Source: a virus. From it: DNA of 61,875 bases. A model generated the notes under the pieces. It did no database searches. It saw only the letters and a program-made list of their open reading frames with translations, and was not told the origin of the DNA. Numbering within the stretch: the first letter of the stretch is position 1; every line of letters starts with the position of its first letter. The position numbers and the translations under genes were made by a program. The stretch spans positions 1 to 61,875 of the IMG/VR virus record IMGVR_UViG_3300005827_000088; one strand, given 5' to 3'. Of this stretch, positions 1 to 61,875 are shown piece by piece.

Positions 1-140
1 GCATGGCTGTGGGCGATGGGGCTGAAGACCTGGTGGCCGGCGAGCATGAGCTTGGCCGCTGCTGCGCAGGCCATGTCGTGACGTGCCACTCGGACGTCCG
101 GATCTCGGTGGGAGTAGGGTGAAGCAAGATAAATGCGCAT
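1..140 (-). CDS. DUF1937-like protein, 3' end cut by window edge
   Basis: The first 46 codons begin MRIYLASPYSH and end around FSPIAHSH. This matches my memory of the start of DUF1937 proteins, a small family with a nucleoside deoxyribosyltransferase-like Rossmann fold. The remaining part, including the expected C-terminal acidic residues, lies outside the window. The ATG at 140 has GGGGCAACG just upstream. It is the most distal gene seen in the leftward operon. Family assignment is from motif memory only. Confidence 0.65.
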   Translation of the reverse strand, partial: MRIYLASPYSHRDPDVRVARHDMACAAAAKLMLAGHQVFSPIAHSH

Positions 141-153
141 GATCGTTGCCCCT

Positions 154-378
154 TTACTTGTTTTTGTCGACCCACAGGAGCGACTCCTGCAGGTTCGACA
201 TGGTTCGTGAACACTTTCCGTGGTTGCCGTCCATGGCCAGCAGCTGCCGGGTGCAGTGGCGGTCATCGTTCGCCGGGCGCTCCTTCCTGTAGCAGGCGCA
301 GAACATGGCACAGACGCGCTTGAGGCGCGGATGGTTGAAGACTTCGGCGCAGTCCGGGTGTTCGTCGTTTGACGACAT
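154..378 (-). CDS. Small Cys-rich hypothetical protein
   Basis: A 74-residue protein with six cysteines, including a CAMFCAC cluster at residues 23-29, which suggests metal binding. An AAGGAGCAACC ribosome site precedes the ATG. I do not recognise the family. It lies 14 bases upstream of the DUF1937-like gene and is probably co-transcribed with it. Confidence 0.7.
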   Translation of the reverse strand: MSSNDEHPDCAEVFNHPRLKRVCAMFCACYRKERPANDDRHCTRQLLAMDGNHGKCSRTMSNLQESLLWVDKNK

Positions 379-447
379 CGGTTGCTCCTTTCTTTGGGTT
401 GGGACGGAAAATCTACTCTGCCACAGAAATGGGACCTACGCAATATG

Positions 448-804
448 TCAAGAACTTGGCGGGGTCTCTTCGAGAGCCTCACGGAGTTCTGTTTCCGAGC
501 AGCACGAAATCCTGAAGAGGGAAGTGCCCGATGTGCTGTCGGTAACACGTTCGAGCAGACACGTGTCACTTATCTGTGTCACGGTGAACTCTCCTCCATT
601 GCGCGATGCCGCATCGAGGATGTCGACAACGCGAGCAAGGGTGAGCGTGGACTCGATGCGCTCGGGCTGACCAGGCGCCCGGAAGACGTCCAGCGAGATG
701 CCGTTGGCCTCGGCATGCAGTCGGTCGCGCCTGATGCGTCCTTCGCACGTTCTGCATATTCCATTGGCGAACTGGGGCCTGACTCGACAGACTGTGCACT
801 TCAC
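448..804 (-). CDS. Zinc-ribbon hypothetical protein
   Basis: A 118-residue protein opening with CTVC and a second CRTC at residues 18-21, a compact four-cysteine zinc knuckle. The remainder is a mixed alpha/beta stretch with no recognised domain. Its start overlaps the end of the methyltransferase gene by four bases (ATGA), the normal sign of translational coupling in this operon. Confidence 0.75.
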   Translation of the reverse strand: MKCTVCRVRPQFANGICRTCEGRIRRDRLHAEANGISLDVFRAPGQPERIESTLTLARVVDILDAASRNGGEFTVTQISDTCLLERVTDSTSGTSLFRISCCSETELREALEETPPSS

Positions 805-2033
805 GCGGATCTCCTTTCAAGTTCTTCCATGCAGACCTGCACCCAGGCTATGGCCTGCTCGGCGCAGAGGGCGTTTCCGTATCCGCGCAGTCGGGCGACG
901 CGGTTGTCTCGGGCGCGCTTGAGTGAGCGGCCATCAAGTCCTGCCAGCGCAGCCAGTCGCTGTAGTTCGGGCTGCAGTCGTCCCATGCTGACGGGCAGCC
1001 TTGCAACCAGCGGGAATGAGCCGGGTTCAGCAGGCCTGAACTTACCGTCCCGGCAGGGCAGCCAGGAGGTGTCGGCCCAGAATGCACGACCTGGTTGTTC
1101 AGCTGCTCGCCCTTGGCCTGGCCCCCGCGTTCCTTGTAGGACAGTAGGTTCGGGAAGCGGTAATCCCGTCTCGCCGGCGTGGCCCAGGCTGCCATCTGCG
1201 CCTGCTGTGTCAGCGAGGACCCGCTCATCTGGTCCGTGATCCCGGTCCCGCCCCGGTCCGCATCTGAGTGGCTGGTGGTTGTCCAGGGGCAGAGGAGCAT
1301 GCGCGCATCCGTCGCGAGGTTCGTCTGTAGCACTCTCCCCGTCTTTTTGTTGTGCCACTTCTGTCCCACGCGCTCCAGGTCCTCGCTGATCTCCCCCGCA
1401 CTGCCCTCCGCACTCGGCGTTGGCCAGCCCACCAGATGCACTGCCACATCCGCCAACCCGATCTGTGGATCTGACGGCTTGCGGTTGCCCATGATGGGAG
1501 GATTCGGCTTCGCGTCGATGATCTGTGCGCTTGGAGTGGGCCAGCCAGTACAGTCGCTGGCGGATGTGGTGCGCGCCGACGCTCGCAGCGCAGGAATCAA
1601 GCGCCCCGAAGGCGTAGTGCGCTCCCTCCAGGTCATCTTGAACAAGATCGAGCCAAGTGAGTCCGTCTTTGCTCGCCACCTGTTCGCCAACGATTGTCCG
1701 AGGGTTGAGCGCGCGGATGAGGTGGTAGGCCGCGGGCCACAGGTGCCGCTCATCGTCAAACCCATTTCCTTTGCCTGCCTGTGAGAAAGGCTGGCAAGGG
1801 CAGGAGATGCTCCAGACGGGTCTGTCGTCAGGCCAGCCGGCCTGGCGCAGGGCGTAGGACCAGATTCCGATCCCGGCGAAGAGGTGCACCTGGGTGAATC
1901 CAGAAAGTTCAGAAGGGACAAGGTCTTCGATGCTTCTTTCATCCACGACTCCTGGAGCGATCAGCCCGGCGGCGATGAGGTTCCGGATCCACGCGGCCGC
2001 CTGTGGATCGTGTTCGTTGTAGAAGGCCGTCAC
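801..2033 (-). CDS. DNA (cytosine-5-)-methyltransferase
   Basis: A 410-residue C5-cytosine methyltransferase, transferring methyl from S-adenosylmethionine to DNA cytosine. Seen in order: motif I FAGIG (about 52-56), motif IV with the catalytic cysteine in CPCQPFS (about 78-84), motif VI-like GEQV (116-119, Gln where Asn is usual), motif VIII-like RQRLYW (158-163), and a C-terminal RGYGNA (383-388). I choose GTG at 2033, because GGAGG lies 8 bases upstream and it overlaps the previous stop as GTGA; a GTG at 2048 is also possible. Residues 165-300 are low-complexity Gly/Arg/His/Ser, and that stretch is covered by a better-looking +1 frame (848-1942). A phage methylase of this sort usually protects its DNA from host restriction. 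Confidence 0.88.
   Translation of the reverse strand: MTAFYNEHDPQAAAWIRNLIAAGLIAPGVVDERSIEDLVPSELSGFTQVHLFAGIGIWSYALRQAGWPDDRPVWSISCPCQPFSQAGKGNGFDDERHLWPAAYHLIRALNPRTIVGEQVASKDGLTWLDLVQDDLEGAHYAFGALDSCAASVGAHHIRQRLYWLAHSKRTDHRREAESSHHGQPQAVRSTDRVGGCGSASGGLANAECGGQCGGDQRGPGARGTEVAQQKDGESATDEPRDGCAHAPLPLDNHQPLRCGPGRDRDHGPDERVLADTAGADGSLGHAGETGLPLPEPTVLQGTRGPGQGRAAEQPGRAFWADTSWLPCRDGKFRPAEPGSFPLVARLPVSMGRLQPELQRLAALAGLDGRSLKRARDNRVARLRGYGNALCAEQAIAWVQVCMEELERRSA
848..1942 (-). CDS. +1-frame ORF nested in the methyltransferase gene
   Basis: An uninterrupted 364-codon frame, shifted +1 inside the methyltransferase gene. It has an ATG preceded by AGGAG at six bases. It repeats GWPTPSA-type motifs (two GWPTPSA and one WATPARRD) and ends with LNPAHSRW followed by AWDDC. 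I recall this string as recurrent in phage proteins annotated as cytosine methyltransferase-like. Over roughly 1200-1650 its codons end mostly in G or C, better than the enclosing frame. It may be a true overlapping gene, the relic of a different methylase C-terminus, or an over-predicted frame that is conserved because its partner is. Its 5' third is only the shadow of the conserved catalytic domain. Confidence 0.35.
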   Translation of the reverse strand: MKEASKTLSLLNFLDSPRCTSSPGSESGPTPCARPAGLTTDPSGASPALASLSHRQAKEMGLTMSGTCGPRPTTSSARSTLGQSLANRWRAKTDSLGSILFKMTWRERTTPSGRLIPALRASARTTSASDCTGWPTPSAQIIDAKPNPPIMGNRKPSDPQIGLADVAVHLVGWPTPSAEGSAGEISEDLERVGQKWHNKKTGRVLQTNLATDARMLLCPWTTTSHSDADRGGTGITDQMSGSSLTQQAQMAAWATPARRDYRFPNLLSYKERGGQAKGEQLNNQVVHSGPTPPGCPAGTVSSGLLNPAHSRWLQGCPSAWDDCSPNYSDWLRWQDLMAAHSSAPETTASPDCADTETPSAPSRP

Positions 2034-2605
2034 TCGACCTTCCTCCACTTGTCATCAGGGTCGACGGTCCACAGCCAGCGGTAGACCTGGGCCATGAGTT
2101 CTCCGCTGAAGTAGCAGTGCAGTTCTTCGTCGCTGTAGCCCTCGAACCTCTCCAGGGAATGCGCGATCGAGCCATCGAAGGCGAACACGTTTTGGGGGAG
2201 TGCGCCGTAGGCTCTGGTGAGGCTCAGGGCGGCGTGCGCGCACTCGTGGGAGACGATCTCCATATCCCAGACTCCGCCGGAAGCGAAGTGGAGTTCACCC
2301 AGGCGGGGATAGTTGAATACGGTTGGCTTGATGAACAGGTTCAGCACCCACTCTGGCAACACTCTCTTTAACCAAGCCCACGCGGGCATCCACGCCGGAC
2401 GCTTGAACCGCAGGATATATGGCATGCGGATGCAGCAGCCGTTGGACGGACTATCCTTGCACGGATCATCTTCCACGTAGGCATTGGCCTGGAGGTCTTC
2501 CCTGGTCTCCCACAGGTAGCAGTCGAAGAAGTGGCGCCCGCCGTAGGGCGTGATCCGCATCTTGGAGATGAGGTTCGTCAGGTCTTTTTTGTTGTTGCAG
2601 GCCAC
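2030..2605 (-). CDS. Hypothetical protein with HECAH metal-site motif
   Basis: A 191-residue protein. HECAH near residue 119, followed about 35 residues later by an acidic segment (SDEELHCYFSGEL), resembles a short zincin-type metal site. No known peptidase family is recognised, and it could equally be a non-catalytic metal protein. It starts with GTG, and its stop overlaps the start of the methyltransferase. Confidence 0.65.
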   Translation of the reverse strand: MACNNKKDLTNLISKMRITPYGGRHFFDCYLWETREDLQANAYVEDDPCKDSPSNGCCIRMPYILRFKRPAWMPAWAWLKRVLPEWVLNLFIKPTVFNYPRLGELHFASGGVWDMEIVSHECAHAALSLTRAYGALPQNVFAFDGSIAHSLERFEGYSDEELHCYFSGELMAQVYRWLWTVDPDDKWRKVE

Positions 2606-2607
2606 GG

Positions 2608-2925
2608 CTAGTCTTCCTTGCCCGGCCAGTTCTTGTTCGGGGCGTGCTTCATGAGCCAGGTGCGCATGCGCTCGTTTCGGCGCCAGAGTTCCAGGGTCTT
2701 GTCTGTCGTCTGGTCAAGCTGGACGCGCTGATCGTGCAGCTGGGAGCGGAAGTCGAGCATGAAGACCCCGAAGGTTGCCGTGGCGGCCAGGAGCGCGACG
2801 CACAGCCAGCACATACCGACCCACTGGCGGTGGAGTTTCAGGTGCTCTTCCTCGGTGACGCACCGCGAGTGCGGCTCCCCACGAGTGGATTCCCAGAGCG
2901 CGTTGACTTTGTCTTCGTGTTTCAT
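2608..2925 (-). CDS. Single-pass membrane protein with coiled coil
   Basis: 105 residues. A hydrophobic segment at about 37-57 (CWLCVALLAATATFGVFML) is followed by a heptad-like helical region (HDQRVQLDQTTDKTLELW). The N-terminus is charged and probably cytoplasmic. No family is recognised; spanin-like or superinfection-exclusion roles are possible but unsupported. Confidence 0.65.
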   Translation of the reverse strand: MKHEDKVNALWESTRGEPHSRCVTEEEHLKLHRQWVGMCWLCVALLAATATFGVFMLDFRSQLHDQRVQLDQTTDKTLELWRRNERMRTWLMKHAPNKNWPGKED

Positions 2926-2931
2926 GATCCC

Positions 2932-4002
2932 TCACTCCCCCGTGGCCTTGAGCGCGGCGTCTCGTTCGGCCTTGATGCACAGAAGGCAGACGATGTGCTT
3001 GCCGCCGTCCTCGGTGTAGGCCCACATGCTGGAGTGGCCGCAGGGAGAGTCGCAGAAGTCCTTGGCACATTCCAGGTCAAATTGCAGTTCCTTGATGCGT
3101 GCGTCCTTGGCGGCGAGTTCGGCGCGTAGTTCCTGCCATACGCGTTCAAGCACTGGCCCAATCGCATGGACGTATTCCTTGTGCGCTTTAATCAGCCTCT
3201 CCACCTCCCCCTGCGCCTGGGTGAGTTCGGAGCGAAGCTCGGCAATCTGCGCTTGGTAGTCAAGGCACTGTGTGATGGAGTCGGCACCGTTTTTGATGTG
3301 CTCGCACAGGTCCTGGCGGCACTCGCGCTCCTGCGCCTGGGTGAGCGCGGCGAGGAGGGCGTCGAATGCCCCAGAGTCTTTCGGCCATGGCGGCTCAAAG
3401 TTGCCCTTGTCTACGCAACAAGCGCATGTCCCTTCACTGGTACTTTTGTTGTGCCAGCAAGAACAACGCTCCTTGGCCCACTCTACGGCAGAAGCCAATT
3501 CGCGTTTCTGCCTCTCCACATCCCCCTGCGCCTGGGTTAGCGCGGCGAGGATGGCGCGGTAGGAGCGCATGACCTTGCGGATATCTGACTTGCGGAGGTG
3601 AACCATTTTCTCGCGTGAATCGCGGCGCATCTGTACGTCAAAGTCTGCAAATGCCTCCCGCACCTCGTCCGTGGGCGCTGGCGTTTCAGAGTAGCCAGCC
3701 TTGATTATGGCTCTGGCCTTCTTGAGCAACCACTCAGGGATAAGGGTGCCCAACGTGATGCTACAGCAGGCGGGCCACTCTTCGCTGCTTCGCCTGTGAA
3801 GCTCCATGACGTCGTGTGAAGTGAGTATGATGTGTTCCAGCACTCGCGCAGCCTCATACAGATTCGGTATGGGCAATGAGTCCGTGGGCGCTGGCGGGGT
3901 GGGCTTGTCGGCACCGCAGGTGCAGGGGCGGCCACCATAGCGGTCAAAGGTATCGAAGTCGCAGTCCGGCTTGTTCCGGGGCGGGGTGTTGGGATCAGTC
4001 AT
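2932..4002 (-). CDS. Repeat-containing coiled-coil protein with Cys clusters
   Basis: 356 residues. A segment reading LAALTQAQ or ELTQAQ occurs three times (about 154, 218 and 265), each followed by a charged helix, so the middle is an internally repeated coiled coil. Cysteine clusters lie at CTCG, CSCW/CACC and near the C-terminus (CLLC). This resembles the mosaic Ea22-like proteins of other phages, which also recombine in repeat units, but I cannot assign it firmly. No enzymatic motif is visible. Confidence 0.65.
   Translation of the reverse strand: MTDPNTPPRNKPDCDFDTFDRYGGRPCTCGADKPTPPAPTDSLPIPNLYEAARVLEHIILTSHDVMELHRRSSEEWPACCSITLGTLIPEWLLKKARAIIKAGYSETPAPTDEVREAFADFDVQMRRDSREKMVHLRKSDIRKVMRSYRAILAALTQAQGDVERQKRELASAVEWAKERCSCWHNKSTSEGTCACCVDKGNFEPPWPKDSGAFDALLAALTQAQERECRQDLCEHIKNGADSITQCLDYQAQIAELRSELTQAQGEVERLIKAHKEYVHAIGPVLERVWQELRAELAAKDARIKELQFDLECAKDFCDSPCGHSSMWAYTEDGGKHIVCLLCIKAERDAALKATGE
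3195..3556 (-). repeat. Three intragenic direct repeats
   Basis: Three copies of a unit centred on CTGCGCCTGGGT occur at about 3211, 3331 and 3525. Two are extended by GAGCGCGGCGAGGA or a near match, and two by an upstream CCTCTCCAC. They encode the repeated LTQAQ helices and suggest unit duplication by recombination. Confidence 0.75.
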
Positions 4003-4192
4003 GGGTTTGCTCCTTCACTCGGCGTAACGCGCCATTGTTGTCTGCGATGTATCTCCGTGTGCCGTTCCGCATTTTGTACTCTTTTCCTGGCTCGTACCTG
4101 AGCGGGGTAATCCACGGCTGGTCTGTGTTTTGCGCTATCTCTGGAAAGTTCACGGGTGGGAACGAACACACGACAACAGTTCCATCATCCAC
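3995..4192 (-). CDS. Small hypothetical protein
   Basis: 65 residues, starting at GTG directly after a strong AGGAGGTGAACC ribosome site. The central part (EYKMRNGTRRYIADNN) looks beta-rich and basic. Its end overlaps the next gene by eight bases. No family is recognised. Confidence 0.6.
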   Translation of the reverse strand: MDDGTVVVCSFPPVNFPEIAQNTDQPWITPLRYEPGKEYKMRNGTRRYIADNNGALRRVKEQTHD

Positions 4193-4202
4193 GGTTCACC
4201 TC

Positions 4203-4724
4203 CTACTCAAACGCCGACGAGAACGCGGCGCGGGCACATTCTGGATGGTACATACGCTTGGCCTCCATGTACGCGCTGTGGGCTTCTTCTTTTGTGTCAA
4301 AAGAGCCAAGAGTGAGTTCTCTGCCCCCGATCTTGATTTGCGCTCTCCACTTCCTGTCGGTTTTGCTCCACGATGCGCCGCGAAGGCCGCTTTTGCTGTT
4401 CACGTTTGGGGCAACCACATTCCTTTGGTTCCCCCTGTTGGACATATCGCGCAAGTTAGATATCCGGTTATCATCGCGGACACCGTTCACATGGTCAACA
4501 AACTGCGCAGGGAAGCTTCCATGCACATACATCCACGCCAGCCTGTGAGCCTTGTAGCTCTTTTTCTTTATGGTGATGATTGTGTATCCTTCGTCGTTAG
4601 GACACCCCGCGACCTTTCCGGCCATACTGATTGCCCCGTAGTTGCGCTTCCAGGTGAACACCCCGGTGTCTGGACAATAGTCCAGTATGGACACCAGGTC
4701 GTTGTGGGTAAGTGTGTAGTCCAT
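4203..4724 (-). CDS. HNH endonuclease with AP2 DNA-binding domain
   Basis: 173 residues. The HNH core is visible as HRLAWMYVHG, then FVDHVNG and DNRISNLR (about 60-92). It is followed by an AP2-type DNA-binding domain, GLRGASW to LGSFDTKEEAHSAY (about 113-155). This is the usual layout of phage free-standing homing endonucleases, which cut DNA and spread by repair. The gene is less GC-rich than its neighbours, consistent with recent arrival. It sits tightly between operon genes without disrupting them. A second enzyme of the same type lies at 55035-55547. Confidence 0.92.
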   Translation of the reverse strand: MDYTLTHNDLVSILDYCPDTGVFTWKRNYGAISMAGKVAGCPNDEGYTIITIKKKSYKAHRLAWMYVHGSFPAQFVDHVNGVRDDNRISNLRDMSNRGNQRNVVAPNVNSKSGLRGASWSKTDRKWRAQIKIGGRELTLGSFDTKEEAHSAYMEAKRMYHPECARAAFSSAFE

Positions 4725-5327
4725 TTACTTCTCCAGCCCCGGCTGCTGTGCGCGGGACATTGCCTCAATGCGCTCTGACATCGCCCCCACGAGCTTTCTC
4801 ATCCACGAAGCATACTCTGCGGAGGTCCATAGGTCGGAGTCACCCTGGCCGCACGACCACCCGAAGTCTGTCAGGAGCGCCTTTGCTTTCTTCACATCGT
4901 CAGCCGAATGCGTGTCTGTATTCGGCTGCTGTGCGCGGGCGTGGCGCAGGAGGGTGCGGTTCTTCCAGAGGTTTTGCGCTTTGGCCTTTAGCGCCTCAAC
5001 CCCATTTAGGGAATAGTTGGACTGGTAGGCGGACACGGCAGGCCCATAAGCCCCACATTCATCACACTTAACGCGATAATAGCGGTCCCTCTCATATTTG
5101 ATCTCAACACCAACCAAGCGCGCCCTGTGTGACCCGCAGAACGGGCAACCGTTTTCCGCCTCTGCCAGCTCCGGCGCGAGGGGGGCGGGGGTGAGCATGG
5201 AGACCATGCGCTGGAACATTTCATGCCGCAATATTACCGTGGGTTCCGGTCCGTCTTTCGGAAAGACCTTCGCGGCTTCATTGCGCAGCTCTGCCAACTC
5301 TTCGGTGGTCAGGGTTTTCTTGCTCAT
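4725..5327 (-). CDS. Lar-like zinc-ribbon protein
   Basis: 200 residues from the ATG at 5327, which overlaps the upstream stop. A zinc ribbon at about 62-95 reads CPFCG, then CDECGAYGP, the pattern of Lar-family restriction-alleviation and related phage zinc ribbons. The C-terminal part (WTSAEYASWMRKLVGAM) is helical and common in phage small proteins. Lar proteins modulate type I restriction-modification, but many family members are uncharacterised, so the role here is only suggested. Confidence 0.65.
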   Translation of the reverse strand: MSKKTLTTEELAELRNEAAKVFPKDGPEPTVILRHEMFQRMVSMLTPAPLAPELAEAENGCPFCGSHRARLVGVEIKYERDRYYRVKCDECGAYGPAVSAYQSNYSLNGVEALKAKAQNLWKNRTLLRHARAQQPNTDTHSADDVKKAKALLTDFGWSCGQGDSDLWTSAEYASWMRKLVGAMSERIEAMSRAQQPGLEK

Positions 5328-5773
5328 TTCTTTTCCCTCTTCTTCATGCGGTAGTATTTCCCGGTCGGACTCCGGTGTCCGTCGTCCTTCTCGGGCAGCA
5401 GGTTCCTTTTCTTCAGGAGATCCCTCTCGAACCTGTTGACCGACCTGGCCGGCGTCTTTTTGTGTCCGGTGTTCGTCAGACCGACCAGGCTGGTCTGGTC
5501 GTAGCCTAGCGGGGCCACGATCTCCATGGTCATCATGGGCGTGCCGGCGTATCCGCAGAATCCGCAATCGACGGCGTGGGCACCATCTGTCTGGATGAGC
5601 GTCCACTGGTAGTTTGTCCTTGTGGTGCCCCTCTTTTCATCGACGCTGCGCACGAAGCTGGCGTAGAGCGTCGTGGGGCGCCAGCCCATGCAGCCGTCGG
5701 CCACGCACTTCAGGCGCTTGGGTCCGCTCTGGCCGCAGAGCATGGTGCGCGCGTGCTCACAGGTGACGTACAT
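5324..5773 (-). CDS. Cys-containing hypothetical protein
   Basis: 149 residues with N-terminal cysteines (CEHA, CGQS, CVADGCMGW) and CGFCGYAG near residue 71, a likely split metal site. The C-terminus is strongly basic (KKRNLLPEKDDGHRSPTGKY, then MKKREKK), suggesting nucleic-acid contact. No family is recognised. It overlaps the gene on either side. Confidence 0.6.
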   Translation of the reverse strand: MYVTCEHARTMLCGQSGPKRLKCVADGCMGWRPTTLYASFVRSVDEKRGTTRTNYQWTLIQTDGAHAVDCGFCGYAGTPMMTMEIVAPLGYDQTSLVGLTNTGHKKTPARSVNRFERDLLKKRNLLPEKDDGHRSPTGKYYRMKKREKK

Positions 5774-5990
5774 GGATCAGCCCGCAGCTTCCAGTGTGGA
5801 GCACTTTCCCGTGCACTGACCCGGTTTCGTCTGGTCCGACATCCCATGCCCACAGAGCGCAGAGGGAAGCCTTGCAGTTTCCTGGAGGGGTCTGCCCAGG
5901 ATCCACCTGAAGCCCGACAGAAGCTACGAGAAACCACGCCCCCAACTGCAGAATCGGGCAGCCCTTTCTGTTGGCTTCTTGTTCGGTCAT
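5757..5990 (-). CDS. Small phage zinc protein
   Basis: 77 residues from the ATG at 5990. The layout of an early KGCPIL, then CKASLCALWAW, and a late GSCGLI is one I know from many short phage proteins of unknown function. The three cysteine sites probably hold one metal. It overlaps the next gene by 17 bases. Confidence 0.65.
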   Translation of the reverse strand: MTEQEANRKGCPILQLGAWFLVASVGLQVDPGQTPPGNCKASLCALWAWDVGPDETGSVHGKVLHTGSCGLIHVRHL

Positions 5991-5994
5991 GGGT

Positions 5995-6198
5995 CTACTC
6001 CTTTGCCAGCAGCGGACACTCATCCGCGTCCGGCCGTTCTTCGCACAACTCCCCGGTGATGGAGCACGTGTAGCACTCCTCGTCACCAGGGAACACCGCG
6101 CCCTGGGCATAGCCAGGGATGTTCGCACCGTAGGTTTTCTGAGCGGGATTGTGTTTGCGCTTCGGGCAGTCTGCCCAGTCGTCAGCTGAAAATGCCAT
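5995..6198 (-). CDS. First gene of the leftward operon, Cys-containing protein
   Basis: 67 residues beginning MAFSADDWADCPKRK. Cysteines at DCPKR, CYTCS, LCEE and ECPLL suggest a metal site. I prefer ATG 6198 because GGGGG lies just upstream, although ATG 6210 is in frame. It is the first gene after the leftward promoter in the 6.2 kb divergent region. Family unknown. Confidence 0.65.
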   Translation of the reverse strand: MAFSADDWADCPKRKHNPAQKTYGANIPGYAQGAVFPGDEECYTCSITGELCEERPDADECPLLAKE

Positions 6199-6229
6199 GG
6201 TTGCCCCCATGCGTTTGTAGGATGGCCGC

Positions 6230-6259
6230 AGAATGGCACAGCACAAAAAAAATGTCAAC
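6230..6259 (-). promoter_or_regulatory. Sigma70-type promoter for the leftward operon
   Basis: On the minus strand, a perfect TTGACA (6254-6259 region, TGTCAA on plus at 6253-6258) is followed after 17 bases by CATTCT (6230-6235). It points into the leftward genes starting at 6198. Confidence 0.6.
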
Positions 6260-6292
6260 ACCCTCAATAAAGATATTTGCAGGGCATTGACA
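6253..6292. promoter_or_regulatory. Palindromic operator between divergent promoters
   Basis: TGTCAACACCCT (6253-6264) and AGGGCATTGACA (6281-6292) are inverted copies, matching at all but two internal bases. The perfect -35 hexamers of both divergent promoters form the ends, and the centre is AT-rich. The symmetry suggests that one dimeric regulator controls both directions. No regulator gene is identified in the window. Confidence 0.5.
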
Positions 6293-6315
6293 TTTTATCC
6301 GGTCGCTGGCATAGT
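6287..6315 (+). promoter_or_regulatory. Sigma70-type promoter for the rightward operon, possibly leaderless
   Basis: TTGACA at 6287-6292, a 17-base spacer and CATAGT at 6310-6315. The ATG of the helicase follows only seven bases after the -10 box, so transcription should start at or next to the start codon. No ribosome site precedes that ATG. Confidence 0.65.
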
Positions 6316-6322
6316 AGCACCC

Positions 6323-8065
6323 ATGACAGTACGAGCAACTAAACATAACGGCTACTTGTGTGTGCAGTGCGAGCGTCCGGCGGAGACTGATCTTGTCCGG
6401 GGCGTCTGGCCGATGCGTTTCAGCAAGAAGTGGAACTGCTATGTCATGGGCTGGGGTCCGGTCGGGATGCAGAATCTCTACGACGAGCTCCTGGAAAATC
6501 CGGAGATCAGCTTCGCCTTCAGCGAGGAGTGCAAGGCCATGCTGCGGGCCTTCAAGGGCACGCTCTCCGCGCGCGACATGGTCGTCGCGGATGACGTCAT
6601 GCTGCCTGGCATCAAGACCAAGCCCTGGGCGCACCAGTACCGAGCCGTCCAGATGGCGAAGGGGCTTGACGGGTTCCAGCTGCAGATGGACATGGGCACG
6701 GGCAAGACCCTCGTCGCCCTGGCGCTCCTCGCGCACTGGTCCGCCGGCTGCACCGCCAAGAGAATCATGATCGTCTGCCCCAAGTCCGTCGTGGATGTCT
6801 GGCCGGCGGAGTTCGACAAGCACATGACCACGGCGGAGCGTTCGCGCTACCTCGTCACCCCGCTCAACCAGCGCACCGTGGCGGCCAAGGTGGTCGCAGC
6901 TGACCGGGCCGAAGAACTCGCCTTTCAGAAGGGCATGCTCGCGGTGCACGTCATCAACTATGATGCGATATGGCGCCCGGAGATGGCCCAGTGGCTCAAG
7001 TCCAAAGAGGTCCTGGTCTCTGTCATGGACGAGAGTCACCGCATCAAGAGCCACAACGGCCGGGCCGCGCGCTTCATGGGTGACATGCTGGGCAGGACCA
7101 GCCGCCGCCTCGGGCTGACGGGCACGCCCATGCCGCACAGTCCGCTGGACATTTTTGCGCAGTACCGGGCGTTCAGCCAGGACGTGTTCGGAACGATCTA
7201 CGGGGACTTCAAGGTGCGCTACGCCGTGATGGGCGGCTTCGAGATGAAGCAGGTCATCGGGTTCAAGAACGAGCGCGACATGAACCAGCGCGTGGAGTCC
7301 ATCAGTTACCGGGTGAAGAAGGGAGACGTGCTGACGCTTCCGCCGGTGATGCACGAGATCAGGCATGTGGAACTCTGCGCGAGCGCGAAGGCCATCTACA
7401 AGACCATGAAACGCGACCTCTACGCCATGGTCGGAGACGGCGAGGTCACGGCCGCGAACGCCCTGGTGAAGGTGCTCAGGCTGCTGCAGATCACCTCCGG
7501 CGTGGTGGAGTTGGACGACGGGACCAAGGAAGTCATCGACGACAGCAAGATCAAGGGCTTCAGCGACCTGGTGCTGGACCTTCCGCCGGCGGAGCCGCTG
7601 GTCGTGTTCAGCAGGTTCACGCGCGACATCGACATGATCCGCGTGGCCCTGGCCGAGCAGGGCCGCACGTGCGCCGTGCTTGACGGCCGCATGAACCAGC
7701 TGCGCGAGTGGCAGGCAGGAGAGTTCAACGACATCGCCGTGCAGATCAGGGCAGGCGGCGCGGGCGTGGACCTGACGAGGTCGTGCTACGGAGCCTACTA
7801 TACCCAGACCCACAGCCTGGGAGACTACGACCAGAGCCTCGCGCGCCTGGACCGCCCGGGCCAGACGCGGCCGGTGACGTACTACCATCTGGTGAGCAAG
7901 GGAACCATCGACGAGCAGATCTACGCGGCCCTGCAGCAGAAGCGCGACGTCGTGGAGTTTATCCTGGAGGGCATCAAGAAGGTTCAGACCATCCAGCGCG
8001 GCAACGACAACGCGGCCCTGCAGAGCATGGCGATCAACGACGCTCTAAAGATTTTCATGGCGTAG
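6323..8065 (+). CDS. SNF2/SF2-type DNA helicase
   Basis: 580 residues of a superfamily 2 helicase. Visible motifs: Walker A MGTGKT (124-129), Walker B DESH (236-239), motif III LTGTP (265-269), motif V QIRAGGAGVDL and motif VI QSLARLDRPGQ. The DESH and DRPGQ forms are typical of the SNF2/RapA-like phage helicases used in replication, recombination or clearing proteins from DNA. A start further upstream (6233) is open, but I choose ATG 6323 because the promoter lies over the upstream part. It is the first gene of the rightward operon. Confidence 0.9.
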   Translation: MTVRATKHNGYLCVQCERPAETDLVRGVWPMRFSKKWNCYVMGWGPVGMQNLYDELLENPEISFAFSEECKAMLRAFKGTLSARDMVVADDVMLPGIKTKPWAHQYRAVQMAKGLDGFQLQMDMGTGKTLVALALLAHWSAGCTAKRIMIVCPKSVVDVWPAEFDKHMTTAERSRYLVTPLNQRTVAAKVVAADRAEELAFQKGMLAVHVINYDAIWRPEMAQWLKSKEVLVSVMDESHRIKSHNGRAARFMGDMLGRTSRRLGLTGTPMPHSPLDIFAQYRAFSQDVFGTIYGDFKVRYAVMGGFEMKQVIGFKNERDMNQRVESISYRVKKGDVLTLPPVMHEIRHVELCASAKAIYKTMKRDLYAMVGDGEVTAANALVKVLRLLQITSGVVELDDGTKEVIDDSKIKGFSDLVLDLPPAEPLVVFSRFTRDIDMIRVALAEQGRTCAVLDGRMNQLREWQAGEFNDIAVQIRAGGAGVDLTRSCYGAYYTQTHSLGDYDQSLARLDRPGQTRPVTYYHLVSKGTIDEQIYAALQQKRDVVEFILEGIKKVQTIQRGNDNAALQSMAINDALKIFMA

Positions 8066-8075
8066 GGGCAAGCAC

Positions 8076-8993
8076 ATGATGGATCAAGCTGAACTCACAT
8101 ACCGCCAAGGCCTGTCCCTGGACGAGAAGGTCCTCATGACGCGCCAGCGCATCAGGGACTACGTCGAGTGGGCCGAGAGTGTCGGCAAGACGCCCATGGT
8201 CGCTTTCTCCGGCGGCATTGACTCCACGGTTCTGCTCCACATCGCGCGGCACGACTTCCCTTCGATGCGGGCAGTATTCTCCAATACAGGACTGGAGTTT
8301 CCGGAAATAGTCAGCTTCGTCCACACATTCGAGGGTGTGGACATGGTTCGCCCGAAGGTTCCGTTCCACCAGGTCGTGAAGAAATTCGGCTGGCCGGTGA
8401 CCACGAAGAAGGTCGCGCGCATGATCCGCATGCTGCAGAATCCCACGGAGAAGAATGCCGCCACCAGAAACCTGTACCTGACCGGAGTGAACCAGGAGGG
8501 GAAGTTCATCCCGTCGTGGAAGTTGCCGGCGAAATGGCTGAAGTTCGTGAACTCCGAGTTCAAGGTAAGCGACAAGTGCTGCGACTGCCTGAAAAAGGAA
8601 CCCATGGGCCGCATCAAGCGCGAGTTCAACGCGGCTCCTATCACCGGGACTATGGTCGAGGACTCAGCGTTTCGGCGCACTTCGTACATGACCTACGGCT
8701 GCAGTATTATGAACGAAGACGATCCAGTGTCCAGGCCCATGAGTTTCTGGGGCAAGGACGACATCTGGGCCTTCGTGCGTGCTAACCAGATCTCCTACTG
8801 CAGTGTGTACGACATGGGCTATCAGCGCACAGGGTGCACGTTCTGCGGGTTCGGAGCTCACCTTGATCGAGGCATGAACAGGTTCCAGCTTTTAGAGCGG
8901 ACACATCCGCAGCTTCACAAGTACGTGATGGATACGCTGGGGATGGAAAGGGTTTTGCGGTTTACTGGTGTCAGAACACGCCTGGGAATGTGA
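8076..8993 (+). CDS. PAPS reductase-family (PP-loop) protein
   Basis: 305 residues. The adenine-nucleotide-binding PP-loop SGGIDST is at 45-51. Cysteines at 168, 169 and 171 (KCCDC) and at 254 and 257 (GCTFCGFG) could hold an iron-sulfur cluster or zinc. Phage members of this family resemble DndC as much as true PAPS reductases, so sulfur transfer to DNA or RNA is possible; no other Dnd gene is present. ATG 8076 and 8079 are both possible starts. The stop codon is followed immediately by a tRNA gene. Confidence 0.85.
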   Translation: MMDQAELTYRQGLSLDEKVLMTRQRIRDYVEWAESVGKTPMVAFSGGIDSTVLLHIARHDFPSMRAVFSNTGLEFPEIVSFVHTFEGVDMVRPKVPFHQVVKKFGWPVTTKKVARMIRMLQNPTEKNAATRNLYLTGVNQEGKFIPSWKLPAKWLKFVNSEFKVSDKCCDCLKKEPMGRIKREFNAAPITGTMVEDSAFRRTSYMTYGCSIMNEDDPVSRPMSFWGKDDIWAFVRANQISYCSVYDMGYQRTGCTFCGFGAHLDRGMNRFQLLERTHPQLHKYVMDTLGMERVLRFTGVRTRLGM

Positions 8994-9070
8994 CGGTGCG
9001 TAGCCCAGCCAGGTAGGGCGCCTGCTTTGGGAGCAGGATGTCGGGGGTTCGAATCCCTCCGCACCGACCA
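8994..9070 (+). tRNA. tRNA-Pro(TGG) with encoded CCA
   Basis: A complete 77-base cloverleaf. Acceptor CGGTGCG pairs with CGCACCG, the D-stem is GCCC/GGGC, the anticodon stem CCTGC/GCAGG holds loop TTTGGGA (anticodon TGG, G37 next to it), and the T-arm has TTCGAAT. The 3' CCA is encoded. It begins at the base after the upstream stop codon. It would read CCA, CCG and, by wobble, other proline codons. Confidence 0.96.
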
Positions 9071-9111
9071 AGAGTCTCATCCCAATCACGGGAAACCATA
9101 AGGAGGATCAC

Positions 9112-9474
9112 ATGGCTCATTTGGACAAGTTGAGCATCGCCGGCATCGCCGACGGAGCCGCGGTGGAGGCCCTGGATTACGAACTCCAGCGCGCGCTGGA
9201 CAACATCGTCGACCCGAACACCCCCGCCAAGGGCGCCCGGACCGTCACCCTGACGGTCAAGATCATGCCCGAAGCCAACCGCGACGAGGCGAAGGTCACC
9301 TTCACGGCCAAGTCGGTTCTGCAGCCGGCCGCGGCCGTCGAGACGCGTCTGTTCATCCACGACCAGAAGGGTGTGGCGGTCGCGTCCGAGTATGTGAAGC
9401 CCGAACCCCAGAAGCAGGCCAAGCTGCCCGAGAACGTGCACAAGATCGCCGCCGCCGGCGGCACCGAGGAGTAA
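9112..9474 (+). CDS. Phage protein often annotated as replication terminator
   Basis: 120 residues. The pattern ADGAAVEALDYELQ, then NIVDPNTPAK, then a beta-strand segment (TVTLTVKIMPEANRDEAKV) matches a widespread small phage protein usually labelled replication terminator protein. The label has little experimental support that I know of. It is preceded by ATAAGGAGGATCAC and followed after four bases by its usual partner gene. Confidence 0.7.
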   Translation: MAHLDKLSIAGIADGAAVEALDYELQRALDNIVDPNTPAKGARTVTLTVKIMPEANRDEAKVTFTAKSVLQPAAAVETRLFIHDQKGVAVASEYVKPEPQKQAKLPENVHKIAAAGGTEE

Positions 9475-9478
9475 GTCC

Positions 9479-10204
9479 ATGTCCACCACCAGCGAGAAAG
9501 AAGCCCTGCAGTACGTCGTCGGCCTGAGCAAGCCCGAGATCATCGAGGTCGACGGGCGCCCGTTCTGCGAACGCAACCTGAAGCCCGTCGTGGAGCCTCC
9601 GGTCGGAACGCTGAACGTGAACACCCTGGACGCCCTGACCGACTTCATCTTCGGCACCGGCCTGACCGAGCAGAGCAAACTCATCATCCACGTGGTCAAC
9701 AACCGCACCGTGCGCCTGCTGCGCTCCCACCAGGGCGTCTTCGGCGTCAACCAGGTCTTCGTCGAGTCCATGGCCCAGGTCGCCAATCTGGACGAGATTA
9801 CCGAGCAGTACAGCAACGTCGAGGACTTCCTGGTCATGCTGAACACCATGTTCGTCAAGGACGTCGGCAACCACCAGGACGTGCGTGAGGTCGTGTGCGC
9901 GCTGGCGTCCGACTCCGAGTTGACCCTGACCGACGACGGCTTCAGCCAGAACGCCACGGTCAAGTCCGGCATCAAGCGCGTGGGCCGCGAGGAGATCCCG
10001 AATCCGGTTGTGCTGGCACCCTACTCCACGTTCCCTGAGATCGCGCAGCCCGAGCGCAAGTTCCTCCTTCGCCTCAAGAAGATCGGCTCGGGCATCGGCG
10101 TCTGCCTGCACCCCGTCGAGGACGCCACGTGGATCTCGACCTGCGTGAACGACATCAAGAAGCACCTGCGCAGCGTCGAGGGCATGTCCCTCAAGGTCAT
10201 CTAG
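9479..10204 (+). CDS. Conserved phage protein, partner of the terminator-like gene
   Basis: 241 residues. It has the EVDGRPFCERNLKPV opening, then LDALTDFI, and a late FPEIAQPERKFLLRLKK. I recognise this as a common phage protein that follows the replication-terminator-like gene in many genomes and lacks a proven function. The pair sits in a DNA-metabolism cluster here, so a DNA-related role is likely. Confidence 0.7.
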   Translation: MSTTSEKEALQYVVGLSKPEIIEVDGRPFCERNLKPVVEPPVGTLNVNTLDALTDFIFGTGLTEQSKLIIHVVNNRTVRLLRSHQGVFGVNQVFVESMAQVANLDEITEQYSNVEDFLVMLNTMFVKDVGNHQDVREVVCALASDSELTLTDDGFSQNATVKSGIKRVGREEIPNPVVLAPYSTFPEIAQPERKFLLRLKKIGSGIGVCLHPVEDATWISTCVNDIKKHLRSVEGMSLKVI

Positions 10205-10212
10205 CAGACAAA

Positions 10213-10247
10213 GGACTAGGGCCGGGAGAAATCTCCCGGCTCAGTCC
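10213..10247 (+). terminator. Intercistronic hairpin
   Basis: GCCGGGAG pairs with CTCCCGGC across an AAAT loop, and outer GGACT/AGTCC arms extend it. No T-run follows, so it may be an RNA-processing or stability element rather than a terminator. It lies just before the ribosome site of the next gene. Confidence 0.5.
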
Positions 10248-10262
10248 AAAGGAAAGGACAGC

Positions 10263-11522
10263 ATGGAAGAAACGAAAGAGATGGACTTTCAGGTCATAGT
10301 CGACCTGCCCGTGGTCGTGTTCAACGTCGAGGAACTCAAGTCGCAGGCGCTGGCCCTGGTCGAGAAGTACGACGGGCTGGTGTTCACCGAAGAGGAGATC
10401 CCGGCAGTCCGCCGCGACATGGCGATGCTGAACTCTCTGGCCGAGAAGCTGGAGCGCGCGCGCATCGACACGGCCAAGCAGATGATGGCCCCGATCAAGG
10501 AGTTCGAGGCCCAGATCAAGGACGTCAGCGCGATCCTGCTCAACACCAGATCTGTCCTGGGCGGCAAGGTCCAGGTGTTCGTCGAGCAGCAGAAGGAACT
10601 CCGCCGGCAGGCTGTGCTGCAGGCGATCGAGGACGTGCGGACCAAGTACATGGCGTTCTGTTCGGGCCTGCAGGTCCAGTTGCGCGAGACGTGGCTGGCC
10701 AAGTCGACGTCGATGATCTCGGTGAAGTCCGACATCAACGACATCTTCTCTGAGCACACGAAGGCCATGGAGGCTCAGGCCGCCCTGCTGATCGCGAAGC
10801 AGGAGCGCTCCCAGGCCATCGAGGCGAAGGCCGCGGGCCTGGAGGCCCAGTACGGCTTCGCGCTGCCCAGGATGCAGTTCGCGAGCTACCTGAGCATGGA
10901 CTTCTCCCTGAGCGATGCCTACGCTTATATGGAGGGCGTGTACCAGAAGGAGGCCGACAGGCGTGCTGAGGCGGCCCGGATCGCAGCTGAGAAGGCCGAG
11001 GCCGCGCGCATCGAGCGTGAACGGCTGGATGCGATCGAGGCGGAGCGCAAGCGCGTGGCCGCCGAGGAGCAGGCCCGCAAGGACGCCGAGCGTGCACGCT
11101 TGGCAGCCGAAAAGGCTGAGGAGGCCCTGGAGCGTGGTCGGCAGGAAGAGGCCCGTCGTGCTGCCGAAGCTGAAGAACGCGCCCGCAAGGACGCCGAGGC
11201 AGCGCGCAACCGTGTGGACACCCCGAGCAACGCTGAGATGGCAGCTAGGCTGGCCGAGACGGTGACGACTTCGGGGCAGCTTGCTGACGCGCAACGCGAG
11301 GCCCTGGCCCCGCGCAAGGACGTTCCGCAGTGGTCTGGCGGGCCGCAGTTCAACGACCCAGAACAGCCCCAGGTCGTGGACGACATCACAACAGTGACGG
11401 CGGCTGAGGTCCTCAAGGCCCTGGTGCAGGAGATCAAGACCGCCCCGCACCTGATCGCCGTGAAGAACAGCAAGGCCTTCCAGGACGCCAAGGCGCTCCT
11501 CGCGGCCATCAAGGAGGTGTAG
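10263..11522 (+). CDS. DUF1351-like coiled-coil protein
   Basis: 419 residues. The N-terminal half (LVEKYDGLVFTEEEI to RIDTAKQMMAPIKEFEAQIK) matches DUF1351, a phage family usually next to recombination or ssDNA-annealing genes. Residues 240-330 are a long Ala/Glu/Arg-rich coiled coil with repeated ERARKDAE-type units, and the last 60 residues form a small C-terminal domain. DUF1351 has no proven activity. No RecT or ERF gene was found beside it. Confidence 0.75.
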   Translation: MEETKEMDFQVIVDLPVVVFNVEELKSQALALVEKYDGLVFTEEEIPAVRRDMAMLNSLAEKLERARIDTAKQMMAPIKEFEAQIKDVSAILLNTRSVLGGKVQVFVEQQKELRRQAVLQAIEDVRTKYMAFCSGLQVQLRETWLAKSTSMISVKSDINDIFSEHTKAMEAQAALLIAKQERSQAIEAKAAGLEAQYGFALPRMQFASYLSMDFSLSDAYAYMEGVYQKEADRRAEAARIAAEKAEAARIERERLDAIEAERKRVAAEEQARKDAERARLAAEKAEEALERGRQEEARRAAEAEERARKDAEAARNRVDTPSNAEMAARLAETVTTSGQLADAQREALAPRKDVPQWSGGPQFNDPEQPQVVDDITTVTAAEVLKALVQEIKTAPHLIAVKNSKAFQDAKALLAAIKEV

Positions 11523-11523
11523 C

Positions 11524-11871
11524 ATGTCCGGAGGACTGAGAATCATTCCCGATGCCGTCGTCAAGCCCGAGAGCATGTTCGACCGCGCACGCCAGAGAAT
11601 GGTCCAGCTGCTGGCGTTCATGGGCCTGGCTAAGGCTGGGCTGACTCCTGACCTGACCAGGGTCAGGGACATGCACCCGCACCACTGCGGACCCGTCGGC
11701 AACCGCGGCGCCACCATGCGCGGAAACAGATACTGCACCAACAACAATGGACCTGGCGTCGCGAAGTCGTATCTCGCCAGGCGCGGGTCTGGGCTGCTGA
11801 TGCAGCACGAGATCGAGTTCCTGCGCAACGGGAATCCGAAGGGGTCTTACACATGCCATCGCGCAACCTGA
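11524..11871 (+). CDS. Hypothetical protein
   Basis: 115 residues. The centre is rich in His, Asn and Arg (MHPHHCGPVGNRGATMRGNR) and the C-terminus is basic. It starts after a GGAGGTGTAGC site, two bases past the previous stop, so it is translationally coupled. No family is recognised. Confidence 0.65.
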   Translation: MSGGLRIIPDAVVKPESMFDRARQRMVQLLAFMGLAKAGLTPDLTRVRDMHPHHCGPVGNRGATMRGNRYCTNNNGPGVAKSYLARRGSGLLMQHEIEFLRNGNPKGSYTCHRAT

Positions 11872-12116
11872 AGCTCAAGGCCGGCGACGCCGCGCTCATC
11901 GTGCGCCAGGACCTCAGCTTTGAGGGGAACATCCCCAAGCAGGGCAAGGAAGACAAGATGTACCTGAACTCCATGCTGGTCATGTCCATCGCCACACGAC
12001 TGCGCGTGGACAAGAACTTCGCCCAGGAGAACATCACCTGGATGGAGAATTACGTGAACCGCAACAACTCCAGGATCATCCTGGCACCACCAAAGGAGAT
12101 CATCCATGCTGGCTGA
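11853..12116 (+). CDS. Hypothetical protein
   Basis: 87 residues, starting inside the end of the previous gene (19-base overlap). It has the motif LIVRQDLSFEGNIPKQ and a helical C-terminus. I do not recognise it. Codon use agrees with its neighbours. Confidence 0.65.
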   Translation: MPSRNLKLKAGDAALIVRQDLSFEGNIPKQGKEDKMYLNSMLVMSIATRLRVDKNFAQENITWMENYVNRNNSRIILAPPKEIIHAG

Positions 12117-12255
12117 ACTCTTTGCCGAGTACGGGAAACTCTTGTATCTCGCGCTTGCGGTCGGCACGCTTTGCCATGGCTGCTATCGCGCCGGGTACAG
12201 GTCAGGAATCAACCGCGCCAACCAGTGCATCAAGGAGGTCGTTGATGGACACTGA
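12106..12255 (+). CDS. Short membrane protein
   Basis: 49 residues encoded from ATG 12106 after AAAGGAGATCATCC. A hydrophobic stretch (LLYLALAVGTLCHGC, about 12-26) is one likely membrane span, followed by a basic tail. It overlaps both neighbours (11 bases each), so it is part of the coupled series. Confidence 0.6.
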   Translation: MLAELFAEYGKLLYLALAVGTLCHGCYRAGYRSGINRANQCIKEVVDGH

Positions 12256-12697
12256 CATCTTGCGGCAGTTTGCCGAGAACGAGCAGGCCCGGGCCATGCT
12301 CAAAGCCGAACTCGAGGCTGCCAACGCCGAGAAGGAACGGCTCCAGACCATCATCGTCACCATGTTCTCCGAGGAGGGCACCCAGTCCCAGCGGGTCGTC
12401 ATGCCCGACGGGAGCAAGAAGACCATCCACCTCCGGCGCGAGCTCTGGGCCGGGCATGCCGGCGACGCCCAGGCCCTGTGCGAGGCTCTGAAGAGCAGCG
12501 GCTACGAGTCCTACGTGAAGGAGACGTTCAACGTGCAGAGCGTCTCCTCCCTGGTCAAGGAGATGGCCGCCGACTACTACGGGGTCAAGGAGCTTGGCTC
12601 CTACAGCGTCGAGCAGATCCTCGAGGCCGTGCCCGACGAGATGCGCGGGGTCATGAAACTGAGCGAACTGTTCAAGATCGGCATGAGGAGTGCCTGA
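12245..12697 (+). CDS. Conserved phage protein of unknown function
   Basis: 150 residues from ATG 12245. The N-terminus is a coiled coil (ENEQARAMLKAELEAANAEK). The later segments IHLRRELWAG and VKETFNVQSVSSLVKEM match a small family seen near recombination genes in many phages. An annealing-accessory role is plausible but not shown by sequence. Confidence 0.65.
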   Translation: MDTDILRQFAENEQARAMLKAELEAANAEKERLQTIIVTMFSEEGTQSQRVVMPDGSKKTIHLRRELWAGHAGDAQALCEALKSSGYESYVKETFNVQSVSSLVKEMAADYYGVKELGSYSVEQILEAVPDEMRGVMKLSELFKIGMRSA

Positions 12698-12700
12698 GCC

Positions 12701-13519
12701 ATGGCCAAGAAGACAGAGATCAAGTGGAAGCTCCCCAGCACTCCGCTCCAGTACGACGAGCGCGTCGTTCTGGAGTACCTGGAGAGCAAGGATGGAGCGT
12801 GCGGGATCGAGCGCACGAACCAGGCAGTCACATTCGTCTGCTTCTCCACAAGGCCTCTGCACGGGCACGCGTCGGCGTCGCGCGCGCTGCGCACCTTGAA
12901 CGTCATGGGTCTGGTCGAGAGGGTGCGCAGGTTCGGCGTGGTGTACTGGCGTAGGATCCGCTTCGACGAGGAGGTGAAGGTCGAGAAGGGCGAGTGGGTC
13001 GACGCAAAGGGTGACGACACGGCCATCTTCAGAAGCGAGACGGTGTGCACCCTGTTCCAGGTCCTGAACGCAAAGCACCCCGAGCCGCTGGATGTGGCCT
13101 TCCTCTCCCGGTCGGTAGGCGGCAACCCTCCGTATCACGTCCAGGAGACGATGGATGGCCTGGTCAGGGCCGGGTATGCTCTTAGCAACAACCAGGTCGG
13201 CAAGAAGCTGCTCTACTGGCCGTCGAAGAAGGGCCGTGCGTACTGGAAGACCGTCCGCAAAGTCCGCGACGATGCGGAGATCGTCCTGGAGTACCTCCAG
13301 AAGCACCAGGATGAGCCGCACATGTGCCGGTACAGCAGCATCGGCAGCGAGGCGCTCCGTCTGCCCAAGGAGTTGGCGTATCAGATCGTGGTACGCCGGG
13401 TGGGCCTGATCATCAAGGAACTTGCCGACAAGGGACTTGTCTACAAGGAGAAGCACAAGGTCGAAGCGTGGGTGTGGGTCAGAGTCAAGAAACAACCAAC
13501 CGACAACAGCAAGGAGTAG
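12701..13519 (+). CDS. Protein with three winged-helix-like repeats
   Basis: 272 residues. Three consecutive segments (about 18-85, 108-175 and 190-260) each read as a helix-turn-helix followed by a beta hairpin: RALRTLNVMGLVERVRRFG, MDGLVRAGYALS to LLYWPS, and IIKELADKGLVYKEKHK. This spacing is typical of winged-helix domains. It could bind DNA as a regulator or replication initiator. No known family name is recognised. Confidence 0.65.
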   Translation: MAKKTEIKWKLPSTPLQYDERVVLEYLESKDGACGIERTNQAVTFVCFSTRPLHGHASASRALRTLNVMGLVERVRRFGVVYWRRIRFDEEVKVEKGEWVDAKGDDTAIFRSETVCTLFQVLNAKHPEPLDVAFLSRSVGGNPPYHVQETMDGLVRAGYALSNNQVGKKLLYWPSKKGRAYWKTVRKVRDDAEIVLEYLQKHQDEPHMCRYSSIGSEALRLPKELAYQIVVRRVGLIIKELADKGLVYKEKHKVEAWVWVRVKKQPTDNSKE

Positions 13520-13523
13520 CATC

Positions 13524-14339
13524 ATGTCCGAGAATCTGCCGGCCCTGCCGGAATCCGTACAGCACCTGCCTGTCCTCAACCAGGACCTGGGCCAGATCAA
13601 AGCCATGCTGGCCAAGAACATGGGCGCGGCCAACCTGACCGCAGCTGACCTGGACAAGATCAAGGTCCCGTCCGGCGAAATCCCGCTGTGGATGGTGCAG
13701 ACCCTCGAAGGCCCCAAGGGCATGGAGGCCCTGGAGGGCGTCATCGCCATGGTGAGCATGGGCCGCGGCTACTGGCAGAGCGACGAGGTGGGCAATACGC
13801 CCCCCGACTGCTCCAGCGAAGACACCATCACCGGCTACGGCCGCCGCGGCGCCATGGACACCACGGATGGTCCGCACGACTGCGCCACCTGCATCATGAA
13901 CCAGTTCGGCACCGCGACCAAGAACGGCGTTGCCGGCGCCGGCAAGGCCTGCAACGAACGCGCGCACCTGTTCCTGCTCACCGGCATGGGTTATCTGCCC
14001 CAGGTTGTGCAGGTTCCGGCAACGAGCCTGGGTGGCTGGCGCAAGTTCATCGCGCGCCTGTCCAGCTTCGGCAAGGCCTACAGCGCCGTGGTGGTCAAGA
14101 TGACCCTGGCCCCGAAGAAGAACAAGGGCGGCACCAACTACATGGAGATCGTGTTCAACTCCGTGTCCGTGCTCCCCCCCGATGCCGTCGCCCGCGTCGA
14201 GTCCTACGCTGCGGCGTTCGCCGAGAGCTTCAAGCGCGCCACGAAGCCGGAGTACGAGGGCAGTGCCGGAGATGCCGACGATGCCCCGCCGCCCTCTTTC
14301 GAGGACGACATCCCCGTATCCCCTGCAGCCGACGAGTAG
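13524..14339 (+). CDS. Conserved phage Cys-cluster protein, DNA-metabolism cluster
   Basis: 271 residues from ATG 13524. A cysteine set PPDCSS, DCATCIMN and KACNERAHLF (about 93-155) is the hallmark of a phage family found next to recombination and replication genes. The C-terminus is acidic (SAGDADDAPPPSFEDDIP), as in many ssDNA-binding proteins, so an ssDNA-binding role is possible. That role is inferred from the acidic tail and context only. Confidence 0.65.
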   Translation: MSENLPALPESVQHLPVLNQDLGQIKAMLAKNMGAANLTAADLDKIKVPSGEIPLWMVQTLEGPKGMEALEGVIAMVSMGRGYWQSDEVGNTPPDCSSEDTITGYGRRGAMDTTDGPHDCATCIMNQFGTATKNGVAGAGKACNERAHLFLLTGMGYLPQVVQVPATSLGGWRKFIARLSSFGKAYSAVVVKMTLAPKKNKGGTNYMEIVFNSVSVLPPDAVARVESYAAAFAESFKRATKPEYEGSAGDADDAPPPSFEDDIPVSPAADE

Positions 14340-14348
14340 GAGTCCACG

Positions 14349-14681
14349 ATGAAAGAGAGCAGAGGTCCGAGGCAGGTAGGCCGCGACGACGTAGCGGTCA
14401 TGCTGTCGAGCGAGGTTGGATGTCAGCTTGAGACCTCCAAGAACATCCTGCGCGCCCTCTTCGGTGCTGGCGGGTCTGGCCCTGCCGGCGGAGAGAGAAC
14501 CGTCGGGATCATCGAGACGCTCCTGGACCGTGGTTCCGAGGTGAACATCAGGGGCTTCGGATGCTTCCGGAGGTCCTCGTTCAAGGCGCGCAAGAGCCGC
14601 ATCAACGGCGTCATGACGCAGTGCAGGGCCAAGCGCAAGCTGTCCTTCAGGGCCAGCGAAGCGACCGACATCGTGGAGTAG
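14349..14681 (+). CDS. HU/IHF-like DNA-binding protein
   Basis: 110 residues. The C-terminal two thirds match the HU/IHF fold: GGERTVGIIETLLDRGSEV, then NIRGFGCFRRSSFKARKSR, then KRKLSFRASEATDIV. The conserved RGFG-F-R strand and the basic arm are present. It probably bends or compacts phage DNA. It follows the Cys-cluster gene after nine bases. Confidence 0.8.
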   Translation: MKESRGPRQVGRDDVAVMLSSEVGCQLETSKNILRALFGAGGSGPAGGERTVGIIETLLDRGSEVNIRGFGCFRRSSFKARKSRINGVMTQCRAKRKLSFRASEATDIVE

Positions 14682-14687
14682 ATCAAG

Positions 14688-14710
14688 GGGCCGGGACTAC
14701 AGACCGGCCC
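14688..14710 (+). terminator. GC hairpin after the HU-like gene
   Basis: GGGCCGG (14688-14694) pairs with CCGGCCC (14704-14710) around a nine-base loop. No T-run follows. It may attenuate transcription or stabilise RNA. Confidence 0.45.
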
Positions 14711-14743
14711 AATGATTGAAAGTAATACGCACGGAGGTGCGAG

Positions 14744-14917
14744 ATGAAGCTCATAAGCTGCGACAACTGCGGCGTGGTTCTCGATGCTGACAAGCTGAAG
14801 TTCCCGGAACTGTGGAAGATGGACGAGATTGGCGACGCCGGGGAGTGGGACGGGGAACGCTTCGTTTCCGTTGTGCCTTGCCCGGTGTGCGCCACGAACA
14901 TCCGCGAACCCGAATGA
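14744..14917 (+). CDS. Small zinc-ribbon protein
   Basis: 57 residues from ATG 14744 after ACGGAGGTGCG. Two cysteine pairs, CDNC (6-9) and CPVC (46-49), form a classical rubredoxin-like zinc ribbon. Family and role are unknown. Confidence 0.7.
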   Translation: MKLISCDNCGVVLDADKLKFPELWKMDEIGDAGEWDGERFVSVVPCPVCATNIREPE

Positions 14918-14940
14918 TTCAGGATCATAAGGAGGGCGGC

Positions 14941-15178
14941 GTGGGGAACTACCTTGTACGGCTCACCATCAACGACGACGGGGAGAATATTGAAAACCCC
15001 CGTCTGGTGCCTTGTGGACCCAGGATGCGGGGATGCAGACCGCACACTCTGCGGCGGGGAAGTGTTCGGCGTTGGAGAGGGCGCGGGGCGCGGAGAGGTT
15101 AAGCTCGTGCAGCGCGGCGGGATCACCTGCCCCGTCTGTATCAGGATAATCAAGAGTTTCAAGTCTGTGCGACTTTAG
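14941..15178 (+). CDS. Zinc-ribbon protein, needs a +1 frameshift near 15000
   Basis: GTG 14941 follows an AAGGAGG site. Reading in frame gives 20 sensible residues (MGNYLVRLTINDDGENIENP), then an Arg/Gly-rich tail ending at 15102. Shifting +1 after the CCC codon at 14998-15000 gives VWCLVDPGCGDADRTLCGG and a final CPVCIRI, a clean four-cysteine ribbon, to the stop at 15178 (78 residues in all). Codon use supports the shifted frame. It is either a programmed +1 shift at CCC-C, a mutation, or an error in the C-run. Confidence 0.6.
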
Positions 15179-15210
15179 AGCTAACTACATCTGATCATAA
15201 GGAGGGCGAC

Positions 15211-15348
15211 GTGGACTTGTACGACATTGGGTTTTGGTCGTTCGCCATCTGGTACGACTGCGGCACAGCAATGTACGGGGATGGCTGCGGTGGGTGGGAG
15301 TGGACCGTGTGCTTTGAGGTCTGCACCCTGCCCGGCCTGACCCAATGA
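15211..15348 (+). CDS. Very small Trp/Cys-rich protein
   Basis: 45 residues from GTG 15211, preceded by the same GATCATAAGGAGGGCG module as the gene before. It holds four cysteines and four tryptophans, for example GCGGWEWTVCFEVC. Role unknown; reality rests on the ribosome site and codon use. Confidence 0.55.
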   Translation: MDLYDIGFWSFAIWYDCGTAMYGDGCGGWEWTVCFEVCTLPGLTQ

Positions 15349-15358
15349 CACCTAAGCA

Positions 15359-15447
15359 TTTGTTCTCCCCCGCGGGTTCCGGCCGGATGACGACCGAACT
15401 GCGTGGCCCGTCACTACGCAGGGCCGGATCCTTCGAGGGGGAGCAAA
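15359..15447 (+). ncRNA. Structured RNA element upstream of a small gene
   Basis: Nested inverted repeats: the outer arms TTTG(TT)CTCCCCC (15359-15371) and GGGGGAGCAAA (15437-15447), the middle arms GGTTCCGGCC (15375-15384) and GGCCGGATCC (15422-15431), and an apical hairpin CTGCGT (15399-15404) with ACGCAG (15416-15421). It ends four bases before AAAGGAG of the next gene. It is not a tRNA (no T-arm). It may be a 5' UTR regulatory element or a small RNA. Confidence 0.5.
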
Positions 15448-15462
15448 TAAAGGAGAAACAGC

Positions 15463-15756
15463 ATGCTTGAAATTAACGTCCAATGGAATCCGCTGATGTC
15501 AAAGTTCCAGTGCTATGTGCTCAAGGACGGTGGGTATATCGCATCCCCGCTTTCCCTGGCGAAACTCGACACAGCTGGCTGGGCTGACCCGACAATGGTG
15601 CTGTCTCCGGAGGAGGCGCAGTACATTGCCGATCAGCTTTGGAACGCCGGCATTCGTCCCGCAGGAAGCAAGCAGAGCCAGGGTGCATTCGATGCGCAGG
15701 GACGGCACCTGGAGGACATGCGCTGCCTTGTGTTCAAACACAAGCCGTCGAAGTGA
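15463..15756 (+). CDS. Hypothetical protein, last gene of the rightward operon
   Basis: 97 residues with an AAAGGAGAAACAGC ribosome site. The pattern VQWNPLMSKFQCYVLKDGGY and DPTMVLSPEEAQYIADQL looks like a compact alpha/beta fold. No family is recognised. It is preceded by a strongly structured leader and followed by terminator-like hairpins. Confidence 0.65.
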   Translation: MLEINVQWNPLMSKFQCYVLKDGGYIASPLSLAKLDTAGWADPTMVLSPEEAQYIADQLWNAGIRPAGSKQSQGAFDAQGRHLEDMRCLVFKHKPSK

Positions 15757-15818
15757 CCTCGCAAGCATCATTCCTGTTGACAGGCAAGACCATTTTTTGA
15801 GAGTATGGATTTCTCGCG

Positions 15819-15838
15819 TTGAGCGTTGCCCCGCTCAA
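15819..15838. terminator. Hairpin in the convergent gap
   Basis: TTGAGCG (15819-15825) pairs with CGCTCAA (15832-15838) around six bases. It sits between two convergent operons, directly beside a larger hairpin. Confidence 0.5.
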
Positions 15839-15840
15839 AG

Positions 15841-15885
15841 AAGGCCCCGAGTCTCCGCCTCATCAGCGGATCGACCCGGGGCCTT
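15841..15885. terminator. Probable bidirectional terminator
   Basis: AAGGCCCCG (15841-15849) pairs with CGGGGCCTT (15877-15885), and an inner CCGC/GCGG pair extends the stem. On the minus strand it is followed by CTTCTTTG, on the plus strand by TCGCCATTTCTG. The position between convergent operons fits termination of both, although the T-runs are weak. Confidence 0.65.
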
Positions 15886-15901
15886 CGCCATTTCTGACAC
15901 C

Positions 15902-18900
15902 CTATTCAGCTTCTAAGTCCTTCTTCAACTGCTCCACCTGCTGCGGGGTCACAGTGATGGTGTGGCGCTTCATACCTTCGGTGTAGGCCTTGTGGTACAG
16001 CACCACATTCCGGTACATCTGGTCCTCGGTCTTCTTCAGCATCTCCACACGGCGCCGGCGCGCTTCGTTCGTGTAGTCCGGGTTGGCCTTCGTCTCCTCG
16101 ATCGCCTCGCGGATCTTGGCCGTCGTCACCCTCGTCTTGTGGATCGCGGCCTTCAGGGATACCGCAGCGTAAGCCTCCACATCGTTCTCGGGCAGCTTGT
16201 TCGGGTCATAGTCCTTGCGGTAGATCGACCGCTTGATCTCCTTGAACTCCTCGCCCGACAGCTTCGAGATCTCCATGAACTGCTTGTAGTTCGTGCGCGG
16301 GTCGCGCGCCACGGTGAAGTCCACGCCCAGGCTCTTGATGGTCGCCGTCAGGCCATCCTCCTCGCCCTGCAGCCAGCGCAGCATCTGGCCGACCTGCAGG
16401 GGCTGGGCGTCGCGAATGTTCGCCATGAAGATGGCCGGGAACTGAGAGATGTCCCTGGGGTTCTCGTCGCGCGTGCCCTTGACCAGCGAGAGCGAGCTCT
16501 TGCGGTCAGGATGCTGGACGCTCTTCTTCAGGTCGCTCACGCTCTTGTACGGACGGTCGCGCCAGTCCTGGCCGCTGATGTACGGGGTGATGACGCGCAC
16601 CAGCGGGCTGCCCTTGGCCGACAGGAACCGGCCGAGTTCGAACAGGCGCAGGGGGGCGATCATGAAGCCCGGGAGGTTGAACATGTAGCGCGTACCAGGG
16701 TCGATGTCGATCGGCTCCAGGCCCATGCTCTCGCGCATCTGGTTGACCTTGCGGTACAGACGCGTCACGTCGACCATGGCCCAGCGCAGCCTGGCAGCTG
16801 TGGGCAGGTCGCTCATCTGCTCGCGGTACATCTGGAACGGACCCTCCTCGGAGTCTCCGTTGATGAGCACCTGCGCCAGAAGCGTGGCCGCGGCCGCCGC
16901 GAGCAGTTGCTTCGCCAGGAACACGCGGTAGAACGAATCCCGGCCGGGGGGCGGAGGCATCTCGCCCAAGACCTTGGCGATGACCTTGTCCATGCCCGGG
17001 ATGGCCGCGAACGCAGGCTTCAGCTGGGTGATGGCCCAGTCAGGCGCGAGCATGATGAGGTGCAGGAACTTCGTCAGGTCCGGGTCGCGCCCGGCACGGC
17101 CCAGGTGCTGGCCGCCGAACGCGGTATTTGCGGCGTCCGCCACGATCTCGGCGATCTTGTCGACGTCAGGGGTCCTGCCGCGGGCGATCTCGTGCCGCAA
17201 CTGGTGCATGAAGTAGGTGTAGCCCCACTGGGCCTTGAAGCCAGCGTCGATGGTGGCAAAGAGGAAGTGCTCCGAACGGGAGCGCAGGATCTTCCCCACG
17301 GCTACGGCGTCCGCGGCCTTCTGGGAACCCATGGCGCGGATAAGCGTCTCGAAGATGCCCATGGCCTTGGTCATGTTGTGCCCGGTCATGTCGGCCATGG
17401 TCGGGAAGGTCATGCCCTTGCCCACGAGCTTCTGGATGACGGGGTTGCGTTCCTCGATGAGCTCCAGGCCGCTCAGGATGGCCTTGCGCCAGGACACGGA
17501 GTTCTTGACGCCGCGCAGCATGCCCACGATCCGCTTGGCCGCAGCCTTCTCAGCGACGGCTGTCGGGCGCCCCTTGGCGTCCAGCACGGCCGATCCGTAG
17601 ACCAGGGACCCCAGGATGTCGTGGGGGCCGCCGAAGGTCCAGGAGCGCATCAGGCTCTGGTGATGGAAGAAGTCGCCCAGGAGCATCCATGGCTTGAGCG
17701 TGCCGTTCAGGTACGTCAGGCTCTTGCCCAGGGGCTTGCTGAAGAACTTCCCGGCCTGCGAGGCGGTCATCAGGTTGATGGCGTTCGCGATGGCCGGAGG
17801 GGCGTAGAAGGGCACCTTTTCGAACACGTTCAGGTTCTCGCGGTACTCGACGCGCGCGTCAGTCAGCTGGTCAGCGTAGAGCCTGGCGTCGGCTTCGTTG
17901 TCGAATACGGCCGCGGCGCGCTTGCCCTGGCCGGCGAAGACCGCCCAGGTGACCTCGGGCTGCGTGACGAACAGGCGCCGGGAGTAGTTCCCGATGACGT
18001 CGTTCTTGGCCGCCAGGGTGTCGTTCAGGCCAGGATTGTCACGGATGACCGTCTTCACCGACGCCGTCGGTCTCCACACCTTCAGGGCGGGGGAGCGCAG
18101 CGGAAGCCAGTCGCCGGGGTTCTTCGTCGAGAGCACGCCCACGGCCATGCCGTCCTCGAGGAAGCGTGTGGTCGATGCAATCTTGACCGCGTCGGTCGTG
18201 ATCTCTTTCCAGGAGTTCGTGATGCCGCGGACCTCTGGAGCGAGTTCGTAGCCGTCCTGCATCGCGTCGAGCAGCGTGGGATACTTGCGCCGCATCAGGC
18301 CGGAGGAGAAGGACCGCACCGGGCTGCCGGACGCGCTCGGGGCCCCGGACGATTCCACGGGGCGGTCGTCGGGCGGCGTGAGCTTGCGGAACACATAGTC
18401 CTTGATCGGCTGGCCCTTGAGCTTGCCCAGGCGCTGGAACTCCAGGGTCGTGATGCGGAAGGCCGCTTCCATGTCCTTGTCGACGAAGTCGCGCTGGGCC
18501 GGGGTCAGGTTCTGGGCCTGCTCCAGGTCGCGCAGGAACTCCTGCAGGCGCAACTTGCGGTCACCGCTCCGCTTGCGCAGTTCGGTGGCAGCCCAGGCCT
18601 TGAAGTCGCGGATGCGGTCAGCTGCGGGCATTGGATTTTTGACGTGCGCGGCGTCGCTGTTCTTCAGGTCGCGGTAGATCAGCATGGCCATGTCCAGGCG
18701 CCGGGCCTTGACGGAGTCGTGCGAGACGCCGGCCAGGTCCTGGACCTTCTTCTGGAGATTCTTGAGGTTGACGTTCACGTCGAGCATGGCCCGGTCGTAG
18801 AGCTCGTGCACCTGCAGGGCGAAGGTGCGTTCACCCTCGGTCATGCCCTTCAGTGGGTTCTTGAAGATGGAGAACTGCACCTGGCCCAGGTTTCCGGCCA

Positions 18901-21900
18901 TGTCCGGACGCGTGCGCTGGACACGCTCGCGAAGCGTTTCGCGGTGCTCGCGGTTCAGGGCCTCGTTGACCCTGCGGTCTGCCCTCTCGAAACGCTTGCT
19001 CATGCGGTGTGCACGATTGATGAAGGCCCTGGTCTCGGCGTCCGTCCACTTCAAGGTGTGGCCGAACTTCTCCATGACCTTGCGCAGGAAGTCGCGCACG
19101 GCGGCCACGAAGCGGTCATACCAGCTGCCCTTCTGGTTGGCTTGGCGGGCGAACCACTCCTCGGTCGCCCGGGCACGCCCGTGGCGCGTCTCCAGGTCGA
19201 ACATCCCCCTGTAGTCGCCATTCGCCAGTTCGCGCACGTCGTCTCGGTTGGCTTCGTAGGCCTTGTTCAGGATGCCGTCGATGCGCTCGTTGGCCAGCTT
19301 GAAGCTGCCACCCATGGAGTTGGCGATGTCACGGCGCCACGCATCCACACCGCGATGCAGGTTCTCGTGCATGGCCCCGTCCAGGACGGCCAGGGCTACG
19401 TCCTCACGCCTGAGCATGCGGTCGGCCAGGATGTACATCTTCTTGGTCTGGGGGTCGTAGAGCGCCTCGACCTGGCTGGTGTCCATGGCGCGCTGAATGC
19501 CCATGGAGATCTCTGCCGGCAGGTCGATCCAGGTCGGCACGACCTCCACCATGGTGTGGGGGAACTTGGCCTTCGCGATCTTGTCTACCTCGGCCTGGAC
19601 GTCGGCTACGGTCAGCGTACCCTTCTTTCCCGCTTCGGTCCGGCCCATAGAACTGCTGGGCCTCTGGGTGATGTATGAGGTGCGCTCGACGATCTCGGCA
19701 TCGTCCATGCCTGTCTCAAGCAGGGATTGGCGCATTTCGTCTTCGGTCATCGGCTCGCCGTCAGCCGGATATTTTGCTTCCCATTCCGCACTGCCAGGAA
19801 TCAAGTCGGTGCTCGGAGTATTGAAAGGACCGTCTATCCACTTCCCGTCGGGAGTCTCGTAGAAGCGCATGTCGTCCGCTGCCACAGTCCGGAGACCTTG
19901 CTTCTTCGGTTCCAGGTAGGGCATCCTGTCCGTAATCATCGGGCGGGCTACGGACGGCCACTGGTTTTGGATGGAATCAGCATAGGTTTCGGCCTGCTTT
20001 CTGGTCGGGAAGTAGTCTCCGAGATCTGATGCGTCGACGAAGAAGCGCTTCTTCTGGGCACCCAGTTCTGTAGCGTGATCAGCAACGAAGTCTTCGTAGG
20101 CGACCTTCAGGCCCAGCTTTGACAGTTTCACCGGGTTCGAACGCTTTACGTAGAACGCTGCGATGTCGTCGTTGCTGTAGCCGTTGATGATGCCCAGGCT
20201 GATCGGGGTCTTGGCACTACCCTCAAAGGGCAGATCTTTGCCCGTCGCCTTGTGCACTGTACCGCGTTCGGCCATGGTAACAAATTCATCGAAGGTGGGC
20301 ATCTTCTTGAATATGCCCATGCGACCGCCGTGCAGTAGGGTCAGCCTTTTTTCACCCACTTCCCGCCGACTTTCTTGAAGCCCCGCTTCTCCCAGGACAT
20401 TCCGGCCGCCAACCGCGACAGGCCCTTCGGCTGCGCCTGTTCTTCCGCCAGCTGGCTCGACTCCTCGGGGCGGTACCCGGCTTGCGTCAACATCCGGCCC
20501 AGGGCCTCCGGAGGCAGCATCCCCGCCTTCTCGTACACGGTCGAGATCTCCTGCAATGGATTCGATTTCATCAGCGAACTCCTTGTAGAATTTAGTCGCC
20601 TTGGCTTCCATCGTCGCCAGGCGCAGGTGCCCGAGCAGCATGCTCTGGCGCGCCAACTCAGAGGTGAAACTATCGGAGTGATTGGATTCACGGTTGTGCA
20701 CGTTCTCGTGCAGCAGGGTGTGGACTGACGCCGACCCAAGGATGCGCTCCCTGGATTCGCCGGATTCGACGAGGGCCTTGTACTCATCGGTCTGGATGAG
20801 CGGCTTGTTATTCCACTCACCTTTGGTCATCATGGTGAGCGGGTTGATCGCGATAATCTTCCCCTCTCCAGTCAATCCGGACGGCGCGTGCCATCCATAG
20901 ACCGTATTGTCCAGGGTGATCATCAGCTTTGTGTTCGCGCCAAGGTTCGCGCTGTCGATCATCGCCTTCCAGGTGGAGAGCAGCTTCCCGTAGGATGCAA
21001 AGAACTTTTCATGATTTTCCACCACCTCGCGCGCGCCCTCGACGTCCGGGTACGAGGCCTTGGGGATCAGCACTGGAGTCCCACCCATCACTGGAGCCTT
21101 GGCGATCATCTCGCGGAACTCGGCCACGCGCTCGTCGGTCGCGTTTTTATTGAGCTTCTCTACGTAGTCCTTAATGACCTTGGCGATCTTGTCGCCGACT
21201 CCGGACATCACCACGGTCCGGTTCTTCAGGAACGGGTATTGCCCATGCTCAGGTTCGTGGGTCTTGGTGAAGTCAATCGCCACGCTGAAGTCTGGCTTGA
21301 TGTCGGCTCCAGGTATTCCGATGCCGTTGATGTAGTCGTACTGATCCTGCTTGAGCGCCGGAAGCGGCATACCCTTGCTGTAGACCTGGGCATGGATGAT
21401 GAACTGTCCTCCGAACATCTTCCTTGCAGGCAAGTCGCTCTTAACGAAGTGTACGGTGGCCCTGTTTTCTCCGTCGACGATCTCCACTGAAGGCGTGACT
21501 TTGGGCATGTCGCTCAGGAGGGTTGACTGGTATTCCTTGACCCTGGCGAACATCTTTTCGCCGTTCTCGTCGGCCGGCATCCAGTCGTTGTACCCGTAGT
21601 CGCTCGAACCCTTTTCGGAGTAGTCGTTGATCCCATGAGCAGTGACTTTCAGATTCTTGGTGCGCAGGCCCTTCGCGTATGTCAGCATGGCTGACTCGAA
21701 TGTGCTGGCGTCGTCGTAGTAGATGCCCTCTTCGGATACCCCGGTAGGCATCGTCGCCACGAACATGGTCCCGCGTTCTCCATCCAGGGCGTCCCTGGTG
21801 ATGACGGGGAAATCCCCATCCATGAGTTCGTCGCGGGTTGCCGTAATCTCGGTCGTCTTGCCGCCCTTGGTGGTCCTGACGAACACGTTCTCGGGGTAGA

Positions 21901-24900
21901 ACAGGAAAGCGACCTTAGCCATGCCATAGCCGCCGACGTTGTCTGTCCCGCCCTTGCCCTTGGCGCCGATGGCCAGGAACTTCGTCTTGACGTCCTTGGC
22001 CGTCATGCCAATGCCGTTGTCCTTGATGCCGACCTTGAACGTCTTGTCCTCAGTGCTGCGGATATCGAGAGCTACCTCGACATGCGCATCCTTGGGCCAC
22101 TTGGCATCAATGAGCGAGTCGATGGAGTTCTGGAACAGTTCGCTCACGACGGTGCGCGCCGGGTTCTGGTTCAGGATGTCCTTGCTCAGGATGCGCTTGA
22201 TGAGGCGCGGATCGGTGACGACCTTGGCCCTGCTGGTCTTGGAGAACTGCAGCTGATGTTCGAACTCCAGCTTCCCGTCAACCTCGTGGAATGCCACGCG
22301 GCCGCCTGGGACATCCTGGAAGTAGACCAGGCCGCCGTAGGGCGAGGCTTCCATGTCGTAGCCGTCGCGGCCGTATGCCACACCCTCAGCCATGGCTCGG
22401 GCCAGCGCGACGCGCTCCGGGCCTGATACGCTCGCCCCGGACCGTGCCAGGTCGGCCAGGGCTTCCGGGCTTTCCAGGGCCGACTGGACGGTGGGGACTT
22501 CGGGCTTGCGCTCCGCAGGCGCGCTGGGGGCCTCGTAGCCGCCCATGATGTCTTCGATCACCACACCTTCGGCCGGCGCGTCGAAGTCGAAGGCCTCGAT
22601 GTCGGTGCCCATGCTTGGGATCTTCCCGCTGACCACCGCACCCATGTCCTGCATGCGGCCGCCGACCTTCGCCGCTATGGTGCGCTCGAAGTCGTGGTCG
22701 AGGAACAGCCAGCGCACTTCGGACGGCTTCAGCATGCCCAGGCGCGTCACGCGGCCCAGGACCTGCTTCATCACGGTCGCGGTCCAGGGCATGTTCAGGC
22801 CGATCAGCACACGCTCCGGGTCGCCCGGGCGCCTGGAGTGCAGGGACAGGCCCGTGCCGCCTTTCGCCATGGTCGCCACGAGCAGGGGCTTCTTGTTGTC
22901 CAGCCACTGATCGAGATCCGCATTGGCCGCGTTCTCCGTGCGGTCCCCGGTGAAGATGGCGGTCTTGTCTGCGCCAACTCCATTGACGATGCGGGCCACG
23001 GTGCTCTCCAGCGACTCGTCCAGCCCGGCCTCGTGCAGGGCCTGGGCAACAGCCATCTGGAAGCGCGAGTACGGAGGCTTGCCGGCGTCGCCGCCCATGG
23101 CAGACTGCTCGGCAGCCCAGTCGCGCATGACCTCGGCCATGCCCGGGTAGTCCTTCCCGCTGATCTCTTTCTTAGCCCTGGTCTCGACGAAGATCACGGC
23201 CTGCTTGCCCTGGGCGATGACGTCCTTGGCCTCGGCCACGGCCGCGTCGACCTTGGCGTCCTCCATGATGCGCTTGAGCGTGTTCGTCATGTACCCGGCC
23301 AAGTTGCGCCTGAGCGTGCGGTCCGCCCCAGCGTCCTCGATGGCACGCATCATGGCCTCAGAGAAGTTGTCTGCCAGGGCGACGTTCGCGTCCGTAGGGG
23401 GCACGCTCTTGAGTTCGGTCGTCACCATACCCGGCTCGAGCTTCATCTCGCGCTGGGCCAGCATGCCCTGCTTCTCCAGCCACTGCCTGGCGGCCATGGC
23501 GTTCTCGTTCTGCTTCTGGCGCTCGGCCGGGGTCTGCCCGCGTTCCCATTCAAGGATCTGCTTCTCGCGGCCGCCCTTGATGCGGATCTTGCGCTGGCCG
23601 GCGCCGAACGCCAGGGCGAAGTCGCTGAACGGCGTTCCGCTGATGGCGCGCCCCAGCCCGGTCATTCCTTCGAGCTGATCGAACACGCCGCTCGCTGCGA
23701 TGTACCCCATCTGCGTCGGGTTCTCAAAAGGTGTGGCGGACGCCATGATGTTGAACTTGGCGCTCTTCATGTACTTCTGGCCCAGGTCGGCCCGGGCGGC
23801 TCCGCTCTCTTCGCCGGCGTCGGAGGTGTTCTTGACAGAGTGGCCCTCGTCCCAGGCGATGACGGCCCCGTCGATCTTGATGTCGGAGACCTTCTTGCCC
23901 GCGTGGATCTGGCTCATGTCGGTGTAGGTGATGAACTGCAGGCGGTCATTCAGGCCGAACGGTTCGATGTCGGCCTTGATCTGTTCGATCAGGCGGCGGT
24001 TCTGGGTCACCCAGACGAGCGGTCCCACATGGTTGCGGGCTATCTCCTTGAGTGCGCCGGCGATGACGAAGGTCTTGCCCATGCCGGGGTCGCTGGCCAG
24101 GACGAAGGCGTTCTTGCCGGTTTCGAATGCGGACTTGATCTTTCCGATGTCCGCGACCTGAGCGTCCAGGACATCCTGCGGGATGGCCCCTTCGCCCTTC
24201 TGGATGAGGGATCTCGTCTGCTTCCCAACCAGGTTTTGAGGATATTCAGGAGCGATGCTCGGGAACAGGTCGAGCTTCTGGCGCAGGGCCTTGATCTGGA
24301 TGCCGATGCCCTCGCCGGCCAGGCCTCGACCGCCGACCTTGGTTGGCTCGGCTTCGGGCTTCGGGTTCAGCTTTCCCTTGAAGTCTTCGTACTTCGCGTC
24401 TCTGGCGGAGTTCGCCTGCTCAACAGCTGCAGCAAGAGCGGCCGTGGGATCACCGTCAAACGCACGCCATACCTTGCCGCCGAACTTGACGCCGGGCAGC
24501 GCCTTGATGGCGTCTTTGTTGTCGTAGGTCTTGCCGGAAATCTCCCAGTAGGGCTTGCCGGTCTTCTGCGAAACCTTCTCGGTAACGACCAGGCCGGCGT
24601 CCTTGAGCGTCTTGGACACGACGGGCTTGGGCTTCTGCGGTTCGGCCGCGGGCTTGACGACGCCGGGATCCTTGGCCGGGGCGACAGGGGGCTTCACCTC
24701 GGCCTTGCCCTTCAGCTTGAGCCACTGGTCAGGCGTCTTGACTCTCACCTCATCAAGGGTGAGCTTGCCGTCGGTGTAGGCCTGGGCCACGGCATCGTCG
24801 TACTCGGCCTTCTTGGCATTCCAGGCCTTGAGGTCGCCGCTCTTGACTTCCTTGCCGCCGACGATCTGTGGCGGACTGGGCTTCGGCCCGGCGAACTCGC

Positions 24901-27900
24901 GCAGGGTCATCTCCCAAGGCTCGCGCAGATCCTCTTCGGTCAGGTCCAGGACCGGCTCCTCTTCCTTGGGCAAGGGAACGTCCTTTTCCTTAACTTGCGT
25001 CTCACCTACGGAAACTTTCGGCTCTTGCGTCTCACTTTCAGGCTTTTCCGAGACGCTATCTTCGACCTGGCCCATGGCCTCCTTGTAACTCCTGGGTGCA
25101 CGCTCCTGGGTCTTGTCGTAGTCGCTCATCACGCTGTCTATGATCTTCTGCAGGCCGGTGCGGTCGATTTCGATGCCCGGCATGGTCGGCCGGCTGGTCA
25201 ACTCGCGCAGGGCCTCGGCGTAGCCCTTCCAGGCCGCGGCGAACTCGCGCGGGGTGAAGGTCACCAGCGCGCGGAACTGTTCGGTGACGGTCTTGTTCCC
25301 GCGCAGATCCATGACGTCGGGCATCATGCTCGGCTGCTTCAGGTAGAAGTCCGGCTCGTACTTCCTGGCCGCGCCCTTGTTCTTGTTCATCCAGGCCTGT
25401 TTCTGGGCATTGTAGTCCAGGAACAGCTTGATGACGTCGGACATGGTCTGGCTGACCCAGTTCTCGCCCATGGCCTTGGCATACGCCAGGTGCGGCAGGG
25501 CGAAGTCGAACGTCTTGAGCTCGTCGGCGTTGGCCCGGCGGAAGCGCTGGAGCAGATCGTTGTCGGGGACGACGTAGCCGCGCACGGCGGCCTCGATGGT
25601 GTCCTTACCGTCAGGGGTGAGCTTGCCATCGACGAGGTACTGCGCCCTGTTCTGCAGGTCTAGCACGCCGTCTGTTTCCAGGCCCGGCACGAGTTTCTGG
25701 CTCGCGTGTGGAGAGTCCAGATATCCGCGCAGGGTGTCGTAGCCGGACAGTCCGCTGGCGAACTCCGAGATGGTCTTCTTGGACAGGCCCTTGGCCGCCG
25801 CCACACCTTTGGAGATCTTGTCCTGGCCGGTCATGGCCGGCTTGTTCAGCACGCCGGAGATGCGTCCGAGCTCGCGTGCGTCCTTCTCTCCCAGGTTGAA
25901 GTCGAGCGCGCGCACCAGAACGGGGTGCTTGAAGCGGCCGACGTCCTCCGGATTCAGGCCGAACGCCGCAGCGTCCTCCTTCATGGCGTCGATGTACTGC
26001 TGGTAGCGATCCGGATGCTTGTCGGCCAGGATGTCCAGGACCATCTTGCGGCTGTTGCCGCCCAGGACATAGCCGTCGCGAGTGATAACGCTCGGCCCAG
26101 TCTCGGCCGTAGGCCCGGTGTTGACCAGGTGGCTCGGGTCGAACTTCGCCACGCGGGCGTGCACCTGATCCTGGTGCGTCTGGTCCGTCGCATACGGGCG
26201 ATCCTGCACGCCGGCAGGATAGTCCGGGTTGTCCCGGAACTGTTCCAGAGGATTGTGGCTGGCCTTCAGGTCGCCAAGCTCCCGCAGTTCGTAGTGCACG
26301 GGGAACTTCTCGCCCTTGACTCCGGAGATCGCAGCTACATGCTTGCGCTTTCCTCGGACGGCTCCGTCGGGAGGTCCGGGGACGACGTCTCCTCCGGCTG
26401 CGGATTCGCTCCCAGCGGGCTGGGCGCCCCCAGCCTGGACCGGAGCATCGACTCGGTCAGCGCCCTCGGGTCGCCCGACCGCAGGCCCGACCGGAGCCTG
26501 GACACGTCCTTCAGGTCCTGGGGCTTGCCCGACGGTTTCCACTGGGGCAGGCTGCCCTTGCTGGACGACCGGCTGCTGCGGCCCAGGCCCGGCGACAATG
26601 GGTCCCTGTTCAGGAACGCCTCCGCCGAGGATGCTCCCGTCACCTGGTCTGCCGACTGGTTGAACTTCTGCTCCTGCTTCGCCCGGGCGTCCATTTCCTT
26701 CCGGTGCCAGGACTTCTTGGACTTGCTGCCCATTGGGTGCTCCTTCGCCCGGCATCACCGGGGCATTTGGCTGAGGACCTGTGGAACCTGACGGCTGCAT
26801 GTCCGGGCCAGGAAGAGCTTTCGGAGAGCCAGGCACGGGCGACATCAGGTCAAGAGAGGCATCCTTCGGAGGAGTCGGCTTCATGGATCCGCCCTGGCCA
26901 ACCTGCCAGCTGGGATCTGTCATCTCGCTCTCGAGAGTGCGCGAGTACGGCTCCACACCGAAGGCTTCCTTGAACTTGGCGAAATACGGACGGTCCGCGA
27001 TGCGCAGGGCCACCTCGGTCGGAAGCTCGATGCTCAAGCCTTCCCTGGTGGCCTTGATGATGTCGGCGTTCGTCAGACCGTAGTTCTTCATGTCCTGGAA
27101 CAGCGCGTAGTCTTCGGGACCCAGGCCGCCACGGGCTTCGGAACTGGCGCCCATGATGTCGCGCACCTTCGTCGGGGAGAAGTAGACCTTCTCGGGCACG
27201 CCAGTCGTCTTGACGATGTGCCGCGTCAGGGCGTTAATCTCATTCCCGCCGTACTGGCCCAGGGTGTGCGCGCCGGCCGCGGCCGCCTCGAACGCCGCGA
27301 ACAGTTTGATGTTCTCCCAGGCCGTCTGAGGGTCCTGGGGGAGCGAGTACAGCGCGCCGGTCGCGGCACCATGCAGTGCGCGCCCAGCCAGCTGGCCTTC
27401 GACGCTGGCCATGGCAGCCGGGCGGAGCAGGGAGAACGCAGGTTGTGCTGCCGCGCTCACCGCCATGCCGGACGGGATGAGCAGGGCCATGTCACCGGCC
27501 ATCTGTGCGGTACCGCGCATAGTGCCCAGCACGCCGATGCCGCCGACATTCGTCCGCGGGTCGATGCCAGTCTGCCCGGCCGTCTTGCTGGCGATGTCCT
27601 GATAGAACTTCGCCGTCGCGCTCTCGCGACCGAAGCCAGCCCCGGCCAGGCCGGCCATGGCGTCTTCGACGAGCATCTTGCCCATGTTCGCGACATGGTA
27701 GGCGTCGCGCAGCACGCTCCGCTTACCCTCCTCGTCGTACTCAGGAGCGATCTGCCCTGCAGGGCCTTCGGTGACGGAGTAGTCAGGGCCGAACGTCTTG
27801 GGGGTCTCGGTCAGGCTCTCGGCATTGGCCTTCTGCTTGGCCGCCTCCTGCCGTCCGACGTCCGCCGTGGCACCCATGATCGTGGGGCTGGCCGCAGCAC

Positions 27901-28366
27901 TACGCCCGGCCTCCTCGATATCCTGCTTGTCGCGGGCCGCCGGGCCGAACATGGCCGACTGCTCAGGGGTGAAACCGACCTCCCGAGCGTTGATCTTCGG
28001 AGTAGGCGCGGCGACCGGGGCCCTGGGGACGGGGTTGACCGGGGCCCGAACGTAGCCCGTGTCGCCCATGTTCACCGAGATGAAGTTCTGGATGATCTTG
28101 GCCTGACGGTCCGGCGGAAGCTGCTGGAACTCGGCGTCGGCCAGGTTCTTCTGGAAGTAGTTCGTGGCGATCTTGGTCTGGCGCTCGGGGGTCAGTTCAA
28201 GGAACGCCGGATCAGACTTCCAGGATGCGACGACCGGGTCGGTCGAAGGCGCGGGCTGTGGAGGCGCGGCCGCTTCCACACCATCGAGGGCGGAGGGCTT
28301 CGGCTCTGGAGCCGGGGCGTAGGGGTTGGCCTGGAGAAACGCAGAACCAGAAGCCATCTCAGCCAT
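15902..28366 (-). CDS. Giant polyvalent virion protein (4,154 codons)
   Basis: Domains in order (approximate residues): 1-130 helical repeats; 210-350 hydrophobic segments; 480-670 Pro/Gly-rich; 690-1100 DdrB/ParB-like with GGNSRK near 769; 1400-1900 SNF2-like helicase with GMGKT near 1425, DEGH near 1506, SATPF and GRVTRLGM near 1872; 2070-2300 HSP90/MORC-like GHKL ATPase with ELFQNSID, DNGIGM (about 2117) and GGYGMAKVA; HENVH near 2553; HENLH near 3000; and a C-terminal region of about 1,000 residues like other large polyvalent proteins. Such proteins are packaged and injected to act early in the host. It is last in the structural operon, starting at ATG 28366 after CGGAGG. Two internal stretches (26335-26733 and 20341-20571) look coding only in the +1 frame, so this may be a fusion of several genes, possibly through an indel. 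Confidence 0.8.
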   Translation of the reverse strand: MAEMASGSAFLQANPYAPAPEPKPSALDGVEAAAPPQPAPSTDPVVASWKSDPAFLELTPERQTKIATNYFQKNLADAEFQQLPPDRQAKIIQNFISVNMGDTGYVRAPVNPVPRAPVAAPTPKINAREVGFTPEQSAMFGPAARDKQDIEEAGRSAAASPTIMGATADVGRQEAAKQKANAESLTETPKTFGPDYSVTEGPAGQIAPEYDEEGKRSVLRDAYHVANMGKMLVEDAMAGLAGAGFGRESATAKFYQDIASKTAGQTGIDPRTNVGGIGVLGTMRGTAQMAGDMALLIPSGMAVSAAAQPAFSLLRPAAMASVEGQLAGRALHGAATGALYSLPQDPQTAWENIKLFAAFEAAAAGAHTLGQYGGNEINALTRHIVKTTGVPEKVYFSPTKVRDIMGASSEARGGLGPEDYALFQDMKNYGLTNADIIKATREGLSIELPTEVALRIADRPYFAKFKEAFGVEPYSRTLESEMTDPSWQVGQGGSMKPTPPKDASLDLMSPVPGSPKALPGPDMQPSGSTGPQPNAPVMPGEGAPNGQQVQEVLAPEGNGRPGEAGAEVQPVGRPGDGSILGGGVPEQGPIVAGPGPQQPVVQQGQPAPVETVGQAPGPEGRVQAPVGPAVGRPEGADRVDAPVQAGGAQPAGSESAAGGDVVPGPPDGAVRGKRKHVAAISGVKGEKFPVHYELRELGDLKASHNPLEQFRDNPDYPAGVQDRPYATDQTHQDQVHARVAKFDPSHLVNTGPTAETGPSVITRDGYVLGGNSRKMVLDILADKHPDRYQQYIDAMKEDAAAFGLNPEDVGRFKHPVLVRALDFNLGEKDARELGRISGVLNKPAMTGQDKISKGVAAAKGLSKKTISEFASGLSGYDTLRGYLDSPHASQKLVPGLETDGVLDLQNRAQYLVDGKLTPDGKDTIEAAVRGYVVPDNDLLQRFRRANADELKTFDFALPHLAYAKAMGENWVSQTMSDVIKLFLDYNAQKQAWMNKNKGAARKYEPDFYLKQPSMMPDVMDLRGNKTVTEQFRALVTFTPREFAAAWKGYAEALRELTSRPTMPGIEIDRTGLQKIIDSVMSDYDKTQERAPRSYKEAMGQVEDSVSEKPESETQEPKVSVGETQVKEKDVPLPKEEEPVLDLTEEDLREPWEMTLREFAGPKPSPPQIVGGKEVKSGDLKAWNAKKAEYDDAVAQAYTDGKLTLDEVRVKTPDQWLKLKGKAEVKPPVAPAKDPGVVKPAAEPQKPKPVVSKTLKDAGLVVTEKVSQKTGKPYWEISGKTYDNKDAIKALPGVKFGGKVWRAFDGDPTAALAAAVEQANSARDAKYEDFKGKLNPKPEAEPTKVGGRGLAGEGIGIQIKALRQKLDLFPSIAPEYPQNLVGKQTRSLIQKGEGAIPQDVLDAQVADIGKIKSAFETGKNAFVLASDPGMGKTFVIAGALKEIARNHVGPLVWVTQNRRLIEQIKADIEPFGLNDRLQFITYTDMSQIHAGKKVSDIKIDGAVIAWDEGHSVKNTSDAGEESGAARADLGQKYMKSAKFNIMASATPFENPTQMGYIAASGVFDQLEGMTGLGRAISGTPFSDFALAFGAGQRKIRIKGGREKQILEWERGQTPAERQKQNENAMAARQWLEKQGMLAQREMKLEPGMVTTELKSVPPTDANVALADNFSEAMMRAIEDAGADRTLRRNLAGYMTNTLKRIMEDAKVDAAVAEAKDVIAQGKQAVIFVETRAKKEISGKDYPGMAEVMRDWAAEQSAMGGDAGKPPYSRFQMAVAQALHEAGLDESLESTVARIVNGVGADKTAIFTGDRTENAANADLDQWLDNKKPLLVATMAKGGTGLSLHSRRPGDPERVLIGLNMPWTATVMKQVLGRVTRLGMLKPSEVRWLFLDHDFERTIAAKVGGRMQDMGAVVSGKIPSMGTDIEAFDFDAPAEGVVIEDIMGGYEAPSAPAERKPEVPTVQSALESPEALADLARSGASVSGPERVALARAMAEGVAYGRDGYDMEASPYGGLVYFQDVPGGRVAFHEVDGKLEFEHQLQFSKTSRAKVVTDPRLIKRILSKDILNQNPARTVVSELFQNSIDSLIDAKWPKDAHVEVALDIRSTEDKTFKVGIKDNGIGMTAKDVKTKFLAIGAKGKGGTDNVGGYGMAKVAFLFYPENVFVRTTKGGKTTEITATRDELMDGDFPVITRDALDGERGTMFVATMPTGVSEEGIYYDDASTFESAMLTYAKGLRTKNLKVTAHGINDYSEKGSSDYGYNDWMPADENGEKMFARVKEYQSTLLSDMPKVTPSVEIVDGENRATVHFVKSDLPARKMFGGQFIIHAQVYSKGMPLPALKQDQYDYINGIGIPGADIKPDFSVAIDFTKTHEPEHGQYPFLKNRTVVMSGVGDKIAKVIKDYVEKLNKNATDERVAEFREMIAKAPVMGGTPVLIPKASYPDVEGAREVVENHEKFFASYGKLLSTWKAMIDSANLGANTKLMITLDNTVYGWHAPSGLTGEGKIIAINPLTMMTKGEWNNKPLIQTDEYKALVESGESRERILGSASVHTLLHENVHNRESNHSDSFTSELARQSMLLGHLRLATMEAKATKFYKEFADEIESIAGDLDRVREGGDAASGGPGPDVDASRVPPRGVEPAGGRTGAAEGPVAVGGRNVLGEAGLQESRREVGEKRLTLLHGGRMGIFKKMPTFDEFVTMAERGTVHKATGKDLPFEGSAKTPISLGIINGYSNDDIAAFYVKRSNPVKLSKLGLKVAYEDFVADHATELGAQKKRFFVDASDLGDYFPTRKQAETYADSIQNQWPSVARPMITDRMPYLEPKKQGLRTVAADDMRFYETPDGKWIDGPFNTPSTDLIPGSAEWEAKYPADGEPMTEDEMRQSLLETGMDDAEIVERTSYITQRPSSSMGRTEAGKKGTLTVADVQAEVDKIAKAKFPHTMVEVVPTWIDLPAEISMGIQRAMDTSQVEALYDPQTKKMYILADRMLRREDVALAVLDGAMHENLHRGVDAWRRDIANSMGGSFKLANERIDGILNKAYEANRDDVRELANGDYRGMFDLETRHGRARATEEWFARQANQKGSWYDRFVAAVRDFLRKVMEKFGHTLKWTDAETRAFINRAHRMSKRFERADRRVNEALNREHRETLRERVQRTRPDMAGNLGQVQFSIFKNPLKGMTEGERTFALQVHELYDRAMLDVNVNLKNLQKKVQDLAGVSHDSVKARRLDMAMLIYRDLKNSDAAHVKNPMPAADRIRDFKAWAATELRKRSGDRKLRLQEFLRDLEQAQNLTPAQRDFVDKDMEAAFRITTLEFQRLGKLKGQPIKDYVFRKLTPPDDRPVESSGAPSASGSPVRSFSSGLMRRKYPTLLDAMQDGYELAPEVRGITNSWKEITTDAVKIASTTRFLEDGMAVGVLSTKNPGDWLPLRSPALKVWRPTASVKTVIRDNPGLNDTLAAKNDVIGNYSRRLFVTQPEVTWAVFAGQGKRAAAVFDNEADARLYADQLTDARVEYRENLNVFEKVPFYAPPAIANAINLMTASQAGKFFSKPLGKSLTYLNGTLKPWMLLGDFFHHQSLMRSWTFGGPHDILGSLVYGSAVLDAKGRPTAVAEKAAAKRIVGMLRGVKNSVSWRKAILSGLELIEERNPVIQKLVGKGMTFPTMADMTGHNMTKAMGIFETLIRAMGSQKAADAVAVGKILRSRSEHFLFATIDAGFKAQWGYTYFMHQLRHEIARGRTPDVDKIAEIVADAANTAFGGQHLGRAGRDPDLTKFLHLIMLAPDWAITQLKPAFAAIPGMDKVIAKVLGEMPPPPGRDSFYRVFLAKQLLAAAAATLLAQVLINGDSEEGPFQMYREQMSDLPTAARLRWAMVDVTRLYRKVNQMRESMGLEPIDIDPGTRYMFNLPGFMIAPLRLFELGRFLSAKGSPLVRVITPYISGQDWRDRPYKSVSDLKKSVQHPDRKSSLSLVKGTRDENPRDISQFPAIFMANIRDAQPLQVGQMLRWLQGEEDGLTATIKSLGVDFTVARDPRTNYKQFMEISKLSGEEFKEIKRSIYRKDYDPNKLPENDVEAYAAVSLKAAIHKTRVTTAKIREAIEETKANPDYTNEARRRRVEMLKKTEDQMYRNVVLYHKAYTEGMKRHTITVTPQQVEQLKKDLEAE
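20341..20571 (-). CDS. +1-frame gene nested in the giant ORF
   Basis: 76 residues from ATG 20571, with AAGGAG seven bases upstream. Sequence such as EISTVYEKAGMLPPEALGRM and a basic end (GFKKVGGKWVKKG) looks like real protein, and its codons end mostly in G or C. The enclosing frame here is Gly/Pro/Arg-rich with no such bias. It could be a separate protein, or the true C-terminus of the upstream part reached by a +1 shift near 20560; the join EIESI to QEISTVYEKAG reads smoothly. Confidence 0.55.
   Translation of the reverse strand: MKSNPLQEISTVYEKAGMLPPEALGRMLTQAGYRPEESSQLAEEQAQPKGLSRLAAGMSWEKRGFKKVGGKWVKKG
26335..26733 (-). CDS. +1-frame gene nested in the giant ORF
   Basis: 132 residues from ATG 26733, with GAAGGAG seven bases upstream. 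The N-terminus is basic and helical (MGSKSKKSWHRKEMDARAKQ) and the remainder is Ser/Pro-rich and probably disordered. Roughly nine in ten codons end in G or C. The enclosing frame reads as a Pro/Gly/Gln/Val linker with weak bias. It may be a small virion or scaffolding-like protein. Family unknown. Confidence 0.55.
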   Translation of the reverse strand: MGSKSKKSWHRKEMDARAKQEQKFNQSADQVTGASSAEAFLNRDPLSPGLGRSSRSSSKGSLPQWKPSGKPQDLKDVSRLRSGLRSGDPRALTESMLRSRLGAPSPLGANPQPEETSSPDLPTEPSEESASM

Positions 28367-28377
28367 GTGAACCTCCG

Positions 28378-29775
28378 CTACTGGTCGTATTCTTTCCAGC
28401 CGCCTGCCGCTCCGGTGTCGGACTCGTCACCGCCATCGCCTCCGCCCAGCTGCTTGTTGTACTTCGCGATCTGGGCTTCGATCTTCGCCAGGCGCGCCTG
28501 GTCTGCCGGGGAAGGCTTGACCGCGCCGGTGATGTCCTTGCTGGCGTTCGTGATGGCGTTCTTCTGCTTGACCAGGACCTCGATCTTCTTGGTGATCTTC
28601 TCGTCCCCGGCCGTGCGCTCGCGCACAGCCTGAACGCGGGCCGACGCGCCGATTCCGGCGACCTTCTCACGACCCTTGTTCTGCTCCTGCACGCGCCTCA
28701 TGGCGGCCTCGTCCTTCTGCGTCTGGACAGAACCAATGGCCTTGCCCTTGGCTTCCTCGGCACGCACCTTCTGGGTGCCCTTCTCGCGCTCCAGGCCCAG
28801 GGCGGACTCCTGTTCGATGCCGGCACCGATGCTGCCCATGCGGTCGACCGCTCCGTAGAGAACGCGGGTATAGCTGTCGAGGAACCCATGCCCAAGATTC
28901 GGGATCAGGCCGCCCTCCTGGGCACCGTCGTGCAGGGCCTTCCAGCCCATGACTCGCCCGTCTTCGCCTTTGACAGCCACGAAGGAGTCCGGAGCGCCGG
29001 GGATATTGTGCTCCTTGCCGTACTGGACCGCAGCGGCGATCTGCTCAGGCTCGGACTTGGTCGCGTTGGCACGGAACATCTGGTTGATGTCCTGCTGCAG
29101 TTCCTGCTTCTGCATCTGCTCCACATGCTGCTGCGCGGCGATCAGGCCCTTCATGGCGCCAGGGGTGCGCGGGACGTTGCTCAGGACCTGCGGCTCGATG
29201 CCCAGGGCCTTGGTGATTTTCTGGATGAACCCGTCTTCCTTCGCCGGCGCAGGGGCGGGGGTCGCAGGAGACTGGGCAGGAGCGGAGGACTGGGTTGGGG
29301 CGGCAGCCGGGGCAGCCTGCGCGGCCTGCTGCGTTGCACTCGGGAGACCAGCCGTCGGGGTAGATTGCGGCGTGTCGTAACGAGGACTGGCATCCATGAT
29401 GCCTCCGCCAGTCGCCGGGCCCTGTACGGCCATCTGAGAGCCGACGGGAACACCGACCGCTCCCTGGGGTGCCCACTGCGTCTGTACAGGGTATCCCTCG
29501 GGAGGGACACCGCTCGCATCCTGCTGAGAAGGCGCTGGGGATTGGACACCGAGAGCAGACTGCGGCTGCACCTGGGCCTGCTCTGCGGCCTTCTTCTGTT
29601 TCTTCTGAGCCGCCCAGGCATCCATGGCCTGGACATAGGCCCTGTGTGCGTCGTTGCGCTCGTCCAGGTCCAGTTGCGCGCTCTGGTTCTGGATATTCTG
29701 GGCCTCGGCCATGCGGTAGTCTTTCTGACCCTCAAGGGCCGATCCAGCGACCACTCCGCCTGCGATATTTGCCAT
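28378..29775 (-). CDS. Internal virion protein-like, Ala/Pro/Gln-rich
   Basis: 465 residues. The N-terminal helix (EGQKDYRMAEAQNIQNQSAQ) and low-complexity Pro/Ala/Gln middle (about 70-180) are followed by a globular and coiled-coil C-terminus with many Glu/Lys/Arg. Phage internal (ejection) proteins often look like this. The place between tail proteins and the giant ORF supports an ejection role. No specific family is recognised. Confidence 0.6.
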   Translation of the reverse strand: MANIAGGVVAGSALEGQKDYRMAEAQNIQNQSAQLDLDERNDAHRAYVQAMDAWAAQKKQKKAAEQAQVQPQSALGVQSPAPSQQDASGVPPEGYPVQTQWAPQGAVGVPVGSQMAVQGPATGGGIMDASPRYDTPQSTPTAGLPSATQQAAQAAPAAAPTQSSAPAQSPATPAPAPAKEDGFIQKITKALGIEPQVLSNVPRTPGAMKGLIAAQQHVEQMQKQELQQDINQMFRANATKSEPEQIAAAVQYGKEHNIPGAPDSFVAVKGEDGRVMGWKALHDGAQEGGLIPNLGHGFLDSYTRVLYGAVDRMGSIGAGIEQESALGLEREKGTQKVRAEEAKGKAIGSVQTQKDEAAMRRVQEQNKGREKVAGIGASARVQAVRERTAGDEKITKKIEVLVKQKNAITNASKDITGAVKPSPADQARLAKIEAQIAKYNKQLGGGDGGDESDTGAAGGWKEYDQ

Positions 29776-29787
29776 CTCTCAGCCCTC

Positions 29788-30645
29788 CTACGCGTAACCG
29801 GACAGGATGTTGTTGACACCTGTCAGGCCGGACTTGATGCTCCCAGAACCCGTCCCCAGCAGGGCACTCGTCGAAGCTCCGAAGGCCTTGCTCCCGGCAC
29901 CAGCCGAACTGAGCGCGCTGTTGAGCAGGGCCTGATTCGACGCGTTCGCGGACCCCAAGCCAGACAGCGCTTGGCTGGCCAACGCAGATCCGCTCGGGGC
30001 CGTCGTCTGCTGCGGAATGGTGTTCCCCATCTTGAAGCCAAGCGCGCCGGCACCACGGTTCCAGGCGGTGTCGAAGCCCTGCGTCAGGGCCGAGTTCTGG
30101 CCGCTCACGTCCGCCAGCGACTGCGCCACATCCATCCCGGAGTTGAGCGCGTTCAGGCTGCGGCCGCTCGTCGGGTCGATACCCAGGCGCCCCAGCGCAC
30201 GCTGCGTCGACTGCCTGTTGGCATCGAACGAAGTCTGCACGTCGGTGTGGGCCTTCTCGGCGAACATCTTGCCCCACTCTTCCGGAGTCATGTCCGCCTG
30301 GTTGATGAGTCCCTGTTCGATGCCCTGGTACTGTGGCTGCAGGGCGAGCTCACCCTTGTAGTTGTCCCACGCCTGCTGCTGGATCTCCGGGGTGTAGCGG
30401 TCCATCCAGGACTTCTGCAAGGCGACCTGCTTGTCCTCCATGGGCCAGTACGTCGCCTTGTAGCGATCGAAGAGCTCCTGGGCGATGGCGTCCTGCTTCG
30501 CAGTAGATCCGGCAACCGTGTCGAACTGCCTGTTCGCCAGGGCCGAAGCGTCGGACGCGGCGTTGTAGCTGTTCACTGCGTTCACCGCATTGATGCCGGT
30601 GTTGAGGAGGCTCGTCCAGTCTCCGAGAGAGTCAAACAGTCCCAT
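29788..30645 (-). CDS. Virion structural protein, probable internal protein
   Basis: 285 residues starting MGLFDSLGDWTSLLNTGINA, the short amphipathic opening common in podovirus internal virion proteins. A Ser/Ala/Gly-rich C-terminus (about 200-280) follows. The motif YWPMEDKQVALQKSW resembles proteins from other phage tail/internal modules. Ejection or tail-associated function is inferred. Confidence 0.65.
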   Translation of the reverse strand: MGLFDSLGDWTSLLNTGINAVNAVNSYNAASDASALANRQFDTVAGSTAKQDAIAQELFDRYKATYWPMEDKQVALQKSWMDRYTPEIQQQAWDNYKGELALQPQYQGIEQGLINQADMTPEEWGKMFAEKAHTDVQTSFDANRQSTQRALGRLGIDPTSGRSLNALNSGMDVAQSLADVSGQNSALTQGFDTAWNRGAGALGFKMGNTIPQQTTAPSGSALASQALSGLGSANASNQALLNSALSSAGAGSKAFGASTSALLGTGSGSIKSGLTGVNNILSGYA

Positions 30646-30655
30646 GGCCTACCTC

Positions 30656-32008
30656 CTATGCCCTGAACCGGGCATAAGGATCAGATGATTGTGGCGAGGA
30701 TACCCGGTATCCCTGATTCTGTCCAGAACGTCTTTGCATTGCCAGAGAGACGCTGTTGTCATAGGCCGGGGCCTGATCAAGGGCACCGGGGCTTGAGGCT
30801 AGAGCATATCCGAGTTCAGGAGAATATCCCCTGGGATTATCAGAGTACCCGCTCGGGCCGTCATAGCCGCTGGCGGACTGGTCTCCCTGTGCACCACCTC
30901 CGAAGCCTTCCTTCAGGCCGGCCATGACCGACTGCGGAGTCGGCGCGCTTCCCACGTCGTAGCCGTTGTTCCTGGCCGCGGTCATGGCAAAGTCGCCGAT
31001 CCTGGCCAGGGACGTCAGCTGCCCGATGGGACCTGAGCGCAGCCCGGTGATGGCGCTGATCGCGGACAGTCCAAGGCCGACTGGGTCGACACTCATCTGG
31101 CCCGTCGACGGGTCTGTCGTCATGTTCCCCTGCTGCGTCTGGCGCACATTCTGGGCCATGTTCGCTGGGTCAGAGAGGTTCGCAGCCATGGAGATTTCGT
31201 TCTGCCTGTTGACGGGAGCACTGAATACTCCGCGAAGCGCATCGAGCGCACGAGTTCCAAAGGTGTTTCCCTCGTTTGCCTCGTCCGCCATCGAGCGCAG
31301 CCCCTGAAGTGCTCCGGTGAGAGCCATGCCAGGATTTTCCTGGGCCACCGGGCCGAGACTGCTGACGTATCCTCCGATGTCTATGCCATAGCCCTTGTAC
31401 CCTTCGGGCGCCATGGATATGCTGTAATTTCCGAGATTCCTGGCATAAGCCCGAGCAAGGCCGGCCAGGGAGTTTGCGTTTTCGGACTCAGCTGCGGTAA
31501 CGGCCGCGTTGTCGCCAAGCACGGAAGCCTCGGCCCTGCGCTGGGCCATGCGTGCCTCGTCCATCGCAATAGGGTCGATGGACCTGGCAAACTCTCGGGC
31601 CATGGCAACACCACCGCCCGATGGCTCGCTGGCGCTGCTGAAATTCGCTACCTGCTGTGCCCTGGTGAACCCTCCCGTAGGGGAGTCCATGCTGCCGTAG
31701 GTACCATCTGTCAGGCCAAGACCGGCAAGGCCACCGAGACCTCCAGATCCTCCGAGTGCTCCAGTGTATCCGCTGCCCTGTGGCCCGGGGGAGCCTGGCG
31801 TTCCAGCGCCGGGGTCGGTCCCGCCAGGGTCAACCGAAGCATTGCTCGGAGCCGATTCAACACCGCCAAAATATCCGGCTCCGTAGGTAGAAGCGTACCC
31901 ACCAGGTGTTCCGGCCCACCCTCCGCCGCCCTGAAGCCCGCTAATGGTCCGGTCGAGATTTGACGCCCCAGGGCTACCGCCGCCCCATCCGCCGCCGCCA
32001 CCGCACAT
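30656..32008 (-). CDS. Gly-rich virion-associated protein
   Basis: 450 residues beginning with a run of glycines (MCGGGGGWGGGSPG). The N-terminal 130 residues are Gly/Ser/Pro-rich. The centre holds helices (EARMAQRRAEASVLGDNAAV), and the C-terminus is again low in complexity. The gene sits in the internal-protein block. A few positions resemble other phage internal proteins, but no family is assigned. Confidence 0.6.
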   Translation of the reverse strand: MCGGGGGWGGGSPGASNLDRTISGLQGGGGWAGTPGGYASTYGAGYFGGVESAPSNASVDPGGTDPGAGTPGSPGPQGSGYTGALGGSGGLGGLAGLGLTDGTYGSMDSPTGGFTRAQQVANFSSASEPSGGGVAMAREFARSIDPIAMDEARMAQRRAEASVLGDNAAVTAAESENANSLAGLARAYARNLGNYSISMAPEGYKGYGIDIGGYVSSLGPVAQENPGMALTGALQGLRSMADEANEGNTFGTRALDALRGVFSAPVNRQNEISMAANLSDPANMAQNVRQTQQGNMTTDPSTGQMSVDPVGLGLSAISAITGLRSGPIGQLTSLARIGDFAMTAARNNGYDVGSAPTPQSVMAGLKEGFGGGAQGDQSASGYDGPSGYSDNPRGYSPELGYALASSPGALDQAPAYDNSVSLAMQRRSGQNQGYRVSSPQSSDPYARFRA

Positions 32009-32009
32009 G

Positions 32010-32378
32010 CTACACCTCCTGCCAGGCCGTGTGGATGACCTCGGTCCTCTGGTTCACGAAACCCATGTACCCGACCATCTTCAGGAAATCGACATCGCGC
32101 GGATCGCTGGACCTGACCACCATGGCCTTGTGCCCACGGCTCTTGACGTACCTCCGGACCTCCGGCACCGAACAACGGCGCAGGTCTCTCCAGGCTGCCA
32201 CACTGGGAGAGAGGATTCGCCAGTACATCCACGCCTCGACGGGATGGTCGAACGTCACGCCGAAGACAGCGTAGACACCTTCGGCATCGGTGAACGCCTC
32301 AAACCACTCGTAGACTCCCGGGCCGTATTCGAACCTGGAAAGCTGGGGGGGCTGGCTGTGAACTCTACGTATCGGCAT
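32010..32378 (-). CDS. Hypothetical protein, GNAT-like fold possible
   Basis: 122 residues. The arrangement YAVFGVTFDHPVEAWMYW, then VRRYVKSRGHKAMVVR, then FLKMVGYMGF resembles the strand-helix-strand end of GNAT acetyltransferases, which occur in phage internal-protein blocks, but the acetyl-CoA loop is not clear. Its stop lies three bases from the next start. Confidence 0.5.
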   Translation of the reverse strand: MPIRRVHSQPPQLSRFEYGPGVYEWFEAFTDAEGVYAVFGVTFDHPVEAWMYWRILSPSVAAWRDLRRCSVPEVRRYVKSRGHKAMVVRSSDPRDVDFLKMVGYMGFVNQRTEVIHTAWQEV

Positions 32379-32384
32379 CGTGAC

Positions 32385-33200
32385 CTACTTCGTTGACAGT
32401 GACGTTGAACCGAATGAATCGACCTCGGCATGTATGCCCATGGTCTGGATCACTGCATCCTTGGTATAAGTATCAGCAGCATCTGTCGGGTTCCTGAAAA
32501 GACGAAACTGGAACTGAGATCCGATTTTCTTGCCCGCTCCAGAGATGGCCGGGAAGGATGCGAACTGTTGCCGAAACGCTACCCCAGGGGCCGCAACTGT
32601 AGCATAAATTGTAGTCTCCGCTCCAGGACCTTCTCCAGGATTGTCCCAGACATACGTCAGCCCCCACTTCACATCTCCGGCGTCCGCTGTCGTCGGGGCC
32701 CAGTGAATGTGCGGGTGGATGTCTGCGCCCTCCTTAAAGCAGTGATTATATTCGCAATTACCGAAAAGCTGCTCCGTGATTGTCGCCCCGTCGAAGGAAT
32801 ATACGCTGATCGCACCTCCGTTCCATGCCACGAGATCTGGAGCGGCAGCACCATTCGGATAGGCCGTCAGGCCCATGGCTATGTCCATGTAGGCCTTCGG
32901 CACAACCTCGGCTGCCGTCGTCTCGTCTCCGATGACCGTGATGATGCCGTCCACGACGCCGAGCGTCACCGTCTGGCGCAGGAGATTCTTCGCTCCGCCA
33001 GAAAGAGCCGTTGTCACCAGCAGATCAAAAAGGGGGACTCCCAGCTGGCCCTTCAGGACCACCTGGTCCGGCTCGCCATGCAGCCCCAGCAGGCGCGTCT
33101 CCAGGGCGGTCTTGATCGCGCGCAGGGTATCCTGCAGCAGGCCCTGGCCCAGACGCGAAATGTCCGGGATGGCCGGGATCTTTTTTGGGGTGAAGACCAT
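32385..33200 (-). CDS. Virion protein with C-terminal beta-sandwich
   Basis: 271 residues. The N-terminal half is helical. The second half has alternating strands and the histidine motif HPHIHW, common in phage jelly-roll domains with bound metal. The neighbouring nozzle-like gene suggests a tail or appendage protein. Exact role unknown. Confidence 0.6.
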   Translation of the reverse strand: MVFTPKKIPAIPDISRLGQGLLQDTLRAIKTALETRLLGLHGEPDQVVLKGQLGVPLFDLLVTTALSGGAKNLLRQTVTLGVVDGIITVIGDETTAAEVVPKAYMDIAMGLTAYPNGAAAPDLVAWNGGAISVYSFDGATITEQLFGNCEYNHCFKEGADIHPHIHWAPTTADAGDVKWGLTYVWDNPGEGPGAETTIYATVAAPGVAFRQQFASFPAISGAGKKIGSQFQFRLFRNPTDAADTYTKDAVIQTMGIHAEVDSFGSTSLSTK

Positions 33201-33203
33201 GCC

Positions 33204-34979
33204 CTACACCGACGCGCCGGGCATGAGGGGCCCGGTCATCAGTTCGGTCACGCTCGTCGCCATCGCGATGGACTGAACACGCACGTTCCCCTCGATCGAG
33301 AGTTCCCACTTGCGCTCCATGAATCCGGACGGAAGCATGAGAACGGCGTCGTCCACGACGCTGACAGTGTGCTTCAGTTCTCCGCCGGCGTAGACGCGCA
33401 AGGTCAATGCGAAGTCCTGGGAGGCCAGAGCCGCATACCAGGACGTCCACCAGTCCCCGCCAAGCGCATACTCGCCGACCATCGACGAGCCGAGGGTACC
33501 CCCCGTGTTGTCTGGCGGGTCCGGGGTGTGGTCCGCATTTGTGAACTCATCCGCGGTCACTCTGGCGCAAGAGAAATTCACAGGCTCTGGGGCGATGACC
33601 AAGCGGCTGCGCCAGAGGAAACTCGTCACGTAGTTCTCGTCCGAGTCGAACCAGGAAATGTGCTGCGCAGAGCCGACCTGATAGGCTATGGCGAGCTCGT
33701 CAAAGGGCTTGATGGAGGCGGTGGCCGTCGCATAGAAGTCGAGTTCCGAAACGCGCGCGTCGGACGACTCAGAGATCGCGATGACGATGCCGCGCGTCCC
33801 ATTGTAGAAGAAGATGTAGTAGCCGTTCTGGTAGGCTCCGTGGATCGTCGACGGGTTCAGGGCCTGCCACTGGGCGCGGGTCCAGTAGTCCTGGCTGACC
33901 TTCGCCACACCCGCACTGTTCGCCGCATACAAGCCGTCCTGGCTGGCAAAGATGACTCCGGCCGGGGTCATGGCAATGCTGCGCTTGGAGACGCAGGGGA
34001 TGATGTCCGGGAATGGCGACACAGAGGCTGTGTCCGGGCTCGGGGCACTCACGATGTAGACCACGGCATCGGTCAGGACGATGAGCGTGCTGCCGTCGAC
34101 TCCCAAGCCGACGACGTCCTCGTTGAACGTCAGCATGTACTTCACCGGCCAAGCGTGTGGATAGCCAGGCTCACAGAACCAGACCTCATTCCCAACAAAG
34201 CCGGCCATGAAGTTTCCGGCCATGGCGACCAAGCCGTGCAGCCCGGCTGGGGCCTTCGTCCAGAAGGTCGAGGGCAGCGTTTCACCGAGGTTCAGGGGGT
34301 CTATGGCCCCGGCGTTCGAGGCCACGGCCAGGTCGACTTCGTCCCAGAACTGATAGCTTGCCCCGGCAGTACCGACCGAGGTGACGTAGATCCTCTTCTT
34401 CGTGACGTTGGCGTTCGACGACGTTGTCGCCATTCCGTTGATGCTGAATGTCGCATCCTGCTTCATCGTCACGGCAGTAGCCGCCGCGCTGGGGGGACCC
34501 TCCTCTCCGATGTCGGTCACGAAGGTGTAGAGAGCAGAACGCACGACGTTGATCGAAGACGTCCCGCCAGTACCGAACACTGTCGGCTGCAGGCTTGGGG
34601 CATCCAGGCCAAGAGGTCGCTTGTCGATGATCGTGCGGCCGAACGCGTCGAGGGACACACCGCTGCTCACGGCCATGCTCGCGCCGCTGGCCAGATTCGA
34701 GATGTAAATGCGGCCGTACTGGTCCTGCGCAATAGGACTCGGCACGATGTCCGTGTCTTCCGTGAAGGTTAGGTATGCGCTGTCGGGCGCATAGTAGTAC
34801 ATCGAAAGGACGGCGCACGAAAGAGCCTCGACGATCTGCTTGAGCTTGAACCCCCGCCATGGCTCGATGTCGCCGGACGTCAGGCGACAGTTATTCGCGA
34901 CGGACGCTGCGGCCGCCGGCAATTTGTCGGGCGCCGTCTTCGGGACTATCCCTGCGAACGATGCGAGCTTGACGAGCAT
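33204..34979 (-). CDS. Tail nozzle-like beta-propeller protein
   Basis: 591 residues from ATG 34979; an upstream start is open but lacks a better site. Repeated strands with GVIFASQDGLYAAN and YQNGYYIFFYN segments are typical of the beta-propeller tail proteins of podoviruses, including tail tubular protein B-like proteins. It likely forms the distal tail tube. Its position between membrane/lysis and internal-protein genes fits. Confidence 0.65.
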   Translation of the reverse strand: MLVKLASFAGIVPKTAPDKLPAAAASVANNCRLTSGDIEPWRGFKLKQIVEALSCAVLSMYYYAPDSAYLTFTEDTDIVPSPIAQDQYGRIYISNLASGASMAVSSGVSLDAFGRTIIDKRPLGLDAPSLQPTVFGTGGTSSINVVRSALYTFVTDIGEEGPPSAAATAVTMKQDATFSINGMATTSSNANVTKKRIYVTSVGTAGASYQFWDEVDLAVASNAGAIDPLNLGETLPSTFWTKAPAGLHGLVAMAGNFMAGFVGNEVWFCEPGYPHAWPVKYMLTFNEDVVGLGVDGSTLIVLTDAVVYIVSAPSPDTASVSPFPDIIPCVSKRSIAMTPAGVIFASQDGLYAANSAGVAKVSQDYWTRAQWQALNPSTIHGAYQNGYYIFFYNGTRGIVIAISESSDARVSELDFYATATASIKPFDELAIAYQVGSAQHISWFDSDENYVTSFLWRSRLVIAPEPVNFSCARVTADEFTNADHTPDPPDNTGGTLGSSMVGEYALGGDWWTSWYAALASQDFALTLRVYAGGELKHTVSVVDDAVLMLPSGFMERKWELSIEGNVRVQSIAMATSVTELMTGPLMPGASV

Positions 34980-34996
34980 TCTGTCTCCCGCTTGCG

Positions 34997-35524
34997 CTAT
35001 TTCGTCATCTGCCGATGGGCGAACCACCAGCCGCCGGAGAGTTCCGCCATGAAGATCACGGACTTGACGCAGGTCAGGGCGAGCTTCCCGTCCTTGGCCG
35101 CGTCGGCGATGCCCTGGAAGCCGAAGTAAATCACGAACGCGAAGCTGATCAGGGTCAGAACCACGCGCACCTGACCTTTGACGAACTCACCGATGACGAA
35201 CATGTTCGCCACAGACGTGCTGACCTTCTCAGCGATCCCAGCCGGGATGTCCACGCGGGCGTTGACCTGGCTCGCGGTGAACGCATCAGCGGCACCCTGC
35301 TCGATCGCAGTGATTGCGCGGGCCTGCTCGAGCTTCACGGCAGAGTCAGCCTCGGCGAGAAGCATCTCGCGGTCCTTGTCGCGCATCAAACGTTCATGCT
35401 CCTGGTCCGCCTTCTTCTCCTTGAGCTTCAGGAATCCAGTCACCACGCCGCCGATTGCACCGAGCAGGCCGCCGCTCAGGACGTTCGCGCCACCAGTGAG
35501 AAAAGTCGTCAACCACTCCATCAC
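34997..35524 (-). CDS. Membrane protein, holin candidate
   Basis: 175 residues with an N-terminal hydrophobic segment (LLGAIGGVVTGFL), a charged coiled coil (about 37-70) and two more C-terminal spans (VVLTLISFAFVIYFGFQG and VIFMAELSGGWWF). It overlaps the DUF5675-like gene. This three-segment arrangement beside a lysis-type gene suggests holin function, but no holin family signature is seen. Confidence 0.55.
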   Translation of the reverse strand: MMEWLTTFLTGGANVLSGGLLGAIGGVVTGFLKLKEKKADQEHERLMRDKDREMLLAEADSAVKLEQARAITAIEQGAADAFTASQVNARVDIPAGIAEKVSTSVANMFVIGEFVKGQVRVVLTLISFAFVIYFGFQGIADAAKDGKLALTCVKSVIFMAELSGGWWFAHRQMTK

Positions 35525-35910
35525 ACCACCTCCAGAGTAAAGGGCTCACGCCCCATGAGGGCCATAAAATTCCTGACCGCCGTCACGCTCTGGAACACGG
35601 CACGTTCACCCTTCATCCATCCACGCATCAAGCCGAGCATGATGCAGCCCTGGACGTGGGCAACGATGTTCCCAGAGTGGATGAGGATGAACGAACGATC
35701 CGGGACGTCATGCAGCCAGTAGGTGATCCCCAAGTGGGGGCTACGGCGCAGGATGGCATGGTATGTCCCCGGCTTGGGAATACATGAAACCCCGGTCTTG
35801 TTGTCCAGCCAAGGCCGCTCAAGCGTGAAGAAAGTCTGCCCCTGCGGTAGATAGAATCTCCCGGTCGTGCAATGACCGTCATCAAGCTCTCTGGCGTGGC
35901 GGACTACCAT
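35521..35910 (-). CDS. DUF5675-like protein
   Basis: 129 residues from ATG 35910, which overlaps TGA of the upstream gene as TGAACATG. GTYHAILRRSPHLG, then HSGNIVAHVQGCIMLG matches DUF5675, a small domain often beside phage lysis genes and related in layout to L,D-transpeptidase-like folds, with an invariant histidine and cysteine. It could act on peptidoglycan, but this is unproven. Confidence 0.75.
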   Translation of the reverse strand: MVVRHARELDDGHCTTGRFYLPQGQTFFTLERPWLDNKTGVSCIPKPGTYHAILRRSPHLGITYWLHDVPDRSFILIHSGNIVAHVQGCIMLGLMRGWMKGERAVFQSVTAVRNFMALMGREPFTLEVV

Positions 35911-35912
35911 GT

Positions 35913-36275
35913 TCACCCCATGAACCACTTCATCGCCGCCGTCGCCAGGACGGATGCGATCGCGGCAACAATAACAAGCGCTCCCTCGCGCTTCCACACG
36001 ACTTTTGCCAGTTGCGAATTGCTTTCGCGCTGCCGGCGCAACTCCTCCCACTGGGATGTGTCACTCTGCTGGAGTGCGACGATCTCGGCGCCACGCTTCC
36101 CGCACAGTTCGCGCCGCTCGCTCTGGCTCTCCATGACCTGGTCCATCTTTCTGGCAGATGTTTCGTTCTGCTCCTTCAGGGCCTCGGCGATGTTGGCGAG
36201 CTTCTCGTTCAGGTTCGCTAGACCCTGGCGGATCATCTCCTGGAAGATGTCATGGGACGCGCACTGAGGGGGCAT
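35913..36275 (-). CDS. Coiled-coil protein with C-terminal membrane anchor
   Basis: 120 residues. A long amphipathic helix (about 10-95) ends in a hydrophobic span (ALVIVAAIASVLATAAM) and a short tail. This matches the XhlA/spanin-like accessory proteins found in lysis cassettes. The next two genes are the DUF5675-like and holin-candidate genes. Confidence 0.55.
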   Translation of the reverse strand: MPPQCASHDIFQEMIRQGLANLNEKLANIAEALKEQNETSARKMDQVMESQSERRELCGKRGAEIVALQQSDTSQWEELRRQRESNSQLAKVVWKREGALVIVAAIASVLATAAMKWFMG

Positions 36276-36347
36276 GTCTACCTACCGGGCGACTATGTTA
36301 ATTGTATTGTTACAGAGCCTTGACGCCACTGATCCATCACCTCTTTG

Positions 36348-36701
36348 TCATTCGCGCAAGCTGTAATAGACGATGGCAGATCTCTGAGCGACTGGCAGGC
36401 CGTCCACATAGGTTGTGTTATCGGGCCACCCGTAGGTGCCCTTGAGCAGGGCCAGTGCTTCCTCCTGCGTCTTGGGTACTCCACCCGTGGGCGCAGTTTC
36501 GCACCACACCAGCACAGACACGCCGGGGATTTCGGCCCATGCGGAGCATGGTGTATCCGGGTAGCCTGTGGTTGGGACGGGGTAGAAGCGCTCGTCGCCA
36601 TTCTCCGTGATGCAGTTGTGCAGCCCCTCTATGGAGGAGAGGGGACTTCCGGCAGCGTCTACATAGCCGTGGTTGACCAGTTGCAGTTCATAGGCTTGCA
36701 T
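36348..36701 (-). CDS. Hypothetical protein, tail/lysis region
   Basis: 117 residues after GAGGGGAAC. The content is beta-rich with many Tyr/Trp (SIEGLHNCITENGDERFY, YGWPDNTTYVDG). It lies between an appendage gene and the lysis cassette, so it could be a tail-fibre accessory or chaperone. No family is recognised. Confidence 0.55.
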   Translation of the reverse strand: MQAYELQLVNHGYVDAAGSPLSSIEGLHNCITENGDERFYPVPTTGYPDTPCSAWAEIPGVSVLVWCETAPTGGVPKTQEEALALLKGTYGWPDNTTYVDGLPVAQRSAIVYYSLRE

Positions 36702-36710
36702 GTTCCCCTC

Positions 36711-37439
36711 CTACAGCACAGGCAGCGCGAGAGCTTTCTTGCTCAATATAACGCGTCCGATGTCGAAGTTCGCGCTGGCGCTTGAGGTGCTGCGGCCAAC
36801 GATCTCGCGGTTGCCCCAGGACGAGTTGACCTTGACGCTTGTGACCAGGATGCGGTTATCAACCGGGACATCAGCGTAGGAAGTCGGGAGAGTGGCACTT
36901 TCCGTGAGCATGAAGCACCCCAGCCCGTTTTTCCACGTCCACACGAGCCACGTCGCAACGGTGGCCGAAGCTGCCGTCTTGGGAATGACGCGATAGTTGG
37001 CCGAAACCTCCCCGGCCTCCGGGTTGGAATAGAAGCTGATCTTGCCGCCGGTCCACATGATGCACTCGAAGTGCGGGGCGGCGATAATGTTGTAGCTGTT
37101 GTCCTGCGCGAGGTTCTTCGCCAGGAGCGCGACCGTCCCCTCCGTGCCTTGGCACAGGGTGGCAAATGCGGTGGCCGTGGCGATGAAGCCATCGACATGC
37201 CCGTCAAGAGTACGGTAGCCGCCGGAGGCAGAACCTGGGGTGCCGAAGGCGGTCAGCACCAAGTCCGCCCCGGTGAGCCCGCCTCCGACTCCGGTCTCGT
37301 TTCCAGACGCGGCGGTGAACTCGCAGACAAAGGTGTCCGCGTCCGCCGTGGCTTCGGTAACAGGCAGAACCACGGGGAGGCCCACCAGGTGCGGATAGTG
37401 CATCCGCTCCAGGCCCAAATCATTGATATCCTGTATCAT
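36711..37439 (-). CDS. Virion appendage protein, beta-rich
   Basis: 242 residues from ATG 37439. Strong beta content, Gly/Ser/Thr-rich, with a repeated GLTGADLVLTAFG-type strand. Its place in the fibre block suggests a tail fibre or head-decoration role. No family is recognised. Confidence 0.55.
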   Translation of the reverse strand: MIQDINDLGLERMHYPHLVGLPVVLPVTEATADADTFVCEFTAASGNETGVGGGLTGADLVLTAFGTPGSASGGYRTLDGHVDGFIATATAFATLCQGTEGTVALLAKNLAQDNSYNIIAAPHFECIMWTGGKISFYSNPEAGEVSANYRVIPKTAASATVATWLVWTWKNGLGCFMLTESATLPTSYADVPVDNRILVTSVKVNSSWGNREIVGRSTSSASANFDIGRVILSKKALALPVL

Positions 37440-37446
37440 GGTGCAC

Positions 37447-37773
37447 CTACGCCAAGGTAAAGTCGTCGTCGCCGTTCGCGGTGAAGGACACGTTGGCGGT
37501 GCTGGTCTTGACCCTGATCTTGTTCGTGCCGACCACGTTCTGGTTGAGCGGCAACACGATGGTCTGGCCCACGGCGACGGCACGGGGGTATGCCAATCGG
37601 GCCAGTTTGGTATTGCTGACGTTGGTCAGCGTCACCTCGATATCCGAGGCGGCTGCGGTATCATTGCAAATGACCACGTTCTTGATGAGCGCTGTCTGCG
37701 CGGTGGTGCCGACAAACAGGTCGGTTTCAGTAGCGGCACTGACGGTGGACAGGGTAGTTGCGATAAGAGCCAT
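37447..37773 (-). CDS. Small beta-rich virion protein
   Basis: 108 residues. Even strand pattern with Thr/Val alternation (TALIKNVVICND, DIEVTLTNV), like small fibre-associated or decoration proteins. It is in the fibre block. Confidence 0.5.
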   Translation of the reverse strand: MALIATTLSTVSAATETDLFVGTTAQTALIKNVVICNDTAAASDIEVTLTNVSNTKLARLAYPRAVAVGQTIVLPLNQNVVGTNKIRVKTSTANVSFTANGDDDFTLA

Positions 37774-37787
37774 GATGTTCCTCCTAG

Positions 37788-38630
37788 TTATGCAAAGTAG
37801 TAGGCGCTGGCGAGACCGCCTCCGGGAAGATTTGTGAGCAGGCTTCCGTCAACGGCCGGCAGCTTTGCATTGCTGGTTAGCTTCACGACCTTGTTCGCCG
37901 TGGTTCCAGAGTCTACGGAGAGTGAAAAAACCTCATTCCCGCCAGGACTGGTCGTGGCCGTTAGGAGACCACTGTTTGACGCAACCCCAATCGCGTCGCT
38001 CAAATATTTACCAGTGGTGTCATCCGCACTGACCTTGACCTGATTACTGTTGGCACCATATTTCGGTGCCGACGTCGGATCTTGGCCGTACTCGATCGCC
38101 GCCAGGCCTGAGTCGATGGTAAGACCCTCGACGACAACGGTTGTGAGTCCAGTGCCTCCGCTGTACGAAGAGGAGACGACAAAGCCCTGTGCGGTCGACG
38201 TCTGGATGGCATTGACCGAGCGATACTGGACGTAGCGTGCGGTCTGGTCGCCGGCGACGGTGAACTCGGTATTGCTCACCCTGGCCACGGCCGCGCTCTC
38301 GCGCGACCAGTAGCTCGACTGCAGGAACTCGATGTCAGCTGCGGTGAGGCGGAGTTCGAAGCGATCTCCGGCAGCAAACGCGCGGATTGTCGTCCCCTCC
38401 TGGCCTCTGACGACAGTCAGACTGTCGGTCGACCTGGCCGTGACCTTGACGATCTCAGACTGGCCGGAGGAGTTGATGATGACGCCGTGGAAGTAGTCCC
38501 CGGTGTATGGTAGGGCTGGGAATAGGGCACCAGTACCGGCGCTCAGGGAGACCGTGGTGTCCCCGGAAGTCCCACCAAGGGACCCTCCGAGAATCGTTGC
38601 GGCCAGGTTTGTCGTCAGCAGTCTCGCCAT
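37788..38630 (-). CDS. Tail fibre-like protein
   Basis: 280 residues. A jelly-roll-like N-terminus (GDTTVSLSAGTGALFPALP) and late repeats such as KVVKLTSNAKLPAVDGSLLT are common in phage tail fibre tips. Probably a receptor-binding or fibre component. No trimerisation or endosialidase motif is visible. Confidence 0.65.
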   Translation of the reverse strand: MARLLTTNLAATILGGSLGGTSGDTTVSLSAGTGALFPALPYTGDYFHGVIINSSGQSEIVKVTARSTDSLTVVRGQEGTTIRAFAAGDRFELRLTAADIEFLQSSYWSRESAAVARVSNTEFTVAGDQTARYVQYRSVNAIQTSTAQGFVVSSSYSGGTGLTTVVVEGLTIDSGLAAIEYGQDPTSAPKYGANSNQVKVSADDTTGKYLSDAIGVASNSGLLTATTSPGGNEVFSLSVDSGTTANKVVKLTSNAKLPAVDGSLLTNLPGGGLASAYYFA

Positions 38631-38642
38631 GTTTCCTCCTGC

Positions 38643-39128
38643 CTAGAAGGCTCTGACCGAGATTGTGTTCGTCGGAGTCGGCTCAACCGCTTCATTGACG
38701 ACAATCATCGGATACGTAGGTTCTTCCAAAAAGTCAATAATGATGGCCGCACCCCAGATGATGGGGATAATACGAACACAGGAGGCGGACGACACGAAAT
38801 CAGACGAACCATCAAACCGCCAAATGGGGATGATCGCACCCTCCGCTCCACACTGGATGGCTGCTACCCCATCGAAGTGCTCGATGCCTCCCAGGCGCAG
38901 CGCGACTGCATCCATTTCCATGTCCGAAGAACCGGACAACAAGACTGTCGGGACTAGGGCGGCCGCGGCCGTGAACTCTGCGGAGGCATCTCCAGACAGC
39001 GGAACCGTGCTGAAGAACGCTCCAGCGCACGATGCCAGGAGATCAGACGAACCGAGGCCCAGGCAGACAGTGATGTCCCCCGCGATGGTCGTCTGACCTA
39101 CCTTGAGTGCACCGAGCGAACTGTTCAT
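38643..39128 (-). CDS. Hypothetical virion protein
   Basis: 161 residues with several GSSD-type strands (LGLGSSDLLAS, SGSSDMEMDAV), an internal beta repeat of about 45 residues. It lies among fibre genes and may be an appendage protein. Confidence 0.5.
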   Translation of the reverse strand: MNSSLGALKVGQTTIAGDITVCLGLGSSDLLASCAGAFFSTVPLSGDASAEFTAAAALVPTVLLSGSSDMEMDAVALRLGGIEHFDGVAAIQCGAEGAIIPIWRFDGSSDFVSSASCVRIIPIIWGAAIIIDFLEEPTYPMIVVNEAVEPTPTNTISVRAF

Positions 39129-39131
39129 CGG

Positions 39132-39524
39132 CTACACCAGGGTCAAGGACTCTTCGCCGGCGCGCACCTGCGCGCTCATCCCCGCAGTGACAGCCTTCGG
39201 AGTTGTGAACGACCCGTAAGCGATGACGTTGTTCCCGGACACCCCGGAGCAGATCGCGAAGTGCGAAACAGTCCCCCAGTCGCTCTCAGCCAGGTCGAAG
39301 TCGACGGTCGCGGCTGTCACGGCTTCTCCGGCCGAGGCTGGGTCGAACGTGACGACCTTGCGCGCGTACCCGGTCCCGGAGACCTCATTCGTCAGCGTGC
39401 CGTCGAGAGACACCTGCACGCCGGTCGACAGGGCCATATAGAGCGTCGCCGGGGGAGTGTAGGGAGTGTTCCCAGTGATGTGGTCGAGGATCGCCGAAGC
39501 GATCGCTACGGTAAGTGCTGCCAT
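39132..39524 (-). CDS. Phage tail-fibre-family small protein
   Basis: 130 residues. It contains the layout ILDHITGNTPYTPPATLYMA, then SGTGYARKVVTF, then DWGTVSHFAICSG. I know this from many phage proteins annotated as tail fibre or virion-associated. Probably an appendage subunit. Confidence 0.65.
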   Translation of the reverse strand: MAALTVAIASAILDHITGNTPYTPPATLYMALSTGVQVSLDGTLTNEVSGTGYARKVVTFDPASAGEAVTAATVDFDLAESDWGTVSHFAICSGVSGNNVIAYGSFTTPKAVTAGMSAQVRAGEESLTLV

Positions 39525-39527
39525 GGT

Positions 39528-40202
39528 TTATCTCCTCCCGCTGAGTGGGATCTTCACGCTCATCGACCTGCCTGTCGCGCTCTTGTTCACGCGCGAGCGG
39601 CTCGCTGTCACGCCATCGTTGTAGATCTTCAGGAAATATGAGGGGTCACCGCTCCACGGCTGCTTGGGCATCGTCATCAGCCTGACCTTGGCCCCAGCAC
39701 CGATGATCAGCCCCCAGCTGTCGAGCATGAACTTTGGAGCCTCGGTGGCCGTTACGCTCGGGAACACAGCGACCTCAACGCGCAGCGCGTCGGCCTGATC
39801 TCCGTCGGCAACCGCCGGGTAGGGTATCAGCTGGATGACACCAGGCTCCTTCGAGATGAACGCATTCGGGGCCAGTCCCGTCTCGTTGCGCCAGTTCGGC
39901 CTGGTGGCGTTCAGGATATCCACGGTCGTCGCCTTGACCTCCCTCGGAGAGAGGGTCGTGTCAGGGCGATACTCGACGTAGAGGATTCCGCACATGTCCG
40001 TGTTGTCCGGCATGCTGAAACCGTAGGTCGACTGGCCTGCGAGCAGGTCCGTCCATTCGCTCGTGCGAGTCCACAGGTAGGTGCGCTGGCAAAAGTCACG
40101 CAGGGTGTCGATGATCGCGACCTTGACCGTGTCCAGGGGAGCCTTCGGCACATCGCTCTGGACGAACTTGCAGAACTCCCTGATGTCAACCATTGTTGCC
40201 AT
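39528..40202 (-). CDS. Head-tail adaptor, tail tubular protein A-like
   Basis: 224 residues. VKVAIIDTLRDFCQRTYLWT, then a long helical/beta body, resembles the adaptor (gp11-like) proteins that connect portal and tail. It sits next to another adaptor gene, between capsid and fibres. Assignment is by order and fold-like pattern. Confidence 0.6.
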   Translation of the reverse strand: MATMVDIREFCKFVQSDVPKAPLDTVKVAIIDTLRDFCQRTYLWTRTSEWTDLLAGQSTYGFSMPDNTDMCGILYVEYRPDTTLSPREVKATTVDILNATRPNWRNETGLAPNAFISKEPGVIQLIPYPAVADGDQADALRVEVAVFPSVTATEAPKFMLDSWGLIIGAGAKVRLMTMPKQPWSGDPSYFLKIYNDGVTASRSRVNKSATGRSMSVKIPLSGRR

Positions 40203-40205
40203 GGC

Positions 40206-40868
40206 CTACCCCACCACGTTCTGAGGATTGTTTGGACTCAGCATCATCGCAGCCTTCTCCTTCTCCCCCAGCATCGCATAGAAATAGCCCAGGTGCGTCT
40301 GCGCTGCCTGGCGGTCTGCTTCAGACGCGTGATTGACGTTGAGGCACCTGTACATGTGGTACTCCAGGACAGGCCCCTGATAGACGTCCATGATCTCAAG
40401 GTCGTCGGTCAAGGCAGAAACGGCTCCGGGTGTCTTGGAATAGCAAATCTCGACGTAGACCTTGGTCGACGCATGCACGGGTGGTGTCACGTAGAAGATG
40501 GTCGGAGATCTGTCGTCGTAGGTATAGTTGTCGATGACCGTCGACCCGGCCGCGGAGTGCCAGCTGGCGTTGGCGGTGTCGAGGGTCTGCCTGTCCGCAA
40601 CAGTGATGGCGTAGCCGGGTGTGGTCCCGTTCGCGCCCATGTTGCGGACGATGTCGATGAGGGCGCATGCGTCAGCTGGCAGTGCCTGTCGCGTACTGGA
40701 TGCCGTAAGCTGGAGCGACTCGGTCACCGCGTTTGCCCTGGGCTGGATGATAACGCACTGACGCAAGGCCTCGGTCAGGTAGGTGTAATGATCGGCCAGC
40801 GACCACCTGACGTAGCCTACGTCGTTCAGCTGCTTGGCTGCTGCGATGATGATGTCGCTGGCGATCAT
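40206..40868 (-). CDS. DUF6682-like adaptor protein
   Basis: 220 residues. ASDIIIAAAKQLNDVGYVRW and WLSLADHYTYLTEALRQ-type segments, then EYHMYRCLNVNHASEADRQA, match small phage adaptor proteins of the DUF6682 type. A head-tail joining role is likely. Confidence in the exact family is moderate. Confidence 0.6.
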   Translation of the reverse strand: MIASDIIIAAAKQLNDVGYVRWSLADHYTYLTEALRQCVIIQPRANAVTESLQLTASSTRQALPADACALIDIVRNMGANGTTPGYAITVADRQTLDTANASWHSAAGSTVIDNYTYDDRSPTIFYVTPPVHASTKVYVEICYSKTPGAVSALTDDLEIMDVYQGPVLEYHMYRCLNVNHASEADRQAAQTHLGYFYAMLGEKEKAAMMLSPNNPQNVVG

Positions 40869-40877
40869 TTACGCCCC

Positions 40878-41351
40878 CTACGCCTTCTTGGCGCGAGCAA
40901 GCTGGATGTAGGCCTCCACAAGCTGGAGCTTGGAAAGGCCGGCGGGGACCTTGGCTCCGTCGAAGTCGGTCTTGATGGCATGACGGATCTCGGTCGCCTT
41001 CAAGGCCGACAGCGTGGACTGGATCATGAGAACAAACGCCTCGTCGTCGGCAGATGCATCATGGCCAGCCGGAGGAGCATCCTGGGCGGCAGGGGGTGCC
41101 GGAGTCTCATCCTGGCCGGAAGGGGGCGCAGGAGGGTCATCCTGGCCGGCGGGCGGGACGAACGGGGGGGCGTCAACGATCCCGGTCAACGGGAGTTCGA
41201 CCTTTTCGGGCTGCGGAGGCGGAGGAGCCGCCTTGCCCAGCTTCACGCCCTTGGCGTCGCATTCGACCATGTCTTTGCGGAGTGCCAGCGCTGGCGTCCA
41301 GATGTGAACGTAACGAGGACTCTCACCTTCTTTGTACAGATACCTTGACAT
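40878..41351 (-). CDS. Pro-rich repeat virion protein
   Basis: 157 residues from ATG 41351. The centre (about 55-100) is a tandem of PPAGQD- and PPSGQDE-type units, then PPAAQD, encoded by imperfect DNA repeats around 41070-41160. The C-terminus is a helical segment (LSKLQLVEAYIQLARAKK). Function unknown; SAP-like or head-associated roles are possible. Confidence 0.6.
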   Translation of the reverse strand: MSRYLYKEGESPRYVHIWTPALALRKDMVECDAKGVKLGKAAPPPPQPEKVELPLTGIVDAPPFVPPAGQDDPPAPPSGQDETPAPPAAQDAPPAGHDASADDEAFVLMIQSTLSALKATEIRHAIKTDFDGAKVPAGLSKLQLVEAYIQLARAKKA

Positions 41352-41375
41352 CTCTCGCGCTCCTTCTTTTTGAGG

Positions 41376-41399
41376 GGGAGGGGGGACATCCCCCCTCCC
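41376..41399 (-). terminator. GC-rich hairpin after the decoration-like gene
   Basis: Minus-strand GGGAGGGGGGA pairs perfectly with TCCCCCCTCCC (41376-41386 and 41389-41399) with a tight loop, followed by CCTCAAAAAG. It lies between the capsid-block gene and the Pro-rich gene. It may attenuate transcription after highly expressed capsid genes; no clear T-run follows. Confidence 0.55.
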
Positions 41400-41418
41400 A
41401 TGGTTTCGGTGCCGCCTG

Positions 41419-41895
41419 CTAGGCCACGTAGTCGTGGACCGAGAGATCCACACAGAGCAGGGCCAGGGTGAACACGGCCACGCCGCTGTCGGCGGAGTTG
41501 AAGTAGATGTCCACGGTGTCGGCCGTGGTCACCAGCTTGCCCAGCATGAAGTTGACGCCGTACCCGAGGGTGTGGGCGGTGCTCACGCTGGTGCTGGTGC
41601 TGTTCAGGTTGAGGTCGTTCAGGAAACCATCGGCGTCGTCGCCGGTGATGCCCAGGTCGATGGTGCAGGCCGCACCCTCAGCGACGTGCACCTTGCCGTG
41701 CGCGGTCAGGACGAGGGTGTTGGCCGGGATGCTGAAGGCCTTCATGATGTCGCCGGCAGCGAAGTCGGTGCCGGAGTTCAGGCTGGCCTTCAGTTCGGCC
41801 AGGTCGAAGGTCTTGTACAGGCGGTACATGCCGGAGCCGAGGCTCTGGCTCAGGGCGCCGGTTCCACCAGTGGTGGCGTCAACGGTAACGGTCAT
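41419..41895 (-). CDS. Capsid decoration or minor capsid protein candidate
   Basis: 158 residues, acidic and beta-rich with no Arg/Lys clusters (DITVCL-like, KVHVAEGAACTIDLG). It directly follows the major capsid gene by 12 bases, where decoration proteins are often encoded. Fold is not proven. Confidence 0.55.
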   Translation of the reverse strand: MTVTVDATTGGTGALSQSLGSGMYRLYKTFDLAELKASLNSGTDFAAGDIMKAFSIPANTLVLTAHGKVHVAEGAACTIDLGITGDDADGFLNDLNLNSTSTSVSTAHTLGYGVNFMLGKLVTTADTVDIYFNSADSGVAVFTLALLCVDLSVHDYVA

Positions 41896-41907
41896 GGCGG
41901 TATCCTC

Positions 41908-42825
41908 CTAGCCCTTCTTGGCGTACAGGACGGCCAAGGCTTCGGGCTTGATGACTTCGAAGCCGTAGACCTGCAGGCCGCGCACGATGTCGCCGAAGTC
42001 GTTGGGGTTGCGCAGGGTCTCCATCTTCGTCATCTGGGTGGCGAAGGTGATCGCGGCCTTGTGGCCGGCCAGGATGTGGTAGCAAGCCACGGTGTCGAGC
42101 ACCGAGGTGTAGTTGTTGCTCACGTAGATCGTGAACTTGTCGATCATGCCCAAGCGCCCGTTGCGCAGGGTCGAGGTGCCGTCGCCGGTCAGGCTGGCGT
42201 CCTTGATGTCGGACTTCTTGAGCAGGTTGGCCGCCCAGGTCGGGAGCACGATCCAGCGACCCTCTTCCGGGACGTTCTGCTCGGAGAGCACGCTGCCCAG
42301 GTCGATGATCTTGTCCAGGATGGTGTCCTTGGTCAGGGCGATGGGGGTGTTCGTCACGCCCAGGTTGTACGAGGCGGACTCGGCGCCGGCGGTCGCGCCC
42401 TTGTTGGCCGCGGCAACGTCGGCATACACGGTGGACAGGACGGACTTGTCCACGGTGATCTTCAGCTGCTCGGAGGCGTCCTTGGACCAGGTGTCGATGA
42501 GCTTGATGTCGCTCTGGATCTTGTCGATGTCGTTGGCCGCGAAGGCAAAGTACTTGCCCTTGTCGATCAGGAGCTCGACGTTCGCGGACTCGGGCTGCTC
42601 GACCTGCAGATTCTGGCCCTTCACGTAGTCGCGAATGGTCAGGGTCGGCACGGTGCGGATGATGACCTTGTCGCCCATCTCCTTGATCTCACCTTCGTAG
42701 TCGGTGTTGGAGATGGCGCCGAAAACGGTCGAGGAGTAGAACTTGACCTGGAGCTTAGTGCTCCAAATCTCGGGGATGAAGGTCCCGGAGTAGCTCGGGG
42801 ACCCGGCGGCAACTGCAAAAGCCAT
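41908..42825 (-). CDS. Major capsid protein
   Basis: 305 residues. The pattern FIPEIWSTKLQVKFYSSTVF, then GDKVIIRTVPTLTIRDY, and late FEVIKPEALAVLYAKKG matches P22-like coat proteins of the HK97 fold. It lies between scaffold-like and decoration-like genes. It forms the icosahedral head shell. Confidence 0.88.
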   Translation of the reverse strand: MAFAVAAGSPSYSGTFIPEIWSTKLQVKFYSSTVFGAISNTDYEGEIKEMGDKVIIRTVPTLTIRDYVKGQNLQVEQPESANVELLIDKGKYFAFAANDIDKIQSDIKLIDTWSKDASEQLKITVDKSVLSTVYADVAAANKGATAGAESASYNLGVTNTPIALTKDTILDKIIDLGSVLSEQNVPEEGRWIVLPTWAANLLKKSDIKDASLTGDGTSTLRNGRLGMIDKFTIYVSNNYTSVLDTVACYHILAGHKAAITFATQMTKMETLRNPNDFGDIVRGLQVYGFEVIKPEALAVLYAKKG

Positions 42826-42847
42826 AGTTCCTCCGGCTCACGCGTCC

Positions 42848-43843
42848 CTATTTCTTGGGGAACAGCGCGGCGTGTATGGCAGCCTCTTTCGCCCTGTACT
42901 CCTCCGGCCTGTCATTCCAATCTCCGCGCGCGGCTTCGTTCTGCAGCTTCACCCAGTCTTTCAGGGTGTACTGCGGAGGAGCCGCAAGCGGAGCCGCACC
43001 GCCGCGCGAAGCGGGGGCCGGCGTGGGAGCGCGGCGACCGGAGGCCGGGGCCTGGCCGGGCGCCTGATGACTGGACGGATTCAACAGGAAAAGATGCTTC
43101 CGATATTCCTTGAAGATCGCGGCCACACGGGCTGCGTCTCGGGCCTGATACGCTTCGGTGAGGGAAGTCTGCCACGGCAGGCCAGTGCCGGGAGAGAGCG
43201 AGGTGAGCCACTGGATGAACCCAGGGTCAGCATCCTGGGCGCGCCAGTTGGGCACGTCCTGGTCCATGAACCTGAAGAACTCCGACTCGGCGTTCTTGCG
43301 AACATCCTGCTCCATCTGGGCGATCTTGGGGAGGTGCGAACTGAGTTCCTGCAGTTTGTTCTGCAGCACCAGGTTCGACTTCGCCAAATCCATGATCTCC
43401 GGACCGAACTCGGCATACTTTTCAAGGCTTCCCTCGTCGAGCACCACGGGGTCTGGAGCGTCCGGCCGCTTCTGCTGCAAAGCGTCGACGCGCTCGCGCA
43501 GCTGGACAATGGACGCGGTGGCCTCCGTCAGGCTGGCCGTCAGGCGCCGGTTCTCTTCCCGGACCTCGGTCACATCCTTCCGGTACATGCCCTGCAGAAC
43601 GCGGTACTTGTGCTCGAAGTCCTCCGCCCCGGTGACCTCCTGGGCCTGGTCCTGCGACTGGTCCTGGACGGCATAGGGGTCGTGGTCTTCAGGAGCGGAA
43701 ATCTCTACGGCGTCGGCAACTTCAGGCTCGACGACGTCTTGCGGGTCGGCATCAGCAACGACATCTTCTCCCTGCTGCTCACCACTGAGCGCAAGGATCT
43801 TGGCGTTGATCGCTTCTTCCGCTGCTTGCAACTGGTCGTTCAT
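42848..43843 (-). CDS. Scaffold-like protein
   Basis: 331 residues, mostly helical and acidic at the start, with coiled coil (EENRRLTASLTEATASIVQLR), a Pro/Gln-rich tail (PSSHQAPGQAPASGRRAPTP) and a basic end. Directly upstream of the coat gene, as scaffolds are. It probably guides capsid assembly. Confidence 0.75.
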   Translation of the reverse strand: MNDQLQAAEEAINAKILALSGEQQGEDVVADADPQDVVEPEVADAVEISAPEDHDPYAVQDQSQDQAQEVTGAEDFEHKYRVLQGMYRKDVTEVREENRRLTASLTEATASIVQLRERVDALQQKRPDAPDPVVLDEGSLEKYAEFGPEIMDLAKSNLVLQNKLQELSSHLPKIAQMEQDVRKNAESEFFRFMDQDVPNWRAQDADPGFIQWLTSLSPGTGLPWQTSLTEAYQARDAARVAAIFKEYRKHLFLLNPSSHQAPGQAPASGRRAPTPAPASRGGAAPLAAPPQYTLKDWVKLQNEAARGDWNDRPEEYRAKEAAIHAALFPKK

Positions 43844-43885
43844 CGTAAGGCTCCTTTGTCCGCCGGTCAGGGCTGGACCAAAAAG

Positions 43886-44086
43886 TTAGGTCGCGGTGAT
43901 GCTGGTCCCCGAAATGGCGACCTGCTTCCAGTTGGTGCCGTCGCTCACGGCCAGGCAAGGGCTGCCGGAAGCGCCGTTGCTCACATAGATCAGCGCGTTC
44001 TTGTTGTCCGCAGCCGGGGGCACGTTTGCCACCGTCATCTGCGAATCAAGCTGCACGACGCCGATACTCAGCTTCTCGTGTCTCAT
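43886..44086 (-). CDS. Small virion protein of beta type
   Basis: 66 residues from ATG 44086. ALIYVSNGASGSPCLAVSDG and a final WKQVAISGTSI look like a single beta-rich fibre or head-cap module often seen in phage heads. It directly follows the Rossmann-like gene. Confidence 0.55.
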   Translation of the reverse strand: MRHEKLSIGVVQLDSQMTVANVPPAADNKNALIYVSNGASGSPCLAVSDGTNWKQVAISGTSITAT

Positions 44087-44087
44087 T

Positions 44088-44648
44088 TCAACATTCCTCC
44101 CCGAGCCAGGCCTTGTCGGGCCCGCCCAAGATGCGCTCAGTCTCACCGCCCATCGAGCGGACGACGTGGCGAAGTTGTGGTGCCCACTGCTCCCAGAACG
44201 GAATCACCTCGTCCGACATTCCGAACTTCTCCCAGGGTGCGCTGTAGAAGTACGAGGACTTGTCGTCCAACGGAATCCCCGCCAGGAGAATCCTCTTGAA
44301 ACCAAGAGACGAGAGCACACGCACGGCGAACATCGCTATGGTCCCCTTCGTCTCGATCGGCCAGAACTGCTGCCTCGCGACCATCGCGGGGATGAAACTA
44401 TGCCCGGGCGTGTGGATGGCCTCATACCCGGATCCGAGCAGTTCCATCGAAACCTCGCGCATGCCCGTGAAGGCTATGCCCTTCGAAATGTCAGTGATGA
44501 ACCAGTGGGCCAGGTCAGGCATGAAAATTCCAGCGACGTTCACCGCGCACAGACTCGCGTCGCGACCGCGCAGAAGCTCCCTGGCCGCGACCAGTTCGCT
44601 CCACATGCGCTCTCCGCCTCCGCATAGTATGGCGTACCTGTGCATCAC
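44088..44648 (-). CDS. Rossmann-like phage protein
   Basis: 186 residues. It opens with YAILCGGGERMWSELVAARE and later has FKRILLAGIPLDDKSSYF. I recognise a common phage family with this layout, distantly like DUF115/MptE glycosyltransferase-like proteins. Function unknown; it sits between portal-associated and capsid genes. Confidence 0.6.
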   Translation of the reverse strand: MMHRYAILCGGGERMWSELVAARELLRGRDASLCAVNVAGIFMPDLAHWFITDISKGIAFTGMREVSMELLGSGYEAIHTPGHSFIPAMVARQQFWPIETKGTIAMFAVRVLSSLGFKRILLAGIPLDDKSSYFYSAPWEKFGMSDEVIPFWEQWAPQLRHVVRSMGGETERILGGPDKAWLGEEC

Positions 44649-44899
44649 CGCCTGCCACCCTGCTCCATCTTGTCGACTGTCTTGCGCGCTTCGTTCAGCT
44701 TCACGATGAGTTCGTCGGCGAACTCCACCGCCCCCTGGATCCTCACGATATCCTCGCCGCGCGCGGCCAAGAGCGACTTAACGGCCTGCTCCCTGGCCCG
44801 GGCCAGGTAGCCCATCAGCGCGTCACCGTGCAGATTCACAGCCACACTGATCTTCTGCGCCTCTTTCACGTCGACGAACTTTGGCATCATGACGGACAT
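44645..44899 (-). CDS. Small helical protein
   Basis: 84 residues, helical and charged (YLARAREQAVKSLLAARGED, LNEARKTVDKMEQGG). It overlaps both neighbours by 1-4 bases. It may join head assembly. No family is recognised. Confidence 0.6.
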   Translation of the reverse strand: MSVMMPKFVDVKEAQKISVAVNLHGDALMGYLARAREQAVKSLLAARGEDIVRIQGAVEFADELIVKLNEARKTVDKMEQGGRR

Positions 44900-47223
44900 C
44901 AGCGCACCATCCCGCGCATACCGCCCTGGTCAGCGCCGCCACTCGGAGCGGTGCCGCTCGGATCCGGGACGCGCATCCGCGGCAGAGGAGCTCCTGGCGT
45001 GCTCTCTCCCTGCGGCGTCGGCACCGGGCCGTTCGACTTCATGCCCAGGCCCGGGGCAGCCCCGCCGGCAGTCTGGTCCGGACCGGGCTGTGGTGCACCA
45101 GGGGGCAGGGCCGGGCCACCGGCCGCCTGCTGGATGATCTGGTTGAACATCTCGCGCTTGCGGTCGGCCTCGTTCGGCATGTACTGTTCGGCTCCGATGT
45201 CCAGGCCCTTGAGTACCGCGCTCAAAGACTCGGCCACCCCTTCCATGCCCAGCAGGTTCATCGCCACCGGGCTGGACAGGACCAGACGCAGGGCCTCGGT
45301 ACGGCGCATCTGCTGCGTCTCGCGCTGCAGCATCGCCGTGGAGCCGCGCGCCTGGATGCGGATGTCACCCTTGAAGATGTTGTTCGGGACGTAGAGCAGT
45401 TCCCATTCGATCTGGCGCTGCACGCTCGGCTCGATGACGTCGTAGTCGATGTTCTTCACCACGCGCTTGATGCCGCGGGCGGAGTTCCCCATCATCATCG
45501 ACAGCCCGCTGGCGGTGTTCAGGGCCCCGCCGCCCTGCTCGGCGCCCGTGGCGTAGCGCGGGATTCCGCTCTTGTTGTCGGCCTCGGTCGAGAAGTGCTC
45601 GTAGATCTTGAGCAGTTCCTGCGTGGTGCTGTTCGGCTGGAAGAACCACATCGGCGGCCTGGTGCCGCCCTCGTTGCCCATGTCGAACTGCCAGATCTTC
45701 CACGGGAAGAGTTCTGTCACGTTCTCGCCGTCGGGCATTTTGCCCACGTCCACCCCGACCTGTGGGCCAGAGCTCAGGGCCATGTTGTTCACGATGTTGC
45801 GCGCCGCGCTGTTGCACACGTCCTGGATGTCCTGCAGGACCTCGCACAGGCCCATGCCCCAGAACGACCCGGGGATCTTCCGGAAGCTCGTCATGTAGTA
45901 CGGCTTGCGGCCCAGCGGATCGGCATTCAGTTCGGCCCGGATGATGCTGTTCCCGATCTGCCACACCTCGGCCCCATACTCGCGCGCCGGGTCAGGGATC
46001 AGGTTCCTGTCCAGGCCCCAGTCGATCAGCTGCTGGCCCTGGACGTACCCCCAGAACTGCAACGCGTCGATGCGACCCTCTGGGTCCATCATCTCGAAGC
46101 TGCGGCCCTCAGCAATGGCCCGGTCGGTGTCCATGCCCTCGAACAACCAGTTGCTCAGGCCGTTCGTGCTGCTCCTCAGAAGCACCTCGTCGATGGCCGC
46201 ATCATCATACCCTTCGACACCCTTCAGGTCGCTCAGGTCGACCCTGGTCAGCCGATGGCGCTCGATCATGTAGCCGTCGTCCACACCCTTGCTCATCGGA
46301 GCCGGGTAGATGTCGAGCGGGCTGACGGCCTCGTACTCAGGCTCGACGCTCTCGCTCACCTCCGGGGTGAAACCGTCCGCTCCCTGGACCCAGTTCATGC
46401 GCTTGCGCATGCGCGGAATCGGACCCTTCAGGAACGCGCTCGGGAAAGTCGTCATGTGAGAGATGAAGTCCTTCAGCGCGCCGCGCCACCCGCTCTCAAA
46501 CAGGCTGTCCTCAACCCTCTTCTCGAGCTCCACGTCCATCAGACGTGCGAACCTGTTCAGGTGCTCGGACAACTCCGCTGGAACAAGCGCCAAACGCCGT
46601 GCGGCGTCCTCTTCCGACAGCATCGTGCCGGTCATGGCCGCCGCCCTGGCCATCGCCTGGATGTCCTGGAGCGCGCGGTTACGGACCGCTCCCTCTATGA
46701 TCTGCTTGACGTCCGGCGCCAGATCCGGAACCGGGGTGGGCTTCATGCCCCAGGGCTTGTCGTCGGCCGGCAGGAGCAACTCCTCCAGCCAGGCCTCGGC
46801 TCCGACGCACTTCTCGTCGGTCAGCATCATGAAAATCTGTGTGCCGCCCTGCTCGGATATGCGCGCCTTGACGTCGTCCTCGTAGATGCCCCGGCGCTGG
46901 TTCAGCGCCATGATCATCTTCCGCTGCGTCTCCTGCTTCGCCGTCACGGCCGCGTCCCAGCACTTGCGCACGTGGGCCGCCAACCCGCTGATCACCGGCG
47001 CCGCCTGCCTGGCATCAGCTTCCCGGCGCGCGCGCTCGTCCAGGTCATCGTTGGACAAAACCTCCACCAGGCCTACGTTCTGCCCGACGGAGGTGTCCAC
47101 ACCCATCCCCGGCTCTCCTGGCGTGCTGGCCGCCGACTCGGGCGGCCCGTCCAGTGCGCTGTATGTGCCCAGCACGCTGGAGCGCCCCATGGATCTCTCT
47201 GGGATGACGAGCGGCCCGGCCAT
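44899..47223 (-). CDS. Portal protein
   Basis: 774 residues. Long helical body with motifs such as LKRIMNW-like PRMRKRMNWVQGADGF, and a Gln/Pro/Gly-rich C-terminus (GPALPPGAPQPGPDQTAGG). Size, order after terminase and content fit the P22-like large portal ring through which DNA enters and leaves. The C-terminal extension probably faces the capsid interior. Confidence 0.85.
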   Translation of the reverse strand: MAGPLVIPERSMGRSSVLGTYSALDGPPESAASTPGEPGMGVDTSVGQNVGLVEVLSNDDLDERARREADARQAAPVISGLAAHVRKCWDAAVTAKQETQRKMIMALNQRRGIYEDDVKARISEQGGTQIFMMLTDEKCVGAEAWLEELLLPADDKPWGMKPTPVPDLAPDVKQIIEGAVRNRALQDIQAMARAAAMTGTMLSEEDAARRLALVPAELSEHLNRFARLMDVELEKRVEDSLFESGWRGALKDFISHMTTFPSAFLKGPIPRMRKRMNWVQGADGFTPEVSESVEPEYEAVSPLDIYPAPMSKGVDDGYMIERHRLTRVDLSDLKGVEGYDDAAIDEVLLRSSTNGLSNWLFEGMDTDRAIAEGRSFEMMDPEGRIDALQFWGYVQGQQLIDWGLDRNLIPDPAREYGAEVWQIGNSIIRAELNADPLGRKPYYMTSFRKIPGSFWGMGLCEVLQDIQDVCNSAARNIVNNMALSSGPQVGVDVGKMPDGENVTELFPWKIWQFDMGNEGGTRPPMWFFQPNSTTQELLKIYEHFSTEADNKSGIPRYATGAEQGGGALNTASGLSMMMGNSARGIKRVVKNIDYDVIEPSVQRQIEWELLYVPNNIFKGDIRIQARGSTAMLQRETQQMRRTEALRLVLSSPVAMNLLGMEGVAESLSAVLKGLDIGAEQYMPNEADRKREMFNQIIQQAAGGPALPPGAPQPGPDQTAGGAAPGLGMKSNGPVPTPQGESTPGAPLPRMRVPDPSGTAPSGGADQGGMRGMVR

Positions 47224-47224
47224 G

Positions 47225-47506
47225 CTAGGTCCTGTGCGACGTGACGATCAACGCGCCGGCGCTCGACGCCGCCCGGGCGTAGAACAGCACAGGCGCTCCG
47301 TCTCCGCTGGCCTTCCAGTCGGCCTCGATCCCGGCGGCCGCGACCGGCCGGAACACCGCGCCGTCCTCGGTCCCGCTGATCTGGAACGGAGAGGCGTTGC
47401 TCATCACCGCGTCGAAGTGCCCGTTGTGGGCCCCGTCCGGGTGCGCCACGGCGACGAAGGTCTCCGTGTTCAACTCCGTCAGGCCAAAAACGAATGACGT
47501 GCTCAT
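47225..47506 (-). CDS. Small virion protein
   Basis: 93 residues, beta-rich with GHFDAVMSNASPFQISGTED. It sits between portal and a Lys-rich protein. Possibly a head completion or decoration protein. Confidence 0.5.
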   Translation of the reverse strand: MSTSFVFGLTELNTETFVAVAHPDGAHNGHFDAVMSNASPFQISGTEDGAVFRPVAAAGIEADWKASGDGAPVLFYARAASSAGALIVTSHRT

Positions 47507-47525
47507 CGGCTACTCCCGGGGTGCC

Positions 47526-47672
47526 CTAGCAGCCCTTCTTGCCCTTTCCCGGCATCGCGCCGCCCTTCTTCATGGGCATCTTGCCCTTGTGCTCGGCCTT
47601 CTCCTGGGCAGGGGTCTCGTAGCCCTTCTTACCGCCGCCCTTCTTCATCGGAACAGGCATCTTCCCTTTCAT
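47526..47672 (-). CDS. Lys/Gly-rich small protein
   Basis: 48 residues from ATG 47672 after GGAGGAGCACACG. Two KGKMP-MKKGG units make it strongly basic. Small MKKGG proteins next to the portal occur in related phages; function unknown, DNA or scaffold binding is possible. Confidence 0.65.
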   Translation of the reverse strand: MKGKMPVPMKKGGGKKGYETPAQEKAEHKGKMPMKKGGAMPGKGKKGC

Positions 47673-47716
47673 CGTGTGCTCCTCCGAATACGCAACTGCA
47701 TGATCGTGCCCAGGTG

Positions 47717-47756
47717 GTGCCACGAAAATCTGATCCTCGTATGGAGTCCGTGGCAC
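47717..47756. repeat. Eight-base inverted repeat after the terminase gene
   Basis: GTGCCACG (47717-47724) and CGTGGCAC (47749-47756) are perfect inverted copies 24 bases apart, in the gap just past the end of the large terminase gene. The loop holds a weaker TCC/GGA pairing. No T-run follows; it could be an RNA-processing or stability hairpin. Confidence 0.45.
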
Positions 47757-47781
47757 TTTCTGCAAACTTTGTCAACAGTCC

Positions 47782-49284
47782 TCACCACACGCGCTTGACT
47801 TTCTGGATCTCCTTGCGCTTGGCCTTACCCTGCCTGCCCTTCACTACACTCACGCCGTCCGCCTCGCACATCATCGCAGCATCAGCCATGTTCGGGCTCT
47901 CAGCACCCTTCCCCAGCCGCTGCTTCATCTCCTTCTTCCCCTCCACCTTGATCTTCCCGTTCACGATGTCGTACTCGAGCACCGTCAACTCTCCCAAAAA
48001 CTCCTCCAGGGTCTTCGCGTCACACGCCGTCCGGCTGATAGCCACCACACCATCGTGGCACTTGTCCCGCAGGCTCCACCACAACTCGTCACGCATCCTC
48101 ATGCCAGGCTGCGTCCCGATCTGCCGGCTCGCCGTCTCAGCCACGTTCACGTCGTAAACCGTCACCCCCATCTGCCGCAGACGGTCCGCGACCGGACCAC
48201 CCACGCCAATCGAGTCCACGAACAGCCGCTCAAACAACCCCGCCTGCCAATGCTTGAATACCTCGCCCACCAACGTCATCGTGTCCGACTCATACCACCT
48301 CTGCACATGCGTGTAGACCTTGCCGTGCCTCGCTACCAAAGCACTCGGGTCACCACCTCGACCGACGTCCAATGCCGCCACACGGTCTCCCACTGGCTCA
48401 ATGTCCCGGTCCACTGCCGCCTGCACCCACTCATAGGCGATCAGGCCCTTCTCGTTCTGCAAAGGATGCTCGCCCAACACACGAACCCGATACACCGGGC
48501 TGCGCTCTCCATACCGCGCCAGCATGTTCTCGCAATACTCCCGGCTGACCAGCGGGCTGTCCAAGCAGCTGAAATGCAACTGCTTCCAGCCCACAGCCCC
48601 AGGCTGCTGCGTCTTGAACGCATACCCGTTCGTCTTCGTCGGGTTGCCAGTCATCACAACCTTCGCACCAGGCGTCGACAACGCGCCCTCAGCTACCTCG
48701 AAAATCTCGTCCGGGATCCCGTAAAACTCATCCAAAATGAACAACAGGTTCGTCGCGTGGAACCCCTGCAGAGCATCAGGATTCTCCTTCCTGCTCGTCC
48801 GAGCCTGCGCCACACGCATCTCCGGCTTGCCCATCACCTCGCGGCCAGTCAAAAACCGGATCTCAGGACCAACCATCCGGAACGGCGCAGCAAACGCCGG
48901 CGGCAACTTGCCCACCCACTTCTGAACCTCCGGCCACAGCAAATCATTCAACTGGTGCGCCGTCGGGGCCGTACAGGCGATCTTGGTATCTCCCTCCAAA
49001 CACAACGGGTCATGGGCCACGTTCATGAACGTCAGGAAATGCTCGATCATCCACGCCAGACAACCCGTCTTCCCCGTTCCATGACCAGACCGACACGACA
49101 CATGCGCCCCATACTCCGCATACGCGCTGAGAAGATCACCCTGCTGGAGCGTGGGACTGATGCCGTGCGTCGCCTCAACCCACTTCACCGGATCGCGCGC
49201 CCACAACAGGGCCGTCTCCATGTCTTCCAACTCCCGAGGAGTCGGCGGACGCTGGGCGGGGCTTAACTGGTCGAAGATGCCCAA
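47782..49284 (-). CDS. terL: Large terminase subunit
   Basis: About 500 residues. N-terminal ATPase: Walker A SGHGTGKT, Walker B LLFILDEF, and QARTSRKENPDALQGFH. C-terminal RNase-H-like nuclease: ALDVGRGGDPS, FVDSIGVGG and a late SPNMADAAMM carry the catalytic acids. It packages DNA into the head. I prefer TTG 49284, which has GGGGGG seven bases upstream; the open frame runs to GTG 49350 but that has no ribosome site. Confidence 0.93.
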   Translation of the reverse strand: MGIFDQLSPAQRPPTPRELEDMETALLWARDPVKWVEATHGISPTLQQGDLLSAYAEYGAHVSCRSGHGTGKTGCLAWMIEHFLTFMNVAHDPLCLEGDTKIACTAPTAHQLNDLLWPEVQKWVGKLPPAFAAPFRMVGPEIRFLTGREVMGKPEMRVAQARTSRKENPDALQGFHATNLLFILDEFYGIPDEIFEVAEGALSTPGAKVVMTGNPTKTNGYAFKTQQPGAVGWKQLHFSCLDSPLVSREYCENMLARYGERSPVYRVRVLGEHPLQNEKGLIAYEWVQAAVDRDIEPVGDRVAALDVGRGGDPSALVARHGKVYTHVQRWYESDTMTLVGEVFKHWQAGLFERLFVDSIGVGGPVADRLRQMGVTVYDVNVAETASRQIGTQPGMRMRDELWWSLRDKCHDGVVAISRTACDAKTLEEFLGELTVLEYDIVNGKIKVEGKKEMKQRLGKGAESPNMADAAMMCEADGVSVVKGRQGKAKRKEIQKVKRVW

Positions 49285-49536
49285 GGTGGGTCCCCCCTGA
49301 AAAACGCGCCGCAAAATTTTTCGAGGTGGCACGTCAAATATCTGACGCACTTTTCAAAATACGACGCGCGTTTTGTGAACCGGATGAGGTCGCTAGGCCT
49401 GGCTGGGCCGCCTTTGGGTGGTGGGGATGGTTGGCCGGGGGTGACCAGCTGCGGGCGGCTCGATATGGGGCGGAAGGGGGCAAAGTTTACATAATAGCCA
49501 CTATGGGACAAGTGCGCGAGGCATATCCGGCGGATA
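49285..49536. other. Noncoding gap between terminase genes, possible packaging site
   Basis: No gene is supported here. AAAACGCGC (49301-49309) and GCGCGTTTT (49366-49374) are perfect inverted copies, and GACGCACTTTT (49344) with GACGCGCGTTTT (49363) form a near direct repeat. AT-rich patches alternate with GC. Terminase-binding (pac or cos) sites often lie at such positions, but nothing here proves it. Confidence 0.4.
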
Positions 49537-50139
49537 TTATTGAGCATCTGCGTTTTGCCCGACATTATCAGGGGCGGGGAGTGCCGTTTGTGCGCCGCCA
49601 GTAACACGACCTGGCTGATTCGTATGCAGCTGCGCCGCCTTGGCTGCGAGGTCGGCCAGACTGCCAGCGGCCAGGATGAGACCGCCGGATACCCCTACCT
49701 GCGTCTTGTTCCCGAACTTCTCCGGGTTCAAGGCTGCCGCGGTGCGAAATGCGACATCCACAAGTAGCCGGTCTGATTGAACAGTGGCGGAACGGGAGTT
49801 TTCTGCGACCCCGAGCGCAATTTCTACAAGGGAATCAGCACGTTCTGAATGCCTATTTTCAAACATTTGTTTAAAACAAGCGTCTGTGCCGAGTTTCTTC
49901 CGAAAGTCGGCATAGGTCGGCCACCCTTTCCCCTGGCCCGTAATGCGGGCGACGCTGTAGCCCTTCGAGACCAGGAGGAGGAATGCCTCCTCTGCCTGGG
50001 GTGTCCACTCGAAGGGTTCCCCGCATTCGGCCTCGTGGACGTCTTCCAGGCTTGACCAGGGCAAAGGCTTGACGTGCGCCTCGACTGGACGCAACCGCCC
50101 GCCCTCGTTCTTGAGCTCTGCCGCTTCGCTTTTGTCCAT
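49537..50139 (-). CDS. terS: Small terminase subunit candidate
   Basis: 200 residues. A helix-turn-helix-like N-terminal half (AEEAFLLLVSKGYSVARITG, TYADFRKKLG) and a helical C-terminal tail. First gene of the structural operon, before the large terminase. Recognises the packaging site, if correctly assigned. Assignment rests on position and pattern. Confidence 0.7.
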   Translation of the reverse strand: MDKSEAAELKNEGGRLRPVEAHVKPLPWSSLEDVHEAECGEPFEWTPQAEEAFLLLVSKGYSVARITGQGKGWPTYADFRKKLGTDACFKQMFENRHSERADSLVEIALGVAENSRSATVQSDRLLVDVAFRTAAALNPEKFGNKTQVGVSGGLILAAGSLADLAAKAAQLHTNQPGRVTGGAQTALPAPDNVGQNADAQ

Positions 50140-50147
50140 GTGACGGC

Positions 50148-50176
50148 AGATACAGCCAAAGGTGCGCGGGTGTCAA
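50148..50176 (-). promoter_or_regulatory. Second candidate leftward promoter
   Basis: Minus-strand TTGACA (TGTCAA at 50171-50176) with an 18-base spacer and TATCTG near 50147-50152. The -10 match is weak. It would give a very short leader to the small terminase gene. Confidence 0.35.
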
Positions 50177-50231
50177 TGTCCATATGAGGGGAAGGAAACA
50201 CAAGAAATATTGCAACCGACTGATATCGCTA

Positions 50232-50260
50232 GATATAAAAGTTAAAAAAATGCTTGCCAA
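50232..50260 (-). promoter_or_regulatory. Leftward promoter for the structural operon
   Basis: Minus-strand TTGGCA (50255-50260) with a 17-base spacer and TATATC (50232-50237). Five of six and four of six consensus bases. AT-rich surroundings. Confidence 0.55.
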
Positions 50261-50265
50261 ACATC

Positions 50266-50295
50266 TTGCCCCCATGTAGAAGGGACTTACATTAT
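50266..50295 (+). promoter_or_regulatory. Rightward promoter for the small-gene cluster
   Basis: TTGCCC (50266-50271), an 18-base spacer and CATTAT (50290-50295), just upstream of the first small gene (ATG 50321). It lies back-to-back with the leftward promoter. Confidence 0.45.
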
Positions 50296-50320
50296 TAGTG
50301 GACACAATCAAGGGGGATCA

Positions 50321-50428
50321 ATGGAAGCCGCAACATGTCAAGAGTTGGCCTACACCTTGGGGTGGATAATTTTGGCCGCCGTCCTTTGGGCTGCCGGAAC
50401 CTATCACGCACCGAACCGGAGGAAGTAG
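50321..50428 (+). CDS. Very short membrane protein
   Basis: 35 residues from ATG 50321 after AAGGGGGATCA. One membrane span (LGWIILAAVLWAAGTY) and a basic tail. First gene of the rightward small-gene cluster. Confidence 0.55.
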   Translation: MEAATCQELAYTLGWIILAAVLWAAGTYHAPNRRK

Positions 50429-50431
50429 AAT

Positions 50432-50623
50432 ATGGGACGCGTTACCATCATCATAGACACCGACAATGCAGCATTCGACGACAACAACGGAGGAGGCCAG
50501 GAGACAGCCCGCATACTGCATTGGCTTGCTGGACAAATGGAGTATTTCGGGAGCCTGTGCAACAACTACCTTTTGCGCGACGCCAACGGCAACACCTGCG
50601 GAAGCGTAAAGGTAAAGGAGTAG
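50432..50623 (+). CDS. Small hypothetical protein
   Basis: 63 residues, ribosome site GGAGGAAG. VTIIIDTDNAAFDDNNGG then a Trp/His/Tyr-containing helix (ARILHWLAGQMEYF). No family is recognised, but this opening is common among small phage proteins. Confidence 0.65.
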   Translation: MGRVTIIIDTDNAAFDDNNGGGQETARILHWLAGQMEYFGSLCNNYLLRDANGNTCGSVKVKE

Positions 50624-50629
50624 AAAACA

Positions 50630-51256
50630 ATGGCACACTATCACCACGACCTGGAGCCGGAAGACGCGCAGGCGGAAGCCTTCCGCATCATGACAGAGGC
50701 CGGAATAACAGCCGAAGTTAGCGCGCCCGTGGGTGCAGTCGACAAGCCCGACCACAATGAAGGCAAGCCCTGGCCCCATCTGGCCTATACGGTCAGCTTC
50801 AGCAAGGAACGCATGCGCGCGCCCGTAGTGCTGGCCTACAAGATCGGCATCGGCCACGTAAAGCGTGAGTTCTGGCAGCGGACAGAAAAGCAAGACGGTT
50901 TCGCCGTCGGCCAACGCGTACGCCTTACCGTCGACGAGTGGAACGCGGCGCGCCGCTACTGCGTCGCGGGTAGAACCCAGCTAGAAAACTTTTTAGCCCC
51001 AGCCGCCGCCAAGATTGCCAGCGGCTACAAGCTGAGCCTCATCCGCCCGCAAGAGGTCTTGGCGTGCTACTGCGAAGAATCACTTGAAGCCAGCGAAACG
51101 CCTTTCGAGGAATGGGCGGAAAACCTGGGCTTTGACGCGGACAGCCGCAAGGCCGAAAAGATTTACAACGAATGCCGCGACAGCCTGCCGCGCATGCTTT
51201 CCCTGCTTTCCCGTGAAAACGTGGAGCGCATGGCCGAACTGCGCCGCATGTTCTAG
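50630..51256 (+). CDS. Conserved phage hypothetical protein
   Basis: 208 residues. PWPHLAYTVSFSKERMRAPV and SLIRPQEVLACYCEESLEA look like a compact enzyme-like or binding fold, and the C-terminal third is helical (RKAEKIYNECRDSLPRML). I recall similar phage proteins without function. Largest protein in the cluster. Confidence 0.65.
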   Translation: MAHYHHDLEPEDAQAEAFRIMTEAGITAEVSAPVGAVDKPDHNEGKPWPHLAYTVSFSKERMRAPVVLAYKIGIGHVKREFWQRTEKQDGFAVGQRVRLTVDEWNAARRYCVAGRTQLENFLAPAAAKIASGYKLSLIRPQEVLACYCEESLEASETPFEEWAENLGFDADSRKAEKIYNECRDSLPRMLSLLSRENVERMAELRRMF

Positions 51257-51331
51257 GACCCTGCCTCGGCCAAGCCTCACCGCTTGACCCTGGCGATGGC
51301 TCTAGAACCTCAAAAGACGCGAGGAAACAAT

Positions 51332-51580
51332 ATGGCAGAGTTCACCCTAACCCCTGAAATGATCGAAGAATACCGCACAAGCCCGTCCTGCCCACGGTGC
51401 AAGCTGGGTTTCATCTCCGCCTTTGTCTCTGACGGAGGGGACGGAGAGCAGCACTTCCAGGCCGACGACAGCGGCGGAGGGTTCCGCACGATGGGGTGCG
51501 ACGTTTGCGGCATGGTCTGGGCCGAAACGTGGCAAGTTGTCAGTATCCGCATAGTCAACAATCCGCACGAGGAGGAATAA
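51332..51580 (+). CDS. Small zinc-ribbon protein
   Basis: 82 residues from ATG 51332. CPRC (21-24) and CDVC (about 57-60) are a four-cysteine zinc ribbon. A start further upstream is open but has no ribosome site. Role unknown. Confidence 0.65.
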   Translation: MAEFTLTPEMIEEYRTSPSCPRCKLGFISAFVSDGGDGEQHFQADDSGGGFRTMGCDVCGMVWAETWQVVSIRIVNNPHEEE

Positions 51581-51581
51581 C

Positions 51582-51920
51582 ATGGGCACCGCTACATTCT
51601 CACGCAAGGACTGGGAAGAGGTCGCCGCAGTTGCCAAGCAGCAGGGCAAGCCCTTCATGCTGGTCAAGGACGAGGGCATATATATCATGTGTCACCGCAG
51701 GGACGGCAAGCCGATGGTGCGCTACTCCATGACACAGGGCTGCGACCCCACCAAGCCCAGCTATAGCTGGGACAAGGGGCAGGAAATTGCCGGGGGAGAC
51801 GACTTTGCAGAAAAACTTGACGCGCACGAAATGGAGAAGACGGCCAGCGATGCCAAGGCGGCAAAGTCGCGTCTGATCTACGTTGACTTTAAGCCCGAAA
51901 CGCTTGAAATCTGGTACTAG
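51582..51920 (+). CDS. DUF3085-like protein
   Basis: 112 residues. MLVKDEGIYIMCHRR, then MVRYSMTQGCDP and a final SRLIYVDFKPETLEIWY resemble DUF3085, a small family of phage and plasmid proteins. Starts one base after the preceding stop. Confidence 0.5.
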   Translation: MGTATFSRKDWEEVAAVAKQQGKPFMLVKDEGIYIMCHRRDGKPMVRYSMTQGCDPTKPSYSWDKGQEIAGGDDFAEKLDAHEMEKTASDAKAAKSRLIYVDFKPETLEIWY

Positions 51921-52005
51921 CTGGCTTTGCACTTCGCCTCTGGCCTTGGGCATAGCACCAGGGCCAGCATCGAATCGCAAACATCAAACAGCGAGGGCAA
52001 TCACA

Positions 52006-52167
52006 ATGTACTACATTCAAAGACGCGGCCAGGGATACCTTGAGACTGTGGACGAGTTCGCCACAGCGAAAGAGGCTAGGGCAATGCTGGCAGAGTACCG
52101 CCTCTCGGACCGGAGCGCAGAGTTCTACATCTCCAGACGTTGCTGCAAGGCATGGAGGACCGCATGA
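52006..52167 (+). CDS. Small hypothetical protein
   Basis: 53 residues from ATG 52006 after GCGAGGGCAATCAC. A strand YYIQRRGQGYLETVDEF and a helix with basic tail are visible. Overlaps the next gene by ATGA. Confidence 0.55.
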   Translation: MYYIQRRGQGYLETVDEFATAKEARAMLAEYRLSDRSAEFYISRRCCKAWRTA

Positions 52168-52349
52168 ACGCAACCACAGCGGACATTCGCCGGGGCTTGG
52201 CCCTGTTTGGCAAGGTCCAGGTCCAGACGGCAGAGGGATCGCGCCCGCTCGATGACTTCACGCCTTACGGCATCGAGGCGCCGCGTGAACGCGGCCAGGT
52301 GTACCGGGACGGGCACTGGGTCAATGTTGAAATCAGAAAGGAGGGCTAG
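52164..52349 (+). CDS. Small hypothetical protein
   Basis: 61 residues from ATG 52164 (ATGGAGGACCGC before it). The segment LALFGKVQVQTAEGSRPLDD suggests a beta fold. No family is recognised. Confidence 0.55.
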   Translation: MNATTADIRRGLALFGKVQVQTAEGSRPLDDFTPYGIEAPRERGQVYRDGHWVNVEIRKEG

Positions 52350-52352
52350 GCC

Positions 52353-52619
52353 ATGACAACCATAGCTGAACAGGTGAAGGCCATCGCCGAGTCCAGGGAA
52401 TACGGAGCCATTTCATTCTATGCCGGGCAGGCGCAATACCTGGAGGGCGGAGGCTTTAAGACCGTCCGCTTCCCCGGGTGGCACGAGGAAAAGAAGCGCG
52501 TCAACGACAAGGGGCGCACCACTTACGCACTCGGACGTTACTCCGACAATTCAACCCTGGAATACCGCTGGTCAGAAAACGGCGGCATGAAGCTGAAGGC
52601 CGAAGAGGGCAAGCCATGA
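52353..52619 (+). CDS. Small hypothetical protein
   Basis: 88 residues. Helix then strands (ISFYAGQAQYLEGGGFKTV, TYALGRYSDNSTLEY). Real by codon use and ribosome site (AAGGAGGGC). Function unknown. Confidence 0.6.
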   Translation: MTTIAEQVKAIAESREYGAISFYAGQAQYLEGGGFKTVRFPGWHEEKKRVNDKGRTTYALGRYSDNSTLEYRWSENGGMKLKAEEGKP

Positions 52620-52870
52620 GCCTGGACCGCTTCCGCAACAAGAACGGCGACCACTCGCGCTATGCCTTGGCCTGTGGCTACATTCAGAGGCGTGAGGACA
52701 TCGAGGGCAACCACGTGGACCTGTTCATGGAGCACGACCATTACCACGTGCGTGGATACCGGGCGGACCACAGCCGCTTTGTCTGGGAAACTTTCGACAA
52801 GGGTGAACTCTGCAAAGCCCGCACTGAATACCGCAAGCAGGTGCGAGTGCTCAAGGCCATGACGTCCTGA
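52616..52870 (+). CDS. Small His-rich protein
   Basis: 84 residues from ATG 52616, overlapping the preceding stop (ATGA). Several histidines in DLFMEHDHYHVRGYRADHS may bind metal. No family is recognised. Confidence 0.6.
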   Translation: MSLDRFRNKNGDHSRYALACGYIQRREDIEGNHVDLFMEHDHYHVRGYRADHSRFVWETFDKGELCKARTEYRKQVRVLKAMTS

Positions 52871-52952
52871 CCCCGCAGAACTTGGCCGCAGCTGATGCTG
52901 GGGCCAAGCACCGGGGCCGGGCAAGGCCAAAACAATCAACGCGAGGATGGGT

Positions 52953-53156
52953 ATGAGCAAGGACGACAACAAGATCGTGCATCTGCACGCAGCGCGCCAG
53001 GTGCGAGCTCTGAAGATACCAGACGGGATGTTCGGACCGTCCTTGATGCGCCTGATCGAGGATGGCTGCATTCTGCGCACCCTGGCCCAGGACCCGACGC
53101 GGCAGAGTTTCAGGCGCGAGAGGCTCCAGACACTTTTGAACCGGGAGGATTTATGA
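52953..53156 (+). CDS. Small hypothetical protein
   Basis: 67 residues from ATG 52953 (an ATG at 52947 is also possible). GAGG lies close upstream. Helical C-terminus (RLIEDGCILRTLAQDPTRQ). Overlaps the next gene as ATGA. Confidence 0.55.
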   Translation: MSKDDNKIVHLHAARQVRALKIPDGMFGPSLMRLIEDGCILRTLAQDPTRQSFRRERLQTLLNREDL

Positions 53157-53509
53157 GAATTATCAGTGAAGAAAGCTGGCACCATCGCCACGACGAAAAT
53201 GGCCCCACTGGCATCATCTACTCCGGTGGGATCGCTATCGCCGACGCCGGGATCAACCATCTGCGCGACGCGTTCGGACTTCGCGGGGAAGATCCGGACC
53301 CCGAGGCCCTGGCGGAACTGGTAGCCAATGCAGACCTTCTCGCCGCCGCCCCGACACTGCTGAAGCTCCTGAAGTTGACCAGGAAGCACCTGTCGAACGT
53401 CCGTATCGGCATGGACAACGGCGAACCGGCAACCGACCTGGAATCGTGGACGCCGATGATCCTGCTGTTCAAGGACATCCGCACCTACCTGGACGGTCTG
53501 GGCTTATGA
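53153..53509 (+). CDS. Hypothetical protein
   Basis: 118 residues after GGGAGGATTT. Pattern ESWHHRHDENGPTGIIYSG then long Leu-rich helices (LLAAAPTLLKLLKLTRKHL) like other small phage early proteins. It overlaps the genes on both sides. Confidence 0.6.
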   Translation: MRIISEESWHHRHDENGPTGIIYSGGIAIADAGINHLRDAFGLRGEDPDPEALAELVANADLLAAAPTLLKLLKLTRKHLSNVRIGMDNGEPATDLESWTPMILLFKDIRTYLDGLGL

Positions 53510-53712
53510 TCGACTACACCGAGTCCCAGTTGCGCACCTTCCTGAAGCGCGGAGGCGAAGCCTGCCCCGTCTGCCTTGGCAAGGACATTGACCGCGACCC
53601 TATCCAGGAGGATGGGGAAGAGATGTGGCGCAACTGCGAATGCAACGAATGCGGGGAGAGGTGGATGAGTTGCTACGACCTTACAACCGCCATCCGTGGG
53701 CACAGGAGCTAG
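53506..53712 (+). CDS. Small zinc-ribbon protein
   Basis: 68 residues from ATG 53506. CPVC (20-23) and CECNECG (about 44-50) form a four-cysteine ribbon. Unknown role. Confidence 0.65.
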   Translation: MIDYTESQLRTFLKRGGEACPVCLGKDIDRDPIQEDGEEMWRNCECNECGERWMSCYDLTTAIRGHRS

Positions 53713-53715
53713 AAA

Positions 53716-53982
53716 ATGTTCGTCGAATACGTGTTCTGCCCGGCCCTCGGCCACTGGGTTCATCCCGACGACTACACCGACGGGATCAACGACCTGGAAA
53801 ACATCATGCGCGAGGAGGCGCGGGACTGCGCGCAGGAAGCAGCCGACTGGTGGGAGGATATGGAGGCGGCCACTGCGTGGTACTTCTCGACAGAGTTCAT
53901 CGGAGTGTTCTGGGACGCCCAATCCGTAGAGCACGCCTGCTGGCGATCCTGGTGGACTGCTGGCGATGACGTCCCATTCTGA
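53716..53982 (+). CDS. Acidic Trp-rich hypothetical protein
   Basis: 88 residues with seven tryptophans and strong negative charge (REEARDCAQEAADWWEDMEA). Acidic small phage proteins sometimes mimic DNA to block host enzymes; this is only suggested by composition. Confidence 0.6.
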   Translation: MFVEYVFCPALGHWVHPDDYTDGINDLENIMREEARDCAQEAADWWEDMEAATAWYFSTEFIGVFWDAQSVEHACWRSWWTAGDDVPF

Positions 53983-53994
53983 AGGAGAAAAACC

Positions 53995-54162
53995 ATGATC
54001 GTCCTGACTCGCGAACAGGCCAAGGAACGCATCCTGCGCCTCATGCAGGAGCGCCAGGACCGTAGCCGCTACATCATCGGTGACCAGGGCGTGAAACCCA
54101 CTCCGCAGCTGGACCTGGAAGACATACTGCCCAGAGAGGTACTGCGCCATGACCGCACATAA
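53995..54162 (+). CDS. Small helical protein
   Basis: 55 residues from ATG 53995 after GAAGGAGAAAAACC. Basic helix (EQAKERILRLMQERQDRSRY) then an acidic C-terminal segment. Overlaps the next gene (14 bases). Confidence 0.6.
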   Translation: MIVLTREQAKERILRLMQERQDRSRYIIGDQGVKPTPQLDLEDILPREVLRHDRT

Positions 54163-54271
54163 ACACTGTCCCAAGCACGGCCACAATAGCCTTCACGTGT
54201 CCACACGCTTCGGGTGGAAGTGCCTGGAGTGCATCAAGGAGAGGCGCGTATGCTCGAAGTCGAAGTCGTAA
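54149..54271 (+). CDS. Very small zinc-ribbon protein
   Basis: 40 residues. CPKHGHN and CLECIKERR make a mini zinc ribbon with a basic tail. Starts within the end of the preceding gene and overlaps the next. Confidence 0.5.
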   Translation: MTAHKHCPKHGHNSLHVSTRFGWKCLECIKERRVCSKSKS

Positions 54272-54474
54272 CGGCCCGGGGAACGCGCCTGACGGCCCGC
54301 CTGGACGACGGAGCCGTCACTTGGCTGTACCGGGGCCGCGCACTCGCCTCGCTGCCCGTGGTTCCCCTCCTGAAGAGAAAGGCCGGGCTGCACCTGACGA
54401 AAGATGCGGACCCGGCCTATTGGCTGGACTACGATGCACTGGCTCTGACGCTTACAGTCCTTGGAGCAACCTGA
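54250..54474 (+). CDS. Small hypothetical protein, end of the rightward cluster
   Basis: 74 residues from ATG 54250 after AAGGAGAGGC. Beta-rich. Its last 23 bases overlap the convergent kinase gene, so the two operons run tail to tail without a visible terminator. Confidence 0.6.
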   Translation: MLEVEVVTARGTRLTARLDDGAVTWLYRGRALASLPVVPLLKRKAGLHLTKDADPAYWLDYDALALTLTVLGAT

Positions 54475-55033
54475 ACACCATCCTGGCCGTGGCATGAAGC
54501 CGCCCGTAACCTGGACGATGCCTCTGCGTGAAGTGGGGGTACTCGTCCAGGCTCGTTTCCGAGGCATGGTCGGCGAATGGACCTGGCTTCCAGCCCTCGA
54601 ACGGCTCCAGGCGCAGCATGATGCCATGACGATCAAGGACCCATCCCGCCTCATTCTCGAACCGGCAGTCGTGGACGATGATGTTGTTGCCCATGCGCAG
54701 GTCCTGGGCGACGTAGCGGTCGAAGGCCTTGATCCAGTAATCGCGGTCCTCGGCCCGCCTGTAGTCGGTCCCGTACCACTGCATGGCCTCACGCACGGTC
54801 GTCGTCTCCGAACTCCCCGGAACACCGATAACCAACGCCTTCCCCTCGGTGGTGTAGCACCACTCCAAGGGGAACCCGAAGTATTCCGAGCACTCCTGCT
54901 TGAGCGGATCACCGAAGGCCCGCAGGACCGGGACCCCTTCACCAAAGGCGTGATCCCTGGCCATCAGGTTCTGGAGATGCTGGGCCAGCGTGGTCTTACC
55001 CGATCCAATCTTCCCCGAAAGTCCAATTACCAT
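54452..55033 (-). CDS. Deoxynucleoside monophosphate kinase-like
   Basis: 193 residues. Walker A GKIGSGKT (about 7-14), then VREAMQWYGTDYRR and FDRYVAQDLRMGNNIIVHDC, which match phage dNMP kinases (T4 gp1-like). It would phosphorylate dNMPs for phage DNA synthesis. Runs leftward and is convergent with the small-gene cluster. Confidence 0.8.
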   Translation of the reverse strand: MVIGLSGKIGSGKTTLAQHLQNLMARDHAFGEGVPVLRAFGDPLKQECSEYFGFPLEWCYTTEGKALVIGVPGSSETTTVREAMQWYGTDYRRAEDRDYWIKAFDRYVAQDLRMGNNIIVHDCRFENEAGWVLDRHGIMLRLEPFEGWKPGPFADHASETSLDEYPHFTQRHRPGYGRLHATARMVFRLLQGL

Positions 55034-55034
55034 G

Positions 55035-55547
55035 CTAAACCTCCACTTTGTTCAGCCTTGCGTGCTCGCCAAAAAGTGACACCGCAGCGGCATTGTATGC
55101 CAACGCCGCACCCTCCTGCGACTCATGACGGCCCAGCCATTTGAGTCGTCTTCCTACACAGATACTCGCCGACCACTGTCCACTGCCCTTGTCGAACGAG
55201 ACGCCCTTGAACTTAGAGCTTTTCGTCTTCCCCTTGTATGTGCCCTGCGTCCGCTGATTCCTGCTATTCTGCATGGTGGTGACGAGACGCAGGTTCGTTC
55301 TCCTGTTATCCAGGGAGTCGCCATTTACATGGTCCACCTCAAGTCCTTTCGGCGCGTCAACTATCACGCGGTGCATCAACTCAGTGGACACGGCCCCGGC
55401 ATTATATTTTTCTCTTGCAGCCCAGACTCTCTTGGAACCATCCGACCTAATCCGGACATCTGCTTTCCATTTCTTGCCGGACAGATCCGGAAAGTCTTCA
55501 TCATCTACCAGCGCGACATACCCCCTCGTCAGCGGTATCTCTTTCAT
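55035..55547 (-). CDS. HNH endonuclease with AP2 domain
   Basis: 170 residues from ATG 55547. HNH core at STELMHRVIVDAPKGLEVDH and NGDSLDNRRTNLR, then an AP2-like C-terminus FKGVSFDKGSGQWSASI to LGRHESQEGAALAYNAAA. A free-standing homing-type endonuclease like that at 4203-4724. It lies between the kinase and VRR-NUC genes and is preceded by a strong structured leader. Confidence 0.9.
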   Translation of the reverse strand: MKEIPLTRGYVALVDDEDFPDLSGKKWKADVRIRSDGSKRVWAAREKYNAGAVSTELMHRVIVDAPKGLEVDHVNGDSLDNRRTNLRLVTTMQNSRNQRTQGTYKGKTKSSKFKGVSFDKGSGQWSASICVGRRLKWLGRHESQEGAALAYNAAAVSLFGEHARLNKVEV

Positions 55548-55569
55548 GCTTGGCTCCTGCCCATCGGGC

Positions 55570-55655
55570 AAAAAAATACCCACCGTGCGCTGCCGCCCTG
55601 CTGGACCCGGAGGACCGACTGGGTGCTAGGTCTTACTCCTAGCTCGCACGGTGGG
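55570..55655 (-). terminator. Structured leader with terminator-like end before the HNH gene
   Basis: Minus-strand CCCACCGTGCG (55655-55645) pairs perfectly with CGCACGGTGGG (55589-55579), 11 base pairs, followed by TA and seven T. The loop region holds GCTAGG/CCTAGC. It lies between VRR-NUC and the HNH gene. It could be a terminator, an attenuator or a riboswitch-like element. Confidence 0.6.
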
Positions 55656-55678
55656 AAATATGTCATCACATCCTCCAA

Positions 55679-55999
55679 CTAATCTAGCAAGGCGGCATCC
55701 CCCTTCTGCCTGGATCTCGTTACGATGTCAACCGCCTGTGCTGCGCTTGTGAACACCTCGCAGATTGCCCCAGCCTTGCGCCATTTGCGCATGGTCGATT
55801 CCTGCCTGGCAGTCGGCACCTCGCCGGGCCGCTTTCCCTCCAGGTAGTACATCTGCCCGTCCCTGCAACAGAGGACATCGAGCTTCTGGTGCCCTGACAT
55901 AGGGCCGCCGTGGAGCTTCTCAGCCACACAGTTGGGCAGTTCGTTGAGCTTGGTGACCGCGGCCTTGACGATGACGGATTCCAGCGGCCCGTTAGGCAT
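55679..55999 (-). CDS. VRR-NUC nuclease domain protein
   Basis: 106 residues. AEKLHGGPMSGHQKLDVLCC, then YYLEGKRPGEVPTARQES matches the VRR-NUC (PD-(D/E)xK) nuclease with its KLD, EGK and Q positions. Probably a structure-specific DNA nuclease in recombination or replication. It overlaps the exonuclease gene. Confidence 0.82.
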   Translation of the reverse strand: MPNGPLESVIVKAAVTKLNELPNCVAEKLHGGPMSGHQKLDVLCCRDGQMYYLEGKRPGEVPTARQESTMRKWRKAGAICEVFTSAAQAVDIVTRSRQKGDAALLD

Positions 56000-56552
56000 G
56001 GAGCTTCTCCCAAATTGCCCTGGTCAGCCGGATGTCCGTGAGCGCATCATGCAACATGCCCTCCACCTGGACACCCATGGCCTCGGCAATGAGGCCCAGC
56101 TTGCGCTTGCGCAGTCCGAGCCAAAATTCTGGACGCTTGGCGACAATTTGTTGCGCGACGCAGATGCCCGGCCAGACCATGTAGCTCATCAAGTAGCTAT
56201 CTCCACACTTGGCTGCCAGGGCGTGCAAGAAGTCCGCGTCGAAGGTCACGTTATAGCCATGCAGGAAGAATTTGTCGTTGCGGTTGTACCTGTCGACGTA
56301 GCTGCTTAGAACCGAAATGAACTCTGCATACCCTGCCTTGTGCTCAGGGTAAGCCATGATCTCGTCGCGAGTCTTGCCCGTGACCGTCAGGGCCTCTTCC
56401 TCGATCTCCGCCCCGGGCCAGGGCTTTAGCTTGCACTCCCATTCACGGACCACCTTCCCGTCGATCTCGACGAGCAGCGCGATCTGGGTGATGGCATGGC
56501 GCCGCGGATCTGTCCCGGTAGTTTCGGAATCCAACCAAAGCCTTTTCTTCAT
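55992..56552 (-). CDS. DnaQ-like 3'-5' exonuclease
   Basis: 186 residues. DEDDh motifs are seen as WLDSETTGTD (8-14 region), GYNVTFDADFL and HDALTDIRLT. It would proofread or trim DNA. Overlaps both neighbours by 4-8 bases. Confidence 0.85.
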   Translation of the reverse strand: MKKRLWLDSETTGTDPRRHAITQIALLVEIDGKVVREWECKLKPWPGAEIEEEALTVTGKTRDEIMAYPEHKAGYAEFISVLSSYVDRYNRNDKFFLHGYNVTFDADFLHALAAKCGDSYLMSYMVWPGICVAQQIVAKRPEFWLGLRKRKLGLIAEAMGVQVEGMLHDALTDIRLTRAIWEKLHA

Positions 56553-58225
56553 GAATACAAACCCCTAAGTGTGAACCGTGTTTCCGGAGCCAGGACCGAA
56601 AACCGACTTTTCGCCCTGGTTATGGCAACATATGACAGCCTGATGGACGCGTCGTAGGCTTCACGACTCAGTAACGTCTCTTGGTATACCAGGGAAGGGA
56701 CATCGGGTATCAAAAAAACATGATCAGCTTCCGCTCCTTTTACCGAATGTATCGTCCCGATAATCAGCCTTGGGCGTATGTCCTCAAACTCTCCGCCCAC
56801 CTTCTCCAGGCAGCGCAGGGCATAGTCAGAGGCATCAATGCTCACTCCATTACCGGGGGCGAAGTTCGCCCGCAATAATCCGAGACCTTCCGCCTTGGTC
56901 CCTATTGATATGACCCGCACCATGTAGTCGATGTACTTCTGGTTTTCGGCGTACTGCCAGAGGAACTCCAGCATCCCTTCCGGAGTATCCCCTTCACCGC
57001 TCTCGGCTATGGCCTTGAGCTTGGTCTTGAATCCGCGCCCCCACCAGTCCTTGGGAACGAGCTTGGACCAGGCGTAGAGTTGCTTGGCGGACCAGATGCG
57101 GGAAACCTGTTCCCCGTCGCCCAGGACGTGCTTTGGCTCGACAAAGTCGCGCAGCCTGGACAGGGAGCTTTCCTTCTTGCCTCCCATGACGAGCGGGTTC
57201 CAATCACCTCGACTCACCCGGTAGGGATTGCAGAACGGTACTGCAAGCCTTTTCAACTCTTTGATGAGCGGCCCGAGTGCGTAGGCGCAGGGGGCGAGGA
57301 CCATGACGGTGTCACCGCGCGCGAGATCCTCTTCGATGCGTGTGACCAGCCCCGTGGGCTGCTTCCATTTCACGGGCACGCGGACATCCACACGGCCTTC
57401 TTCTTCGCGTGGCAGGTAGTCCTTGGGCTGCCGGCGGGCCACCTTCTCGATGACGTGCTGGGCGTAGGCCTGGACAGCGCGCGGCACGCGCCAGGACTGG
57501 CGCAGGAACATCTTGTGGTCCTCTCGGACGGAAGACACGAGGGTTGCGGGGTTGGCGCCGAGGAACTGGTACAGGCACTGGTCGTCGTCCCCGGCCATGA
57601 TGAAGAACTCCATCTTCTTGCCCCAGCTGCGCATGAGCTTGATCTGGAGGGGCGTGGAATCCTGGGCCTCGTCGAAGAATCCGACCTGTGCGTTACCAGG
57701 GGCGTACAGCATCTCGCGCTCTGCCGTTTCGATGAGATCGGTGAAGTCCAGCATTTCGTGCTCGCGCTTCCACTCACTCCAGAGCCTGCCGAAGGACCGC
57801 ACCGAGTCCGGCCATGCTTCTTCCGGCACCAGGAGGTTGCGCAGGCGGGAGTATTCCATGTAGGCGCAGTCGTCCTGGGTCAGTCCCGTGGGCCTGTCGT
57901 CGGCCCCTTCGAGGCTGGGAGAGATGTTCGTTCCTGTGAGCAGCATCCCGGCGGCCTCACCGAACTCCTTCAGGTAGGCGTCGGCGATCTTGGGTCTTCC
58001 GAGCGCTCGGAAGCAGTGGGCGTGGAGCGTGCCCACAGCTGAGTCTGGGATGGGGAGTTCCCTGCCGACGATTTCCTTGGCCGCAGCGCGCGTGAAGCTG
58101 GCCACGATGACCTGCTCTGGCCCGACCTTCTCCACAGCCTTCTCGATCTGCCTTTTGAGCCATGTCGTCTTGCCCGTGCCTGGCGGCCCGAACATGGCAA
58201 ATTCCCCGCGTTGCTCATCCGCCAC
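56549..58225 (-). CDS. UvrD/PcrA-like SF1 helicase
   Basis: 558 residues starting at GTG 58225. Walker A GPPGTGKT (about 13-20), DEAQD, AGDDDQCLYQF, TIHSVKGAEADHVFL and YVAITRAKSRF cover motifs I to VI. It unwinds DNA 3'-5' in replication or repair. Somewhat shorter than cellular UvrD. A hairpin (TCCCCT/AAGGGGGA region) lies near its ribosome site. Confidence 0.88.
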   Translation of the reverse strand: MADEQRGEFAMFGPPGTGKTTWLKRQIEKAVEKVGPEQVIVASFTRAAAKEIVGRELPIPDSAVGTLHAHCFRALGRPKIADAYLKEFGEAAGMLLTGTNISPSLEGADDRPTGLTQDDCAYMEYSRLRNLLVPEEAWPDSVRSFGRLWSEWKREHEMLDFTDLIETAEREMLYAPGNAQVGFFDEAQDSTPLQIKLMRSWGKKMEFFIMAGDDDQCLYQFLGANPATLVSSVREDHKMFLRQSWRVPRAVQAYAQHVIEKVARRQPKDYLPREEEGRVDVRVPVKWKQPTGLVTRIEEDLARGDTVMVLAPCAYALGPLIKELKRLAVPFCNPYRVSRGDWNPLVMGGKKESSLSRLRDFVEPKHVLGDGEQVSRIWSAKQLYAWSKLVPKDWWGRGFKTKLKAIAESGEGDTPEGMLEFLWQYAENQKYIDYMVRVISIGTKAEGLGLLRANFAPGNGVSIDASDYALRCLEKVGGEFEDIRPRLIIGTIHSVKGAEADHVFLIPDVPSLVYQETLLSREAYDASIRLSYVAITRAKSRFSVLAPETRFTLRGLYS

Positions 58226-58424
58226 AGTCAGAAAACTCCTTCCCCCTTCTTAGGGGACTTCTTGTATTTCAGGAATACACAAGATTACACATCTCATAAA
58301 CGGCCCTTGGTATTCCTACTGATGTTTGTACAGATATACACATTATATCCTAATTTCCTCCTATTAAAAAAATTTGCTACTTTTTTTTAATTCAAAAAAG
58401 TTCCTATAGAAGAGTGAAACGTAA
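58226..58424. other. AT-rich gap between primase and helicase genes, possible origin
   Basis: No gene is supported. Runs of A or T reach eight bases, and an imperfect palindrome (CTTGTATT with AATACACAAG) lies near 58262-58284. The position beside replication genes and low stability fit an origin or promoter region, but there is no iteron pattern. Confidence 0.4.
58342..58370 (-). promoter_or_regulatory. Candidate promoter upstream of the UvrD-like helicase
   Basis: Minus-strand TATAAT (58342-58347) is a perfect -10; a 17-base spacer leads to TTTTTA (58365-58370), a weak -35. It would give a leader of about 110 bases. Confidence 0.45.
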
Positions 58425-60779
58425 TCACCCCACTTTCTCCCCCTCAGACTTCCCACCTGTGGAGACGACCTTCTTGGCGATGTACCTCTGCCACCGCTCC
58501 TGATTGGGCAGCAAGTAGGCTCTGGTCGTGGTCTTGACGATGGCGTCGCCCTCCGTTCTCGTGTAGGCGATGAGCTTTGGCTGCGCGCCCCACTGGACGA
58601 GCGCCGCGGCGACGGCCTTCTGCGAAAGAAGCTGGAGGTCGCGGACATTGTCCCGGAGGGCCGAGAGGATGATGTACATCTCCCCGCCCTTAACGAATGG
58701 CTCACGGCGTTCGACGGCATAGGCGACATCTTCCCTGACGCGCTGCCCGATCCCTTGCAGGTAGCCCTCCACGCAGTTGTCCATGATGCCCTGGTCAGTG
58801 CCATCCGTCCCGACCAGCACCACCTCCCTGGTGATGTGCAGCGCCTTGAAGATGCTGTCCCATCCTTCGATCTTGCGTGGGAAATAGACCCCGGCATCCG
58901 CCACCTTCAGCGCAAGTTTGCTGTATGTGTGGACATTTTCAATTCCACCCAGGGTAACGGCTTCCCCCTCAACGTGCAGCACGTAGGAACTCGGCTCGGC
59001 CTTGAAGCACACGAGTCTCTCTACCTTGGCACCCAAACGGTCGCCGATCTCGCGCATCAGGGCCTCTCGCTGCGTTTCCGACTCACCCTGGGCCTCGGCA
59101 GCCTGGAACTCCGCCAAAAGCCTCTCAATGGCACTGGAGCGATTTTTTGATGGCTTCGGTCCGCGCTTTGGAGCTATGCCAAGTTCCTCCTGGAGCGCGC
59201 GCTTCGCCTCACGCTCGGCCGCAGTGGCATTCTTTCGTGCCTCCCGGCGTTCGAGGACAGCTTCTTTGTGCCGTTCCTCGTCCATCGTGTGGCTGACATC
59301 CTTGGCCGCTTCGTTGCGCAGCTTCTCCTCTGCTCGGTCCTGCTCACTGCGCGCCCGGGCTTCCTTGGCGGTCCTGATGGTTCGCTCGATGTAGTCGGCC
59401 CGGGAACCCTTAGCCACCTCGTCCTGTGTCTTGCCGTGGCGGACGCGGAACTGCCTGATGATCTCGGCGATGACCCGGTCCTCGACGTCGAGGTTGACGC
59501 AGAAGAGGGCCAGGGCGCCGTCGTAGGACGACAATGAATTGTCATTGAACCCGCGCCGGCGGTCCCATGTGGCCTCGAACTTCGGAATGGTGCAGAGGTT
59601 GTCGATGGTGGCGTCGACTATCTGAAGAAGCCCAGGGCCTCCGCCGTCAGGTGCGTCTTCTCCCAGATGACCTTCGCGTCCCGCTCGTCCGTCCCCGGGG
59701 GAACCTGGACCTTGACGACTGCCAGCTTCTTGCCGAAGGCCGTGATCGGGACCACCACAATGGCCCCGCCCTCCCTCATCGAGCGCCTCCTGGCGACCCT
59801 GATCAGGTCGTCCAGCTTCGCCAGGGCGGTGTCCATCGGCACCTCCTGTGGAGTGAGCAGGTCGTCCCCCCTGATGTTCGCCATCGCCAGGTCCTGGACG
59901 GGTCTCTCCTTCCGCAGGTGATCCATTCTCCAGCCGCGATCCACGATCGGCTCCCCGTCCACGTCCATCGCCTGATCCATGCCCATCTCGCGCTCCTTGC
60001 GTGCCCAGCAGCCCGGTGCCCTGGGGTTTGAGTGTTGCTTCGGCGCCCCGCACGCCTTCCATAACCTCCTCGACAGAAAACCGCGGCCCCCCGTCCATCA
60101 GAATGCTGGTTGGCCGCGCGAGATCGCCGGTACCTTTCTTGACGTTCCAGGTTCCAGGCAGCCGCATGACGCGTGCGAGGTCGAAGACGCTGTCGGTGGT
60201 GAGGCCGCGTGCCTGGCAGTGGGCGAGGAGAATTTTGTTCCAGGACTCTGTGAGGGCGGCGGCGACCGGGTGGAACATGATGTCTGAGCGCCCCATGAGT
60301 ATGTCTGAGACCTCGCCCATGGGACGAAGTGTGACGGGCTGGTCGAAGAGCCACCAGCCCTGGATGCCGCCGCCCGAGTGGACGACGAGCGTTGGGGGCA
60401 GGGGCATGAGGTGGAGCAGGGCGAGGGCCTCGTCCACAGTTTTTGGGAGGTTGGCGGCTTTCTTGTGGCAGCCGTCGTCGACGTCCATATCGAGCCAGAG
60501 GCCGGGGATGGCGACGATGTCGGCGGCTTTGCAGCGCTGGTGTGAGCCGAAGGCGCGGTCGGCGAGTCCGCATCCGAGGTAGATGTCGGCGTCCTTGTGT
60601 GGGACGATGCGCTTGAGGAGGTTCGTTGCTTCGGCGACGGACTTGCACCAGTAGGAGCGTTTCTCGGCCTTGGCTCCGTTTGCCGGGTCGCTGGGCGAGG
60701 GCCTGCGTGTCCAGATGAGGAGGTGGTTTCCGGCGGGAATGTCGGCTGGCCAGAGTTGCTGGAGGAAGTTCTGGTACAT
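58425..60779 (-). CDS. DNA primase (AEP-like), with a nested frame in the middle
   Basis: 784 residues. N-terminal primase: LWLDMDVDDG, VVHSGGGIQGWWLF and DLARVMRLPGTWNV are the acidic pair, the Ser/Gly loop and a late conserved block of archaeo-eukaryotic-type primases. The C-terminal part (FEATWDRRRGF, RVRHGKTQ) matches the primase C-terminal domain of similar phage proteins, followed by a long helical tail. Between them (about 265-390) the frame reads as Gly/Asp/Arg-rich filler, while the +1 frame (59618-59986) is clearly coding-like. So the primase may be an expanded, fused or split gene. Confidence 0.78.
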   Translation of the reverse strand: MYQNFLQQLWPADIPAGNHLLIWTRRPSPSDPANGAKAEKRSYWCKSVAEATNLLKRIVPHKDADIYLGCGLADRAFGSHQRCKAADIVAIPGLWLDMDVDDGCHKKAANLPKTVDEALALLHLMPLPPTLVVHSGGGIQGWWLFDQPVTLRPMGEVSDILMGRSDIMFHPVAAALTESWNKILLAHCQARGLTTDSVFDLARVMRLPGTWNVKKGTGDLARPTSILMDGGPRFSVEEVMEGVRGAEATLKPQGTGLLGTQGARDGHGSGDGRGRGADRGSRLENGSPAEGETRPGPGDGEHQGGRPAHSTGGADGHRPGEAGRPDQGRQEALDEGGRGHCGGPDHGLRQEAGSRQGPGSPGDGRAGREGHLGEDAPDGGGPGLLQIVDATIDNLCTIPKFEATWDRRRGFNDNSLSSYDGALALFCVNLDVEDRVIAEIIRQFRVRHGKTQDEVAKGSRADYIERTIRTAKEARARSEQDRAEEKLRNEAAKDVSHTMDEERHKEAVLERREARKNATAAEREAKRALQEELGIAPKRGPKPSKNRSSAIERLLAEFQAAEAQGESETQREALMREIGDRLGAKVERLVCFKAEPSSYVLHVEGEAVTLGGIENVHTYSKLALKVADAGVYFPRKIEGWDSIFKALHITREVVLVGTDGTDQGIMDNCVEGYLQGIGQRVREDVAYAVERREPFVKGGEMYIILSALRDNVRDLQLLSQKAVAAALVQWGAQPKLIAYTRTEGDAIVKTTTRAYLLPNQERWQRYIAKKVVSTGGKSEGEKVG
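59618..59986 (-). CDS. +1-frame gene nested in the primase ORF
   Basis: 122 residues from ATG 59986, with AAGGAG seven bases upstream. Good protein content such as LAKLDDLIRVARRRSMREGG, AFGKKLAVVKVQVPPG and a final HLTAEALGFF. Nearly every codon ends in G or C, unlike the primase frame there. No family is recognised. It may be a real, independently translated small gene, or the primase frame may be broken by indels. Confidence 0.65.
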   Translation of the reverse strand: MGMDQAMDVDGEPIVDRGWRMDHLRKERPVQDLAMANIRGDDLLTPQEVPMDTALAKLDDLIRVARRRSMREGGAIVVVPITAFGKKLAVVKVQVPPGTDERDAKVIWEKTHLTAEALGFFR

Positions 60780-60783
60780 GTGG

Positions 60784-61083
60784 CTACTCCGGATAGTCCC
60801 TGGTGAGTTCGATGATGCGCTTGCCGATGAGATCGGCCATTTCGTTTTGGAGGGTGTCGTATTCCTCTCCGTCCAGTTCGAGTTTTCTCATTGCTTCCTT
60901 GGCGGAGTTGGTGAGCAGGTTGACGATCATGGATGCGGCCTGCTGCCTGGGCGTGTTTAGTGACACGGTCACCGACGTAGATGTGTAGCGTATGCTGGGG
61001 TAGTCGCCATAGGCGACGACGACCATGTGGTCGCGGCTGAAGACGCCGGGTGTGTCGTTGACATGGATGGTGATGGCGAACAT
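60784..61083 (-). CDS. Hypothetical protein
   Basis: 99 residues from ATG 61083 with GGAGG eight bases upstream (GTG 61092 is possible). Strands (HMVVVAYGDYPSIRYTST) then helices (AASMIVNLLTNSAKEAMRKL). Directly precedes the primase. Family unknown. Confidence 0.6.
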   Translation of the reverse strand: MFAITIHVNDTPGVFSRDHMVVVAYGDYPSIRYTSTSVTVSLNTPRQQAASMIVNLLTNSAKEAMRKLELDGEEYDTLQNEMADLIGKRIIELTRDYPE

Positions 61084-61088
61084 AAGGC

Positions 61089-61463
61089 TCACCTCCCTCC
61101 TGTGCAGCGGTCAAATTCTTGGTCGAAGCGCTTGTAGGCTTCGTTCGCGGCCCGGACATCCATGGACGCCTGTGCCGCGCGCAGATCAAGCAGACGCTTG
61201 TGGAGGGTGTCCCAGTTGCGAACGACTTCTTTCCATTCAGGGAAGGCCGCGGCGACTTCGCAGAGCCTGTCTTTCCACTCGGGAATGAAGTCGATGAGCG
61301 CGACGCATCTGCCGAAGTCGCCGGCATCGTGGGGTATGTCCGCGTCGATCTTGTGGGCAGGGACGCCCATCATGACGGCCCAGATGGTCTCGGATGAAAT
61401 TCCTGTGTCGTCACAGGTCATCCACTCGGCCGCGCGCGTGATTGTTTCTGGTGAGTTCTTCAT
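61089..61463 (-). CDS. Hypothetical protein
   Basis: 124 residues from ATG 61463 after AAGGAGGCCATC. Helical with conserved-looking AAEWMTCDDTGISSETIW opening, known from small phage proteins of unknown role. Overlaps the preceding stop as ATGA. Confidence 0.6.
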   Translation of the reverse strand: MKNSPETITRAAEWMTCDDTGISSETIWAVMMGVPAHKIDADIPHDAGDFGRCVALIDFIPEWKDRLCEVAAAFPEWKEVVRNWDTLHKRLLDLRAAQASMDVRAANEAYKRFDQEFDRCTGGR

Positions 61464-61875
61464 GATGGCCTCCTTGCCCCGCACTCCGTCCACTGCCCGT
61501 TCGCATCCTCGCGCCAGATCCCGGAGCGCCCGGGCGTGCCTGTGTCGTCGGTCCGGGGATGCCCCTGGGAATCAGTGCGGCCGCCGGGTGAGAGCAGGCC
61601 GCGGTCGAGGCGCCGGAGGAACTCCTCGTAGGTGGTCTCGCGCATGGGCGTGCTGCTGTCTCCGTTCGGGCGCCAGAGGATGACTTCCGGCTGCAGGACC
61701 CACTCGATCTTGGGTATGGTCTTGTAGAACTTCCGGAGTTTGGCGTAGAGTCTCGCCTTCCAGTCGTCGTGGTCGGCCGGTATCTGTTGGCGCCGGGCCT
61801 CGGTCAGTTCGGGTTCGCGCCGGAGTGCCAGGCCGACAGGTTTATCGTCATGGGAGACGATGACGATGCGGTGGA
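61460..61875 (-). CDS. Hypothetical protein, 5' end cut by window edge
   Basis: 137 codons remain, with no start in the window. Reads IVIVSHDDKPVGLALRREP, then YKTIPKIEWVLQPEVILW and a loop-rich Gly/Arg C-terminus. No family is recognised. Its missing start shows the operon continues beyond the right edge. Confidence 0.6.
   Translation of the reverse strand, partial: HRIVIVSHDDKPVGLALRREPELTEARRQQIPADHDDWKARLYAKLRKFYKTIPKIEWVLQPEVILWRPNGDSSTPMRETTYEEFLRRLDRGLLSPGGRTDSQGHPRTDDTGTPGRSGIWREDANGQWTECGARRPS

Follow-up and report, generated by a model that had tools for sequence, protein, structure and literature searches.

The largest gene of the phage described here encloses, in a different reading frame, a short and complete ORF. 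The locus raises the question whether the giant gene also gives rise to a small internal protein, or whether the giant ORF is a fusion that extends across a smaller gene. The initial annotation had put these forward as alternatives; in our analysis both hold together, and codon usage marks the nested frame as the established coding frame over this stretch. The window, ie the whole stretch of DNA that was analysed, is an uncultivated virus record of 61,875 bases. It derives from a podovirus-like phage of approximately 62 kb, with a capsid protein 50% identical to that of Rhizobium phage RHph_TM3_14A and a phrog_511 protein of a type that Bcep22-like phages also carry.

The giant gene and its nested ORFs

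The giant ORF occupies positions 15902-28366 on the minus strand and encodes 4154 amino acids. It is a DdrB/DarB-like large polyvalent protein, very large and multidomain, with a ddrB-ParB domain (Pfam PF18763, E 2.6e-14; giant residues 684-820, positions 25907-26317, minus strand), a helicase domain (Helicase_C_4) and an HATPase domain (HATPase_c_3). In size and genome position it resembles P1 DdrB and the DarB-like antirestriction giants of Bcep22-like podophages (Lessievirus BcepIL02 gp70, JC1 gp69, Erwinia PEp14 and Klebsiella LASTA). The ddrB-ParB domain is common to the window giant and the relatives of P1 DdrB, and the Bcep22-like giants also hold +1 nested genes, but BLAST detected no similarity between those giants and the window giant outside the ParB domain. 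No relative of the giant spanning the linker described below was found, only the ParB and helicase parts being shared with other giants, and the Rhizobium phages nearest by capsid (50% identity) had no detectable similarity to it. The giant protein of JC1 has been detected in virions by mass spectrometry (PMC9144972).

Nested gene 1 lies at 26335-26733 on the minus strand, wholly within the giant ORF and in its +1 frame. It runs for 132 codons from an ATG at 26733 to a TAG ending at 26335, in a frame bounded on both sides by stops approximately 139 codons apart. The ATG, the codon count, the TAG stop and the frame had been described in the initial annotation, which left the strand unstated; it had also placed the Shine-Dalgarno-like GAAGGAG seven bases from the ATG, and the motif is present (26740-26746, minus strand) at a spacing of six bases. 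Over the same stretch the giant frame encodes a low-complexity Pro/Gly/Ala/Gln linker (26326-26896, minus strand), which reads NGQQVQEVLAPEGNGRPGEAG...PQQPVVQQGQPAPVETVGQAPGPEG and ends at the start of the ddrB-ParB domain, directly downstream of nested gene 1. The earlier view of the enclosing frame as a mere Pro/Gly/Gln linker was borne out, with alanine added.

The predicted 132-residue product has a basic helical N-terminus and an acidic C-terminus which is probably disordered, and its single-sequence structure model was poor (pLDDT 65). It contains no cysteine and is therefore not a lipoprotein spanin, since the lipobox cysteine of an embedded Rz1 is lacking. No homologue was found in 50,697 phage records, IMG/VR, Pfam or PHROGs, and none at a meaningful level in 389 genomes; the single match among 385 genomes had an E-value of 7.8e-5 at 31% identity.

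A second ORF of the same kind, nested gene 2 (20341-20571, minus strand; 76 codons), starts with ATG; it too is in the giant's +1 frame, and it lies in the linker that follows an HExxH-containing region. A Shine-Dalgarno-like AAGGAG (20579-20584, minus strand) stands seven bases upstream of its ATG. The collections searched held no homologue of it.

Codon usage across the giant frame

With synonymous codons simulated for the giant's own residues at normal codon use, the +1 frame was open over the length of nested gene 1 with a probability of 0.55. An ORF expected 55% of the time means little by itself, and ORF length was discarded as evidence. The GC content at third codon positions (GC3) of the +1 frame, taken alone, was also discarded, as the Pro, Gly, Ala and Gln codons of the linker, all with G or C at their first position, partly force it. 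That composition does not force the drop in GC3 of the giant frame. Inside nested gene 1 the giant frame has a GC3 of 0.57, compared to 0.86 elsewhere, and a loss of this size was reached in none of 20,000 synonymous resamplings. The nested frame has a GC3 of 0.92, in agreement with the initial remark that nearly all of its codons end in G or C.

Codon preference beyond GC3 gave the same picture. The mean log RSCU of nested gene 1 was 0.374, against 0.381 (sd 0.127) for normal genes of the phage, and that of the giant frame over the same stretch was -0.163. Elsewhere in the giant, the +1 frame averaged -0.277 and did not rise above -0.008. The coding signature of nested gene 1 exceeds what the host frame predicts.

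A three-frame Viterbi segmentation, unsupervised and based on codon usage alone, returned exactly two alternate-frame segments in the giant, at 26348-26746 and 20354-20557, and none in 60 synonymous shuffles. Both ends of the first segment fall within 13 bases of the ends of the nested gene 1 ORF. Two switches of frame, starting at a ribosome site and ATG and ending at a stop, have the appearance of nested genes.

Two further observations were made in the window. Between 26746 and 26896, ie 100-150 bases before the nested ATG, the GC3 of the giant frame is already 0.50-0.60 with no other frame open, and part of the linker is therefore codon-relaxed for another reason. At 59618-59986 (minus strand) there is a third +1-frame ORF, of 122 codons and with AAGGAG before its ATG, inside an ORF of 784 amino acids (58425-60779). 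Its coding signature is stronger than that of the enclosing ORF (Viterbi gain of 82), and Pfam gave no match for either.

Nested genes in the giants of other phages

The same signature was sought in giant ORF pieces of at least 1200 amino acids with a GC3 of at least 0.6; it cannot be scored in genomes of low GC3. Rates were estimated from loci fetched either by the unrelated phrog_511 gene or by the ParB domain, and loci fetched with a nested family as query were left out because they had been selected for having that family. In the phrog_511-fetched loci, 35 segments were found in the +1 frame, distributed over 23 of 48 giant ORF pieces, and none in the +2 frame. ORFs of 500-1199 amino acids from these loci gave 1 segment in 98,407 codons. 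The rate was lower in the ParB-fetched loci, where 4 of 32 giants had a segment, and synonymous shuffles of the full giant set gave no segments. ATG was the start in 36 of the 40 unbiased segments, at a median distance of 6 bases from the start of the segment, and 37 of the 40 had a Shine-Dalgarno-like core, which precedes only 19.7% of +1-frame ATGs generally. Several mutually unrelated nested families are present among the giants, and that of JC1 carries a member of one of them, family b.

Two of the loci deserve separate description. The IMG/VR contig nearest to the window by ParB domain (L180, 35% identity) has a 113-codon +1 nested ORF at 4364-4705, upstream of its ParB domain and unrelated in sequence to those of the window. 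In Pseudomonas phage Itty13 (L010, 26486-37744) the GenBank record has three long antisense ORFs with a GC1 of 0.87-0.94; the real giant ORF, of more than 4100 amino acids, is on the opposite strand.

The largest family, a, has the core motif MNLxNW...HWKE...EAWEMxREkYLFPPEE. Its 82 distinct proteins come from phages and prophages of Erwinia, Klebsiella, Pseudomonas, Agrobacterium, Ochrobactrum, Sinorhizobium, Vibrio, Microcystis and others. Seventy-three lie in the +1 frame of a stop-free giant ORF, being counted as nested because that frame is open (6 of the 82 have stops in it), and 72 of the 73 have a ribosome site. Of 2628 pairs compared, 99.5% had a higher similarity in the nested protein than in the giant-frame peptide that overlaps it. 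Substitutions were most frequent at the third nested codon position (0.49, compared to 0.40 and 0.38 at the other two), which was the most changed position in 89% of pairs. Judged from these substitutions, the nested frame is the constrained one in family a. Families b and c had the same pattern of conservation, and in all three the nested frame is under purifying selection. The comparison with homologous phages proposed in the initial annotation, made here on the class rather than on the exact gene, came out opposite to a case in which the enclosing frame is conserved and the nested frame is not; the conservation applies to families a, b and c, nested gene 1 itself having no homologue that we found.

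The giant frame was open in all 42 clusters of family a (less than 70% identity, not fully independent of one another), each with a median chance of 0.033 given the nested residues and local codon usage. On this calculation the giant frame appears to be kept open far more than chance allows. In the remaining same-strand frame the median number of stops is 6. At six loci (L267 from Corticibacter, L269, L270, L283, L285 and L288) the giant frame contains stops and the small gene stands alone. Family a is predicted with confidence to be helical (core pLDDT about 97), and the fold had no significant match in the PDB. A Pfam TnpV match of one member was below its cut-off and was not relied on. In the 21 GenBank records with family a, only the giant or another overlapping product is annotated there. 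Family a and nested gene 1 are alike in length (100-130 codons), in the Shine-Dalgarno-ATG start, in the +1 frame and in their location in a linker inside a giant phage ORF. They share no sequence similarity (tblastn searches with the family against the window and with nested gene 1 against every locus), and the same holds for nested gene 2 in the search of the window.

In Sinorhizobium phage PBC5 (L012, 26155-32712) the giant's N-terminal portion passes into the family a frame, and the annotated orf33 ends with the nested protein. The join reflects either a frameshift in the deposited sequence or a genuine in-frame fusion, and PHROG 938 seems to have inherited the frame join.

Origin of the nested genes and alternative readings

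A giant of one related phage (L035) contains, at 16472-17026, an HNH endonuclease gene (phrog_3377, E 7.9e-56) in its +1 frame, with its own ribosome site and with the giant frame open throughout. The stretch has a different sequence in L041 and L042, the flanks of which are about 95% similar, and is absent in L047. L035 shows that a giant can run out of frame through a gene of foreign origin. An HNH endonuclease gene is also nested in the +1 frame of another giant, around its codons 1037-1143 (L082).

The genetic code accounts for the phase. The first codon position of the giant coincides with the third position of a +1 gene, and in GC-rich genomes that position is nearly always G or C; as all stops start with T, they are rare in the giant over such a gene. 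Stops abound in the other same-strand phase, hence the bias to +1 rather than +2, and the Gly/Ala/Arg/Pro make-up of the linkers follows from the same phase relation. We lean towards the view that giant polyvalent ORFs grow by tunnelling through whole neighbouring or mobile genes in this near-stop-free phase, both proteins staying translated.

In the window, nested gene 1 is very probably a genuine small gene that has its own start and through which the giant tunnels out of frame as a disordered linker. This reading builds on the ORF, its ribosome site, the codon-usage switch, and the recurrence and conservation of the class. Ribosomes would start internally on the late mRNA at the nested Shine-Dalgarno site and produce the 132-residue protein. 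The giant would also be translated, its out-of-frame reading of the small gene providing a disordered Gly/Pro/Ala/Gln linker which joins the N-terminal module to the ddrB-ParB/helicase module. The codon usage, together with the family a members that stand alone, indicates that the small gene is probably older than the giant frame in this stretch; the giant would have been fused over it, whether it was already there or had been inserted, by way of the nearly stop-free phase. As a guess from co-location, the product may be a small late protein that cooperates with the virion-borne giant or acts alongside it.

The alternative that survives best, which we consider unlikely, is that a recently captured gene is now dead, that only the giant is translated and that the codon footprint is a fossil. 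A small gene that died recently would retain its footprint for a time, and comparison of L035 with its relatives suggests a recent arrival of its nested HNH gene; nor was a homologue found which would show selection on the window copy. Against this, both nested genes of the window retain an intact ribosome site, ATG and stop, and in family a the nested frame has been conserved over deep divergence. It is less probable still that only the giant is coding, with odd linker codons that reflect its composition or weakened selection, and with an incidental +1 ORF. Neither the resemblance of nested codon usage to that of normal genes, which goes beyond mere GC-richness, nor the coincidence of the switch points with a Shine-Dalgarno-ATG and a stop at two places is expected from this, and synonymous shuffles never reproduced the pattern, even if an open +1 frame is common by chance and the relaxation begins somewhat upstream of the nested ATG. 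That two compensating sequencing or assembly indels have moved the giant's own sequence into the +1 frame is very improbable, despite the uncultivated record being without reads and the joining of both frames in PBC5 orf33, as the nested frame is bounded by stops and starts with a Shine-Dalgarno motif and ATG, two separate complete ORFs with ribosome sites occur in one giant, and the arrangement is found again in many phages that were sequenced independently.

Phages are known to have nested genes, most of them isolated examples such as Rz1 in Rz. As with embedded Rz1 spanins and other overprinted genes, the small gene lies here wholly inside another, in the +1 frame and with its own ribosome site. 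The host gene differs, being a giant virion protein, and one giant can hold several unrelated nested genes. Codon usage suggests that the small gene came first, which would reverse the order of classic overprinting. An embedded Rz1 is present in JC1 too, and the description of that phage does not mention a nested gene in the giant (PMC9144972); the account of polyvalent proteins by Iyer et al. (2017) does not touch on overlapping or nested genes (PMC5512222). The literature searched, in large part open-access papers, contained no description of the class.

The giants of these virions form a class with conserved genes nested in their linkers, several per giant, which are missing from the GenBank records checked. 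The finding explains where some of the disordered linker sequence in polyvalent proteins comes from and offers a route by which giant ORFs can fuse across intervening genes, and the phase rule predicts where further nested genes are located. If tunnelling is the mechanism, giant phage genes would contain a systematic layer of unannotated nested genes, often several per giant. The gene content assigned to well-studied laboratory phages such as BcepIL02 and JC1 changes with the nested genes found here.

Follow-up and report, generated by a model that had tools for sequence, protein, structure and literature searches.

A small gene nested one base out of step in the interdomain tether of a predicted RepB'-type phage primase, with a probable origin by insertion

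A small complete gene is nested, one base out of step, in the interdomain tether of a primase gene in the phage genome studied here. The window, by which we mean the stretch of DNA that was analysed, is the whole of IMG/VR virus record IMGVR_UViG_3300005827_000088 (61,875 nt), and the case is known from this one genome. Among its genes are ORFs with portal-like, large-terminase, major-capsid, internal-virion-protein and SF1 helicase family matches, while the sole Rfam match of the window at the gathering threshold was a tRNA gene (8994-9067, + strand). The nested ORF (59618-59986) is complete and lies within another gene (58425-60779) in a different frame (Table 1). A preliminary description of the sequence had reported a 122-residue +1 ORF with its own AAGGAG and ATG inside the primase, and all of these elements were present as stated. 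The reading we favor, with a probability of roughly 0.7, is that a ready-made gene was inserted in the primase tether and that the outer frame stayed open, the locus thus specifying one primase chain and a separate 122-aa protein.

Table 1. Positions of the outer and nested reading frames and of associated features in the window
Feature	Position	Strand	Description
Outer primase ORF	58425..60779	-	784 aa; predicted RepB'-type (archaeo-eukaryotic) primase; PHROG, Pfam of relatives, Foldseek
Nested +1-frame ORF	59618..59986	-	122 aa, ATG start, TAG stop; codon score and change points at its borders
Shine-Dalgarno (SD) AAGGAG of nested ORF	59993..59998	-	6 nt 5' of its ATG; sequence
N-terminal catalytic domain, residues 1-262	59994..60779	-	Alignments A1-A4; model confident to about residue 250
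Outer-frame stretch of very low model confidence, residues 253-379	59641..60023	-	Gly/Arg/Asp/Pro filler, predicted disordered
C-terminal half: helix bundle (from residue 384), coiled-coil stretch, C-terminal domain	58425..59621	-	Conserved residues, pLDDT
4154-aa ORF	15902-28366	-	ddrB-ParB (684-820), Strawberry-notch-type helicase and HATPase domain matches
Second nested +1 ORF	26335..26733	-	132 aa, SD GAAGGAG; inside 4154-aa ORF
Third nested +1 ORF	20341..20571	-	76 aa, SD CAAGGAG; inside 4154-aa ORF

The outer ORF is predicted to encode a RepB'-type primase, and its product looks functional. Residues 62-240 matched PHROG 2478 (DNA polymerase/primase; E 1e-17). Analyzed alone, the 784-aa window protein gave no Pfam match reaching thresholds, intein families included; among 56 aligned family members, RepB_primase_C was detected in 20 and RepB_primase in six. 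In an AlphaFold2 model run on the family alignment (mean pLDDT 80) the catalytic domain was confident to about residue 250, with pLDDT mostly above 90, residues 253-379 dropped to a pLDDT of about 30-44, and a helix bundle followed from residue 384 with pLDDT above 90. The top PDB match of this model in Foldseek was 3h20, the RepB' protein of RSF1010 (E 7.6e-7, probability 1.00, 493 alignment columns), which spanned both domains; Prim-Pol 7nqd was also matched, weakly. The PHROG and fold matches identify an AEP-type catalytic domain with a DxD motif (D97/D99), and the occurrence of RepB_primase_C in relatives together with the confident helices identifies the C-terminal helix bundle. Family-conserved residues retained in the window include D97, D99, R203, R206, N212 and K214 in the catalytic half as well as S417, Y419, Y463, T467, A471 and W640 in the C-terminal half, and of the 34 columns in which at least 85% of the relatives agree, 31 were retained across both halves. 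The HMM score of the window was at the family median for the catalytic domain and at the 15th percentile for the helix bundle, and neither half therefore looks decayed. The linker between the two domains of RepB' measures 42 residues, 14 of which form a flexible tether (PMC4434180), and this architecture, taken with the domain borders in the AlphaFold2 model, locates the nested gene in the interdomain tether. The filler between the catalytic and helix-bundle domains comprises about 122 codons and coincides with the complete nested ORF. Its earlier characterization as low-complexity sequence parting two primase domains was borne out by the low pLDDT flanked by confident domains and by its composition, as outer residues 265-387 contain 38 Gly among 123 residues and are 6.5% hydrophobic, compared to 34% for the nested protein.

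To gather relatives of the primase, its N-terminal part was used as the seed for pattern searches of viral contigs and species genomes, and about 300 loci were obtained. Interdomain spacing was then taken from HMM anchors on both domains at 150 loci, which comprise 129 distinct sequences besides the window once two loci of broken frame are left out. The spacing had a median of 68 codons (5-95% range 57-82, maximum 128) and was between 50 and 95 codons at 148 of the 150 loci. In the window it amounted to 182 codons, and subtraction of the 122 codons of the nested ORF leaves 60, within the family range. Both anchors resided in a single ORF at 149 of 151 loci, window counted. The nested protein was encoded at none of the 150 relative loci, a long Gly-rich filler was absent from all of them, and none carried an in-frame extra domain at the insert site; the long linker is thus not a feature of the family. 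An alignment of homologous primases had been proposed in the preliminary description, and it turned out as anticipated there, the parts before about residue 262 and after about residue 388 being joined by the short tether. A linker of the same kind without a nested frame, which that description had named as the contrary outcome, was not found among the 150 loci. The sole long linker among the relatives, present in L141 and L142, which are probably one phage, measures 128 codons and occupies the same place, but is Ser/Asn/Glu-rich and unrelated to the filler of the window. The in-frame linker of these two loci indicates that the tether tolerates lengthening. At two other loci, L181 and L262, the catalytic and helix-bundle anchors were situated in separate ORFs with a spacing that was not a whole number of codons, which reflects a frameshift, either real or introduced during assembly.

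Codon statistics distinguished clearly between the two frames. GC content by codon position rotates from outer codon ~260 to ~385, and GC3 in this stretch was 0.91 for the nested frame and 0.40 for the outer frame, compared to 0.76 (sd 0.04) expected for the outer residues. Using a codon log-odds model built from the long genes of the window, we obtained scores per codon of about 0.36-0.37 for the nested frame and -0.24 for the outer frame, the latter being similar to that of a non-coding frame. A two-change-point version of this model, which locates frame switches, put the entry into the +1 frame at 59998 (range 60004-59998) and the return to the outer frame at 59623, and it outperformed a model with no switch by about 83 nats. 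These positions coincide with the nested SD/ATG and stop, respectively, and the strong codon bias previously ascribed to the nested ORF was corroborated. Two null models were employed, the first with the outer residues fixed and codons sampled from phage usage in 5000 draws, the second with the nested residues fixed. Under the first, the +1 frame was open in 85-87% of random codings, so that openness alone is no evidence for a nested gene. The +1 codon score under this model had a mean of -0.02 (sd 0.05), and the observed value of 0.37 was reached in none of the 5000 draws. The coding signal of the inner frame therefore exceeds what the outer protein imposes, and in this stretch it is the nested frame that resembles coding sequence. 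Under the second null model, chance left the outer frame open in 6-17% of trials, and the openness of this frame by itself does not prove read-through. An SD match of at least six bases, the class to which the AAGGAG of the nested ORF belongs, was found for 44 of the 2026 ATGs in the window (2.2%).

According to the codon-usage criterion for the age of overlapping genes, the frame with typical codons is the older one (PMC8227390). An overprinted inner frame would be expected to be the less typical in codon usage, and at this locus the outer frame was the atypical one. Since the nested codons are typical and the outer GC3 is far below expectation, the nested frame is the older and the outer frame the younger by this criterion. 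This order of ages and the lack of the stretch in relatives jointly favor insertion over overprinting. The earlier proposal of a gene inserted without closing the outer frame is thereby supported, given that relatives lack the insert and that the outer frame is free of stops. The reverse order of events, in which a Gly-rich disordered tether lengthened first and the +1 gene arose de novo within it, would be the way in which internal overlaps in viruses, mostly in the +1 frame, usually arise (PMC8227390). It is also compatible with the capacity of the tether to lengthen in frame, as seen in L141/L142, with the openness of the +1 frame that a Gly/Asp/Arg filler usually permits, and with the orphan status of the nested protein, which suits a young gene. 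We nevertheless consider this order unlikely in view of the phage-typical codons of the nested frame, the extreme and non-coding-like codons of the outer frame and the difference in hydrophobic residues between the two products.

When the window was scanned for nested ORFs preceded by at least five SD-matching bases, exactly three were recovered, the one in the primase and two within the 4154-aa ORF (Table 1). The latter ORF resembles the antirestriction proteins DdrB/DarB known from other phages. The nested ORF at 26335-26733 is located in a Pro/Gly/Gln-rich linker (residues 544-677) just ahead of the ddrB-ParB domain and showed a switch gain of 40 nats, while that at 20341-20571 is found in a Gly/Ala/Arg-rich stretch with an outer GC3 of 0.47 versus 0.75 expected. 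Both have AAGGAG 6-7 bases 5' of the ATG and exhibit a codon-frame switch as in the primase. A window hit at 1083-1526 was set aside, being covered by ORF 848-1942, which is probably the real gene there. The chances of an open outer frame for the three cases were 0.062, 0.021 and 0.114; their product of about 1.5e-4, which serves as a guide and not as a test because the three cases were picked for being open, suggests that stops are kept out of the outer frames. Third-base G was 0.55 and 0.59 in the primase-nested and 26335-26733 ORFs, compared to 0.22-0.46 in 13 other genes, as expected if the first codon position of the outer frame is also constrained, although an unusual donor would look alike. 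Background scans of the relatives relied on locus-trained codon models that were noisier than that of the window, and resulted in nine hits in 1.64 Mb of long ORFs with one version and one hit in 2.7 Mb with the other. This noisier model recovers the primase case and misses both cases in the 4154-aa ORF. Two of the background hits were inspected, of which L127 looks like an antisense ORF and L064 like a Thr/Ser/Pro-rich linker.

For the primase case the insertion origin is argued from aligned relatives, and this case is the only one of the three for which it is; the pair in the 4154-aa ORF apparently represents the same arrangement, as far as sequence features indicate. A broader reading, which we put forward tentatively and with somewhat less than even odds, is that this phage houses at least three ready-made guest genes (122, 132 and 76 aa, each preceded by AAGGAG and read in the +1 frame) in disordered tethers of its large proteins, the primase and the 4154-aa DdrB/DarB-like protein, with selection keeping the outer frames stop-free and disordered protein being born in the outer frame. 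If true, this would be the reverse of classical overprinting. Should the two further cases hold, they would point to a repeated habit of one phage and to a class of genes that is missed by gene callers, which retain the longest ORF.

The three cases also bear on an explanation by assembly error, according to which two compensating single-base errors would have disguised an in-frame extra primase domain and the nested start and stop would be coincidental. The normal composition of the stretch when read in the nested frame, including its hydrophobic content, agrees with this explanation. It would, however, require two indels within about 380 bp, exactly at the nested SD/ATG and stop, as well as four more matched indels for the two ORFs nested in the 4154-aa ORF. 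Moreover, the large terminase, portal-like, major capsid, internal virion and SF1 helicase ORFs are unbroken and about 51 kb of the window is called coding, while an extra domain at this site was not seen in any relative, which makes assembly error improbable.

Judged from the sequence, translation of the outer frame probably continues across the filler to give one chain. Frame 0 contains no stop between the primase halves, and the interval between residues 243 and 416 lacks any outer-frame ATG, GTG or TTG. Use of the nearest start for the C-terminal half, at residue 416, would truncate the conserved helix bundle. Lacking a nearby start codon, the C-terminal half would most simply be made by reading through the filler. 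These features weigh against a split primase, in which the small gene would separate two genes and the N- and C-terminal halves would be two polypeptides. Such an organization could draw on the independent DNA binding of each RepB' domain (PMC4434180) and on the separate ORFs at L181 and L262, but we regard it as very improbable. The RNA around the nested start was less stable than 197 of 200 shuffles, which fits an accessible start, and translation of both frames is predicted from the SD, the weak RNA structure, the intact outer frame and the conserved outer domains. No canonical X XXY YYZ heptamer for -1 frameshifting was present near the nested stop; the nested frame had a single heptamer at 59699 and the outer frame one at 59871, both away from the borders, and programmed -1 frameshifting was discarded.

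Removal of the filler from the primase by an intron, an intein or a ribosome hop would be in line with the absence of the stretch from relatives. An insert is also found in the helicase of relative L010 (8580-9409), where the SF1 helicase match falls into two pieces with 828 nt (276 codons, in frame) between them, possibly an intein. At the primase locus neither a recognizable intron core nor a splicing domain was detected in the Rfam scan at the gathering threshold and the Pfam search, respectively. The insert is nearly all ORF, which leaves no space for an intron core, and the stretch is open throughout without stops. This possibility appears the most remote of those considered.

The nested protein is most likely an accessory phage protein. 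Its relatives were sought in phage records, IMG/VR contigs, plasmids and GTDB species genomes, as well as in 19 related virus records, PHROGs, NCBIfam and PADLOC, and none were found; thus no relative lends independent support to the existence of the nested protein or to a donor gene. A match to Pfam HetR_C (E 0.013) was under the family cut-off and was rejected. The single-sequence model had a mean pLDDT of 55 with a low-confidence helix-strand-strand-helix arrangement at residues 51-117, and a Foldseek search with this low-confidence model returned nothing at E <0.001.

Under the insertion reading, a complete small gene, equipped with a ribosome-binding site and a stop of its own, would have entered the tether of a RepB'-type primase in the +1 frame, with the outer frame stop-free by chance or maintained so. 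The primase would remain a single chain with a tether longer by about 122 disordered de novo residues, and the same mRNA would give the 122-aa protein separately, by initiation at the internal AAGGAG/ATG. Flexibility of the tether presumably allowed the insertion to be tolerated, and a survivor effect may account for the open outer frame, as in a replication gene only frame-keeping insertions would persist. By this route, a gene and a disordered linker would be gained in one step and an essential enzyme retained. Viral overlaps are usually put down to overprinting, in which the inner frame is the later arrival, whereas in the primase of the window this role would fall to the outer filler.

RepB' of plasmid RSF1010 (PDB 3h20; RepB_primase and RepB_primase_C) likewise consists of a catalytic domain and a helix bundle connected via a tether. 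In contrast, the tether of the phage primase is longer and contains another gene, and an extra C-terminal region follows the helix bundle. The primases of mycobacteriophage TM4 and its kin (PHROG 2478) have a homologous catalytic domain with about 30% identity, but are longer, have other C-terminal parts and can be aligned to the window in the catalytic domain alone. Overlapping genes are already known from phages, and an inserted gene tolerated by an open outer frame, apparently three times in one phage, would be an unusual variant. Familiar nested examples are E in D of PhiX174 and Rz1 in Rz of lambda, in which a small gene similarly lies wholly within a larger one, in another frame and with an internal ribosome-binding site. 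For PhiX174 E, the inner frame has been judged the younger one, arising by overprinting (PMC8227390). In the primase of the window, by contrast, codon usage and the family comparison indicate an older, inserted inner frame and a young outer filler.
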